Source: SAR86 cluster bacterium AG-313-N18
GTDB lineage: Bacteria > Pseudomonadota > Gammaproteobacteria > Magnimaribacterales > D2472
Direction of reading: 5' to 3'
DNA: 43,131 nucleotides
Assembly: GCA_003283765.1 (NCBI GenBank)
Contig: QBVY01000007.1
Span: 1-43,131 of the forward strand
How positions within the stretch are numbered: position 1 is the first letter of the stretch; every line of letters starts with the position of its first letter. The position numbers were made by a program, and so were the translations under genes. Positions 1 to 43,131 of this stretch are shown here, piece by piece. Below the pieces are notes generated by a model. The model worked only from the letters and a program-made list of their open reading frames with translations. It had not been told where the DNA came from and did not search any database.

Positions 1-1
1 T

Positions 2-814
2 TCATGTTATTAAGTTGCTTAATAGAATAAAAATCGGCACGACGGCAATATGTGAATCTAAACGATCCCAAATACCACCATGTCCAGGTATTAATGATCC
101 GCTATCTTTTATGGACTTTTCTCTCTTAAGTTGACTTTCAAAATAGTCACCAATAAAAGCAAAAGGCAAGCTAATTAATAAAACTAATACCAAATCAAAT
201 GAAATGAGGTTATAGGCATATATGGTTGATACAAAGATTACGACAAATCCAACTCCGCCCAACAAACCCTCGATAGTTTTGTTCGGGCTGATTTCTGGAA
301 ATAATGGTGTTTTACCAATACTGCTGCCAACTAGATAGGCACCAACATCAGCCAAAACGGTATTAAATACAATTACAAAAAGTACAAAAAATTTATTTAT
401 ATTATTAAAATCTGAAAATAATAATAAGTATATGAGGCTATACACAAAGCCAAGTACCAATAAAAATCCTAAATAGTGGTTATCAAAACTTAAGAGGGAT
501 GAGCTTTTATCTGATAGCAAATAAAAGCTATATAAAAACCAGAAACCTGAGATCATCAAAAGGAATAAATCCATAAAGTCTTTTGTGTAAATAATAGAAA
601 ATAGAATAAGGGTTACAAAAAATGTGATTTGTTTTAAATCTATTTTTGATTCAGATAGCAACAGCCATTCTTTTATTAAAAGAAATCCGACACCAAGAAC
701 AAGAGTCAAAATAAGGAAAATATTTTGCAGGTAAAGAGCTCCAAATATACAGATTACTAGACTTAATGCAGCGGGTAATCTTTGAAGGATATTTTTATAA
801 AGTTCGTTTGCCAA
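2..814 (-). CDS. cdsA: Phosphatidate cytidylyltransferase (CDP-diglyceride synthase)
   Basis: Makes CDP-diacylglycerol from CTP and phosphatidic acid at the inner membrane, the branch point to all phospholipids. The 270-residue protein is almost entirely hydrophobic, with about eight membrane segments. The family signature lies at residues 227-253: the ligand-binding run DSGSLIPGHGG followed by DRLDS. The start is TTG at 814, supported by a strong GGAGAGG Shine-Dalgarno five bases upstream; there is no in-frame ATG near the N-terminus. The first 20 bases overlap the end of uppS, so the two are probably translationally coupled. It is the last gene of the rpsB-tsf-pyrH-frr-uppS-cdsA run. The stop codon lies at positions 2-4, so the gene is complete. 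Confidence 0.95.
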   Translation of the reverse strand: MANELYKNILQRLPAALSLVICIFGALYLQNIFLILTLVLGVGFLLIKEWLLLSESKIDLKQITFFVTLILFSIIYTKDFMDLFLLMISGFWFLYSFYLLSDKSSSLLSFDNHYLGFLLVLGFVYSLIYLLLFSDFNNINKFFVLFVIVFNTVLADVGAYLVGSSIGKTPLFPEISPNKTIEGLLGGVGFVVIFVSTIYAYNLISFDLVLVLLISLPFAFIGDYFESQLKREKSIKDSGSLIPGHGGIWDRLDSHIAVVPIFILLSNLIT

Positions 815-1526
815 AACGCCTCTCCGTATTTGAAAATGCTTCTAAGCACTTTATAAATTCCTCTTCTGTAAAATCTGGCCAGAGCGTGTCAGTGAATTGA
901 ATCTCAGTATAAGCCAGATGATATAACAAGAAGTTACTGATTCGGTGGTCTCCGCCAGTTCTAATCAATAAATCTAACTCATTAATAGGTGCTTTTAAGT
1001 GTTTAAAAAAAGTTTCATTAGAAATATCTTCTACAGGGAGTTTTCCAAGTTTTACGTCGGTTGATATTAATTTTGCTGCTTCAATGATATCTGCACGACC
1101 TCCATAACCAAGAGCAATATTTAACTTAAGCCGTGACTCTTGAGATGCTGTCACACTTTCAGCTTGTTCAATCGCATCAACAACATCATTTCCAAAAGAA
1201 GAATAGTCTCCAAAAAAATTTAGTCTTACTTTCTGATTAATTAATTCTGGAACTTGCGAATCTATCGCACTTATAATAAGTTTTTTGATTCCAAGAATTT
1301 CTTTTTTGGGGCGCGACCAATTTTCAGTGCTAAAGGCGTATAAACTTAGAGACTCTAGATGAGCTTTTGCTGCAGACTCAACAATTTTCCTTACCACATC
1401 TACGCCTTTTTCATGTCCGGAAGTAACATTTATAGCATTCCTTTTGGCCCATCTTCCATTACCATCCATGATAATTGCAGCATTGATCCCAGAAAGGTTA
1501 AGTGATGATTGCTTGTTTTCTGCCAT
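795..1526 (-). CDS. uppS: Undecaprenyl diphosphate synthase (cis-prenyltransferase)
   Basis: Condenses isopentenyl diphosphate onto farnesyl diphosphate to give C55 undecaprenyl diphosphate, the lipid carrier for peptidoglycan and other wall polymers. The 243-residue protein carries the diphosphate-binding motif IIMDGNGRW with the catalytic Asp at residue 21. It also has the C-terminal block RTGGDHRISNFLLY followed by LWPDF, which carries conserved Arg and Ser residues. Length fits the family (about 240-255). The start is ATG at 1526. It lies 20 bases after frr and overlaps cdsA, matching the usual frr-uppS-cdsA order. Confidence 0.97.
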   Translation of the reverse strand: MAENKQSSLNLSGINAAIIMDGNGRWAKRNAINVTSGHEKGVDVVRKIVESAAKAHLESLSLYAFSTENWSRPKKEILGIKKLIISAIDSQVPELINQKVRLNFFGDYSSFGNDVVDAIEQAESVTASQESRLKLNIALGYGGRADIIEAAKLISTDVKLGKLPVEDISNETFFKHLKAPINELDLLIRTGGDHRISNFLLYHLAYTEIQFTDTLWPDFTEEEFIKCLEAFSNTERRFGKRTL

Positions 1527-1546
1527 TCTGGCTGGATATGAAATAA

Positions 1547-2101
1547 CTAAATTTCTATTAAATCTTCTTCTTTTTGTTTAAGCTCTGCGTCAACAAGACC
1601 AATAAAATGATCAGTTTCCTTTTGAACTAAATCTTCGATACGCTTAAGATCATCCTCAGAAAAATCTCCAGCTTTTTGTTGATCTTTTGCAGCATTATTA
1701 GCATCCCTTCGAGTATTTCTTATAGAAATTCTAGAATTTTCAGCTTCGTTTCTTGCTTGTTTGATGTACTCTTGACGAGTTTCTTCAGTAAGAGCGGGCA
1801 TTGTCAGTCTAATCAAATCACCGCTTGTGCTTGGGTTTAACCCCAAATCAGATGCCATAATTGCTTTTTCTATCTCTCCTATAAGAGATTTATCCCACGG
1901 AGAAATAGCCAAAGTTCTTCCTTCCTCTACAGAGATATTTGCAGCTTGATTGATTGGAGTTGGATTTCCGTAATAATCAACCTTAACTGAATCAAGAATG
2001 CTAGGATTCGCTCTGCCTGTTCTAATTTTATTAAATTCATGGGCTAGTGAATCGATGGCTTTCTGCATCTTGGGTTTAATTTGATTAATAATTTCGTTCA
2101 T
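1547..2101 (-). CDS. frr: Ribosome recycling factor
   Basis: Cytosolic factor that works with EF-G to split the post-termination ribosome. The protein has 184 residues, against about 185 in E. coli, and is strongly charged and helical as expected of the three-helix bundle. The block HEFNKIRTGRANP near residues 21-33 carries the conserved RTGRA motif, and KVDYYGNPTP follows. It sits 2 bases downstream of pyrH in the conserved tsf-pyrH-frr order. No separate promoter is visible, so expression most likely comes from the rpsB promoter. Confidence 0.98.
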   Translation of the reverse strand: MNEIINQIKPKMQKAIDSLAHEFNKIRTGRANPSILDSVKVDYYGNPTPINQAANISVEEGRTLAISPWDKSLIGEIEKAIMASDLGLNPSTSGDLIRLTMPALTEETRQEYIKQARNEAENSRISIRNTRRDANNAAKDQQKAGDFSEDDLKRIEDLVQKETDHFIGLVDAELKQKEEDLIEI

Positions 2102-2103
2102 AA

Positions 2104-2817
2104 CTATGATATTAATGTTCCAATATCCTCACCGCAAGCAATTCTTTTCAAAGCATCTGGATAATTTAAGTTAAATACTTTCAATGGCAGGCTGTGATCT
2201 CTTGCTAGAGTAAGAGCCGTTGCATCCATTACTTTAAGGTTTTTTTGAATCGCTTCATCAAAAGAAAGTGATGAATAAAAAGAAGCATTTGAATCTTTTT
2301 CAGGATCAGCAGAATATACTCCATCAACCCTAGTTGCTTTTAACATAATGTCTGCTTCTGTTTCTATGGCCCTAAGACAACCTGCGCTATCGGTCGTAAA
2401 AAATGGATTGCCGGTTCCAGCAGTGAAAATTACAACAAAATCATTAGACAGAAGTTGAATTGCAAGCCGTCTGTCATAGTGCTCAGCAACACCAGACATT
2501 GAAATGGCTGACATAACTCTAGTCTTGACCCCTGCTCTTTCTAAAGCATCCCTTAAAGCGATACCATTCATAACGGTTGCTAGCATCCCCATATGATCAC
2601 CAGCGACTCTATCCATTCCAGCTTTGCTTAATTTTTCACCTCGAAAAAGATTTCCTCCTCCTATTACAATTCCAATTTGCGCTCCAAGCTCTTTACAATC
2701 TTTAACTGATTGCGCCATTTGATCTAATATCTTGGGGTCTATTCCATGGTCGTCATCTCCAGCAACAGCTTCTCCACTAAATTTTACGAGAAGACGTTTG
2801 TAGGAGAGTGATGTCAT
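2104..2817 (-). CDS. pyrH: UMP kinase
   Basis: Phosphorylates UMP to UDP with ATP in pyrimidine nucleotide synthesis. The bacterial enzyme is a hexamer of the amino-acid-kinase fold, unrelated to eukaryotic UMP/CMP kinase. Visible motifs are the N-terminal LLVKFSGEA, the glycine-rich [13 protein letters not shown], the [11 protein letters not shown] block, and [15 protein letters not shown]. The 237 residues compare with 241 in E. coli. The start ATG overlaps the tsf stop in a 4-base ATGA junction, implying coupled translation. Confidence 0.98.
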
Positions 2818-3671
2818 TGTTGGAGTTGTTCAGCTACCTCTGCTGCAAAGTCTTTAACCTCAACCTCTATACCTTCACCAACTTTGAAGCGAGCAAAAGC
2901 TACAATCGATGAGTTATTTTCTTGCAATAATTCCTCAATTGATTGATCTGGATTTTTAACAAATCCTTGAGAAACTAAGGTAACCTCAGAAAGAAATCTC
3001 TTAATCTTGCCTTCCACCATTTTTTCCATAATAGATGGGTCTTTTCCAGACTCCTCTGCTTGGGCTAAAAATATTGCTCTTTCTCTCTCAAGCAACTCAG
3101 GATCGATATCCTCTGATTGCAAGCAACTCGGATTAGTTGCAGATACATGCATAGCTAAGTCTTTTGCCAATTCTTTATTATCAGAATCAATTGAAACTAA
3201 AGCAGCCAATCTTCCGTCTGAATGAACGTATGATCCAATACACCCACCAGATGGAACTTCCATAGTTTCCAGTCTTCTTAACTGGATATTCTCACCAATA
3301 GACTGAATTAAGGATTGTCTCTTCTCTTCAAATACTGAGCTCAAATCAGCAATATTATTGATTTGATTATTCACAAGATATTCAGCTACATCATTTGCAA
3401 AATCCTTGAACTGGGAATCTTTAGCAGCAAAATCTGTTTCTGAGTTAATCTCTATAAGGCTCGTATATTGTGAGTTCTCGGCAATCTTCACCTCACCATC
3501 GGCAGCAACTCTTGAGGCTTTTTTCTCAGCCTTAAGCGAGCTATTTGCTCTCAGAAGATCTAAAGCCTTTTCAAGATCGCCATCTGTTTCAACAAGTGCC
3601 TTTTTGCATTCCATCATGCCTACACCTGACATTTCTCTTAATTCTTTAACTTGACTTGCAGTAATGGTCAT
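2814..3671 (-). CDS. tsf: Elongation factor Ts
   Basis: Guanine nucleotide exchange factor for EF-Tu. The 285 residues match the usual length (283 in E. coli). The N-terminal module has the block [13 protein letters not shown], and the core contains SETDFAAK, both diagnostic. The gene overlaps rpsB by 4 bases upstream and pyrH by 4 bases downstream (ATGA at both junctions). The partner gene tuf is not found in this window, so EF-Tu must be encoded elsewhere. Confidence 0.98.
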
Positions 3672-4630
3672 TTTTCTTCCTTAGAATCTTCAGCAGCATC
3701 TTCTGATGTGCTCGGATTTTCAGCAGATATTTCTTTGGTTTCGTCTATTGCTTCATCACTCTTTTCAATCGTGTCCGATGCAGACTCTTCGATAGCTTCA
3801 TCTGTTTCAATTGGTAAATCTTCTTCTGGTTCGCTTAACTCAGCCTCTTCAACTAGATTTAATGCTTTCCCAGAAGTGACTGAGGCCTTTTTAACTTTTA
3901 CTTCAGAAGCCTCATCATCAGTTTGTATATTTAGAGCTCCGCCCTGAGAAGATGCTAGACCTCTAGCACAGGCATCACTAATAACTTTTGTAATTAATCG
4001 AATAGACCTAATTGCATCATCATTTCCTGGAATAATGTGATCTATTCCTTCTGGGTTTGAATTAGTGTCAACCAGAGCAATAATTGGAATACCCATTTTT
4101 TTTGCTTCTGTGACTGCTATTTTCTCATAAGCAACGTCAACTACAAATAAAGCATCTGGCAAGCCTTTCATATCTTTTATGCCGCCAACACTTGCATCTA
4201 ACTTTTCATATTCTTTTGTAATATCTACAGCTTCTTTTTTTGAAAGTTTGTTAATTCTTCCTGATGACTGCAATTCTTCAATATCTAAAAGACGTCTAAT
4301 TGAGCCTCGTATCGTTTTCCAGTTGGTTAAGGTTCCGCCCAGCCATCTTTTATCTATGTAGGGCAGGCCAATAGAGGAGGCTGATTCTTTAATAGTCTTA
4401 GATGCAGAGCGTTTTGTACCAACAAATAAAATTCTATTTCCTTTAGAACATATTTCTTCAGCCTTTGATGCGGCTGCATTTAGGCATTCTTGGGTCATCT
4501 CAAGATCTATAATGCTGATTTTTTTTCTAGTATCAAAAATAAAGGATTCCATTTTAGGATTCCAAAATCTTTGCTGATGACCAAAATGAACGCCTGCATT
4601 TAACAGGTCTTTTATAGAAACAATACTCAC
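3668..4630 (-). CDS. rpsB: 30S ribosomal protein S2 with long acidic C-terminal tail
   Basis: S2 binds late to the 30S subunit. The family core is clear: LLNAGVHFGHQQRFWNPKM at the N-terminus, then GTKRSA, RWLGGTLTNWKT, and PDALFVVD with DTNSNPEGIDHIIPGNDDAIRSI. The protein is 320 residues, against 241 in E. coli. Homology ends near residue 231, and the remaining 89 or so residues are dominated by Glu, Asp and Ser with no obvious fold. The start is GTG at 4630, chosen because GGAGG lies five bases upstream and MSIVSIKDLL fits the family N-terminus. It overlaps tsf by 4 bases. A structured leader precedes it. Confidence 0.97.
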   Translation of the reverse strand: MSIVSIKDLLNAGVHFGHQQRFWNPKMESFIFDTRKKISIIDLEMTQECLNAAASKAEEICSKGNRILFVGTKRSASKTIKESASSIGLPYIDKRWLGGTLTNWKTIRGSIRRLLDIEELQSSGRINKLSKKEAVDITKEYEKLDASVGGIKDMKGLPDALFVVDVAYEKIAVTEAKKMGIPIIALVDTNSNPEGIDHIIPGNDDAIRSIRLITKVISDACARGLASSQGGALNIQTDDEASEVKVKKASVTSGKALNLVEEAELSEPEEDLPIETDEAIEESASDTIEKSDEAIDETKEISAENPSTSEDAAEDSKEEK

Positions 4631-4728
4631 AATTTCCTCCGGGGTTATAACTCCGGTACCTCATAATGTTGACTCATTTTCACAAGCACCCCAACAAAAA
4701 TCCTATTGGTACCTTCGGGATTTAAAGT
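4631..4728 (-). promoter_or_regulatory. Structured rpsB leader RNA, probable S2 autoregulatory site
   Basis: The inferred transcript has about 98 bases before the GTG start. Two hairpins are visible. The distal one pairs AAATCC with GGATTT (plus-strand 4718-4723 with 4698-4703), its loop holding GGTACC. The proximal one pairs CCGGAG with CCCCGG around TTATAA (4639-4656, one A-C mismatch), and its 3' arm runs into the GGAGG ribosome binding site. A second GGTACC lies at 4655-4660. E. coli and relatives repress rpsB-tsf by S2 binding to the leader. That this leader works the same way is inference from position and structure. Confidence 0.6.
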
Positions 4729-4734
4729 TTGTGT

Positions 4735-4763
4735 ATTCTATAGAAAAGTTGAGATAGATTAAA
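4735..4763 (-). promoter_or_regulatory. Candidate sigma-70 promoter of rpsB-tsf
   Basis: Reading the minus strand there is TTTAAT, a 17-base spacer, then TAGAAT (-10 at 4735-4740). The -35 overlaps the dapB stop codon. The -10 matches the element used in the stronger rpsJ promoter of this window; the -35 is poor. No terminator is visible between dapB and this site, so readthrough from dnaK-dnaJ-dapB is possible. Confidence 0.45.
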
Positions 4764-5430
4764 GCTTTTTGTTCAAGAAGTCGGCAAAGGTATACTCTCC
4801 AGCCTCTTTGGAATGAATCCACTTGGCAGCCTGCAAAGCACCTCTTGCAAAAATATTTCTAGAGTTTGCAATATGTTGAAAAGTTGTAATTCCCTCTGCA
4901 TTTTCAAAAACAATTCTATGGATTCCAAAGATATTACCAATTCTGTAAGATTCGACATCAATAGGCCTATCTATGTTACTTTCAGGCAAATTTTCTAAGA
5001 AACTTTGTATTTCTATCGCCGTTCCAGAAGGAGAATCTTTCTTATTTTTGTGGTGAATCTCAATAATTTTGCACTTTGTAGGAGAGTTAATTGATAACAG
5101 GTAATGCTCTATTGAACTCTTTAAATTAGAGATTCCCAGTGACATATTAGAAGCAAGTAATATGGGTACAGATTTTTTTGCATTGCCAACCTTCTTTAAA
5201 TGGTTAGCTGAGAGACCTGTGGTTCCTGATATTAAAGGTATCGAATTCTCAATACAGAAATCAATGCAAGCAATGAAACCATCTGGAGAAGAAAAATCTA
5301 TTACAGCAGATACATCATTTAAATCTTTTACTTCTAGTTGAAAATCCATGGCTTTGAAATCAGATTGCTCGCATTGAGCCTGGATTGCCTGGCCCATATT
5401 TCCATTAAAACCATTTATTAAGATATGCAA
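4759..5430 (-). CDS. dapB: 4-hydroxy-tetrahydrodipicolinate reductase, short form
   Basis: Reduces hydroxy-tetrahydrodipicolinate with NAD(P)H in the diaminopimelate/lysine pathway. The Rossmann start is GFNGNMG at residues 7-13. GTTG lies at 69-72, and the substrate-binding and catalytic block with H126, H127, K130 and DSPSGT runs to 137. A C-terminal RIGNIFGIH motif follows. Only 223 residues are present, against 273 in E. coli; the shortfall lies mainly between the nucleotide-binding loop and GTTG. The start is TTG at 5430, placing four residues before the first beta strand as expected; no good Shine-Dalgarno is seen. It follows dnaJ by 4 bases, the same dnaJ-dapB order as in Pseudomonas. 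Confidence 0.95.
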   Translation of the reverse strand: MHILINGFNGNMGQAIQAQCEQSDFKAMDFQLEVKDLNDVSAVIDFSSPDGFIACIDFCIENSIPLISGTTGLSANHLKKVGNAKKSVPILLASNMSLGISNLKSSIEHYLLSINSPTKCKIIEIHHKNKKDSPSGTAIEIQSFLENLPESNIDRPIDVESYRIGNIFGIHRIVFENAEGITTFQHIANSRNIFARGALQAAKWIHSKEAGEYTFADFLNKKL

Positions 5431-5434
5431 TATT

Positions 5435-6544
5435 CTAATTATTATGAAATTGGTCGGAAGCTTTTTTGAAGGATTGTTTTATTGGGTGGTGTTCTTCTGC
5501 AGCTATTGATTTAGCAAAATCTTCAAACATCTTGAGTTGAGCCTTGGAAAGATTGACTGGGGTTTCGACAATCACTCTGCATAAAAGATCGCCTCTTCGA
5601 GAATCTCGTACTGAAGCAGCACCTTTGCCTTTGATTCTAAAAATTTTACCTGTTTGAGTATAGGAAGGGATTTTTAAAGCAATTTTTGATTCAAGACCAG
5701 GAATGTTTGTTGTTCCTCCCAATACTGCAATTTCGAATGGGATCGGGGCTTCAATATACAAATCTCTGCCATCTCTTTCAAAAATTTCATTATTTGCAAC
5801 TTGAATAGCAACATAAAGATCACCGGTATGACCCCCTCTTGCTGCGCCACCCTCTCCTGTTAGTCTTACTTTGTCTCCATTATCTACACCAGACGGAATA
5901 CTAACAGATAAGGATTTTGTTTCTTGCTTAACTCCAGCTCCTCTACATGAACTGCAATGATCTTTGATAATCCTCCCTTCGCCTCTACATGCGTTGCAGG
6001 GTTGTTGAACTGAAAAAAAGCCTTGTTGCATTCTTACCTGACCAGCACCATTGCATTGACTGCAAGTAACAGGAGTTGAGCCTGGTTTAGCCCCAGACCC
6101 AGAGCAATCATTACATGATTTATCTACAGGTATTTTTATTGTTTTCTTAACACCAAGAATCGCCTCTCTGAGAGATAGTTCTAGAGTGTATTGAAGATCT
6201 TGGCCCCTAGCCGCCCTTCCTGAAGAGCTCCGACCACCGAAGACGTCACCAAAGATATCTCCAAATATATCTCCAAAATTAAAATCTTGGAATCCAGCAC
6301 CTTGACCCCCACCCATGCCTTGAACACCTGCATGACCAAATTGATCATAAGCTGATTTTTTTTCTGAATCAGACAAAATTTCATATGCCTCTGCAGCTTC
6401 TTTAAATTTCTCATTTGCGGAGGGGTCATCCGGATTTCTATCTGGATGATATTTCATCGCTAATTTTTTAAAAGCTTTTTTTAATTCTGCATCTGATGCA
6501 TTTCGAGAGACCCCTAAGACCTCATAATAGTCTCTCTGTGACAT
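5435..6544 (-). CDS. dnaJ: Chaperone DnaJ (Hsp40)
   Basis: Co-chaperone that delivers unfolded clients to DnaK and stimulates its ATPase. Domain order is canonical. The J domain carries HPD at residues 33-35. A Gly/Phe-rich linker follows at roughly 70-115. Then come four CxxCxGxG zinc-finger repeats beginning [24 protein letters not shown] and CSSCRGAG, and finally the C-terminal substrate-binding domain. Length is 369, against 376 in E. coli. It lies 3 bases after dnaK and 4 bases before dapB. Confidence 0.98.
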
Positions 6545-6547
6545 TGT

Positions 6548-8458
6548 TTATTTTTCTTCTTCTTTGACTTCTTCAAATTCAGCATCAACTGTATTTTCAT
6601 CACTAGAACTCTCTTCTGTCGCATCTGAGGAGCCCTCCTCAGCTTGAGGGTATAGTTTTTGAGTTAATGGAGTTAAAACTTCGTTAAGGTTTTTTGTAGC
6701 CTCTTCAATTGCTTCTAAACTGTCTTGCTTGATAGCTTCTTCAAGCTTAACAGTTGCTGCTTCTACAGCATCTTTCTCCTCATCAGTCAGGTTGTCTCCG
6801 GCTTCAGAAATGGACTTTCTCGTTGCATGGACAAGCATATCTGCATTGTTTTTTGCTTGGACCAGACTTTCAAACTTTTTATCATCCTCTGCATTAGCCT
6901 CAGCATCTTTCACCATTTTCTCAATGTCATCATCAGACAATCCGCTAGAAGCCTTAATGACAATGGACTGTTCTTTTCCAGTATTTTTATCTTTAGCTGC
7001 TACATTAAGAATACCGTTAGCATCCAGATCAAAGGACACCTCGATTTGCGGAGTGCCCCTAGCTGCAGGAGGAATATCTGTTAAATTGAATTGGCCCAAA
7101 GATTTATTTTGAGCTGCTTGTTTTCTTTCGCCTTGTATCACATGAACTGTAACTGCTGATTGGTTGTCTTCGGCAGTTGAGAATACCTGAGATTTCTGTG
7201 TTGGTATTGTTGTATTTTTTTCAATTAATGGAGTAGCAATGCCTCCTAGGGTCTCAATCCCAAGTGTTAAAGGAGTTACATCAAGCAGGAGCACATCTTT
7301 GGTATCACCAGATAGGACTGATCCCTGGATTGCTGCACCCACTGCAACGGCCTCATCAGGATTAAGATCTTTTCTTGGCTCTTTACCAAAAAAATCTTTA
7401 ACCTTTTGCTGAACCATTGGCATGCGAGTCTGCCCTCCAACAAGCAAAATCTCATCGATGTCGGCAATTGAAAGCTTGGCATCTTCTAATGCGAGTTTAA
7501 GCGGAGCCAGACTTCTATCTACTAAATCTTCAACTAGAGATTCAAGTTTAGCCCGCGTAATCTTATGAACAAAATGTTTTGGGCCTGAGCTGTCAGCTGT
7601 AATATATGGTAAATTAATTTCAGTTTGATCAGATGAGGAAAGTTCAATTTTTGCTTTTTCTGCAGCCTCTTTTAAACGCTGAAGAGCCATAGGATCACTT
7701 TTTAAATCAAACCCAGATTCTTTCTTAAATTCATCTACGAAATAATCAATTAATTTAAGATCGAAATCTTCACCACCCAAAAAGGTGTCGCCGTTTGTAG
7801 ACAAAACTTCAAACTGATGTTCGCCATCTACCTCAGAGATCTCAATAATTGAGATATCAAAAGTCCCGCCTCCAAGATCATACACAGCAACAACGGAATC
7901 ACCAGTGTGCTTATCTAAGCCATATGCTAATGCTGCAGCAGTTGGCTCATTTATTATTCTTTTAACCTCAAGGCCAGCTATCTTGCCAGCATCTTTTGTT
8001 GCTTGTCTTTGTGAGTCATTGAAATAAGCTGGTACAGTTATAACAGCCTCTGTAACATCATGACCTAGATACTCTTCAGCAGTTTTCTTGAGTTTTTTTA
8101 AGACTTCGGCTGAGATTTGCGGAGGGGCGAGTTTTTTATCATCCACTTTGACCCATGCATCTCCATTATCAGCCTTCATAATTTCATAAGGCACCATATC
8201 CATATCTTTTTTTACGACATCATCATCAAATCTTCTTCCAATTAACCTCTTTATTGCATATAAAGTCTTTTCTGGATTTGTGACAGCTTGCCTTTTTGCG
8301 GGAGCGCCAACTAAAACCTCATTATCATCTGAGTAACCAATTACTGATGGGGTTGTTCTACCTCCCTCAGCATTTTCAATAACCTTTGGCTGTTGTCCTT
8401 CTACAACAGCTAAACAACTGTTCGTAGTTCCTAAATCAATTCCTATAATCTTTGACAT
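6548..8458 (-). CDS. dnaK: Chaperone DnaK (Hsp70)
   Basis: ATP-driven chaperone for folding and stress protection. The nucleotide-binding domain shows [11 protein letters not shown] at the N-terminus, [21 protein letters not shown] and [10 protein letters not shown]. The interdomain linker [15 protein letters not shown] leads to the peptide-binding domain. The lid ends in a Glu/Asp-rich tail terminating EEVKEEEK. Length is 636, against 638 in E. coli. It lies 9 bases after grpE, and the two probably share the sigma-32-like promoter upstream of grpE. Confidence 0.99.
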
Positions 8459-8467
8459 AATCTTTTC

Positions 8468-9034
8468 CTAATTTTTAATTACGGAAACTCTAGCAGGTCT
8501 CACAACCCGATCATGAAGCTCCCAACCCCTTTGAAATATATTTTCAATTTCATTATTTTCTTTCTTTGGATCCTTTGAGGTCATTACAGCCTCGTGCTTT
8601 ATTGGATCAAAGCATTCATTTATTGGGTAGATGGGTCTAATACCAAATTTATCAAGAGCTGATTCAAAAGATTTTAGAGTTAGCTCTACCCCCTGCCTGT
8701 CTTCTTTTGTTGAATCTTTAGAAAAGTTATTGAGTGCATGCTCAAGATTATCAACAACGGGCAATAATTCATTGAGGAGTTTTTCTACACCGTATTTATG
8801 TGCTTTTTCAATATCGGCAGTGTTTCTTTTAAAAGCATTATCTAATTCAGCCCTTGACCTAAGCAAGGCCTCTTCAAGATCCTTAATTTTATCCTCTGCA
8901 TTCTGATTTTTTTCAGACTCTTCATCTGAAGAATCTATTTCTTCTTCTATCGAATCCTCTTCAAGAGTTTCCTCTACATCAAGAGACTCATCCTTAAGAT
9001 CTGTTTTATCTTTTGCTTTTTGTTTTTTCGCCAT
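8468..9034 (-). CDS. grpE: Nucleotide exchange factor GrpE
   Basis: Releases ADP from DnaK. The N-terminal half is highly acidic, then a long charged helix forms the dimer coiled coil (about residues 45-85). The family block follows, from LLPVVDNLEHAL through FGIRPI, and the C-terminus reads GWELHDRVVRPARVSV. Length is 188, against 197 in E. coli. It is the first gene of grpE-dnaK-dnaJ-dapB. In Pseudomonas recN lies between fur and grpE; here only 64 bases separate grpE from fur. Confidence 0.97.
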   Translation of the reverse strand: MAKKQKAKDKTDLKDESLDVEETLEEDSIEEEIDSSDEESEKNQNAEDKIKDLEEALLRSRAELDNAFKRNTADIEKAHKYGVEKLLNELLPVVDNLEHALNNFSKDSTKEDRQGVELTLKSFESALDKFGIRPIYPINECFDPIKHEAVMTSKDPKKENNEIENIFQRGWELHDRVVRPARVSVIKN

Positions 9035-9056
9035 CTTTGATCCCCATAGCTAGATA

Positions 9057-9086
9057 TATTGGGATGACCCGGAGTTAGTTCAAGGG
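9057..9086 (-). promoter_or_regulatory. Sigma-32-like heat-shock promoter of grpE-dnaK-dnaJ
   Basis: On the minus strand the sequence CCCTTGAA (9079-9086) is followed after 14 bases by TCCCAATA (9057-9064). The sigma-32 consensus is CTTGAA, 11-16 bases, then CCCCAT-T. The -35 is perfect and the -10 matches at five of eight positions. The site lies 23-52 bases before the grpE start, where heat-shock control would be expected. Confidence 0.75.
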
Positions 9087-9098
9087 TTAGATGATAAT

Positions 9099-9506
9099 TT
9101 ATTTGATGGGTTTTACGTATAAAACCATACTATGGTCAACTATTTCATAGCCCATTTCGTTAGCAATCGATTCTTGACGTTTTTCAATTAGCTCATCATG
9201 AAACTCAATTACCTTGCCAGTTTCAAGACATACCATGTGATCATGATGATCATCTGGGGTAATCTCATAGACTGCATGGCCCTCTTCAAAGTTATGTCGC
9301 ATAACTATCCCGGCAGACTCAAACTGAGTTAAAACTCTGTATACAGTTGCCAAGCCTACGTCTTCACCAGAGGCAATAAGTTGCTTATATATATCTTCAG
9401 CGCTTAAGTGCCGATTATCAATAGATTCAAGTGCTTCTAGAATTCTTATTCTGGGCAGAGTTGCCTTCAAGCCAGCTTTTTTTAATTCAGTATTTTCTTT
9501 ACTCAT
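9099..9506 (-). CDS. fur: Ferric uptake regulator Fur
   Basis: Fe(II)-dependent repressor of iron acquisition genes; dimeric winged-helix protein. The metal ligands align with E. coli numbering without gaps: H33, E81, H88, H90 and E101 for the regulatory site, and H87, D89, E108 and H125 for the second site. HHDH occupies 87-90. C93 is present, but the second Cys of the CxxC pair is Thr (T96). The protein ends at 135 without the Cys/His-rich E. coli tail, so a CxxC structural zinc site is unlikely, as in Pseudomonas Fur. It diverges from bamE, the usual gammaproteobacterial arrangement. Confidence 0.96.
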   Translation of the reverse strand: MSKENTELKKAGLKATLPRIRILEALESIDNRHLSAEDIYKQLIASGEDVGLATVYRVLTQFESAGIVMRHNFEEGHAVYEITPDDHHDHMVCLETGKVIEFHDELIEKRQESIANEMGYEIVDHSMVLYVKPIK

Positions 9507-9510
9507 GAAC

Positions 9511-9540
9511 TTTTCGATGTATCCTCTTTCAAAGTATAAT
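9511..9540 (+). promoter_or_regulatory. Candidate bamE promoter
   Basis: A perfect TATAAT lies at 9535-9540. The best -35 is a weak TTTTCG at 9511-9516 with an 18-base spacer. Transcription starting about seven bases after the -10 would leave only about five bases before the bamE ATG at 9552, and no Shine-Dalgarno is visible. Confidence 0.5.
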
Positions 9541-9560
9541 CAAATCATCTCATGAAGCAA
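9533..9560 (-). promoter_or_regulatory. Candidate fur promoter overlapping the bamE start
   Basis: On the minus strand TTGCTT (9555-9560) and TATACT (9533-9538) are separated by 16 bases. The -35 lies inside the first codons of bamE. The -10 shares bases with the plus-strand TATAAT of bamE, so the two polymerases could not occupy both sites together. I see no convincing Fur box here. Confidence 0.5.
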
Positions 9561-9893
9561 TTAACAAAAGCCTTTTTAATCATTATTTTATCACTTGGTG
9601 GCGTATTTAACTGCTCATCTTTAGCGCCATTCAAGGTTGCGGTATTGCAAGGCAATATTATTGAAGATGAAGACTTAGACCAGCTTGTAAAAGGCCTCAC
9701 CAAAGATCAAGTTCAATATCTACTGGGCACACCTCTACTAAACAGTCCTATTCATCAAAATAGATGGGATTATTTTTATTCAGTTAAAGTTGGTGAAACA
9801 GTTGTTGGTGAAAAGAAATTGTCGCTGTTATTTGATATTAATCAAAGACTGGATACATGGGTGCTTGAAGAAACTACCTTGGGAGATAGCTAA
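9552..9893 (+). CDS. bamE: Outer membrane assembly lipoprotein BamE (SmpA/OmlA)
   Basis: Small lipoprotein subunit of the BAM complex that inserts beta-barrel proteins in the outer membrane. It has an N-terminal signal segment ending at C21; the residues before the Cys (GVFNC) are a poor lipobox. The BamE fold is recognisable from GNIIEDEDLDQL, GLTKDQVQYLLGTPLL and NRWDYFYS. Length is 113, the same as E. coli. It diverges from fur and converges on rnfH with stop codons overlapping by four bases. Confidence 0.93.
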   Translation: MKQLTKAFLIIILSLGGVFNCSSLAPFKVAVLQGNIIEDEDLDQLVKGLTKDQVQYLLGTPLLNSPIHQNRWDYFYSVKVGETVVGEKKLSLLFDINQRLDTWVLEETTLGDS

Positions 9894-10186
9894 AAATCTT
9901 TCTCTAAATTGGCTCTACTTTTTCTTCTTTCTTTAGGATCTTGAAAAAGCGATTTATAAATTTCTAATCTCTCTCCTTGAGACATTCTATGATTATGTGG
10001 CTTGGCCTTATACTTTCCATCTAATTCCTCCCCATTAATCCCAACTCTTAATAAATTGATTTCTTGGTTATGAATCTTTTTCACCTCTGATAATTCCAGA
10101 ACCTCTTTTGCCGTAATACTTTCTGAAACATCTAGCTCTAAAAAACTAGAAGCAGCTCCATTTTGAATAGACACATAGATCTTCAT
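9890..10186 (-). CDS. rnfH: RnfH family ubiquitin-like protein (UPF0125)
   Basis: Small beta-grasp protein of the RnfH/UPF0125 family. Its molecular role is not well established despite the name, which comes from linkage to rnf genes in some species. The family end is clear: GERLEIYKSLFQDPKERRKSRA. The 98 residues are typical. It overlaps ratA by four bases (ATGA), the widely conserved ratA-rnfH pair next to smpB and bamE. Confidence 0.9.
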   Translation of the reverse strand: MKIYVSIQNGAASSFLELDVSESITAKEVLELSEVKKIHNQEINLLRVGINGEELDGKYKAKPHNHRMSQGERLEIYKSLFQDPKERRKSRANLEKDF

Positions 10187-10608
10187 TTTAATAATTGACC
10201 TGCAAAAGCATTAATAAATTTGTGACCGATTTTGTCTATCATGGATTGACGAGCAATAATTTTCAGAACAAAAGGAAGAGTAAATTTAGTTTCAAATTTT
10301 ACCTTTGTCTGGGTTTCATTAATTGCTTCCAAAGTCCACAGTGCGTAAAAGTCTAAAAAAGGGCCCTGAAATTGAGTAATTTCAATCTCATGACCTTTGG
10401 TCTCATTATTAGATTCAAATGCATAGGTTTTATTGAGCAATGAAAAGACTAATCTGCCCTTGACGCAACCCTCTTCATTATCTGCAAGACGGGATGATTC
10501 AAGGCAACCAGGCAAAAATTCCTTATAGGACTCAAAGTTATTGATCAATGCAAGTATTCTTTCTGGGGTAGCTTCAAATAGTTCAGAGCCTTCAAAGCTG
10601 TTCGACAT
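10183..10608 (-). CDS. ratA: RatA/Coq10-type START-domain protein
   Basis: Member of the polyketide cyclase/START superfamily related to mitochondrial Coq10, which binds ubiquinone. The E. coli protein was also reported to block 70S assembly. The family block ESYKEFLPGC lies near residues 26-35, and the C-terminal helix MIDKIGHKFINAFAGQL closes the lipid cavity. Length is 141, against 158 for the longer E. coli annotation. A quinone-handling role is the more conservative reading. It is the first gene of the ratA-rnfH pair and lies two bases after the NSS transporter gene. Confidence 0.88.
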   Translation of the reverse strand: MSNSFEGSELFEATPERILALINNFESYKEFLPGCLESSRLADNEEGCVKGRLVFSLLNKTYAFESNNETKGHEIEITQFQGPFLDFYALWTLEAINETQTKVKFETKFTLPFVLKIIARQSMIDKIGHKFINAFAGQLLK

Positions 10609-10610
10609 TT

Positions 10611-11969
10611 TTAACTTATTAGCTGGTAAATGAAAACTGCTGCAACAAGAACTGGAGAGATGAATTTAATAAAAAATCTCCATATTTTAAATATAACAAG
10701 ATGAATGCCCGAGAATTCATCTAGAGCAAGATTGGGTTTAAGAAACCATCCAGCAAAAATTGCAACCATCATGCCTCCAATGGGCATCAAAAACTGATTA
10801 GCTAAATAATCTATGGAGTCTAAGAAATTAAGATCTCCAATAAATGAAATATCAGACCAGTCATTAAAACTGAGTACACTGCCTATGCCAATTACCCATG
10901 CAAAAAGCCCCAAGGTTAAAGCAGCAGAAAACCTCGAGACAATCCCTTCTTCTTCAAAATAAGCAACACTTGGTTCCAAGAGGGATATGGCACTGCTTAA
11001 TGCTGCAATTGATAAAAGTGCAAAGAAAGCTGGCCCAACAAGATTACCTAAAGGCATGTCAACAAAGGCAGACAATAAGCTTACAAAAACAAGGCCTGGC
11101 CCAGCACCAGGCTCTAAACCATATGCAAAAATAATTGGAAATATTGCAAGACCAGCTAAGATCGCTATGAGAGTATCCAAGCCTGCAACAGTTAGTGAGG
11201 TTTTAAAGATATTTTCTTCCTGAGGCATATAAGATCCGTAGCACATGATAGAACCCATGCCTAAACTTAAGCTAAAGAATGCTTGCCCCATCGCTCTTAA
11301 AAAGGTTGTAGCATCTACTTCTGAAAAATCAGGGGCAAATAGAAAGTTCAAACCCCTGGCAAAATCGCCATTAATCATTGCGTTAATAACCATTACCATC
11401 ATCAAAATAAACAACATTGGCATTAACAATCGAACCATTCTTTCAATTCCACCAATAACGCCTGCTGAAATAATAATAATATTTAAAGCGATAAAAATTG
11501 AATGCCAAAACAATAATCTAGATGGAGATGAGGTCACTATATTAAATTGATCAAGAGAAGAAATATCAGGGGTAGGAAAAGCAGCTATAATTATATAGTT
11601 CAAACAAATGCCAGCTATGACGCTGTAAAAAGAAAGGATTAAAATTCCTGAGATCAGGCCACCCCAGCCTACAGCCTGCCATTTACCTGATTGACCTGAG
11701 TCTATTGCTGCTGTTTTCATGGCATTAACTGGGCTTTTCCTGGCGCGTCTTCCAATCATTATCTCGGCCATCATAATCGGCAGCCCAACTGCGAGGATAC
11801 AGAGCAAGTATATCAATACAAAAGCTCCACCACCTTCAGTGCCAGCTTTGTATGGAAAACCCCAAATATTTCCTAAGCCGACCGCCGAACCAGCCGCTGC
11901 AAGCACAAATGTCCACTTTCCTACCCAGGAGACAGTTTCATTAATTTTTGAAGAAGTATTTCCGATCAT
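10611..11969 (-). CDS. Neurotransmitter:sodium symporter (NSS/SNF) family transporter
   Basis: Inner-membrane Na+-coupled amino acid transporter of the LeuT fold. The unwound TM1 is clear: LAAAGSAVGLGNIWGFPY near residues 18-35, then GGGAFVLIYL. TM7 has FSLSLGMGSIMCYGSY. About eleven hydrophobic segments are visible in 452 residues, matching the 11-12 TM bacterial branch. In LeuT the motif after GLGN includes Arg30, part of the extracellular gate; here the aligned residue is Gly. The substrate cannot be told from sequence. The gene sits between ratA and a DUF3429-like gene, where many relatives have ratA next to smpB. Confidence 0.93.
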   Translation of the reverse strand: MIGNTSSKINETVSWVGKWTFVLAAAGSAVGLGNIWGFPYKAGTEGGGAFVLIYLLCILAVGLPIMMAEIMIGRRARKSPVNAMKTAAIDSGQSGKWQAVGWGGLISGILILSFYSVIAGICLNYIIIAAFPTPDISSLDQFNIVTSSPSRLLFWHSIFIALNIIIISAGVIGGIERMVRLLMPMLFILMMVMVINAMINGDFARGLNFLFAPDFSEVDATTFLRAMGQAFFSLSLGMGSIMCYGSYMPQEENIFKTSLTVAGLDTLIAILAGLAIFPIIFAYGLEPGAGPGLVFVSLLSAFVDMPLGNLVGPAFFALLSIAALSSAISLLEPSVAYFEEEGIVSRFSAALTLGLFAWVIGIGSVLSFNDWSDISFIGDLNFLDSIDYLANQFLMPIGGMMVAIFAGWFLKPNLALDEFSGIHLVIFKIWRFFIKFISPVLVAAVFIYQLIS

Positions 11970-11974
11970 ATTAT

Positions 11975-12412
11975 TTAGGTATAAGGATTATATAAAAATG
12001 CTAAAGAAGTTATGCAACATATTGTAACTAAGTTTGTTATCAAATTTCTTGCATTTGCATATTTTATATTTGACTGGAAATAAGAGTTATTCTTTTTTTC
12101 AAAACTTAAAAAAGCTTGCAGTGACAAAATCAACAAGATAAGGCTTGCTGAGAGATTTACAAAGGAAACTAATGCAACTGCAAAACCCAGAAGAGAGAAT
12201 CCAATTGCACACCACAGGTTTACTGATGAAGCTTGCGTACCCTCCCATCCCCAGATCATACCCCCCAAGAATGCCACTACAATGGCTCCATACATGGCTA
12301 GAACTTGGATTGAATGAACTGCTAGGGTTGGATTAAAAATCCATGGAATTAAGGCCAAAAAAATAAATAAGCATAGGCCCCAGTAAATTAAAGTTACTTT
12401 AGTCTTTTGCAT
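11975..12412 (-). CDS. DUF3429-like integral membrane protein
   Basis: A 145-residue membrane protein with about five hydrophobic segments. The segment YGAIVVAFLGGMIWGWE resembles the conserved core of DUF3429 proteins, whose function is unknown. I chose the ATG at 12412 because GAGGG lies five bases upstream. The longer frame from TTG at 12433 adds seven residues and lacks such support. It is five bases before the NSS transporter gene, so the two are likely cotranscribed, and it diverges from smpB. Confidence 0.75.
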   Translation of the reverse strand: MQKTKVTLIYWGLCLFIFLALIPWIFNPTLAVHSIQVLAMYGAIVVAFLGGMIWGWEGTQASSVNLWCAIGFSLLGFAVALVSFVNLSASLILLILSLQAFLSFEKKNNSYFQSNIKYANARNLITNLVTICCITSLAFLYNPYT

Positions 12413-12427
12413 AAATGCCCTCAAAAT

Positions 12428-12455
12428 TTGCAAATAGTTAGAACAGATTCATAAT
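12428..12455 (+). promoter_or_regulatory. Candidate smpB promoter
   Basis: TTGCAA at 12428-12433 and CATAAT at 12450-12455 are separated by 16 bases. The ATG of smpB follows at 12469 with a GAGAGA Shine-Dalgarno between. The -35 overlaps the beginning of the divergent DUF3429-like gene region. Confidence 0.55.
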
Positions 12456-12468
12456 TGAGAGAACCATT

Positions 12469-12933
12469 ATGAATGCTAAAAATAATAATATCATCGTCAA
12501 GAATAAAAATGCCGCAAGAAATTATCACCTAAGTGATAAATATCAAGCTGGCTTAGTCTTGCAAGGCTGGGAAGTTAAAGGCTTAAGAAATGGCAAGGTT
12601 GATGTAAAAGACTCATATGTTACTCTTAAAAATAATGAGGCCTGGGTTATTGGTTTAAAAATTGACCCTCCCCCATCATTAAAAAATGATCAGATAGATC
12701 CAACAAGATCTAGAAAATTACTCTTAAATAAAAGAGAGATAAACAATATTTTAGAAGCTATAAGTCAACAAGGTCTTACCTGTGTATTAACATCAATCTA
12801 TTGGAAAGAAAATAAAATTAAATGTGATGTTGCAATAGGCAAAGGAAAGAAAACCTATGATCAAAGAGAAGATGTGAAGCAAAGAGACTGGAATAGAGAA
12901 AAACAAAGAATTTTAAAAAATTCAAATCGCTAG
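12469..12933 (+). CDS. smpB: SsrA-binding protein SmpB
   Basis: Binds the tRNA-like domain of tmRNA and places it in the A site of stalled ribosomes (trans-translation). The family core is clear: NKNAARNYHLSDKYQAGLVL, then GWEVKGLRNGKVDVKDSYV, and the basic tail with GKGKKTYDQREDVKQRDW, which contacts the decoding centre. Length is 154, against 160 in E. coli. Its RNA partner ssrA starts 29 bases after the stop codon. Confidence 0.97.
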   Translation: MNAKNNNIIVKNKNAARNYHLSDKYQAGLVLQGWEVKGLRNGKVDVKDSYVTLKNNEAWVIGLKIDPPPSLKNDQIDPTRSRKLLLNKREINNILEAISQQGLTCVLTSIYWKENKIKCDVAIGKGKKTYDQREDVKQRDWNREKQRILKNSNR

Positions 12934-12950
12934 TCATTTTCATATATAAT
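12921..12950 (+). promoter_or_regulatory. ssrA promoter
   Basis: TTCAAA at 12921-12926, an 18-base spacer, and a perfect TATAAT at 12945-12950. The mature tmRNA 5' end at 12963 is 13 bases after the -10. The -35 lies within the last codons of smpB. Confidence 0.7.
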
Positions 12951-12962
12951 CATCCACCCCAT

Positions 12963-13312
12963 GGGGGCGAATTGGGTTCGACGTTTTTACTGGATTCCAA
13001 AGCGCATGCCAAGATTGTGGTAACTCTTGTAAAACATACTACAAAAAAATTAGTTGCAGAAAACGACAACTACGCTTTAGCCGCTTAATTGGCTAACCAA
13101 TGCAAAAATTGTCTATGGTTTGAAGCATTGGCAAAATACATAGTCTAGTTTTGCTGTGGAGTCTTAACACAGTAACGCGAATCCTAATTTAGACTAGCCT
13201 TTAATACCCTGCTCTTCGGGTCATCGAGGTGAAACAAAAAGAACGAGCTAAGCATGTAGAAGTCAGGTTGAAAGACTAACGGACGCGGGTTCAATTCCCG
13301 CCGCCTCCACCA
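12963..13312 (+). ncRNA. ssrA: Transfer-messenger RNA (tmRNA, SsrA)
   Basis: One-piece tmRNA of 350 bases that rescues stalled ribosomes with SmpB. The acceptor stem pairs GGGGGCG at 12963-12969 with CGCCTCC at 13302-13308 (one G-U), and ACCA is encoded at 13309-13312. The T arm GCGGGTTCAATTCCCGC precedes it, and the 5' D-like region reads GGGTTCGACG. The tag reading frame starts at the GCA resume codon 13056. The 3' end is followed three bases later by the stop codon of the opposing peptidase gene, leaving no room for a separate terminator. Confidence 0.98.
13056..13088 (+). other. tmRNA proteolysis-tag reading frame
   Basis: Ten codons from GCA to GCT followed by TAA encode AENDNYALAA. The E. 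coli tag is ANDENYALAA, so the ClpXP-recognised end YALAA is conserved. The internal part, read by SspB in E. coli, has Glu and Asn rearranged. One alanine from the tmRNA itself would precede it. Confidence 0.95.
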
Positions 13313-13315
13313 TCT

Positions 13316-15277
13316 TTAGTTCAATACAGTCCTGTTAAAGTGCTCCAGCATTTTCTTGTACAGCATTAATCTATTTTCAGGCTTCCTAAAGCCATGTCCT
13401 TCTTTTTCAACAATAATTAATTCATGCTCTTTACCAGCTTCTTCTAATGCATCAGCTAATGCATAGGCATGCTCTATAGGGGCGCGCTGATCCTCTTTTC
13501 CTGAAACAATAATAATTGGAGCCTCTAGCTTGTGAGCTTGCTGAACAGGTGACATTGCTTTAATTTTCTTAGGGTCTTGGCCAAGAGTTTTATCTAAATA
13601 TTTACCACCCCATTTGATAGTTTTAATATCCCCTTCGTCATATAGCATTTCCAAATCAAATACTCCAATATATGCAACGGATGATTTATAAAGATCTGGA
13701 CGGAGCATTGGAGCCATTGCAGCAGAGTATCCTCCAAAACTACCACCATATATTCCAATTTTTTCAGCATCAGCTATTCCTTGATTAATAGCCCATTCGG
13801 TAGCCTCTATAATGTCTTGCTGAGTATCTCCTCCCCACTCACCAAAACCCATTTTAGTAAACTCTTTTCCATAACCTGTTGAGCCTCTAAAATTTACTTT
13901 TAAAACTGCATACCCAGCCTGAGAAAAAATATGAGTATCGGGATCAAAACCCCATGAGTCTCTAGCATGAGGGCCTCCATGAGGTATTACAATCATTGGA
14001 GCTGCCTCACCCTCAAGCTGAGCCTTAGCAGGAGTGTAATAACCATGTATTTTGATGCCATCAGAATTTATAAAATTAAATGGAACTTCATGCTCTAGAC
14101 CTTGATCATCAATTTCAGGCCACATAGTAAGCAAATATTTAACTTGATTTTTTTCTAGATCATATAGGTAATATTTTGAGGAAGATGCCGAATCACCAAC
14201 AGCTATAATTAATTTGTCTCTGTTTTTAGATAAGTCCACCAAGCCAATTTCTTTTGTATCGAAAACTTCTAAATTTCCATTGAAAGCTTGAACTGCTTGC
14301 ATAATTGAATTTTGCAATGGATCATCATTCTCAAACCAATAAGCTCTGGCATATCCTGGATTGATTGTGGCGCCAAGCACTTTATCATCTATGATTTGTG
14401 GATATGCATCATAAGCTGGGTGATGGAAAACGACATTAGTTTCACCTGTTTTGGTGTCGATTTCTTTAAGTTGATAGGTTGAAGTCTCAGTGCTGTCAAT
14501 GATATGAATTGTAGAATCGTCTTTTGAAATGTTAACGGGGTAAATCTCCCCCTCTCCGTATGGCGTTTTACTTAATACCTCCCAGTCATCTTTCTTGGAA
14601 GCACGATACATAGTGACGGTATTATTATCAATATCACTACCGACGGCGAATCTTGGCGTGCCTGATCGATCTGAAACAAACTGACCGCCTGCTAATGGGG
14701 ATTTACCAAGTCTTTTCTGCTGACCATTGTAAACATTTAATCTAATAGCATCAGCAAAACCACCATTATTTTGTTTTCCAAATCCACTCACAGACAAAAG
14801 CACATGCTTGTTATCATCTTCTAGGATATTTTCTACGTAACCATATGAGAACTTATCTACTACTTTGCTTCTGGCGCCTGAAGTTCTCGCCCTCATTCCA
14901 AATACATACGCAGGTTTTTTAGAATCAAAGTTAATTGCAAAATATTCGCCTATAGAACCTCTACCCCAGGAATCATAGTAACCAATTTGTATCAATAAAC
15001 GTTCATTATTGACCCAAGAATAACTTGCTATCTCCTCTTCTTTTGTAAGAGTAATGGTATTAATTAAACTTAAACTTTCTGCGTCAAAAATAGAAAGGCC
15101 TTTCTTGTCGTCAGGCATCTTGGTTAAAACGCTAATCATCCTTCCATCAGGCGAGATTTTTACATTAGTGTATGAAGGCAGAGAGCTAAACCTTTCTACA
15201 AAATCCTCACTGACACCTAGATCTGCAAATGCATTGAAGTTTAGTAAAAGAATTATTGATAATATGTATTTTTTCAT
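13316..15277 (-). CDS. Exported S9 family (prolyl oligopeptidase-type) serine peptidase
   Basis: Secreted or periplasmic serine peptidase of the S9 alpha/beta-hydrolase family, closest in layout to the acylaminoacyl-peptidase/DPP group. A signal peptide spans about residues 1-18, with likely cleavage after AFA. The N-terminal two thirds show beta-propeller-like repeats (ISPDGRMISV and similar). The C-terminal hydrolase domain carries GGSFGGY with Ser513, the GKEDQRAP loop with Asp596, and GHGF with His628, a complete triad. Length of 653 is normal. It probably trims short peptides in the envelope for amino acid supply. It is convergent with ssrA at a 3-base gap. The leader is very short and lacks a Shine-Dalgarno. 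Confidence 0.93.
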   Translation of the reverse strand: MKKYILSIILLLNFNAFADLGVSEDFVERFSSLPSYTNVKISPDGRMISVLTKMPDDKKGLSIFDAESLSLINTITLTKEEEIASYSWVNNERLLIQIGYYDSWGRGSIGEYFAINFDSKKPAYVFGMRARTSGARSKVVDKFSYGYVENILEDDNKHVLLSVSGFGKQNNGGFADAIRLNVYNGQQKRLGKSPLAGGQFVSDRSGTPRFAVGSDIDNNTVTMYRASKKDDWEVLSKTPYGEGEIYPVNISKDDSTIHIIDSTETSTYQLKEIDTKTGETNVVFHHPAYDAYPQIIDDKVLGATINPGYARAYWFENDDPLQNSIMQAVQAFNGNLEVFDTKEIGLVDLSKNRDKLIIAVGDSASSSKYYLYDLEKNQVKYLLTMWPEIDDQGLEHEVPFNFINSDGIKIHGYYTPAKAQLEGEAAPMIVIPHGGPHARDSWGFDPDTHIFSQAGYAVLKVNFRGSTGYGKEFTKMGFGEWGGDTQQDIIEATEWAINQGIADAEKIGIYGGSFGGYSAAMAPMLRPDLYKSSVAYIGVFDLEMLYDEGDIKTIKWGGKYLDKTLGQDPKKIKAMSPVQQAHKLEAPIIIVSGKEDQRAPIEHAYALADALEEAGKEHELIIVEKEGHGFRKPENRLMLYKKMLEHFNRTVLN

Positions 15278-15415
15278 TTGTAAAGTTTACTTGTCATTAT
15301 ATATTTGATCAATCAATTACGATAATGCTTTAAAAATACACTTAAGGGAAGAGATAAATAAAAGTAGACAGATGAATTTAAGATCATTAAACTAGCGCAT
15401 CTAATATTTAAAGAT
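15278..15415. promoter_or_regulatory. Intergenic region between the S9 peptidase gene and rpsT, with divergent promoters
   Basis: Largest gene-free stretch in the window (138 bases). On minus a perfect TATAAT (15296-15301) would start the peptidase transcript about 12 bases before its ATG; no good -35 is seen. On plus, GATAAT (15321-15326) and TAATAT (15402-15407) are possible -10 elements for rpsT, both with poor -35 partners. No RNA gene or inverted repeat was recognised. Confidence 0.4.
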
Positions 15416-15679
15416 ATGGCAAATAGTAAACAATCAATAAAGCGAGCTCGTCAGAATGCTGACAGATATAAATTAAAGCATTCTCAAAGATCTCAAGCTA
15501 GAACAGCTGTAAAAGCTGTACGAAATGCTATAGCTGAAAATAACAAAGAATCAGCAGCAGAATTACTTAAAACTGCCCAAAAAGTATTAGATTCAACTGC
15601 TGCAAAAAAAGTAATCCATAAGAATGCTGCTGCTAGAACTAAAAGCCGCCTAGTCAAAGCTGTAAAAGAACTAAGTTAA
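15416..15679 (+). CDS. rpsT: 30S ribosomal protein S20
   Basis: Primary 16S rRNA-binding protein of the 30S subunit. It is 87 residues, the same as E. coli, very rich in Lys, Arg and Ala, and helical. MANSKQSIKRARQ at the N-terminus and KKVIHKNAAARTKSRL near the C-terminus are diagnostic. The start is ATG, unlike the UUG of E. coli rpsT, and the Shine-Dalgarno is weak. It is a single-gene unit, with the convergent obgE stop only two bases away. Confidence 0.98.
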   Translation: MANSKQSIKRARQNADRYKLKHSQRSQARTAVKAVRNAIAENNKESAAELLKTAQKVLDSTAAKKVIHKNAAARTKSRLVKAVKELS

Positions 15680-15681
15680 GT

Positions 15682-16695
15682 TTAAATTTCTGACATCTTG
15701 TTGGCGATCATACCCAACAATTCCCCGGTTCCATCGCCTGTAAATCCAGAAATAGCAATTATACCTTCGTTGCAAAGATTTAATGAGTCCATTTTCATAT
15801 TAATAAGCTTAATGAGGTCTTTTTGTTTTTCTTCTTCGAGCGTATCTCTTTTGTTTAGAGCAAGCCATATACTTTTATCTAAAAGACTTGGGTCATAAGT
15901 TTTTAGCTCATTAAGGAGTACACTGAGCTGATCCTCAATTGATCTTTCTGAATTTTGTGGATCAAGCAAGATGAGCAAATGACCGGTTCTAGAGATATGT
16001 TTTAAAAAGTTTAAACCCAAGCCTGCTCCCTCAGACGCTCCTTCAATCAAACCTGGAATATCAGCAATAATGAATGAGGTATCATAAATTTGAACAGTGC
16101 CCAAGTTAGGGCGAAGTGTTGTAAAAGGATAATCTCCAATCTTTGGCCTTGCTGCTGAGACACTATTTAAAAAAGTAGATTTGCCGGCATTGGGAAATCC
16201 AACCAAGCCAACATCTGCAAGGGAGCGTAACTCAAGTCTGATAGAAAATTCGTCGCCAGGCCAACCAGAAGTATGACGCCTTGGCGCCTGATTGGTGCTG
16301 GATTTAAATCTAAAATTTCCAGCCCCTCCTTCACCACCTTTAGCAACAAGATAATCTATTTCTTCATCGCAACAATCATAGATAAGTTTATTAGAAATAG
16401 AGTCAAAGATCACTGTGCCCTTTGGGACCTTGACAATAAGATCCTCCGCATCTTGACCTGTTTTTTTGTTACCAGATCCCGATTGACCATTTTTAGCAAT
16501 CAAGTATTTTTGATTTCGAAAATTTACTAGGGTATTTAGATTGGAATCAACTCTAAAGATAATGTCTCCGCCCTTTCCACCGTCACCACCGTCCGGGCCC
16601 CCACGAGGTATAAATTTTTCTCTTCTAAAACTTGTGCAACCCGCACCACCGTTTCCAGCTCTTGCTTCCAGCAGAGCTTCGTCGATGAAGTTCAT
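15682..16695 (-). CDS. obgE: GTPase ObgE/CgtA
   Basis: Essential GTPase linked to late 50S assembly and stress control. The glycine-rich Obg domain covers roughly residues 1-158, with GNGGAGC and GGPDGGDGGKGGD. The G domain has G1 GFPNAGKS at 166-173, then DIPGLIEGASEG (G3) and LNKRD (G4). At 337 residues it lacks the acidic C-terminal tail of E. coli ObgE (390), as in many bacteria. It is the third gene of rplU-rpmA-obgE, with a three-base gap after rpmA. Confidence 0.97.
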   Translation of the reverse strand: MNFIDEALLEARAGNGGAGCTSFRREKFIPRGGPDGGDGGKGGDIIFRVDSNLNTLVNFRNQKYLIAKNGQSGSGNKKTGQDAEDLIVKVPKGTVIFDSISNKLIYDCCDEEIDYLVAKGGEGGAGNFRFKSSTNQAPRRHTSGWPGDEFSIRLELRSLADVGLVGFPNAGKSTFLNSVSAARPKIGDYPFTTLRPNLGTVQIYDTSFIIADIPGLIEGASEGAGLGLNFLKHISRTGHLLILLDPQNSERSIEDQLSVLLNELKTYDPSLLDKSIWLALNKRDTLEEEKQKDLIKLINMKMDSLNLCNEGIIAISGFTGDGTGELLGMIANKMSEI

Positions 16696-16698
16696 GAA

Positions 16699-16956
16699 TT
16701 ACTGAGAAATGACGTTGACTGTCTTTTTTTGCTTGATGCCTTTGTAAGTGAATTGCACTTGACCGGCTGAAGTGGCAAATAAAGTATGATCTTTACCCAT
16801 GCCAACATTTTCTCCAGGATGAGTATTGGTCCCACGTTGACGTATTATAATTTCACCTGGTTTTACAGTCTGGCCACCAAAACGCTTAACGCCCAATCTC
16901 TTAGAATTGGAGTCTCTACCGTTTTTACTGGAACCACCTGCTTTCTTATGTGCCAT
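16699..16956 (-). CDS. rpmA: 50S ribosomal protein L27
   Basis: L27 reaches the peptidyl transferase centre with its N-terminus. The N-terminus [16 protein letters not shown] is canonical with no cleavable extension. [10 protein letters not shown] and [12 protein letters not shown] follow. Length is 85, the same as E. coli. It lies two bases after rplU in the conserved rplU-rpmA-obgE operon. Confidence 0.98.
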
Positions 16957-16958
16957 TA

Positions 16959-17276
16959 CTATTTACCTACGTTGATTTCTTTGATTTTAATCTGAGTGTA
17001 TCTCTGCCTGTGACCAATTTTTCTCATGCTATGTTTTCTTCTACGGAACCTTAGAATGGAAATCTTTTCACCTTTCACTTCTTCAACTATCTCAGCAACA
17101 ACTTTAGCATTTTCTATATATGGCTGGCCTATCTGCACATTATCACCATCGACATATAGCATGACGTTTTCAAAAGCATGGTCCGCTCCTGATTCCTCTT
17201 GCATTAGATCGACTTCTAGGACTTGTCCTAGCTCAACTTTATGCTGTTTTCCACCGGCTTCTATTACTGCGTACAT
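16959..17276 (-). CDS. rplU: 50S ribosomal protein L21
   Basis: Binds 23S rRNA in the 50S subunit. I chose ATG at 17276, which gives the family N-terminus [14 protein letters not shown] and 105 residues (E. coli 103). A longer frame from TTG at 17297 would add seven residues and lies at the promoter. The block [25 protein letters not shown] spans the rRNA-binding region. First gene of rplU-rpmA-obgE. Confidence 0.97.
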
Positions 17277-17297
17277 AGTTATCTCTAAAGGTGGCAA

Positions 17298-17326
17298 AAT
17301 ATACGCTTTCTGGAAGAAATTATCAA
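17298..17326 (-). promoter_or_regulatory. Promoter of rplU-rpmA-obgE
   Basis: On the minus strand TTGATA (17321-17326), exactly 17 bases, then TATATT (17298-17303). Both boxes match the sigma-70 consensus at five of six positions. Transcription would begin 12-15 bases before the ATG at 17276. Confidence 0.75.
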
Positions 17327-17334
17327 TACTTATG

Positions 17335-17340
17335 TATAAT
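17335..17340 (+). promoter_or_regulatory. -10 element of the ispB-fabA-fabB promoter
   Basis: A perfect TATAAT lies 23 bases before the ispB ATG. No convincing -35 is found at 16-19 bases upstream. The site is back to back with the rplU promoter in the 86-base divergent region. Confidence 0.5.
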
Positions 17341-17362
17341 TTTAGGCTTCTAATTATTTAAG

Positions 17363-18331
17363 ATGTACGAACTCAAAAAAACCACTGCAACCGAACTCAA
17401 AAGAGTTCAATCCGCTATCAAAAAAGAGCTTGCCAGTGAAAAAATAATTCAAGAAATTTATGAATATATATTTAATGCAGAGGGCAAAAAAACAAGAGCT
17501 TTGTTATGCTTGCTAGCCTCTAAGTCTCCTGACATCAAGGGTAATAATAGAATTAATCTAGCGAGTATTATTGAACTTTTGCATACAGCAACATTAGTTC
17601 ATGATGATGTTGTGGATGAATCAGAGCGAAGACGTGGAACCAGATCTGTAAATCAAGTTTGGACAAATTCATACAGTGTCTTGATGGGTGATTTTATATA
17701 TTCAAAGGCCTTTATTTTAATGGTAAAACTTGGGATTCCTTCTGTCTTAGATGAATTAGCAAAAGCAACCAATGACATTGCTAGAGGCGAAATTATTCAG
17801 TTAGAGCTCTTTGAAAAAAAACAACAGATTAAACTTAAAGATTTGCTCAAAGTAAGCTATTTGAAAACAGGGAGACTCTTTGAGGCATCAGCTAAAACTG
17901 GCGCCATGCTTGCAAGAAGATCTAAAAAGGAAATTAAAACATTTGGGTTACTAGGAAAAGCTTTGGGAACTGCATTCCAGATTCAAGATGACATTCTGGA
18001 TTATGAGGCGCTAAAACTGGATACAGGAAAACCTGCTTTAAAAGATTTTAAGGAGGGAAAAGTTACATTTCCTTTGTATTTTGCTCTTCAGCAGGCTAAC
18101 ACAAAAGATAAAAATTTTATTTTAAATCAATTAGGTCAATCAAAAATATTAAAAAAAGATCAAGATAAAGTCTATCAATTAATACAAGATGATAAAACTC
18201 AAAAAGAAATAAGTGCTTTGTTAGAGAAGTATACAAAAGAAACCTTGAGACATTTAAATAAATTAAAGCATCATGCCTGCTACAATGAGATGCTAGATTT
18301 AGTAACTTTCTCCAAAGTAAGGAAAATATGA
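17363..18331 (+). CDS. ispB: trans-Polyprenyl (octaprenyl-type) diphosphate synthase
   Basis: Builds the all-trans polyprenyl tail of ubiquinone from farnesyl and isopentenyl diphosphates. The first Asp-rich motif DDVVD is at residues 81-85, followed by RRRGTRSVN. The second, DDILD, is at 209-213, with the GKPALKDFKEGKVTFPL block after it. Length is 322, against 323 in E. coli. Divergence from rplU-rpmA-obgE is a widespread gammaproteobacterial arrangement. Its stop overlaps the fabA start by four bases, so it is coupled to fatty acid genes, which is less usual. Chain length (C40 or C45) cannot be read from sequence alone. Confidence 0.95.
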   Translation: MYELKKTTATELKRVQSAIKKELASEKIIQEIYEYIFNAEGKKTRALLCLLASKSPDIKGNNRINLASIIELLHTATLVHDDVVDESERRRGTRSVNQVWTNSYSVLMGDFIYSKAFILMVKLGIPSVLDELAKATNDIARGEIIQLELFEKKQQIKLKDLLKVSYLKTGRLFEASAKTGAMLARRSKKEIKTFGLLGKALGTAFQIQDDILDYEALKLDTGKPALKDFKEGKVTFPLYFALQQANTKDKNFILNQLGQSKILKKDQDKVYQLIQDDKTQKEISALLEKYTKETLRHLNKLKHHACYNEMLDLVTFSKVRKI

Positions 18332-18849
18332 CATTTACACCTGCCTCAAGCTACACAAAAAAAGATTTGGTTGCATGTGGCGATGGCGATCTTTTTGGGC
18401 CAAACAATGGGCGTCTACCAGCTGATGAAATGCTGATGTTTGATTCAATCGATCAAATTGATAAAACTTCAGGAAAATATTCAAAAGGTAGAATTATTGC
18501 TCATCTAAATATTGAAGAAAGTTTATGGTTTTTTAAAGTTCATTTTAAATCTGATCCAGTGATGCCGGGATGCCTAGGATTAGATGCAATGTGGCAACTA
18601 TTAGGATTTTATCTTTGCTGGCTTGAGTTACCTGGTTATGGAAGAGCATTAGGTTCAGATAAAGTTAAATTTTTTGGTCAGGTCACTCCAAAAGCAAAAA
18701 TCGTTAGATATGAAATAGACATAAAACGAGTTGTTAACAGAGGAGCTGTTGTAGGCTTTGCTGATGGTAATATGTTTGTTGATGATCGTCACGTTTATTC
18801 AGCAGATGGCTTAAGAGTAGGTCTATTTAAAGATACTAGTGCATTCTAA
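18328..18849 (+). CDS. fabA: 3-hydroxydecanoyl-ACP dehydratase/isomerase FabA
   Basis: Dehydrates 3-hydroxydecanoyl-ACP and isomerises the product to cis-3-decenoyl-ACP, the entry to anaerobic unsaturated fatty acid synthesis. The catalytic His72 sits in KVHFKSDPVMPG and Asp86 in GLDAMWQLLGFY. The C-terminus GLFKDTSAF matches E. coli almost exactly. Length is 173, against 172. The start overlaps ispB (ATGA) and the stop shares a base with the fabB ATG (TAATG). Confidence 0.98.
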   Translation: MTFTPASSYTKKDLVACGDGDLFGPNNGRLPADEMLMFDSIDQIDKTSGKYSKGRIIAHLNIEESLWFFKVHFKSDPVMPGCLGLDAMWQLLGFYLCWLELPGYGRALGSDKVKFFGQVTPKAKIVRYEIDIKRVVNRGAVVGFADGNMFVDDRHVYSADGLRVGLFKDTSAF

Positions 18850-20054
18850 TGAAAAATGTAGTTGTAACTGGCGTAGGTATTGTCTCTTGCATAGGTTCAA
18901 ATACTCAAGAAGTACTTAAGAGTTTGAAGAAAGGAAAATCAGGTATTTCTAGAAACTCTACTTATGCAGATATGGGTTTTAGAAGCCATGTTTCTGGCGC
19001 TATAAACCTTGATTTGGCTGAATTAATTGATAGAAAGACTCTTCGTTTTATGAGTGAAGCTTCAGGGTTTGGATATATTGCTGCTCAAGAAGCTATTCAT
19101 CATGCATCTTTGAACCTAGAAGAAATGAATCTATCGAAAATTGGAATAGTGGCTGGGTCCGGTGGAGCATCTTCAGCAGCTCAAATAGAGGCGTCAGATA
19201 CTGCAAGAGAGCGAGGGCCTAAAAGGATAGGACCATATGCTGTTACAAAAACAATGGGTAGTACTGTTTCCGCCATTTTGGGCACAACTCTGAAGCTGAA
19301 AGGAGTGAATTACTCTATTTCATCTGCATGCTCAACTAGTGCTCATTGTATCGGCCATGCAGCAGAGCTTATTCAATTAGGCAAACAAGATATTATTATT
19401 GCTGGCGGTGCAGAACAAGAGCACTGGACTTCATCCTCCATGTTTGATGCTATGGGCGCCCTTTCCTCTCAATACAATGATATGCCTGAAAGAGCCTCAA
19501 GGCCATTTGATGTCGATAGAGATGGATTTGTAATCGCTGGTGGCTCAGGAATGCTCATCCTCGAGGAAGAAGAGCATGCCATCAAAAGAAATGCACCTAT
19601 CATTGCAAGGCTAAAAAGTTATTGCGCAAACTCTGACGGCTATGACATGGTGTCTCCCTCAGGCGAAGGTGCTACGAGATGCATGAGTGAAGCAATTGAA
19701 GCTTATGGTTCTGATGTTGATTATATAAATGCTCATGGCACAAGCACCCCTCTTGGAGATCTTGCTGAGCTGAGCGCAATAAAAGCAGTATTTGGAAAAA
19801 ATGCTCCAGTGATTGGATCTACAAAATCAATGACTGGCCACTCCTTAGGAGCAACTGGAGCCCAGGAGGCAATATATTCTATCTTGATGATGCAACATGA
19901 TTTTATTGCTCCATCGATTAATATAGTCACTTTGGTTGAAGATGCAGAGGGGTTGAATATTTGCCGATCAATGAAGGAGCAAAAATTAAACGCTGTAATG
20001 AGTAATTCATTTGGTTTTGGTGGAACCAATGCAAGTTTAATTTTTAGCAAGTAA
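18849..20054 (+). CDS. fabB: 3-oxoacyl-ACP synthase I FabB
   Basis: Condensing enzyme that elongates cis-3-decenoyl-ACP and so works directly after FabA. The Cys-His-His triad is present: Cys161 in SSACSTSAH, His296 in NAHGTSTPLGD, and His331 in KSMTGHSLGATGAQE. The C-terminus SNSFGFGGTNASL is canonical. Length is 401, against 406 in E. coli. It starts one base inside the fabA stop, showing tight coupling. Confidence 0.98.
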   Translation: MKNVVVTGVGIVSCIGSNTQEVLKSLKKGKSGISRNSTYADMGFRSHVSGAINLDLAELIDRKTLRFMSEASGFGYIAAQEAIHHASLNLEEMNLSKIGIVAGSGGASSAAQIEASDTARERGPKRIGPYAVTKTMGSTVSAILGTTLKLKGVNYSISSACSTSAHCIGHAAELIQLGKQDIIIAGGAEQEHWTSSSMFDAMGALSSQYNDMPERASRPFDVDRDGFVIAGGSGMLILEEEEHAIKRNAPIIARLKSYCANSDGYDMVSPSGEGATRCMSEAIEAYGSDVDYINAHGTSTPLGDLAELSAIKAVFGKNAPVIGSTKSMTGHSLGATGAQEAIYSILMMQHDFIAPSINIVTLVEDAEGLNICRSMKEQKLNAVMSNSFGFGGTNASLIFSK

Positions 20055-20069
20055 TAAAGAGGGAGTTAT

Positions 20070-20486
20070 ATGGAAATCTTATACCCAATGTTCGTTGTGA
20101 TCTTACTTTCAGGGGCGCTATTTTTAATCATGGCTGGCACTAGAGTGCCGTCTATTCTAAAACATTTTGGAAACTTGCAGGCTGCAAAGCATTCTGATGA
20201 TTTAAGACCCAATCTACCAGACCTTGGAAGAAACATAACAGATAATTACAATCATTTGTTTGAACAGCCAACGCTTTTTTATGCCTTAGTTACCTATATT
20301 TTTTTAATGAATCATGTTGAGCTTATGCATGTGTATCTTGCGTGGTCTTATGCTTTTCTGCGCATCGTTCACTCAATTATTCAAGTCACTTCAAATAATG
20401 TTTCATATAGAGCGTTAGTCTTTATAGCATCAGGGGTGTGTTTGGTCCTAATGATCATAAAAGAGATCATCTTTTTCTTAAGCTAA
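20070..20486 (+). CDS. MAPEG family membrane protein
   Basis: Four-helix membrane protein of 138 residues of the MAPEG superfamily (membrane-associated proteins in eicosanoid and glutathione metabolism). Hydrophobic segments lie at about residues 3-24, 66-82, 86-105 and 112-136. The block NHLFEQPTLFYALV is the characteristic bacterial MAPEG motif. Its substrate is unknown. It follows fabB by 15 bases with a GGGAG ribosome site, so it is probably cotranscribed. The 3' end overlaps the convergent CsaA-like gene by nine bases. Confidence 0.85.
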   Translation: MEILYPMFVVILLSGALFLIMAGTRVPSILKHFGNLQAAKHSDDLRPNLPDLGRNITDNYNHLFEQPTLFYALVTYIFLMNHVELMHVYLAWSYAFLRIVHSIIQVTSNNVSYRALVFIASGVCLVLMIIKEIIFFLS

Positions 20487-20816
20487 TCGAGACCCATTAG
20501 TGGCTCCTTTTTGGGGAACAGCTAAAATAATACTTCCATCCGATTGAGTAAATCCTGTTACAAGACACTCTGACATAAATGGCCCGATCTGTTTTTTAGG
20601 AAAATTAATGACTGCTGCAACTTGCATGCCTACTAAAGACTGGGGATTATAATGATCAGTAATCTGAGCAGACGATTTTTTAATACCTATCTCCTCTCCA
20701 AAATCTATGGTCATTTTTATCGCAGGCTTGATTGCCTCTTTGAATTCTTCTGCAAATAGAATAGTCCCAACACGCACATCAACTCTCTCAAACTCGCTCC
20801 AAGTTAAATCATTCAT
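20478..20816 (-). CDS. csaA: CsaA-like tRNA-binding-domain protein
   Basis: Stand-alone OB-fold tRNA-binding domain of 112 residues, the size of bacterial CsaA (reported chaperone-like and secretion-related in Bacillus). FERVDVRVGTIL at the N-terminus is the conserved first strand, with KMTIDFGEEIGIKKSSAQIT in the middle and SDGSIILAVPQKGATNGSRL at the end. No synthetase domain is attached. The start overlaps the upstream crotonase gene by eight bases, so they are likely cotranscribed. The physiological role here is uncertain. Confidence 0.87.
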   Translation of the reverse strand: MNDLTWSEFERVDVRVGTILFAEEFKEAIKPAIKMTIDFGEEIGIKKSSAQITDHYNPQSLVGMQVAAVINFPKKQIGPFMSECLVTGFTQSDGSIILAVPQKGATNGSRLA

Positions 20817-21666
20817 TATTATCCCACCATGGAAAAAAATCAGGCATATCTGAGGATATAAGATTTTTAAATTTTGCTGGACGCTTTTCTAAAAATGAAT
20901 TTACTCCCTCTTTTGCATCATCTGACGCTCCCCTAGAATCAATGGCCTTACTTTCTACTACATGAGCATCATAAGGATCACTTTGACCAAATGATCTCCA
21001 AAGCATTTGTCTGGTAATAGCGATAGAGATTGGTGCAGATTTTTCTATGAGTTCTTGAGCTATTTTTATTGCGTCATCGATGAGGTTTTCTGGTTTATGG
21101 ATACTAGAAATTAATGAAATATCTAAAGCTTCCTTAGATTCAATGATTCTCCCAGAAAATGTTAAATCTAAAGCTTTAGAAATGCCTACAATTTTAGGAA
21201 GAAACCAGCTACTACATGCATCAGGGACAATCCCTCTGTTATTAAATACAAATCCGAATCTTGCATCTTCAGAGGCAATTCGAATATCACCTGGGAGTTG
21301 CATGGATGCTCCAATGCCAACTGCAGGACCATTGCATGCAAATATAATAGGCTTTAAAAATTTGTACATTCTTAGAGTAAGAATGCCGCCCGAATCTCTT
21401 CTAAAATCATCCTCTTTAACTGCAAAATTATCAAAAGATGGATTGAATGTATCTTTGCCACTGCTTAGGTCAGCACCAGCACAAAAAGCTCTACCTGCTC
21501 CCGAGATAATTACTGCTTTTAAATTATCATCTGCTTCTATAGCATCAAATGCGCATATTAGCTCTTCCATCATAAGGAATGTAAAAGCATTTAATTTTTC
21601 TGGTCTATTTAAGAATAGAACAGCGAGATTTTCATGCTGTTCTATTGTAATTGTTTTGTAAGTCAC
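20809..21666 (-). CDS. Crotonase-fold (enoyl-CoA hydratase/isomerase family) protein
   Basis: CoA-dependent enzyme of the crotonase superfamily, 285 residues. The CoA-binding block NRPEKLNAF and the oxyanion segments GAGRAFCAGADLS and GPAVGIGASMQLPGD are clear. By alignment to rat mitochondrial hydratase the two catalytic glutamates are not at their usual places (Ser in GIGASMQL; Asn in the FVFNNRG stretch). The nearby block GIVPDACSSWFLP is typical of another crotonase subgroup, which usually has Glu where this one has Asp. The reaction is therefore unclear. The start is GTG at 21666. It lies six bases after ssb, so it shares the ssb transcript. Confidence 0.88.
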   Translation of the reverse strand: MTYKTITIEQHENLAVLFLNRPEKLNAFTFLMMEELICAFDAIEADDNLKAVIISGAGRAFCAGADLSSGKDTFNPSFDNFAVKEDDFRRDSGGILTLRMYKFLKPIIFACNGPAVGIGASMQLPGDIRIASEDARFGFVFNNRGIVPDACSSWFLPKIVGISKALDLTFSGRIIESKEALDISLISSIHKPENLIDDAIKIAQELIEKSAPISIAITRQMLWRSFGQSDPYDAHVVESKAIDSRGASDDAKEGVNSFLEKRPAKFKNLISSDMPDFFPWWDNNE

Positions 21667-21672
21667 CGAAAT

Positions 21673-22110
21673 CTAGAAAGGTATATCTTCCTCTGAGATT
21701 TGAGACGCTTGAGATGGAGCTGATTGAGAGGCTGGCTGTGATTGATCGTAAGCACCTCCATCACCGGAAGATTGCCTACCACCAAGCATGTTCATCTCGT
21801 TGCCAAGTATTTCTGTAGTGTATCTGTCGTTGCCTTCTTTATCTTGCCATTTTCTAGTTTGTAATTTGCCTTCAACATAAAGCTGAGAGCCTTTATCAAG
21901 ATATTGTTCAGCGATTTCTGCCAGTTTTCCAAAAAAGACAACTCTGTGCCATTCTGTTTTCTCTCTTTGTTCTCCAGAATCTTTGTCTTTCCATGATTCT
22001 GAGGTCGCAATTGAAAGTGTAGCAACTGCTGTGTTTGTTTGGGTATATCGCATTTCAGGTTTTTGCCCTAAATTACCTACCAAAATTACTTTATTTACTC
22101 CTCTAGCCAT
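21673..22110 (-). CDS. ssb: Single-stranded DNA-binding protein
   Basis: Tetrameric OB-fold protein that coats ssDNA in replication and repair. The N-terminus [23 protein letters not shown] and [18 protein letters not shown] are canonical. A Gln/Ser/Ala-rich flexible linker follows, and the acidic tip EEDIPF is the docking site for partner proteins. Length is 145, against 178 in E. coli; the difference is in the linker. It has a good AGAGG Shine-Dalgarno and diverges from uvrA as in E. coli. Confidence 0.98.
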
Positions 22111-22177
22111 AATTACCTCTTATAATTACTTAAGTTTAACTCGAAACAAATCAGCTGGATAAAAATTCTGCAAATAA
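22111..22177. promoter_or_regulatory. ssb/uvrA divergent promoter region
   Basis: On plus, TTTAAC (22135-22140), 17 bases, then GATAAA (22158-22163) could drive uvrA with a leader of about eight bases. On minus, TTGTTT with TTATAA after 18 bases could drive ssb. In E. coli this region carries a LexA box; I find no CTGT-N8-ACAG here. Confidence 0.45.
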
Positions 22178-25000
22178 ATGGAAAAAATTTCTATAAAAGG
22201 TGCCCGAACACATAACCTTAAAAATATCTCTTTAGATATTCCGCGAGGGGAATTAATCGTGATAACTGGATTATCAGGATCTGGAAAGTCATCTTTGGCA
22301 TTTGATACTATTTATGCCGAAGGCCAAAGACGCTATGTAGAATCTCTTTCAGCATATGCACGACAATTTTTATCTATGATGGAAAAGCCAGATGTTGATC
22401 AAATTGATGGTCTCTCCCCTGCAATATCTATTGAGCAAAAATCTACCTCACATAACCCGAGATCAACTGTAGGAACTGTTACAGAAATTTATGATTATCT
22501 AAGATTATTATATGCACGAATTGGGGTTCCAATTTGTCCAGATCATAACGAAGAGCTCTCGGCTAAAACAGTTAGTGAGATATGTGATGTAATATATGAA
22601 CTTGGCTATGATAAAAAAATTATGGTCATGGCTCCCGTGGTCAGAGGTAAAAAAGGAGAGCATCTAGGTGTTTATGAAGATTTGAAAGCTGAAGGTTTTG
22701 TTAGGGTAAAAATTAATGATGTTGTTTATCCATTAGATGAGTTTCCAGGATTAAATAAAAATCAAAAACATGATATCTCAGCTATTGTTGATAGGCTGAA
22801 ATTACAAAAGGATGACGATAATAGATCTAGGTTATCTGAATCAATTGATACTGCTCTCAATCTTTCAGATGGCCTTGTTCAGATAGAAGTTCTTGATGAA
22901 GAATCAGAAGTGCTGCTTTTTTCTTCAAATTTTTCTTGCTCTCAATGCGGCTACTCCGTGACTGAGTTAGAGCCAAGAATGTTTTCTTTTAACAATCCTT
23001 TTGGAGCGTGTGAAAAATGTGACGGCCTGGGAGTCATTCAGTACTTTGATCAAAATAAATTAATATCGGATAATTCTTCAACGATCAATGAAGGTGCCAT
23101 TAAGGGATGGAATAGAAGAAATAGATTCTATTTTCATCAATTAAAGTGTTTGGCCAAGCATTATGATTTTGATTTAGATACCCCATGGGAATCCTACTCT
23201 GAAGAAATCCAGAATATCCTTTTGTGGGGATCTAAGGATAAGATCAACTTTTCTAAAAGTTTTAGGAGTGGCAGCAAAATAGTACGGCAACATCGTTTTG
23301 AGGGCATTATTCCTAATACTGAAAGAAGATTCAAAGAAACAGACTCAGAATTTATTAGAAATGAGTTGGCAAAGATGCTCTCAGATAGTCATTGTGATGC
23401 TTGCGGAGGATCTAGACTTAAAAAAGAATCGAGGAATATTTTTGTTAATGAGACTCCCATTCAAAATATTACAAATCAAAAAATATCAGAGGCATTATCT
23501 TTTTTTCAAAATATTGAACTTAAGGGTGCAAAAGCAACGATTGCTGAAAAGATTTTAAAAGAAATTAAGGAACGCCTTACGTTTCTTGAAGATGTTGGGC
23601 TGAACTATCTAACCTTGGATAGAGGAGCTGGGACTCTCTCAGGAGGAGAAGCTCAAAGGATTAGGCTAGCTAGTCAAATTGGCTCTGGTCTGGTTGGAGT
23701 TACTTATGTTCTTGATGAGCCCTCAATAGGACTTCATCAAAGAGATAATGAACGTCTCATTAAAACTCTTTATCACCTTAAAAGTCTTGGAAATACCGTA
23801 ATAGTTGTTGAGCATGATGAAGATGCAATTAGATGTGCAGATCATATTATTGATATTGGACCTGGGGCTGGTAAACATGGTGGAGAGATCTGCGCTCAAG
23901 GAAAATTAACAGATATATTGAAAAGCAAAGAATCTATGACTGCTGCCTACCTTTCTGGAGAAAGAAAAATTAATTTCCCTAAAACTGCAAAAAAGCCTGA
24001 TAAATTTATTGAGATAGTTGACGCATATGAAAATAATTTACAGCATGTAACTGCAAAAATCCCTGTAGGAGTTTTTACTTGTATTACTGGCGTTTCTGGT
24101 TCGGGTAAATCCTCGCTCATCAATCAGACATTGATGCCAATGAGTAGTTTTTTACTTAACAAAGCTAATCTCAACAAAGAAATTAAATGTAAACAAATTA
24201 AAGGTTTGGAGCACCTAGATAAGGTAATTGGAATAGATCAATCTCCTATTGGCCGCACTCCAAGATCTAACCCAGCAACCTATACAGGTCTCTTCTCGCA
24301 TATTAGAGACTTATTTTCTCAATCTGAAGAAGCAAGAACAAGGGGGTATAAACCAGGTCGATTTAGCTTCAATGTTAAGGGAGGAAGATGTGAGGCATGC
24401 CAAGGCGATGGGATGATAAAAGTAGAGATGCATTTTTTAGCAGATGTTTATGTAAAGTGTGATGTCTGTGATGGAAAAAGATACAACGAGCAAACTCTTG
24501 AAGTTAAATATAAGGGCAAAAATATTGCTGAGGTTTTAAGTATGACAGTAGAAGAAGCTCTTGAATTCTTTCAAGCCATCCCAGCAATCAAAAATAAACT
24601 TCAAACACTGGCTGATGTGGGTCTGACTTATATAACCCTTGGACAGTCTGCAACTACGCTCTCTGGAGGAGAGGCCCAAAGAATTAAGCTCGCAAAAGAA
24701 CTTTCCAAAAGAAGTACTGGAAAAACATTATTTATTTTAGATGAGCCAACAACAGGTCTGCACTTCTATGATATTGAGTTACTACTAGGGGTTTTAAAAA
24801 GACTGTCTGATCAGGGGAATACTGTAGTAGTAATCGAACACAATCTAGATGTAATTAAATCAAGTGATTGGATAATAGATCTTGGCCCAGAGGGAGGAAG
24901 TGACGGAGGGCTAATAATTGCTGAAGGATCTCCAAGCAAAGTTGCTCAGTCTAAAAAGTCTTATACAGGCAAGTACCTTAAAGAGGTTTTAAAAAGCTAA
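22178..25000 (+). CDS. uvrA: Excinuclease ABC subunit UvrA
   Basis: Damage-recognition ATPase of nucleotide excision repair. It has two ABC ATPase modules. The first Walker A is GLSGSGKSS at residues 31-39, the second GVSGSGKSS in the C-terminal half, and each half has an LSGGEAQRI signature. Zinc-binding Cys pairs are visible in CSQCGYS with [17 protein letters not shown], and CEACQGDG with CDVCDGKRY. Length is 940, the same as E. coli. No Shine-Dalgarno precedes the ATG. The stop overlaps the convergent rplQ stop. Confidence 0.98.
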
Positions 25001-25413
25001 GCTGCTGAAGAGCCTTCTTTGAGCTCGGGCTCAGCTATTTCTGTTGAGCCATCTAAATCCCTATCGACCCACTCAACATAAGCTATGTCAGCTTTATCTC
25101 CTGGTCTAAAACCAGCTTTGATAATTCTTAAATAACCACCCGGTCTATCTTTTGACTTAACAGCAATTTCAGTAAAGAGTTTATTGACAGCAGAATCAAG
25201 CCTAAGTTTATTAAATGCTCTTCTTCGATTTGCAACAGAATCGTCTTTGGCCATTGTAATCAAAGGCTCAACAAAAGATCTAAGTTCTTTGGCCTTTGGA
25301 ACTGTTGTTTTAATCAGCTCTCTTTCAATAAATGCAATAGCAAGATTTTTCATCAACGCTTTGCGATGCGATGAGTTCCTATTTAATTTTCTGCCTGATT
25401 TTCTATGTCTCAT
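24997..25413 (-). CDS. rplQ: 50S ribosomal protein L17
   Basis: Last gene of the alpha operon. The N-terminus [20 protein letters not shown] is diagnostic, with RRRAFNKL and [23 protein letters not shown] following. At 138 residues it is about ten longer than E. coli (127), with an acidic tail. It begins four bases after rpoA. Its stop codon overlaps that of the convergent uvrA. Confidence 0.98.
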
Positions 25414-25417
25414 TTTA

Positions 25418-26383
25418 TTAACCCATTGGCGGCCAATTCTCTAATGTTGTGCCTAGAGAAAAGCCTTTTGATGCAAGGACATCCTTGATTTCGTTTAAAG
25501 ATTTTTTTCCTAAATTAGGAGTTTTTAATAAATCAAACTCTGTTCTTTGAAGAAGGTCTCCGATCAGGAAAATGCTCTCAGCCTTCAAGCAGTTTGTTGA
25601 TCTAACTGTAAGTTCTAACTCTTCAATTGACCTCATTAGGAATGGATCAAAGTCATTTTGATCTTTCTTCGCTTCTTGTTCAGCAATAGCATCTAAATCA
25701 ACAAATGCAGCTAATTGCTGTTGCATAATAGTTGCGGCATGTTCTATTGCTTTCTTTGGATCCAACGTACCATCAGTTTCTAATTCTACTATCAGCTTAT
25801 CTAGGTCAGTTCTTTTTTCAAATCTTGCATTTTCAACTGTATATGCAACTCTTCGTACTGGGCTGAAAGATGCATCAACTTTTAAAGCACCAACTGCGGT
25901 TTCTTCCTCACCTCTTGAATCAGCTGGCTCATAGCCTCTTCCAGTTTTAACAGTTGCGGTAAGAGATAAACTGACTTTATCAACCAATGAAGCAACATGA
26001 TGCTCTGCGTCAGGCAATTCAACATTTCCTGGTACTTCAAAAGAGTTGGATGTGACCTCACATGGACCAGAGACATCTAATTTTATAACAGCACTGGTAC
26101 CTTCAATTAAGCTAATAGGCATATCCTTAAGGTTTAACAATATATCAATAACATCTTCTCTAACGCCTTCAATAGTTGAATATTCATGAGAAATACCGTC
26201 AATGGTTACGTCAGTTATTGCTGCGCCTGGCATAGAAGACAAAAGAATTCTTCTTAGTGCATTTCCTAGAGTATGGCCAAAGCCTCTTTCTAATGGCTCT
26301 AGTGTAATTTTAGATGTATTGTTATCTATGTCATCAACTTGAATGTCAGTTGGGACTAAAAGATCTATTACTGATGTTTCCAT
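25418..26383 (-). CDS. rpoA: RNA polymerase alpha subunit
   Basis: Scaffolds core RNA polymerase assembly and contacts UP elements and activators. The N-terminal dimerisation domain has [28 protein letters not shown]. The C-terminal domain, after an acidic linker, has [15 protein letters not shown] and the helix-hairpin-helix block [17 protein letters not shown]. Length is 321, against 329. It lies between rpsD and rplQ in the standard alpha operon. Confidence 0.99.
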
Positions 26384-26405
26384 AATTTCCTTCCGTTTTT
26401 AAGTA

Positions 26406-27026
26406 TTATTTTGAATAAAGCTCAACAATGAGATTTTCATTAATTTCAGCACTTAAATCTGTTCTGTCTGGTACAGATTTGAATACACCCTTGAGAGTTT
26501 TAGAATCTACTTCAAGCCACTCACATGCTTCTCTTTGACTAGCGAGATCTAATGCACTTTTAATTCTTAATTGTGCTTTAGATTTTTCTCTTACCTCTAA
26601 CTCATCACCTGGCTGAACCTGATATGATGGAATATTTACCATAGCTCCATTGAGATGAAAAGCTTTATGAGATACCAATTGTCTGGCTTCAGCCCGTGTT
26701 GCCGCAAAACCCATACGATAAACAACGTTATCTAATCTTTGCTCAAGGGAACTAAGAAGATTTTCTCCTGTATTACCCTTAGATTTTGATGCTTTTTTAT
26801 AATAATTTCTAAACTGCTTTTCTAGAACACCATACATTCTTCTAACTTTTTGCTTTTCACGCAGCTGAACACCATAATCGGAGAGTCTGCCTCTTCTTAA
26901 ACCATGAACGCCAGGAGCCGTTTCCATGTTACATTTTGATTCAATTGATCTAGCGCCACTTTTGAGAAAAAGATCTGTGCCTTCTCTCCTTGATAATCTT
27001 AGTGATGGACCTCTATATCTTGCCAT
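26406..27026 (-). CDS. rpsD: 30S ribosomal protein S4
   Basis: Primary 16S rRNA binder and, in E. coli, translational repressor of the alpha operon. [19 protein letters not shown] begins the protein, and the S4 RNA-binding domain has [27 protein letters not shown]. Length is 206, the same as E. coli. The operator S4 uses in E. coli, a leader before rpsM, is not present here because rpmJ ends six bases before rpsM. Confidence 0.99.
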
Positions 27027-27035
27027 TTGATTCCC

Positions 27036-27410
27036 CTATACCCTACGTTTCTTTGAAGGACGACAGCCATTGTGAGGCAATGGTGTTACATCCGTAATAC
27101 TTTTAATTTTTAAACCACATGAATTCAAGGACCTGATTGCAGATTCTCTTCCACCACCTGGACCCCTTACCTTTACATCTAAATTTATCATTCCAAATTC
27201 CTTTGCTGCATTACCTGCTTTTTCTGCTGCTATCTGAGCAGCAAATGGTGTACTTTTTCTTGAACCACGAAAGCCAGAACCACCTGATGTAGCCCAGCAA
27301 ACAGCATTGCCTTGTTTGTCTGTGATCGTGATGATCGTGTTATTAAATGAAGCGTGTATATGCGCGATACCATCTGAAATAACTTTTTTAACTTTTTTAC
27401 CAGTTGCCAT
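27036..27410 (-). CDS. rpsK: 30S ribosomal protein S11
   Basis: Platform protein of the 30S subunit. The block [25 protein letters not shown] is followed by [14 protein letters not shown], and the end reads [13 protein letters not shown], all canonical. Length is 124, against 129. It lies three bases after rpsM and nine before rpsD. Confidence 0.99.
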
Positions 27411-27413
27411 CGA

Positions 27414-27770
27414 TTAAGCCCTCATAGGTTTTTTAGGGCCTTTACGGGTCCTAGCGTTAGTTTTAGTTCTTTGACCGTTCACTGGAAGTTTTCTTCTATG
27501 CCTAATGCCTCTATAACACCCAAGATCCATAAGTCTCTTTATGTTTGTACTAACTGAACGACGGAGATCCCCTTCTACAGTGTATTCAGCCACAGCTGTT
27601 CTAATAGTTTCTACTTGCTCTTCAGAAAGGTCTGAGACTTTCTTTGAGTAGTCCAATTTAACACTAGTACAAATATGTTGAGCTGTTTTTTTCCCTATCC
27701 CATAGATATGAGTCAAAGCAATCTCAAGATGCTTGTTTTCTGGTATGTTAACGCCTGCGATTCTAGCCAT
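27414..27770 (-). CDS. rpsM: 30S ribosomal protein S13
   Basis: Head protein of the 30S subunit contacting the P-site t[23 protein letters not shown] and YGIGKKTAQ carry the helix-two-turn-helix region. The end [16 protein letters not shown] is the basic tail. Length is 118, the same as E. coli. It starts six bases after rpmJ. Confidence 0.99.
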
Positions 27771-27776
27771 ATTCTA

Positions 27777-27893
27777 TTACCCTTGCTTTTGTTTATGTTT
27801 GGGATCTGTTTTGCATATCACATACAAAACTCCCTTACGCCTAACTGTTTTACAATTTCTACAAATCTTTTTTACTGATGCTCGAACTTTCAT
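27777..27893 (-). CDS. rpmJ: 50S ribosomal protein L36
   Basis: A 38-residue zinc-ribbon protein. Translation of the minus strand gives [20 protein letters not shown] at the start. The zinc ligands C11, C14, C27 and H33 are all present, so this is the zinc-binding paralogue type. The length equals E. coli L36. It lies two bases after secY and six before rpsM, the standard order. Confidence 0.98.
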
Positions 27894-27895
27894 AA

Positions 27896-29191
27896 TTATC
27901 TATTATAGTTTTTTAAATTAGCTTTCTTTAACAACGATGAGTACTGGCTCGACATCATATGTGACTGGACCTGAGACATAAAATCCATCAATACAACTAC
28001 GATAATCAAAACAGATGTGCCGCCTAAATAAAAAGAGACGCCCGCAAAGTTAATTAAAGCCAAAGGAAGTAAACAGATTAGTGTTAAATATATGCTGCCA
28101 AATACAGTTAATCTTGCTAAAACACTATCAACGTAGGCTGCAGTCTGCTCTCCTGGTCTAATTCCAGGCACAAATGCTCCTGATTTCTTTAAATTATCTG
28201 TTACTTCTTTAGTATCAAAGGTTAGCGCTAGCCAGATAAAGCAAAATGAAATAATAAGGGCAGAAAATGTAAGTATATATAAAGGTTGGCCAGGGTTTAA
28301 TGCTAGTGAGATTGTTTGCAAGAAACCAAAAGATTCAGCTTGCCCAAACCATGTGGAGAGTGAAGCTGGAAATAATAAAAAAGTACTAGCAAAAATAGCT
28401 GGAATCACGCCGGCCATATTCACTTTAAAAGGCAAATGACTGGCTTGAGCCTGCATCAATTTTCTACCTTGTTGTCTTTGTGCATAGTTAACGGTGATTC
28501 TTCTTTGCCCTCTTTCGATAAATACAACAATCGCTATAACTAGCATTGCTAAAACACCAATACCAAGAAGTAATAAAATATTTAAATCGCCCTGACGTGC
28601 CTGTTCCAAAGCTTGACCAATTGCGCCAGGAATTCCAGTTAAAATACTTGTGGCAATAATAATAGAAATTCCATTACCAATACCTCGTTCTGAAATTTGT
28701 TCTCCAAGCCACATTAAGAAAATTGTTCCTGCTACTACGCTAAAAACTGCTGAAATAAAAAATGAAGCCCCAGGTTCGTATGCTAAGCCGCTTGCTCCTA
28801 GTGTAACTGCGAGAGCTGAGGCTTGAACAAACGCAAGTACAACTGTTCCATATCTTGTGTATTGAGTAATTTGATTCCGTCCAGCTTGACCATCCTTTTT
28901 AAGTTCTTGTAGGTATGGGATTGAATTAGAAAATAATTGCATGATAATCGCAGCAGAGATATAAGGGACTACATTAAGAGCAAAGATGCTCATTCTCTCT
29001 AAGGCACCACCAGAAAATAAATTAAACATCTCGAGGATGGTTCCTTGATTTTGATCAAACAAAGCTGCCAGCCTGGCTGGATCTATACCGGGAATAGGAA
29101 TATGAGTTCCAAGGCGATAAACAACTATAGCCATAAAGACAAATCTCAGCCTTCTCCATAGATCGCTCATTCCTTTATTTTGGTCAGCCAT
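27896..29191 (-). CDS. secY: Preprotein translocase subunit SecY
   Basis: Pore subunit of the Sec translocon, with ten membrane segments in 431 residues (E. coli 443). The plug region follows the first segment; [34 protein letters not shown] and GERGIGNG-like [14 protein letters not shown] are conserved. The cytosolic loop with [14 protein letters not shown] lies near TM8-9. It sits between rplO and rpmJ as in the spc operon. Confidence 0.99.
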
Positions 29192-29196
29192 AAAAA

Positions 29197-29739
29197 TTAC
29201 TCAGGAGACTCCTCTATTTTTTCAGAAGTTTTTTGATCTATCTTCTTTGAAGTCTTAACAAATTTTTCTTTAATTGGCTTTGTTTCAATAGGAGCAACTG
29301 CTCCGCCAGCTTTTTCTATAGATTCCTTGGCACCTTTAGTGACGAGGATGCCAGTTACATTCATTGGCTGAGATATCTCACATATACCAAAGATCTTTAC
29401 TTTTTTGGTCGCTTGAGAAATAACTCTATTAGCTTTTAGTGTATCTAGGTTAACTTCAGTCATAGAAGCTATATTTTTAAGATTAACTTCTTTAGAGCTT
29501 CTATTTACTCTGGATGAAAAACCAAACTTAGGTATTCTTTGCTGCAATGGCATCTGACCACCTTCAAAACCTCTAGCAATTGAACCACCTGATCTAGATT
29601 TTTGACCTTTGTGGCCTCTTCCAGCTGTTTTACCAGTTCCAGAGCCAATGCCTCTTCCAACACGCTTTCTGTTTTTTGTCGTGCCTGTGCTAGTAAGGGT
29701 ATTTAATCCTAAAGAATTATTTATTTCTGAATTTTCCAT
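29197..29739 (-). CDS. rplO: 50S ribosomal protein L15 with C-terminal extension
   Basis: Late-assembly 50S protein. The core is clear: [20 protein letters not shown], then [15 protein letters not shown], and the end of homology at [14 protein letters not shown]. Length is 180, against 144 in E. coli. A short extra N-terminus and about 30 extra Lys/Glu/Ser-rich C-terminal residues explain the difference. It lies between rpmD and secY with 2- and 5-base gaps. Confidence 0.97.
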
Positions 29740-29741
29740 TA

Positions 29742-29927
29742 TTAGCTCTCTATAACTTCCAACATATCTCTTATTTTATTAATCATGCCTCTATTACTTG
29801 GGGTATCTTCAACGGTCACGGTCTGCTGTAACTTTTTAAAACCAAGCCCCTTTACACATTTTTTATGATTGGGCAGTCTGCCAATGCTGCTCTTAATAAG
29901 TTTGATATCTACTGTTTTATTACTCAT
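29742..29927 (-). CDS. rpmD: 50S ribosomal protein L30
   Basis: Small 50S protein of 61 residues (E. coli 59). The block [21 protein letters not shown] followed by [17 protein letters not shown] is diagnostic. The start overlaps the rpsE stop by four bases. Confidence 0.98.
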
Positions 29928-30430
29928 GATACTTCTGTTATTTTTTTGCCTCTTCTTAAAGCCACCTCTTCTGGAGATTCCATTGAACGCAATGCATTAA
30001 TGGTTGCTCTGACAACATTCACTGGATTTGTTGATCCATAACATTTAGCTAAAACATTTTGAACGCCAACAAGCTCTAATACAGCTCTCATTGCACCACC
30101 GGCAATGATTCCAGTTCCCTCTGCAGCAGGCTGCATATAAACTTTTGCAGCTCCATGTTTAGCCTTAACGGGATACCAAAGAGTGGAGGCGTTTAAACTA
30201 ACATCAACCATATTTCTTCTAGCATTTTCCATAGCTTTCTGAATGGCAATTGGGACTTCTTTAGCCTTACCTCTTCCAAACCCCACTTTGCCCTTGCCAT
30301 CACCTACAACACATAAAGCTGTAAATCCAAAAATACGACCACCTTTGACAACTTTGGCAACTCTGTTTACCTGAACAAGTTTTTCTTCAAGCGCGTCCTG
30401 CTGCTGCAAACTATTATTTTGTTGACTCAT
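29924..30430 (-). CDS. rpsE: 30S ribosomal protein S5
   Basis: S5 helps maintain decoding fidelity. [20 protein letters not shown] and [18 protein letters not shown] give the double-stranded-RNA-binding and S5 folds. [19 protein letters not shown] follows. Length is 168, against 167. It lies three bases after rplR and overlaps rpmD by four. Confidence 0.99.
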
Positions 30431-30433
30431 TTC

Positions 30434-30781
30434 TTAAAACTCCAACCCAGCTTCACGAGCTGATTCTGCAATGGCTTTTATACGGCCATGATATTTATAA
30501 CCTGATCGATCGAAGACCACTTTTTTAATGCCTGCCTCAATTGCCCTTTCGGCTATCTTTTGCCCTATAGCTTTAGCAGAGCTTAAGTTGTTTGAAGCCA
30601 TTTTATCTGCTTTCTCATTAGTTGAAGCTGAAGCCAATACAGTTGATCCAGTAGAATCAAAAACTTGTGCATATAAATTTTGTGAAGACTTAAAAACAGA
30701 TAATCTCGGTTTGTCTTGCTGAGATATCCTGATCCTAGTCTTTGCTGCGCGTCTTATTCTAGAGTCTGATTTAGAATTCAT
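30434..30781 (-). CDS. rplR: 50S ribosomal protein L18
   Basis: Binds 5S rRNA with L5 and L25. RLSVFKSSQNLYAQVFD and FDRSGYKYHGRIKAIAESAREAGLEF are canonical. Length is 115, against 117. Gaps of three bases separate it from rplF and rpsE. Confidence 0.99.
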   Translation of the reverse strand: MNSKSDSRIRRAAKTRIRISQQDKPRLSVFKSSQNLYAQVFDSTGSTVLASASTNEKADKMASNNLSSAKAIGQKIAERAIEAGIKKVVFDRSGYKYHGRIKAIAESAREAGLEF

Positions 30782-30784
30782 TGC

Positions 30785-31327
30785 TTATGCTCCTGCTGCT
30801 TTTTTAGCTTCTTTTCTTCGAATATTTTCATCAGCGTATTTCACACCCTTTCCTTTGTATGGTTCTGGAGGTCTAAATGCTCGAATTTCTGCTGCCACTT
30901 GACCTAAGACTTGCTTGTCATGACTTTTAAGAACTACTTCTGTTTGAGATGGTGTTTCAACCTCAACTTGCTCAGGAAGGTCATAATGGACAGGATGAGA
31001 AAAACCTAAAGTTAATTCTAGTTTCTTTCCGCTAGCTTTTGCTCTATACCCAACTCCTACTAGTAATAATGTTTTCTGAAAGCCTTCGGAAACTCCAATC
31101 ACCATGTTATTTATTAAAGAGCGAGCTGTCCCAGCAAGTGCTGTTGATTTAGATGAAGATTCGTCATACGAAATAGTAATCACGTCATCCGCATAATTTG
31201 CTGATACTGATTCTGGAAGTGTGAAGTCAGACTTACCCTTAGAACCTGAAACTGAAATCATTCTCTCTTCAAGATTAATTTCTACGCCTGATGGAATTGA
31301 TACGGGATTTTTTGCAACTCTAGACAT
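30785..31327 (-). CDS. rplF: 50S ribosomal protein L6
   Basis: Near the factor-binding site of the 50S subunit. MSRVAKNPVSIPSGVEI starts the protein. GVGYRAKASGKKLELTLGFSHP and the C-terminal PEPYKGKGVKYADENIRRKE with a KKAAG tail are family hallmarks. Length is 180, against 177. Confidence 0.99.
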   Translation of the reverse strand: MSRVAKNPVSIPSGVEINLEERMISVSGSKGKSDFTLPESVSANYADDVITISYDESSSKSTALAGTARSLINNMVIGVSEGFQKTLLLVGVGYRAKASGKKLELTLGFSHPVHYDLPEQVEVETPSQTEVVLKSHDKQVLGQVAAEIRAFRPPEPYKGKGVKYADENIRRKEAKKAAGA

Positions 31328-31329
31328 AA

Positions 31330-31725
31330 TTAAAAAACCTCACAAATGACTTCGCCACCGATATTCTGTGACCTAGCATCTTTATCACTCATCAACCCTT
31401 TGTTAGTTGAAAGAATATAAATACCTAATCCATTTTTTACTTCCGGCAGATCTGAGGACGACGAATACCTTCTCAAACTAGGTTTTGAAATTCTTTTGAT
31501 TTCTCTAATTGCAGGAGCGTCATTAATATATTTAAGAGAAATGCTTAATGAATCTTTCCCGTCTAATGTAGTTTTTTCACAAGAAGCTAAATAACCCTCC
31601 TTTACAAGCAAAGATACTAACTCATGCTTGAATTTAGAAAAGGGTGCGTCTACGACCTTTTTGCCACGCATAAGGCCATTTCTAATTCTTGTTAAACAAT
31701 CTGATGTAGGATCTTGAAAGCTCAT
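31330..31725 (-). CDS. rpsH: 30S ribosomal protein S8
   Basis: Central-domain 16S rRNA binder and, in E. coli, repressor of the spc operon. DPTSDCLTRIRNGLMRGKK, and the end GLGIYILSTNKGLMSDKDA with GGEVICEVF, identify it. Length is 131, against 130. It lies four bases after rpsN. Confidence 0.99.
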   Translation of the reverse strand: MSFQDPTSDCLTRIRNGLMRGKKVVDAPFSKFKHELVSLLVKEGYLASCEKTTLDGKDSLSISLKYINDAPAIREIKRISKPSLRRYSSSSDLPEVKNGLGIYILSTNKGLMSDKDARSQNIGGEVICEVF

Positions 31726-31729
31726 AATA

Positions 31730-32035
31730 TTACCAACTTGATTTAACTAATCCAGGAATGTCGCCGCGCATTGCAGCTTCACGCAATTTAATTCTGCTAA
31801 GTCCAAATTTCCTATAGACGGCATGAGGTCTGCCAGTCAAAGAGCATCTCCTGGTAACTCTTGAGGGACTTGCATTTCTTGGGAGCTTTTGTAATTTTTC
31901 AAAAGCTGCCATTTTTTCTTCATAAGAATTTTCAGGATTTAAGAATGCTTCTTTCAATGCAGCTCTTTTAACTGCATAACGTTCTACCGTTTTTTGTCTT
32001 TTGACATCTCGAGCTATTACTGATTTTCTTGTCAT
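31730..32035 (-). CDS. rpsN: 30S ribosomal protein S14 (zinc-independent long form)
   Basis: The 101-residue form typical of Proteobacteria, without the two CxxC pairs of the short zinc form; the only Cys is in [20 protein letters not shown]. The end [18 protein letters not shown] is canonical. It lies 11 bases after rplE. Confidence 0.99.
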
Positions 32036-32046
32036 TTATTTTTACC

Positions 32047-32583
32047 TTATTTTTTAAATGGGAAATTTAATACTTCTAGCAATGCCTTCGCATCTTCCTT
32101 ATTGGAGGCTGATGTATTGATACATATATCCATTCCTCGAATCTTATCTATATTGTCATAGTTAATCTCAGGAAAAATGATTTGCTCCTTAATACCCATG
32201 CTGTAGTTACCTTGACCATCAAAAGACTTAGGATTTAGACCTCTAAAATCCCTTTCCCTTGGAATTGCAACATTCACTAAGCGCTCTATGAAGTCATACA
32301 TTCTGTCGCCTCTTAATGTGACCTTGCACCCAACTGGCCACCCCTCACGCAATTTAAAGCTTGCAACTGATTTTTTTGCTTTTGTGATTACAGCTTTCTG
32401 TCCAGCAATTGATTCTAAATCGTTAACTGCAGATTCTAGATGCTTTTTATCAGTCAAGGCTTCTCCAACACCCATATTGATAACAACTTTGGTAAGTTTT
32501 GGCACAGCCATAACATTGTCGATTCCCAATTTCTCTTTTAATTGAGGAAGCAGCTCTTTATTGAAGGTTTCTTTTAAATTCAT
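32047..32583 (-). CDS. rplE: 50S ribosomal protein L5
   Basis: 5S rRNA-binding protein contacting P-site t[38 protein letters not shown] and the end [20 protein letters not shown] are diagnostic. Length is 178, against 179. The start overlaps rplX by four bases, so the S8 operator used by E. coli near the rplX-rplE junction could lie only inside coding sequence. Confidence 0.99.
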
Positions 32584-32918
32584 GATTTAATTTCTTTTTT
32601 ATCTGATGAATAAACTCTTAATTTCTTATCTCCATCTATTTGGAATGAAATTCTGTCAGCTTTTTTTTGTTTAGGGTTCCAAATTGCGACATTGGATAGA
32701 TTGATTGCAGCCTCTTTCTCAACTATGCCACCTGTTTCTCCAAGTTGCGGATTAGGCTTAGTATGTTTCTTCATCATATTAATGCCTGTGATTACTGCTT
32801 TATTATTGAATTTAGATATTTTTTGGACAGTTCCCTTTTTTCCTAAATCCTTTCCAGCAATAACAATAACCTCATCACCTGTTCTTAATTTCGTTACTGT
32901 TTCAATATTTTTTTTCAT
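32580..32918 (-). CDS. rplX: 50S ribosomal protein L24
   Basis: Assembly initiator of the 50S subunit. The KOW motif is visible in [21 protein letters not shown] near residues 11-31, followed by [13 protein letters not shown]. Length is 112, against 104; it has a few extra N-terminal residues. It overlaps rplN by one base and rplE by four. Confidence 0.98.
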
Positions 32919-33286
32919 TACAAAACTTCCGGGGCTAGTGATAAAATCTTCATGTGCTTGCCATCTCTAAGTTCTCGTGTCACAGGCCCAAAAACCCTTG
33001 TGCCAATTGGGGCTTTATTACCACCAATTAAAACGGCTGCGTTTTCGTCAAATTTAATTAAAGAGCCATCTCTTCTTCTGACGCCCTTTTTAGTCCTAAC
33101 TACCAAAGCATCAACAACTTGACCTTTTTTAACCTTGCCAGTTGGGATAGCTTCTCTTATTGCTACCTTAATAACATCACCAATGTTGGCATACCTTCTC
33201 TTTGAACCGCCAAGCACTTTGATGCACATTACACTTCTAGCACCACTGTTATCAGCTATCGTTAATATAGATTGCATTTGAATCAT
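32918..33286 (-). CDS. rplN: 50S ribosomal protein L14
   Basis: Intersubunit bridge protein. [34 protein letters not shown] and [14 protein letters not shown] identify it. Length is 122, against 123. It overlaps rpsQ by four bases at its start and rplX by one at its end. Confidence 0.99.
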
Positions 33287-33564
33287 GATTGACTCTCCTG
33301 CATCTCAACTTGGGGTGAAACAGATTCATTTGCAGAAAGCAGTTTCCAAGTTTTAGACTTGGAATATGGTTTGCACTCTTGAACTGTTACCACGTCACCA
33401 ATCTTAGCCATATTTTCTTCATCATGAGCATGCACTTTTGTAGAACGCTTCATAATTTTGCTGTAAGTAGGATGCTTAACTTTACGCTCAACTTTTACAG
33501 TTATCGTTTTATCAGCTTTATCGCTAATAACTACACCAGTCAGTTGCCTTGGATTAGTACTCAT
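33283..33564 (-). CDS. rpsQ: 30S ribosomal protein S17
   Basis: OB-fold 16S rRNA binder. [44 protein letters not shown] in the RNA-binding loops, and SKTWKLL are canonical. Length is 93, against 84, with a small extra C-terminal tail. Four-base overlaps join it to rpmC and rplN. Confidence 0.98.
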
Positions 33565-33779
33565 GCGGATGCTTCCTCAGATTTTTTTTCATTAATAATT
33601 GTTTTTATTTGAGCAATCTTTTTTCTATCAACAGTCAGCAAATGGGATTCAGTAAGCTGGCCAGTTTTATGCTTCATCCTATTCTTAAATTGATTTTCTC
33701 TAATTTCTAAAACTAAACTTTTAAGAGCTTTAATATCTTTCTTACGAAGGTCTTGAAGGTCGCTTGTTAACTTTGCCAT
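33561..33779 (-). CDS. rpmC: 50S ribosomal protein L29
   Basis: Two-helix protein at the polypeptide exit tunnel. [19 protein letters not shown] and [10 protein letters not shown] match the family. Length is 72, against 63, with a longer Lys/Glu-rich C-terminal helix. It overlaps rpsQ by four bases and starts two bases after rplP. Confidence 0.97.
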
Positions 33780-33781
33780 TT

Positions 33782-34192
33782 TTATAATGCCTTTTTAATA
33801 AATGTAGTTCTAACTGGTAGCTTGGCTGCTGCTAATTTAAAAGCTTCTCTAGCAACCTCTTCTGATACCCCAGCCATTTCATATAGAACTGTTCCTGGTT
33901 GAACAAGACTTACCCAATATTCAACATTACCTTTTCCTTTACCCATTCTTACTTCTAATGGCTTTTTGGTTATGGGTTTATCAGGAAATATACGAATCCA
34001 AATGTTACCGCCACGTTTGATAGATCTTGTCATCGCTCTTCTTGCAGATTCAATCTGGCGAGCGGTAATTCTGCCTCTAGTTGTTGCCTTCAAAGCGTAC
34101 TCACCAAATGCAATTGTATTGCCAGATTGAGCAAGGCCCCTGTTTCGGCCCTTATGCATCTTTCTAAACTTTGTTTGTTTTGGCTGTAACAT
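33782..34192 (-). CDS. rplP: 50S ribosomal protein L16
   Basis: Shapes the A-site tRNA pocket of the 50S subunit. [19 protein letters not shown] begins the protein. [19 protein letters not shown] and [19 protein letters not shown] are diagnostic, the latter next to the site hydroxylated in E. coli. Length is 136, the same as E. coli. Confidence 0.99.
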
Positions 34193-34194
34193 GA

Positions 34195-34854
34195 TTAACT
34201 TCCTTGGTCCTCATCTTTAAATGGATCGCCTAGGACTTCACCGGTATAAACATGAACCTTTACACCAATTAATCCATATGTAGTCGCAGCTTCTGCTACT
34301 CCATAGTCTATATTTGCTCTTAAAGTATGTAAGGGCACTTGGCCCTCTCTGTACCACTCAGCCCTTGCGATCTCTGCTCCACCCAATCTACCAGAAACTT
34401 CAGTTCTAATACCTTTAGCACCTTGTCTCATAGCGCTTTGAACAGCTCGCTTCATAGCCCTTCGAAACTGAACTCTTCGTTCTAGCTGTTGAGCAATTCC
34501 TTCGGCAAGGATAGTTGCATCAAGATCTGGCTTACGAACTTCTTTAATATTGACTTGAACTGGTAGAGAAACGATTTTTTGAATTGAGGATTTCAAGGAT
34601 TCAATCTCTTCACCCTTTTTTCCAATAATAATGCCAGGTCTAGATGTGTGAATATTTACAACAAAATTTTGAGCAGATCTTTCAAGCTCAACTTTACTGA
34701 TAGAAGAAAACCTCAATCTATCTTTAATATGATTTCGGACTTTAAGATCTTCAATCAAATTTTCTCTGTAAGATTTTCCTTTTGCATACCACAAAGCATT
34801 GTGCTTCTTGATAACACCAAGTCGAAAGCCAGTTGGATGAACTTTTTGACCCAT
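34195..34854 (-). CDS. rpsC: 30S ribosomal protein S3
   Basis: Forms the mRNA entry channel with S4 and S5. [16 protein letters not shown] and the KH motif [15 protein letters not shown] are clear. The C-terminal domain has [26 protein letters not shown] and [12 protein letters not shown]. Length is 219, against 233; only the flexible tail is shorter. It overlaps rplV by one base. Confidence 0.99.
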
Positions 34855-35192
34855 TACTTCTCCTGATCCGATAATATGATTTCAATATGGCAAGTAGGCT
34901 TAATTATCCTGTCAGCCCTGCCTCTTGCACGAGGTTTCATTCTTTTTAATCTCATTCCTTGGTTTACAATGACCGACTTAACAACTAATAGATCAATATC
35001 TGCCTTGTCATTATTTTCAGCATTTGCAATTGCAGACTCTAAGAGTTTTTTAATTACAGCTGATGCTTTTTGCTTATGAAAAGTAAGAAAGTCCATTGCG
35101 GCATGCACTGATTTACCTCTAACTACATCAGCAACTAAACCAGCTTTTTGAGCAGATAATCTAGTTCCTTTTAAATATGCTCTTGTTTCCAT
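34854..35192 (-). CDS. rplV: 50S ribosomal protein L22
   Basis: Its beta hairpin lines the exit tunnel. [31 protein letters not shown] and the hairpin [19 protein letters not shown] are canonical. Length is 112, against 110. Single-base overlaps join it to rpsS and rpsC. Confidence 0.99.
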
Positions 35193-35464
35193 TATTTTGT
35201 TTTCCTATCACCTGAATGCATTCTAAAAGTTCTTGTGATGGCGAATTCACCTAATTTATGCCCAACCATATCTTCATTAATATACACAGGGACATGTTGT
35301 CTTCCGTTATGAACAGATATTGTCAAACCAACCATTGCCGGGCTGATCATAGACCTTCTAGACCAAGTCTTAATTGGTCTTTTACTATTTTCACTAATTG
35401 CTTTATCAACTGCTTTTTGCAGTGATAAATCAATAAATGGTCCTTTTTTTAGTGATCTAGGCAT
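35192..35464 (-). CDS. rpsS: 30S ribosomal protein S19
   Basis: Head protein near the subunit interface. [19 protein letters not shown] and the end [18 protein letters not shown] identify it. Length is 90, against 92. It lies three bases after rplB. Confidence 0.99.
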
Positions 35465-35467
35465 TAT

Positions 35468-36295
35468 TTATTTCCTTTTAGCTCTTCTTCTAACAATCAG
35501 ATCATCTGTTCGTTGATTTTTTCTTGTTTTATAGCCTTTGGTTGGTATGCCCCAAGGTGTTGATGGATGTCTTCCCCCTGACGTTCTGCCTTCGCCTCCT
35601 CCATGAGGGTGATCAACCGGATTCATAGCTACGCCCCTTACTGTGGGCCTAACACCTCTCCATCTTTTAGCTCCCGCCTTGCCTAATGATCGTAAGTTAT
35701 TTTCTTGATTTGAAACAGTACCCAAAGTTGCTTTACATGCTGACAAGATTTTTCTCATTTCACCAGATTGCAATCTTAAAGTTGCGTAAATACCCTCTTT
35801 AGCAACCAATCTTGCTGATGTTCCAGCACTTCTAGCAATCTGCGCTCCTTTTCCAGGCTTCATCTCTACGCAATGAATTGTTGTTCCTAGGGGGATATTT
35901 GCTAATTTCATGCAGTTACCTGATTTCATTTCAGTTTGATCTGCTGAAAGCACTGGATCTCCAACCTTAATTTTGCTTGGAGCTATAATGTATCTTCTTT
36001 CGCCATCGGCGTACTTAAGCAAAGCTAAGTGTGCAGACCTGTTGGGATCATACTCAATTCTCTCTACAACAGCTGGGACATCTAATTTATCTCTTTTAAA
36101 ATCTATGACTCTATAATGTTGCTTGTGACCACCGCCTTGGTGTCTAACAGTTATTCTACCGTTGTTATTTCTTCCACCATTTTTTGATTTTTTCTCTAGT
36201 AGAGCTTTATGAGGCCGACCTTTATAAAGATCGGATTTAATTGAAATAACGCCTCTTCTACCTGGGCTAGTTGGTTTTGCTTTTATAACTGCCAT
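35468..36295 (-). CDS. rplB: 50S ribosomal protein L2
   Basis: Needed for subunit association and peptidyl transferase. [21 protein letters not shown] lies near the N-terminus. The hallmark [20 protein letters not shown], carrying the functionally key His residues, lies near residues 219-238. Length is 275, against 273. It is two bases after rplW. Confidence 0.99.
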
Positions 36296-36297
36296 GA

Positions 36298-36591
36298 TTA
36301 ACTAATGCCCTCAAATTGAATCTCAGAACCTTCTTTTAATGAAACAAAGGCTTTCTTATAGTCTGATCTTTTATAAATTCCAAATCTGTTTCTTTTTGTT
36401 TTTCCTTTTTGGGTAGACGTGGTAACACTATCAACTTTTACATCAAACAAGTCCTCAACAGCCTTTTTGATCTCTGATTTTGATGCTGATAAATCTACCT
36501 TAAATACAACCTGATTTAGACTTCCAACAGATGTAGCTTTCTCTGTAATGTAGGGGGAATGAATTAATGTGAGCAATTTTTCTTTATTCAT
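36298..36591 (-). CDS. rplW: 50S ribosomal protein L23
   Basis: Docking site for trigger factor and SRP at the tunnel exit. I chose ATG at 36591, which gives [19 protein letters not shown] in register with E. coli and a TAATG junction with rplD. An in-frame ATG at 36600 would add three residues but has GAGG only one base upstream. Length is 97, against 100. The end [15 protein letters not shown] is canonical. Confidence 0.97.
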
Positions 36592-37202
36592 TAGACCCAT
36601 GCCTCTATTAACTTAAATGCAGCAGGAGTAACTGCCACTTTTTCTGATCTTAATAAAATAACTGGGTTAATCTCTTTCACTGTAACAACATCAACGTGAG
36701 GAATATTTCGAGCTGAAAGGTACAAATTTGTATCCATTTCATCAAGGATAATAAGTACATTTTTAAGATCAAACTGCTGGAGAAAGCTATTCATTTCTTT
36801 TGTTTTGGGTGCTTCAAATTTTGGCTGCTCAATAGCCACCAAACGATTTTGCCTATGCAATTCTGAAAATATAGAGCTAATTGCAGCTCTATACATCTTT
36901 TTGTTAATTTTTTTAGAGTAATCTCTTGGGGTGGCTGCAAAGGCTACTCCACCGCCCCTCCAAATTGGACTCCTAATTGTTCCGGCTCTAGCTCTACCAG
37001 TTCCTTTTTGTCGGTATGGTTTTTTGCCGCCGCCTCTAACCTCTGATCTTGTCTTTTGTTTGTGTGAACCTTGTCTAGAACCAGCGAGATAGGTAACCAC
37101 AGCTTGGTGAACGAGTGTTTCATTAAACTCTTTTCCAAATGTTGTTTCAGAAATTTGTACATCTGTTTTTTTATTATCGATATTTAATACGTCTAATTTC
37201 AT
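36591..37202 (-). CDS. rplD: 50S ribosomal protein L4
   Basis: Tunnel-constriction protein; in E. coli it also represses the S10 operon. The long loop [22 protein letters not shown] and [17 protein letters not shown] are diagnostic. Length is 203, against 201. No space for an E. coli-type L4-responsive leader is seen before rpsJ. It overlaps rplC by four bases. Confidence 0.99.
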
Positions 37203-37825
37203 CTTTGTTTCACCGCAGGGGTAATTTTTAACGTGGAACCATTAAATCCTGGAACCGCACCCTTGACATAAAGAAGGTTGTTTTGGATATCTGTGCCCAT
37301 TAGTTCCAAACTTTGAATAGTTTTGGTTTCATGCCCCATATGACCAGACATTTTCTTTCCTTTCCAAACTCTTCCAGGAGTCTGACACTGACCAATTGAG
37401 CCATGGGCTCTATGTGCCAAGGAATTACCATGAGTAGCATCTTGCATTGCAAAGTTATGTCTTTTGATTACACCTGCATATCCCTTGCCTTTAGAGGTAC
37501 CAGTTACGTCAACCATTTTTCCAACCTCAAAAATATCAGCAGTTAAATGATGACCAACCTTAAGCTCATCAGTTTCTTCAGTTCTGAATTCAAATAATTC
37601 TCCATTAGAAATATTTTGTTTTTTAAAGAATTCTGTAGACGATTTTGTTAAGTTTTTAGATGTATTTTTAGACACTACGACAGCGCTATATCCATGTTTT
37701 TCATGGGTCTTGATATCAGCAATAAAATTTGCCGCAACTGAAATAACTGTTACAGGAACGGAAGTACCGTCTTCCTGAAAAAGTCTCGACATGCCTGATT
37801 TTTTTCCAACTAAGCCAATGCTCAA
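37199..37825 (-). CDS. rplC: 50S ribosomal protein L3
   Basis: Early-assembly protein near the peptidyl transferase centre. [20 protein letters not shown] starts the protein; [17 protein letters not shown] and [17 protein letters not shown] follow. Length is 208, against 209. The start is TTG at 37825, supported by AAGGAG six to seven bases upstream and the family N-terminus. It lies 65 bases after rpsJ, a gap that holds a small hairpin. Confidence 0.98.
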
Positions 37826-37890
37826 TTTACTCTCCTTTTATACGGGGCTTATAACCCTCTATGGCCGCTAAGCGTTAAAAAAGTAACAAA
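37826..37890 (-). promoter_or_regulatory. rpsJ-rplC intercistronic segment with small hairpin
   Basis: This is an unusually long gap for this operon. The RNA contains GGGUU-AUA-AGCCC, a five-pair stem with one G-U, just before the AAGGAG site of rplC. The same stretch could be read as a weak TATAAG -10 element. No E. coli regulatory element is known to me at this junction. Confidence 0.35.
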
Positions 37891-38202
37891 TTAACCTAAG
37901 CTAATTTGCACATCAACCCCAGATGAAAGGTCTAGCTTCATTAAAGCATCAACTGTTTTATCTGTAGGTTCTACTATATCCATAAGTCTCTTGTATGTTC
38001 TTATCTCATACTGATCTCTTGCATCTTTATCTTTATGCGGAGATGTTAAGATTGTGGTTCTTTCCTTTTTTACTGGCAAAGGAATTGGTCCTTTCACAAT
38101 CGCGCCAGTTTTTTTTGCAGTCTCAACAATTAATTTTGTTGAAGCATCAATCAAACGATAGTCAAAAGCTTTTAAGCGAATTCTTATTGATTGATTGTCC
38201 AA
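37891..38202 (-). CDS. rpsJ: 30S ribosomal protein S10 (NusE)
   Basis: 30S head protein; also NusE in antitermination. The sequence follows E. coli closely: [51 protein letters not shown]. Length is 103, the same. The start is TTG at 38202, which aligns exactly with the E. coli first Met. A weak AGGA lies 11 bases upstream. It is the first gene of the S10 operon, with its own promoter. Confidence 0.98.
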
Positions 38203-38245
38203 TTTATTTAATTCCTATATTTCTGCTTTATGCAAAATGTTGCGT

Positions 38246-38275
38246 ATTCTATGTCTCTAAAGCCCTTAATGTCAA
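38246..38275 (-). promoter_or_regulatory. Promoter of the S10 operon
   Basis: On the minus strand a perfect TTGACA (38270-38275), 18 bases, then TAGAAT (38246-38251). The expected transcript start near 38239 leaves a leader of about 37 bases before the rpsJ TTG. It lies in the 103-base fusA-rpsJ gap, where many relatives carry tuf. Confidence 0.8.
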
Positions 38276-38305
38276 CAAATTTAGGGTATTTATCAGAGTA
38301 TTGTT

Positions 38306-40399
38306 TTAAGAAGTTTTTAACTGCTCAGCAATGTTATTTGGAACTTCAGCATATTTAAGAAATTCCATAGAAAAACTTGCTCTACCTTGAGTCGCAGACC
38401 TTAAATCTGTTGCATATCCAAACATCTCTGATAAAGGCACTTCTGACCTAACTGTTTTTCCAGTTGGGATTTCATCCATTCCTAAAATTATTCCCCTTCT
38501 TCTATTTAAATCACCCACAACATCACCCATGTGCTCTTCTGGAGTTACTACTTCTACTGCCATCATTGGCTCCAATAGGACTGGACGTGCTTTGAGGCAT
38601 CCTTCTTTTAATGCCATAGACCCAGCAATTTTAAAAGCCATTTCGCTTGAATCTACATCATGGAATGAACCATCATATAAAGTTGCGCGAAGAGCAAGCA
38701 AGGGGTAGCCAGCAATCACACCATTTTTCATTTGTTCTTGAATACCCTTATCAACAGCTGGTATGTATTCTTTAGGCACTACACCTCCAACAATCTTGTC
38801 TACAAACTCATATTCATCATCTAAACCAAGAGGTTCTAATTTCAACCAAACATGGCCATATTGCCCCTTACCACCACTTTGCCTAACAAATTTTCCTTCT
38901 ATATCAACTGATTCTCTGATTGTTTCGCGGTAAGAAACCTGAGGTTTACCAATATTTGCCTCTACATCAAACTCTCTTCTCATTCTATCAACTAGAACAT
39001 CTAAATGAAGTTCGCCCATTCCTGAGATAATTGTTTGAGCAGACTCCTCATCGGTATGAACTCTAAATGATGGATCTTCTTGAGCAAGCTTGCCAAGAGC
39101 AACGCCCATCTTTTCTTGATCTGATTTTGTTTTTGGCTCTACGGCTACTGATATTACTGGCTCAGGAAAATCCATTCTCTCAAGTACAACCTGGTCTCCT
39201 AGGTCACAAAGAGTATCTCCAGTGGTAACATCTTTAAGTCCAATACATGCAGCAATATCACCAGCACGTATCTCTTTAATTTCATTACGATCATTTGAAT
39301 GCATTTGCACCATTCGGCCAACTCTTTCTTTCTTTGTTCTGGTTGAGTTCATTACACCGTCACCTACAGAAAGAACGCCAGAATAAACTCTAATAAAGGT
39401 CAAGGTCCCAACAAACGGATCAGTGGCAATTTTGAAAGCCAATGCTGAAAATGGCTCTTCATCTGAAGATGATCTGCTAATTTCAACTTCTTCATCATCA
39501 GGCAATGATCCTTTGATAGCCTTTACTTCATTTGGAGCAGGTAAATATTCAATAGCAGCATCTAAGACAGCTTGCACGCCTTTATTTTTGAACGCTGAAC
39601 CACAAAAAGCAGGAACTATTTCATTTGCAAGAGTTCTAATTCTAATACCTTCTTTAATTTGCTCTGGGCTTAATTCACCATTCTCTATATATGCATTCAT
39701 TAATTCTTCATTTGCTTCTGCTGCACTTTCAACCATAGACTCTCTTAGGGATTCACATGTATCTAAGATATGTGCTGGAATTTCTTGCTCTTCAAAAGTG
39801 AGTCCTTGATCATCCTCATTCCAAAAGATAGCTTTCATCTTAACTAAGTCAACTACGCCTTTAAAATTTTCTTCTGCTCCAATGTTATATTGCATAGGAA
39901 CAACATTTGCTTTTAATCTATCTCTTATTTGATCGGTTACTCGTGAGAAGTCAGCTCCAGCTCTATCCATTTTGTTTACAAATACAATTCTAGGAACCTC
40001 ATATCTATCTGCTTGTCGCCAAACAGTCTCTGATTGAGGCTCAACACCAGAAGTTCCACAAAATACTACTACTGCTCCATCTAAAACTCTTAAAGATCTT
40101 TCGACCTCAATAGTAAAGTCCACGTGGCCGGGTGTATCTATGATATTGATTCTATGCTGAGGAAATTGTTGCTCCATGCCTGACCAAAAGCAGGTAGTTG
40201 CTGCTGAGGTAATAGTAATACCTCTTTCTTGTTCTTGCTCCATCCAATCCATGGTTGCTGCGCCATCATGAACTTCACCAATTTTATGAGATAACCCTGT
40301 ATAAAAAAGGACTCTCTCGGTAGTAGTGGTTTTGCCGGCATCAACATGAGCACAAATACCAATATTTCTGTACTTACTAAGTTCAGTCTGTCTAGCCAT
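38306..40399 (-). CDS. fusA: Elongation factor G
   Basis: Translocation GTPase, also used with ribosome recycling factor. The G domain has AHVDAGKTT at residues 17-25, DTPGHVDF, and [10 protein letters not shown]. The later domains show [15 protein letters not shown] and [15 protein letters not shown]. Length is 697, against 704. It follows rpsG by 25 bases. Downstream, rpsJ comes next without tuf. Confidence 0.99.
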
Positions 40400-40424
40400 A
40401 TTAAAACCTATGAAATGTTACTAA

Positions 40425-41269
<845 letters not shown>

Positions 41270-41288
41270 AATTTAATAGTTGGACGCG

Positions 41289-41317
41289 ATTTTATAGACA
41301 TGATTCACTACGGTCAA
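41289..41317 (-). promoter_or_regulatory. Promoter of rpsL-rpsG-fusA
   Basis: On the minus strand TTGACC (41312-41317), exactly 17 bases, then TAAAAT (41289-41294). Each box differs from the sigma-70 consensus at one position. The start would lie about 10-13 bases before the rpsL ATG. No terminator for rpoC is seen in the gap. Confidence 0.7.
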
Positions 41318-41319
41318 CA

Positions 41320-43110
41320 TTATTCCTCAGTTTCTTGCAATTCTTGTCGCAATGCTGCTTCAATGTCGTCCTCAGATAGCATCGATTCAGAAGAATCGCT
41401 TGCTTTCTTAGCTGCCATTTGATCGTGGAACTCCATTCCAGTTCCAGCTGGTATTAATCTTCCTACAACAACATTTTCTTTCAAACCTCTTAAGTAATCC
41501 ACTTTACCTGTTACAGATGCTTCTGTTAAAACACGTGTAGTTTCTTGGAAAGAAGCAGCTGAAATAAATGAATTAGTTGTAAGGGAAGCTTTAGTGATTC
41601 CAAGAAGCACTCTTTCAAAACGTGCAGGTTCTTTATTTGCTGCAACAGCCTTGGCATTTTCTTCAACCAATTCAGCATATTCAACTTGATCACCTTGAAT
41701 AAACTTAGTATCTTCGCCGTCAACAATTAATGCCTTTCTAAGCATTTGACGCAAAATAGTTTCAATGTGCTTGTCATTAATTAGCACCCCTTGGAGCCTG
41801 TAAACATCTTGAATCTCATTAACTATAAAATTAGTTAACTGAGGAATGCCTCGTAAGCGCAAGATATCATGAGGGCTTAGTGGGCCGTCAGAGATAATGT
41901 CACCTTTTTCGATTCTCTCACCCTCAAACACTGTTAGTATTCTGTGTTTTGGAATAAGCATCTCAACGTTTTGAGTTTTCTTGGTCGCTCCATCAGGTGT
42001 TATAACCAATCTAACCTTGCCCTTTGTTTCTTTTCCAAATGCAATGATCCCACTTTCTTCGGCAAGCACTGCCGCATCTTTTGGCTTTCTTGCTTCGAAA
42101 AGATCAGCAACTCTTGGAAGACCACCTGTAATATCTTTAGTTTTTGATCCTTCTAAAGGTATCCTTGCTAAGACTTCACCAGCATGCAGTTTTTTACCAT
42201 CTTTTAAATTAACCAATGCCTTAGCAGGTAAAGAGTAATTTGCTGGCGTTTTATGCTCACCCAATGGAACTGGCTTACCTTTTGCATCAACCAAAGCAAT
42301 GGATGGAACCTTCTCTTTGCCTGCAGAAGGTCTCTCCGCAACATCAATAACCTCAATACTGCTAAGTCCTGTAAGTTCATCTGTTTTTGAACGAACAGTT
42401 ACGCCATCATCTATGTCTGTAAATTGAACAATTCCTTCAACCTCACTAATGATTGGGCGAGTATATGGATCCCAGCCTGCGATTTTTAGTCCTGGCTCAA
42501 CATTTGTTTGATCATTTACAAATAAAGTAGCTCCATAGATTAATTTATGTTGCTCAATTAATTTTCCTTTTTCATCAGTCAAAGTAACTTGGCTATTTCT
42601 AGATACAACAACCTCTTGCTTATCTTTGTTAGTAACTGTTTTCATATCTGAAGAAAAGTTAATCATTCCAGAGTTATTAACAACAATTGCATTATCTTCT
42701 GATGAACTAGACGCAGCTCCACCAATATGGAAAGTACGCATAGTTAATTGAGTTCCTGGCTCACCAATTGATTGAGCAGCCACAACTCCAACAGCCTCTC
42801 CTCTGTGAACTAGGTGGCCTCTGGCTAGATCTCTTCCATAGCACTTAGAGCAAACACCGTAACTGGCTTCGCAAGTCATTGGCGATCTAACTTTAAGTGA
42901 TGAAATATTTAATTCATCAATTTTCTTAACTGAATCCTCATCAATCAGATGACCAATTGGATAGACCTCTTCTTCATCTGTATTAAAGATTGGTTCAGCA
43001 ATTACTCTGCCTAGAATTCTTTCTGTAAGCGGCTGAATGATATCTCCACCTTCAACAATTGATGAAACAACAATTGATTGATCAGTGCCACAATCATCCT
43101 CCCCAACTCT
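41320..43110 (-). CDS. rpoC: RNA polymerase beta-prime subunit, C-terminal part
   Basis: Only the C-terminal ~596 residues are here. An open frame runs from the stop at 41320 back to 43110. All four ligands of the second zinc site are visible: one Cys in EDDCGTDQS, then three in MTCEASYGVCSKCYGRD. The block GEAVGVVAAQSIGEPGTQLTMRTFHIGGAAS (trigger-loop region), TKDITGGLPRVADLFEARKPK, and LLGITKASLTTNSFISAASFQETTRVL are canonical. ATG at 42879 is internal, not the real start. At 43111-43113 an in-frame stop appears, and the last ~24 bases do not encode expected beta-prime sequence in any frame. This looks like a contig edge artefact more than a real break. Confidence 0.95.
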   Translation of the reverse strand, partial: RVGEDDCGTDQSIVVSSIVEGGDIIQPLTERILGRVIAEPIFNTDEEEVYPIGHLIDEDSVKKIDELNISSLKVRSPMTCEASYGVCSKCYGRDLARGHLVHRGEAVGVVAAQSIGEPGTQLTMRTFHIGGAASSSSEDNAIVVNNSGMINFSSDMKTVTNKDKQEVVVSRNSQVTLTDEKGKLIEQHKLIYGATLFVNDQTNVEPGLKIAGWDPYTRPIISEVEGIVQFTDIDDGVTVRSKTDELTGLSSIEVIDVAERPSAGKEKVPSIALVDAKGKPVPLGEHKTPANYSLPAKALVNLKDGKKLHAGEVLARIPLEGSKTKDITGGLPRVADLFEARKPKDAAVLAEESGIIAFGKETKGKVRLVITPDGATKKTQNVEMLIPKHRILTVFEGERIEKGDIISDGPLSPHDILRLRGIPQLTNFIVNEIQDVYRLQGVLINDKHIETILRQMLRKALIVDGEDTKFIQGDQVEYAELVEENAKAVAANKEPARFERVLLGITKASLTTNSFISAASFQETTRVLTEASVTGKVDYLRGLKENVVVGRLIPAGTGMEFHDQMAAKKASDSSESMLSEDDIEAALRQELQETEE

Positions 43111-43131
43111 TCATAGACTAGGCATTCAAGC

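Follow-up and report, generated by a model that had tools for sequence, protein, structure and literature searches.

Does the gap between dapB and rpsB in a SAR86-cluster genome hold a regulatory leader, and in which fold would such a leader act? The window (the whole stretch of DNA analysed, 43,131 nt) is assigned to this cluster by kinship, its rpsB protein sharing 90–95% identity with its counterparts in several named SAR86 assemblies. On the minus strand, the end of dapB at 4759 is followed by a 128-nt gap, which is the rpsB 5′ leader, and then by rpsB and tsf. An earlier note on this DNA had described an rpsB leader with two hairpins and a repeated GGTACC, at 4655–4660 and 4708–4713, and had proposed that S2 binds it and controls access to the ribosome site. 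Both positions of the word are exact, and the assignment to rpsB holds as well, the gap being located directly 5′ of a Pfam-confirmed rpsB. The locus contains the following features:

dapB, ends at 4759, minus strand (Pfam DapB_N and DapB_C)
4735–4742, minus strand, -10-like element TATAGAAT, likely the own promoter of rpsB in the dapB–rpsB gap (family-wide motif TATRRAAT)
4636–4640, minus strand, Shine–Dalgarno sequence (SD) GGAGG (sequence)
3668–4630, minus strand, rpsB, encoding ribosomal protein S2 of 320 aa (open reading frame with GTG start at 4630–4628; Pfam Ribosomal_S2, E 1.2e-87)
tsf, downstream of rpsB, minus strand (Pfam EF_TS)

The leader and its relatives

For comparison, we collected the sequences preceding rpsB in 88 relatives that belong to the same family (hereafter f1); together with the window they give 89 leaders from 10 genera, 22 of them from the window's genus and 67 from outside it. 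In 84/89 of these leaders, the motif TATRRAAT occurs 5′ of a conserved CGAA word, in 83 cases at a distance of 16–17 nt, compared with 6% in base shuffles. This sequence pattern makes it likely that rpsB has a promoter of its own inside the dapB–rpsB gap, and the position of the -10-like element would place the 5′ end of the transcript near 4728.

The Rfam model t44 (RF00127), an element annotated in E. coli NC_000913 as tff directly 5′ of rpsB, can be aligned over its full length with 4737–4644 of the minus strand (20.8 bits; E 0.044 when 301 bases are searched), and this alignment makes the two GGUACC copies the strands of a closing stem. Of the search against the known rpsB leader model, which the earlier note had suggested, the full-length alignment was thus obtained, while the score stayed under the curated gathering cut-off of 44 bits, at which the leader is not found. 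Since 44 bits is a curation threshold, we file the leader as a diverged rpsB-motif homologue and not as an Rfam-called t44. Near-matches to the Rfam families Fibro-purF and RAGATH-12 were rejected at E >1 in 301 bases. Across genomes, t44 exceeds its cut-off in 115/185 genomes of the class and in 0/106 f1 genomes (a set that also contains genomes without an identified rpsB), with two f1 matches below the cut-off at E ≤1. From 5′ to 3′ on the mRNA, the leader element comprises the following parts:

4714–4717, minus strand, conserved CGAA immediately preceding the closing stem (family alignments)
4708–4713, minus strand, closing stem (P1) 5′ strand, GGUACC (t44 alignment; covariation)
4692–4699, minus strand, inner stem 5′ strand, with core UGUUG at 4696–4692 (covariation)
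4688–4691, minus strand, junction GGGU, 5′ strand of the putative pseudoknot (GGGT in 89/89 leaders; adjacent fifth pair covaries outside the genus)
4683–4686, minus strand, apical hairpin 5′ strand (covariation)
4673–4676, minus strand, apical hairpin 3′ strand (covariation)
4664–4671, minus strand, inner stem 3′ strand, with core CAACA at 4671–4667 (covariation)
4655–4660, minus strand, closing stem (P1) 3′ strand, second GGUACC (t44 alignment; covariation)
4651–4654, minus strand, conserved GGAG following the closing stem and equivalent to the t44 GGAGG (alignments)
4642–4645, minus strand, ACCC, 3′ strand of the putative pseudoknot, one base from the SD (ACCC in 89/89 leaders)

In the window sequence, the inner stem carries U–U mismatches at its two outer positions.

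A covariance model, R1, was built from an alignment (A1) of 32 leaders that we chose among the 67 outside the window's genus, so that this genus was left out of the model. In a search of the window, R1 scores the leader at 45.5 bits (E 1.2e-9), with a second match at 13640–13558 (16.5 bits, E 0.065); in the whole assembly the leader is the best match and the next one reaches 22 bits (E 0.06). A search of 203 genomes of the order (E 0.001, stricter filters) gives R1 a single match, at the start of rpsB, in each of 89 genomes. Among the 107 genomes of f1, these 89 are exactly the ones with an identified rpsB; at this whole-genome threshold (E 0.001), the 96 genomes from other families yield no match. 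When 73 individual loci are searched (21 kb), R1 gives the E. coli rpsB leader 28 bits and matches 28/50 loci of the class at E ≤1 (E. coli included), 14/16 loci of two sister families in the same order (f2 and f3) at E <0.1, and 0/7 loci of a further family, f4.

The architecture also resembles that of known rpsB leaders. The rpsB motif described by Meyer (2009, PMC2704228) lies 5′ of rpsB (or tsf), has a closing stem capped by short stems and forms a pseudoknot between the junction and a 3′ extension after the closing stem; the SAR86 leader shares its position, its capped stem and the complementarity between junction and 3′ extension. In contrast to that motif, the SAR86 closing stem is short (mostly 5–6 pairs), the inner stem is A+U-rich and the pseudoknot strand lies 0–4 nt from the SD. 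What we call the inner stem may be equivalent to the upper portion of P1 in Meyer's description. With t44 and the E. coli leader, the SAR86 leader has in common the end-to-end alignment, a GGGGUGC junction, and GGAG and AACCC on the 3′ side, whereas the CAC/GUG pairs at the outer end of the t44 stem do not form, the start codon is GTG, and ACCC is 11 nt from the start in the window compared with 25 nt in E. coli. We find three features of the rpsB motif, namely a position directly upstream of rpsB, a P1 capped by further stems, and a family model that recognises other rpsB leaders. Judged from these sequence comparisons, the leader is almost certainly homologous to the proteobacterial rpsB motif (t44), in a diverged and compact form placed before rpsB–tsf. 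Among the matches listed in a literature search, none combined SAR86 with rpsB, and none combined SAR86 with a ribosomal protein leader.

Compensatory changes in the closing stem, inner stem and apical hairpin

GGUACC is palindromic, so the word pairs with its own repeat, and the repeat might be nothing more than two functionless copies of a six-base palindrome that came together by chance. In fact, the window holds four copies of GGTACC, compared with 1.98 expected from shuffles, and 14/100 shuffles hold as many; consequently, only the closeness of the pair in the leader (53 nt start to start) is notable. That the leader has no excess folding energy (see below) would also suit such a coincidence. 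What stands against it are compensatory changes at the same columns in relatives, together with the matches found by the independent model R1.

These changes were first sought in an anchor test on an alignment made without structure, in which the bases 3′ of CGAA were compared with the bases 5′ of GGAG. Paired with their own partners, the closing-stem strands form a mean of 5.65 consecutive pairs (54 distinct strand combinations), compared with 2.3 when strands are swapped between genera and 4.72 when they are swapped within a genus; 0/2000 permutations, which ignore relatedness, reach the observed mean. Given how high the within-genus value remains, much of the closing-stem signal lies between genera. 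At strict register, the stem falls below four pairs in 3/89 leaders (L011, L027 and L091), and allowing a one-base shift leaves L011 alone; the closing-stem positions of L027 and L091 were corrected by hand.

Both structural alignments give the same picture. In a MAFFT alignment of the 22 same-genus sequences (A2), double changes occur in 10/22 pairs, and 0/500 shuffles are as high on all five measures; 94.6% of cells pair, compared with 89.2% after shuffling and 44% in the best slid register. In A1, double changes occur in 14/20 pairs (6/500 shuffles as high; 0/500 on the other four measures), 100 cells are changed on both sides compared with 28.0 in shuffles, and slid registers pair in at most 55%. 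Unprompted, RNAalifold returns the closing stem, the inner stem and the apical hairpin from A1, and the closing stem, the inner-stem core and the apical hairpin from A2, where the register of the outer inner stem differs. From A2, it also adds invariant pairs (columns 3–5/92–94 and 79–80/89–90) that are incompatible with the pseudoknot and occupy SD bases.

On the evidence of these alignments, the closing stem, the inner stem and the apical hairpin are maintained among relatives by compensatory changes. The covariation of the closing stem already contradicts a chance repeat, which we regard as extremely improbable. Similarly, the suggestion in the earlier note that the two GGUACC copies could pair with each other is borne out, as pairing between the two sites covaries strongly in the 89 leaders. 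Conservation of the word itself, which that note had also looked to, is not observed: 12/89 leaders hold GGTACC, all 12 from the window's genus and 0/67 from elsewhere, and within the 22 same-genus leaders the 5′ copy is found in 8/22, the 3′ copy in 10/22 and both in 6/22.

The putative pseudoknot involves GGGU (4691–4688) and ACCC (4645–4642), which are complementary in 89/89 leaders. Because its four core pairs are invariant in all of these, only a fifth pair can covary; in A1 this pair is GC in 21, AU in 3, GU in 1, UA in 1 and unpaired in 6 of the 32 leaders.

Two alternative hairpins lack covariation

The letters of the two hairpins originally proposed are present on the mRNA strand. Hairpin 1 would pair AAATCC (4723–4718) with GGATTT (4703–4698), with GGTACC in its loop, and hairpin 2 would pair CCGG (4656–4653) with CCGG (4642–4639), thereby reaching GGAGG (4640–4636). 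The core of hairpin 1 (AATC/GATT) is found in 21/22 same-genus leaders with near-constant arms, and in 7/67 leaders outside the genus; in a looser positional search for it, the background in swapped controls was high, and the result was left unused. Hairpin 2 pairs in 87/88 cells of the same-genus alignment, where no compensatory change is seen among the 22 leaders. Family-wide, its outer two pairs form in 36/64 distinct rows, compared with 30.1 in global shuffles (0.2% as high), yet this count equals that of within-genus shuffles (36 vs 36.1), so shared ancestry accounts for the excess.

We therefore rejected two independent hairpins as the functional fold, since covariation is lacking in both, their arms being near-constant or explained by ancestry. 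Rather than displaying GGTACC in the loop or bulge of two separate hairpins, the conserved fold consists of a closing and an inner stem, an apical hairpin and a putative pseudoknot. In other words, pairing between the GGTACC sites covaries and the hairpins do not, so that the element survives while the two-hairpin model does not; by analogy with E. coli, an S2 autoregulatory element is still the best reading of the leader.

The same hairpins (AATC/GATT and CCGG/CCGG), or similar ones, could instead represent the ground state of a two-state switch, excluding the closing stem and pseudoknot until S2 selects the latter. The nearly complete pairing of hairpin 2 within the genus (87/88 cells in 22 leaders), the two SD bases that CCGG/CCGG takes, and the SD-taking pairs that RNAalifold adds on A2, at odds with the pseudoknot, would be in keeping with such a switch, as would a closing stem that is not the predicted ground state. 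However, hairpin 2 shows no compensatory change, its family-wide excess vanishes in within-genus shuffles, and hairpin 1 is present in 7/67 leaders outside the genus. On balance, we consider a switch of this kind unlikely.

The stem fold is marginal in energy models

Single-sequence folding gives the leader no excess stability (z = +0.85; 161/200 shuffles fold at least as well), and stability was rejected as evidence for the element, since the leader folds no better than shuffles. In energy models without a pseudoknot, the closing stem has a probability of 0.07 in the window and a median of 0.08 in the 89 leaders (at least 0.5 in 14/89), whereas in the same nested models the closing stem of the E. 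coli leader has a probability of about 1.0. With the pseudoknot strands kept free, the energetic cost of the stem fold is 3.8 kcal/mol at 37 °C and rises to 5.0 kcal/mol at 15 °C; in these models, cooling to 15 °C thus does not favour the closing-stem fold any better. Judged by general stacking values, the GGGU/ACCC helix could repay this cost. Alternatively, S2 may be needed to fold the stem and pseudoknot.

Spacing to the start codon in SAR86 and sister families

The 3′ strand of the putative pseudoknot lies close to the ribosome-binding site (RBS) throughout f1, with ACCC 9–16 nt from the start codon (median 13) and the first SD-like word 0–4 nt 3′ of ACCC, both in 89/89 leaders. The distance to the start codon has a median of 19 nt (range 9–105) in 50 other leaders of the class, a comparison set biased towards t44-recognised leaders, as it consists of 49 genomes that we picked down a ranking of 137 t44 matches, plus E. 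coli. As 13/50 of these leaders also have at most 16 nt, we rejected the idea that compact spacing is unique to SAR86. The f1 layout lies at the short end of the known spacing range.

The start codons themselves differ as well. In 65/89 family genomes, rpsB starts with a codon other than ATG: GTG is used in all 22 leaders of the window's genus, TTG in 43 and ATG in 24. At the other class loci, ATG was assigned in 48/50 by a script that favoured non-TTG starts; TTG starts at L194, L210 and L235 had been doubtful.

The sister families show two further arrangements. In f2 and f3, AACC(C) is 29–39 nt from the start in 15/16 loci (L060 left out, where an earlier AACC had been picked), and the leaders contain a small inserted inverted repeat, as judged by eye. 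In f4 (L182–L188), the junction word GGGTGC is found upstream of rpsB in 0/7 loci and the leader element is not seen; the upstream reading frame ends at most 14 nt from the rpsB start in 6/7 of these loci, with several overlapping.

A proposed mechanism for S2 autorepression

The review PMC10931766 reports that E. coli S2, together with S1, represses rpsB–tsf via the leader. It places the RBS outside the S2 operator and, for that reason, calls the mechanism of repression unclear. By analogy, we propose that free S2 (in E. coli with S1) would bind the SAR86 leader and stabilise the stem and pseudoknot fold, and that the ACCC/GGGU pseudoknot at the SD would directly block loading of the 30S subunit. 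Occlusion would be direct in f1 because ACCC is 0–4 nt from the SD. Incorporation of S2 into new 30S subunits would let the leader relax into other folds, allowing translation of rpsB–tsf. As a whole, the explanation, an rpsB-motif homologue that S2 would lock into a stem and putative pseudoknot and that would so block the ribosome site, appears highly likely to us. Of its parts, S2 autorepression via the SAR86 leader is probable by analogy with E. coli, and direct occlusion of the ribosome site by the pseudoknot is somewhat favoured.

The ancestral fold could also have been kept for another purpose, as a translation enhancer, a standby site or an mRNA stabiliser instead of an S2 sensor. Non-ATG starts, present in 65/89 family genomes, give the leader scope to determine expression, and an S2 response of the SAR86 leader would be deduced by analogy. 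In contrast, the leader is homologous to an element that, according to PMC10931766, responds to S2 in E. coli, and at E 0.001 R1 finds the element in f1 at rpsB alone. We regard this alternative use of the fold as improbable and retain S2 autorepression as the preferred reading.

A more far-reaching possibility, which we put forward tentatively and consider doubtful, is that the SAR86 S2 operator has collapsed onto the RBS. The fold would then be marginal and mainly S2-bound, occlusion would be direct, unlike in E. coli, and the order would display three states: compact in f1, extended by the inserted inverted repeat in f2 and f3, and lost in f4, where rpsB abuts or overlaps the reading frame before it.

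The feedback loop by which ribosomal protein S2 regulates its own synthesis is poorly understood. A genome-reduced marine lineage with the operator set against the SD, and with relatives in which it is spaced out or the element is lacking, offers a natural series for tests of how S2 blocks translation. The Rfam t44 cut-off misses the element throughout one bacterial family. The leader represents a regulator of a known kind, in a clade that the cut-off of the public model does not see; it is of interest as a comparative system rather than as a new kind.

We note two further observations on this window. Its S2 protein carries an acidic C-terminal extension past the Pfam domain (domain 9–224 of 320 aa; coordinates 3668–3900), compared with a length of 241 aa for E. 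coli S2 as given by the gene length in NC_000913. In addition, a tmRNA gene lies at 12963–13312 on the plus strand, with the tag AENDNYALAA.
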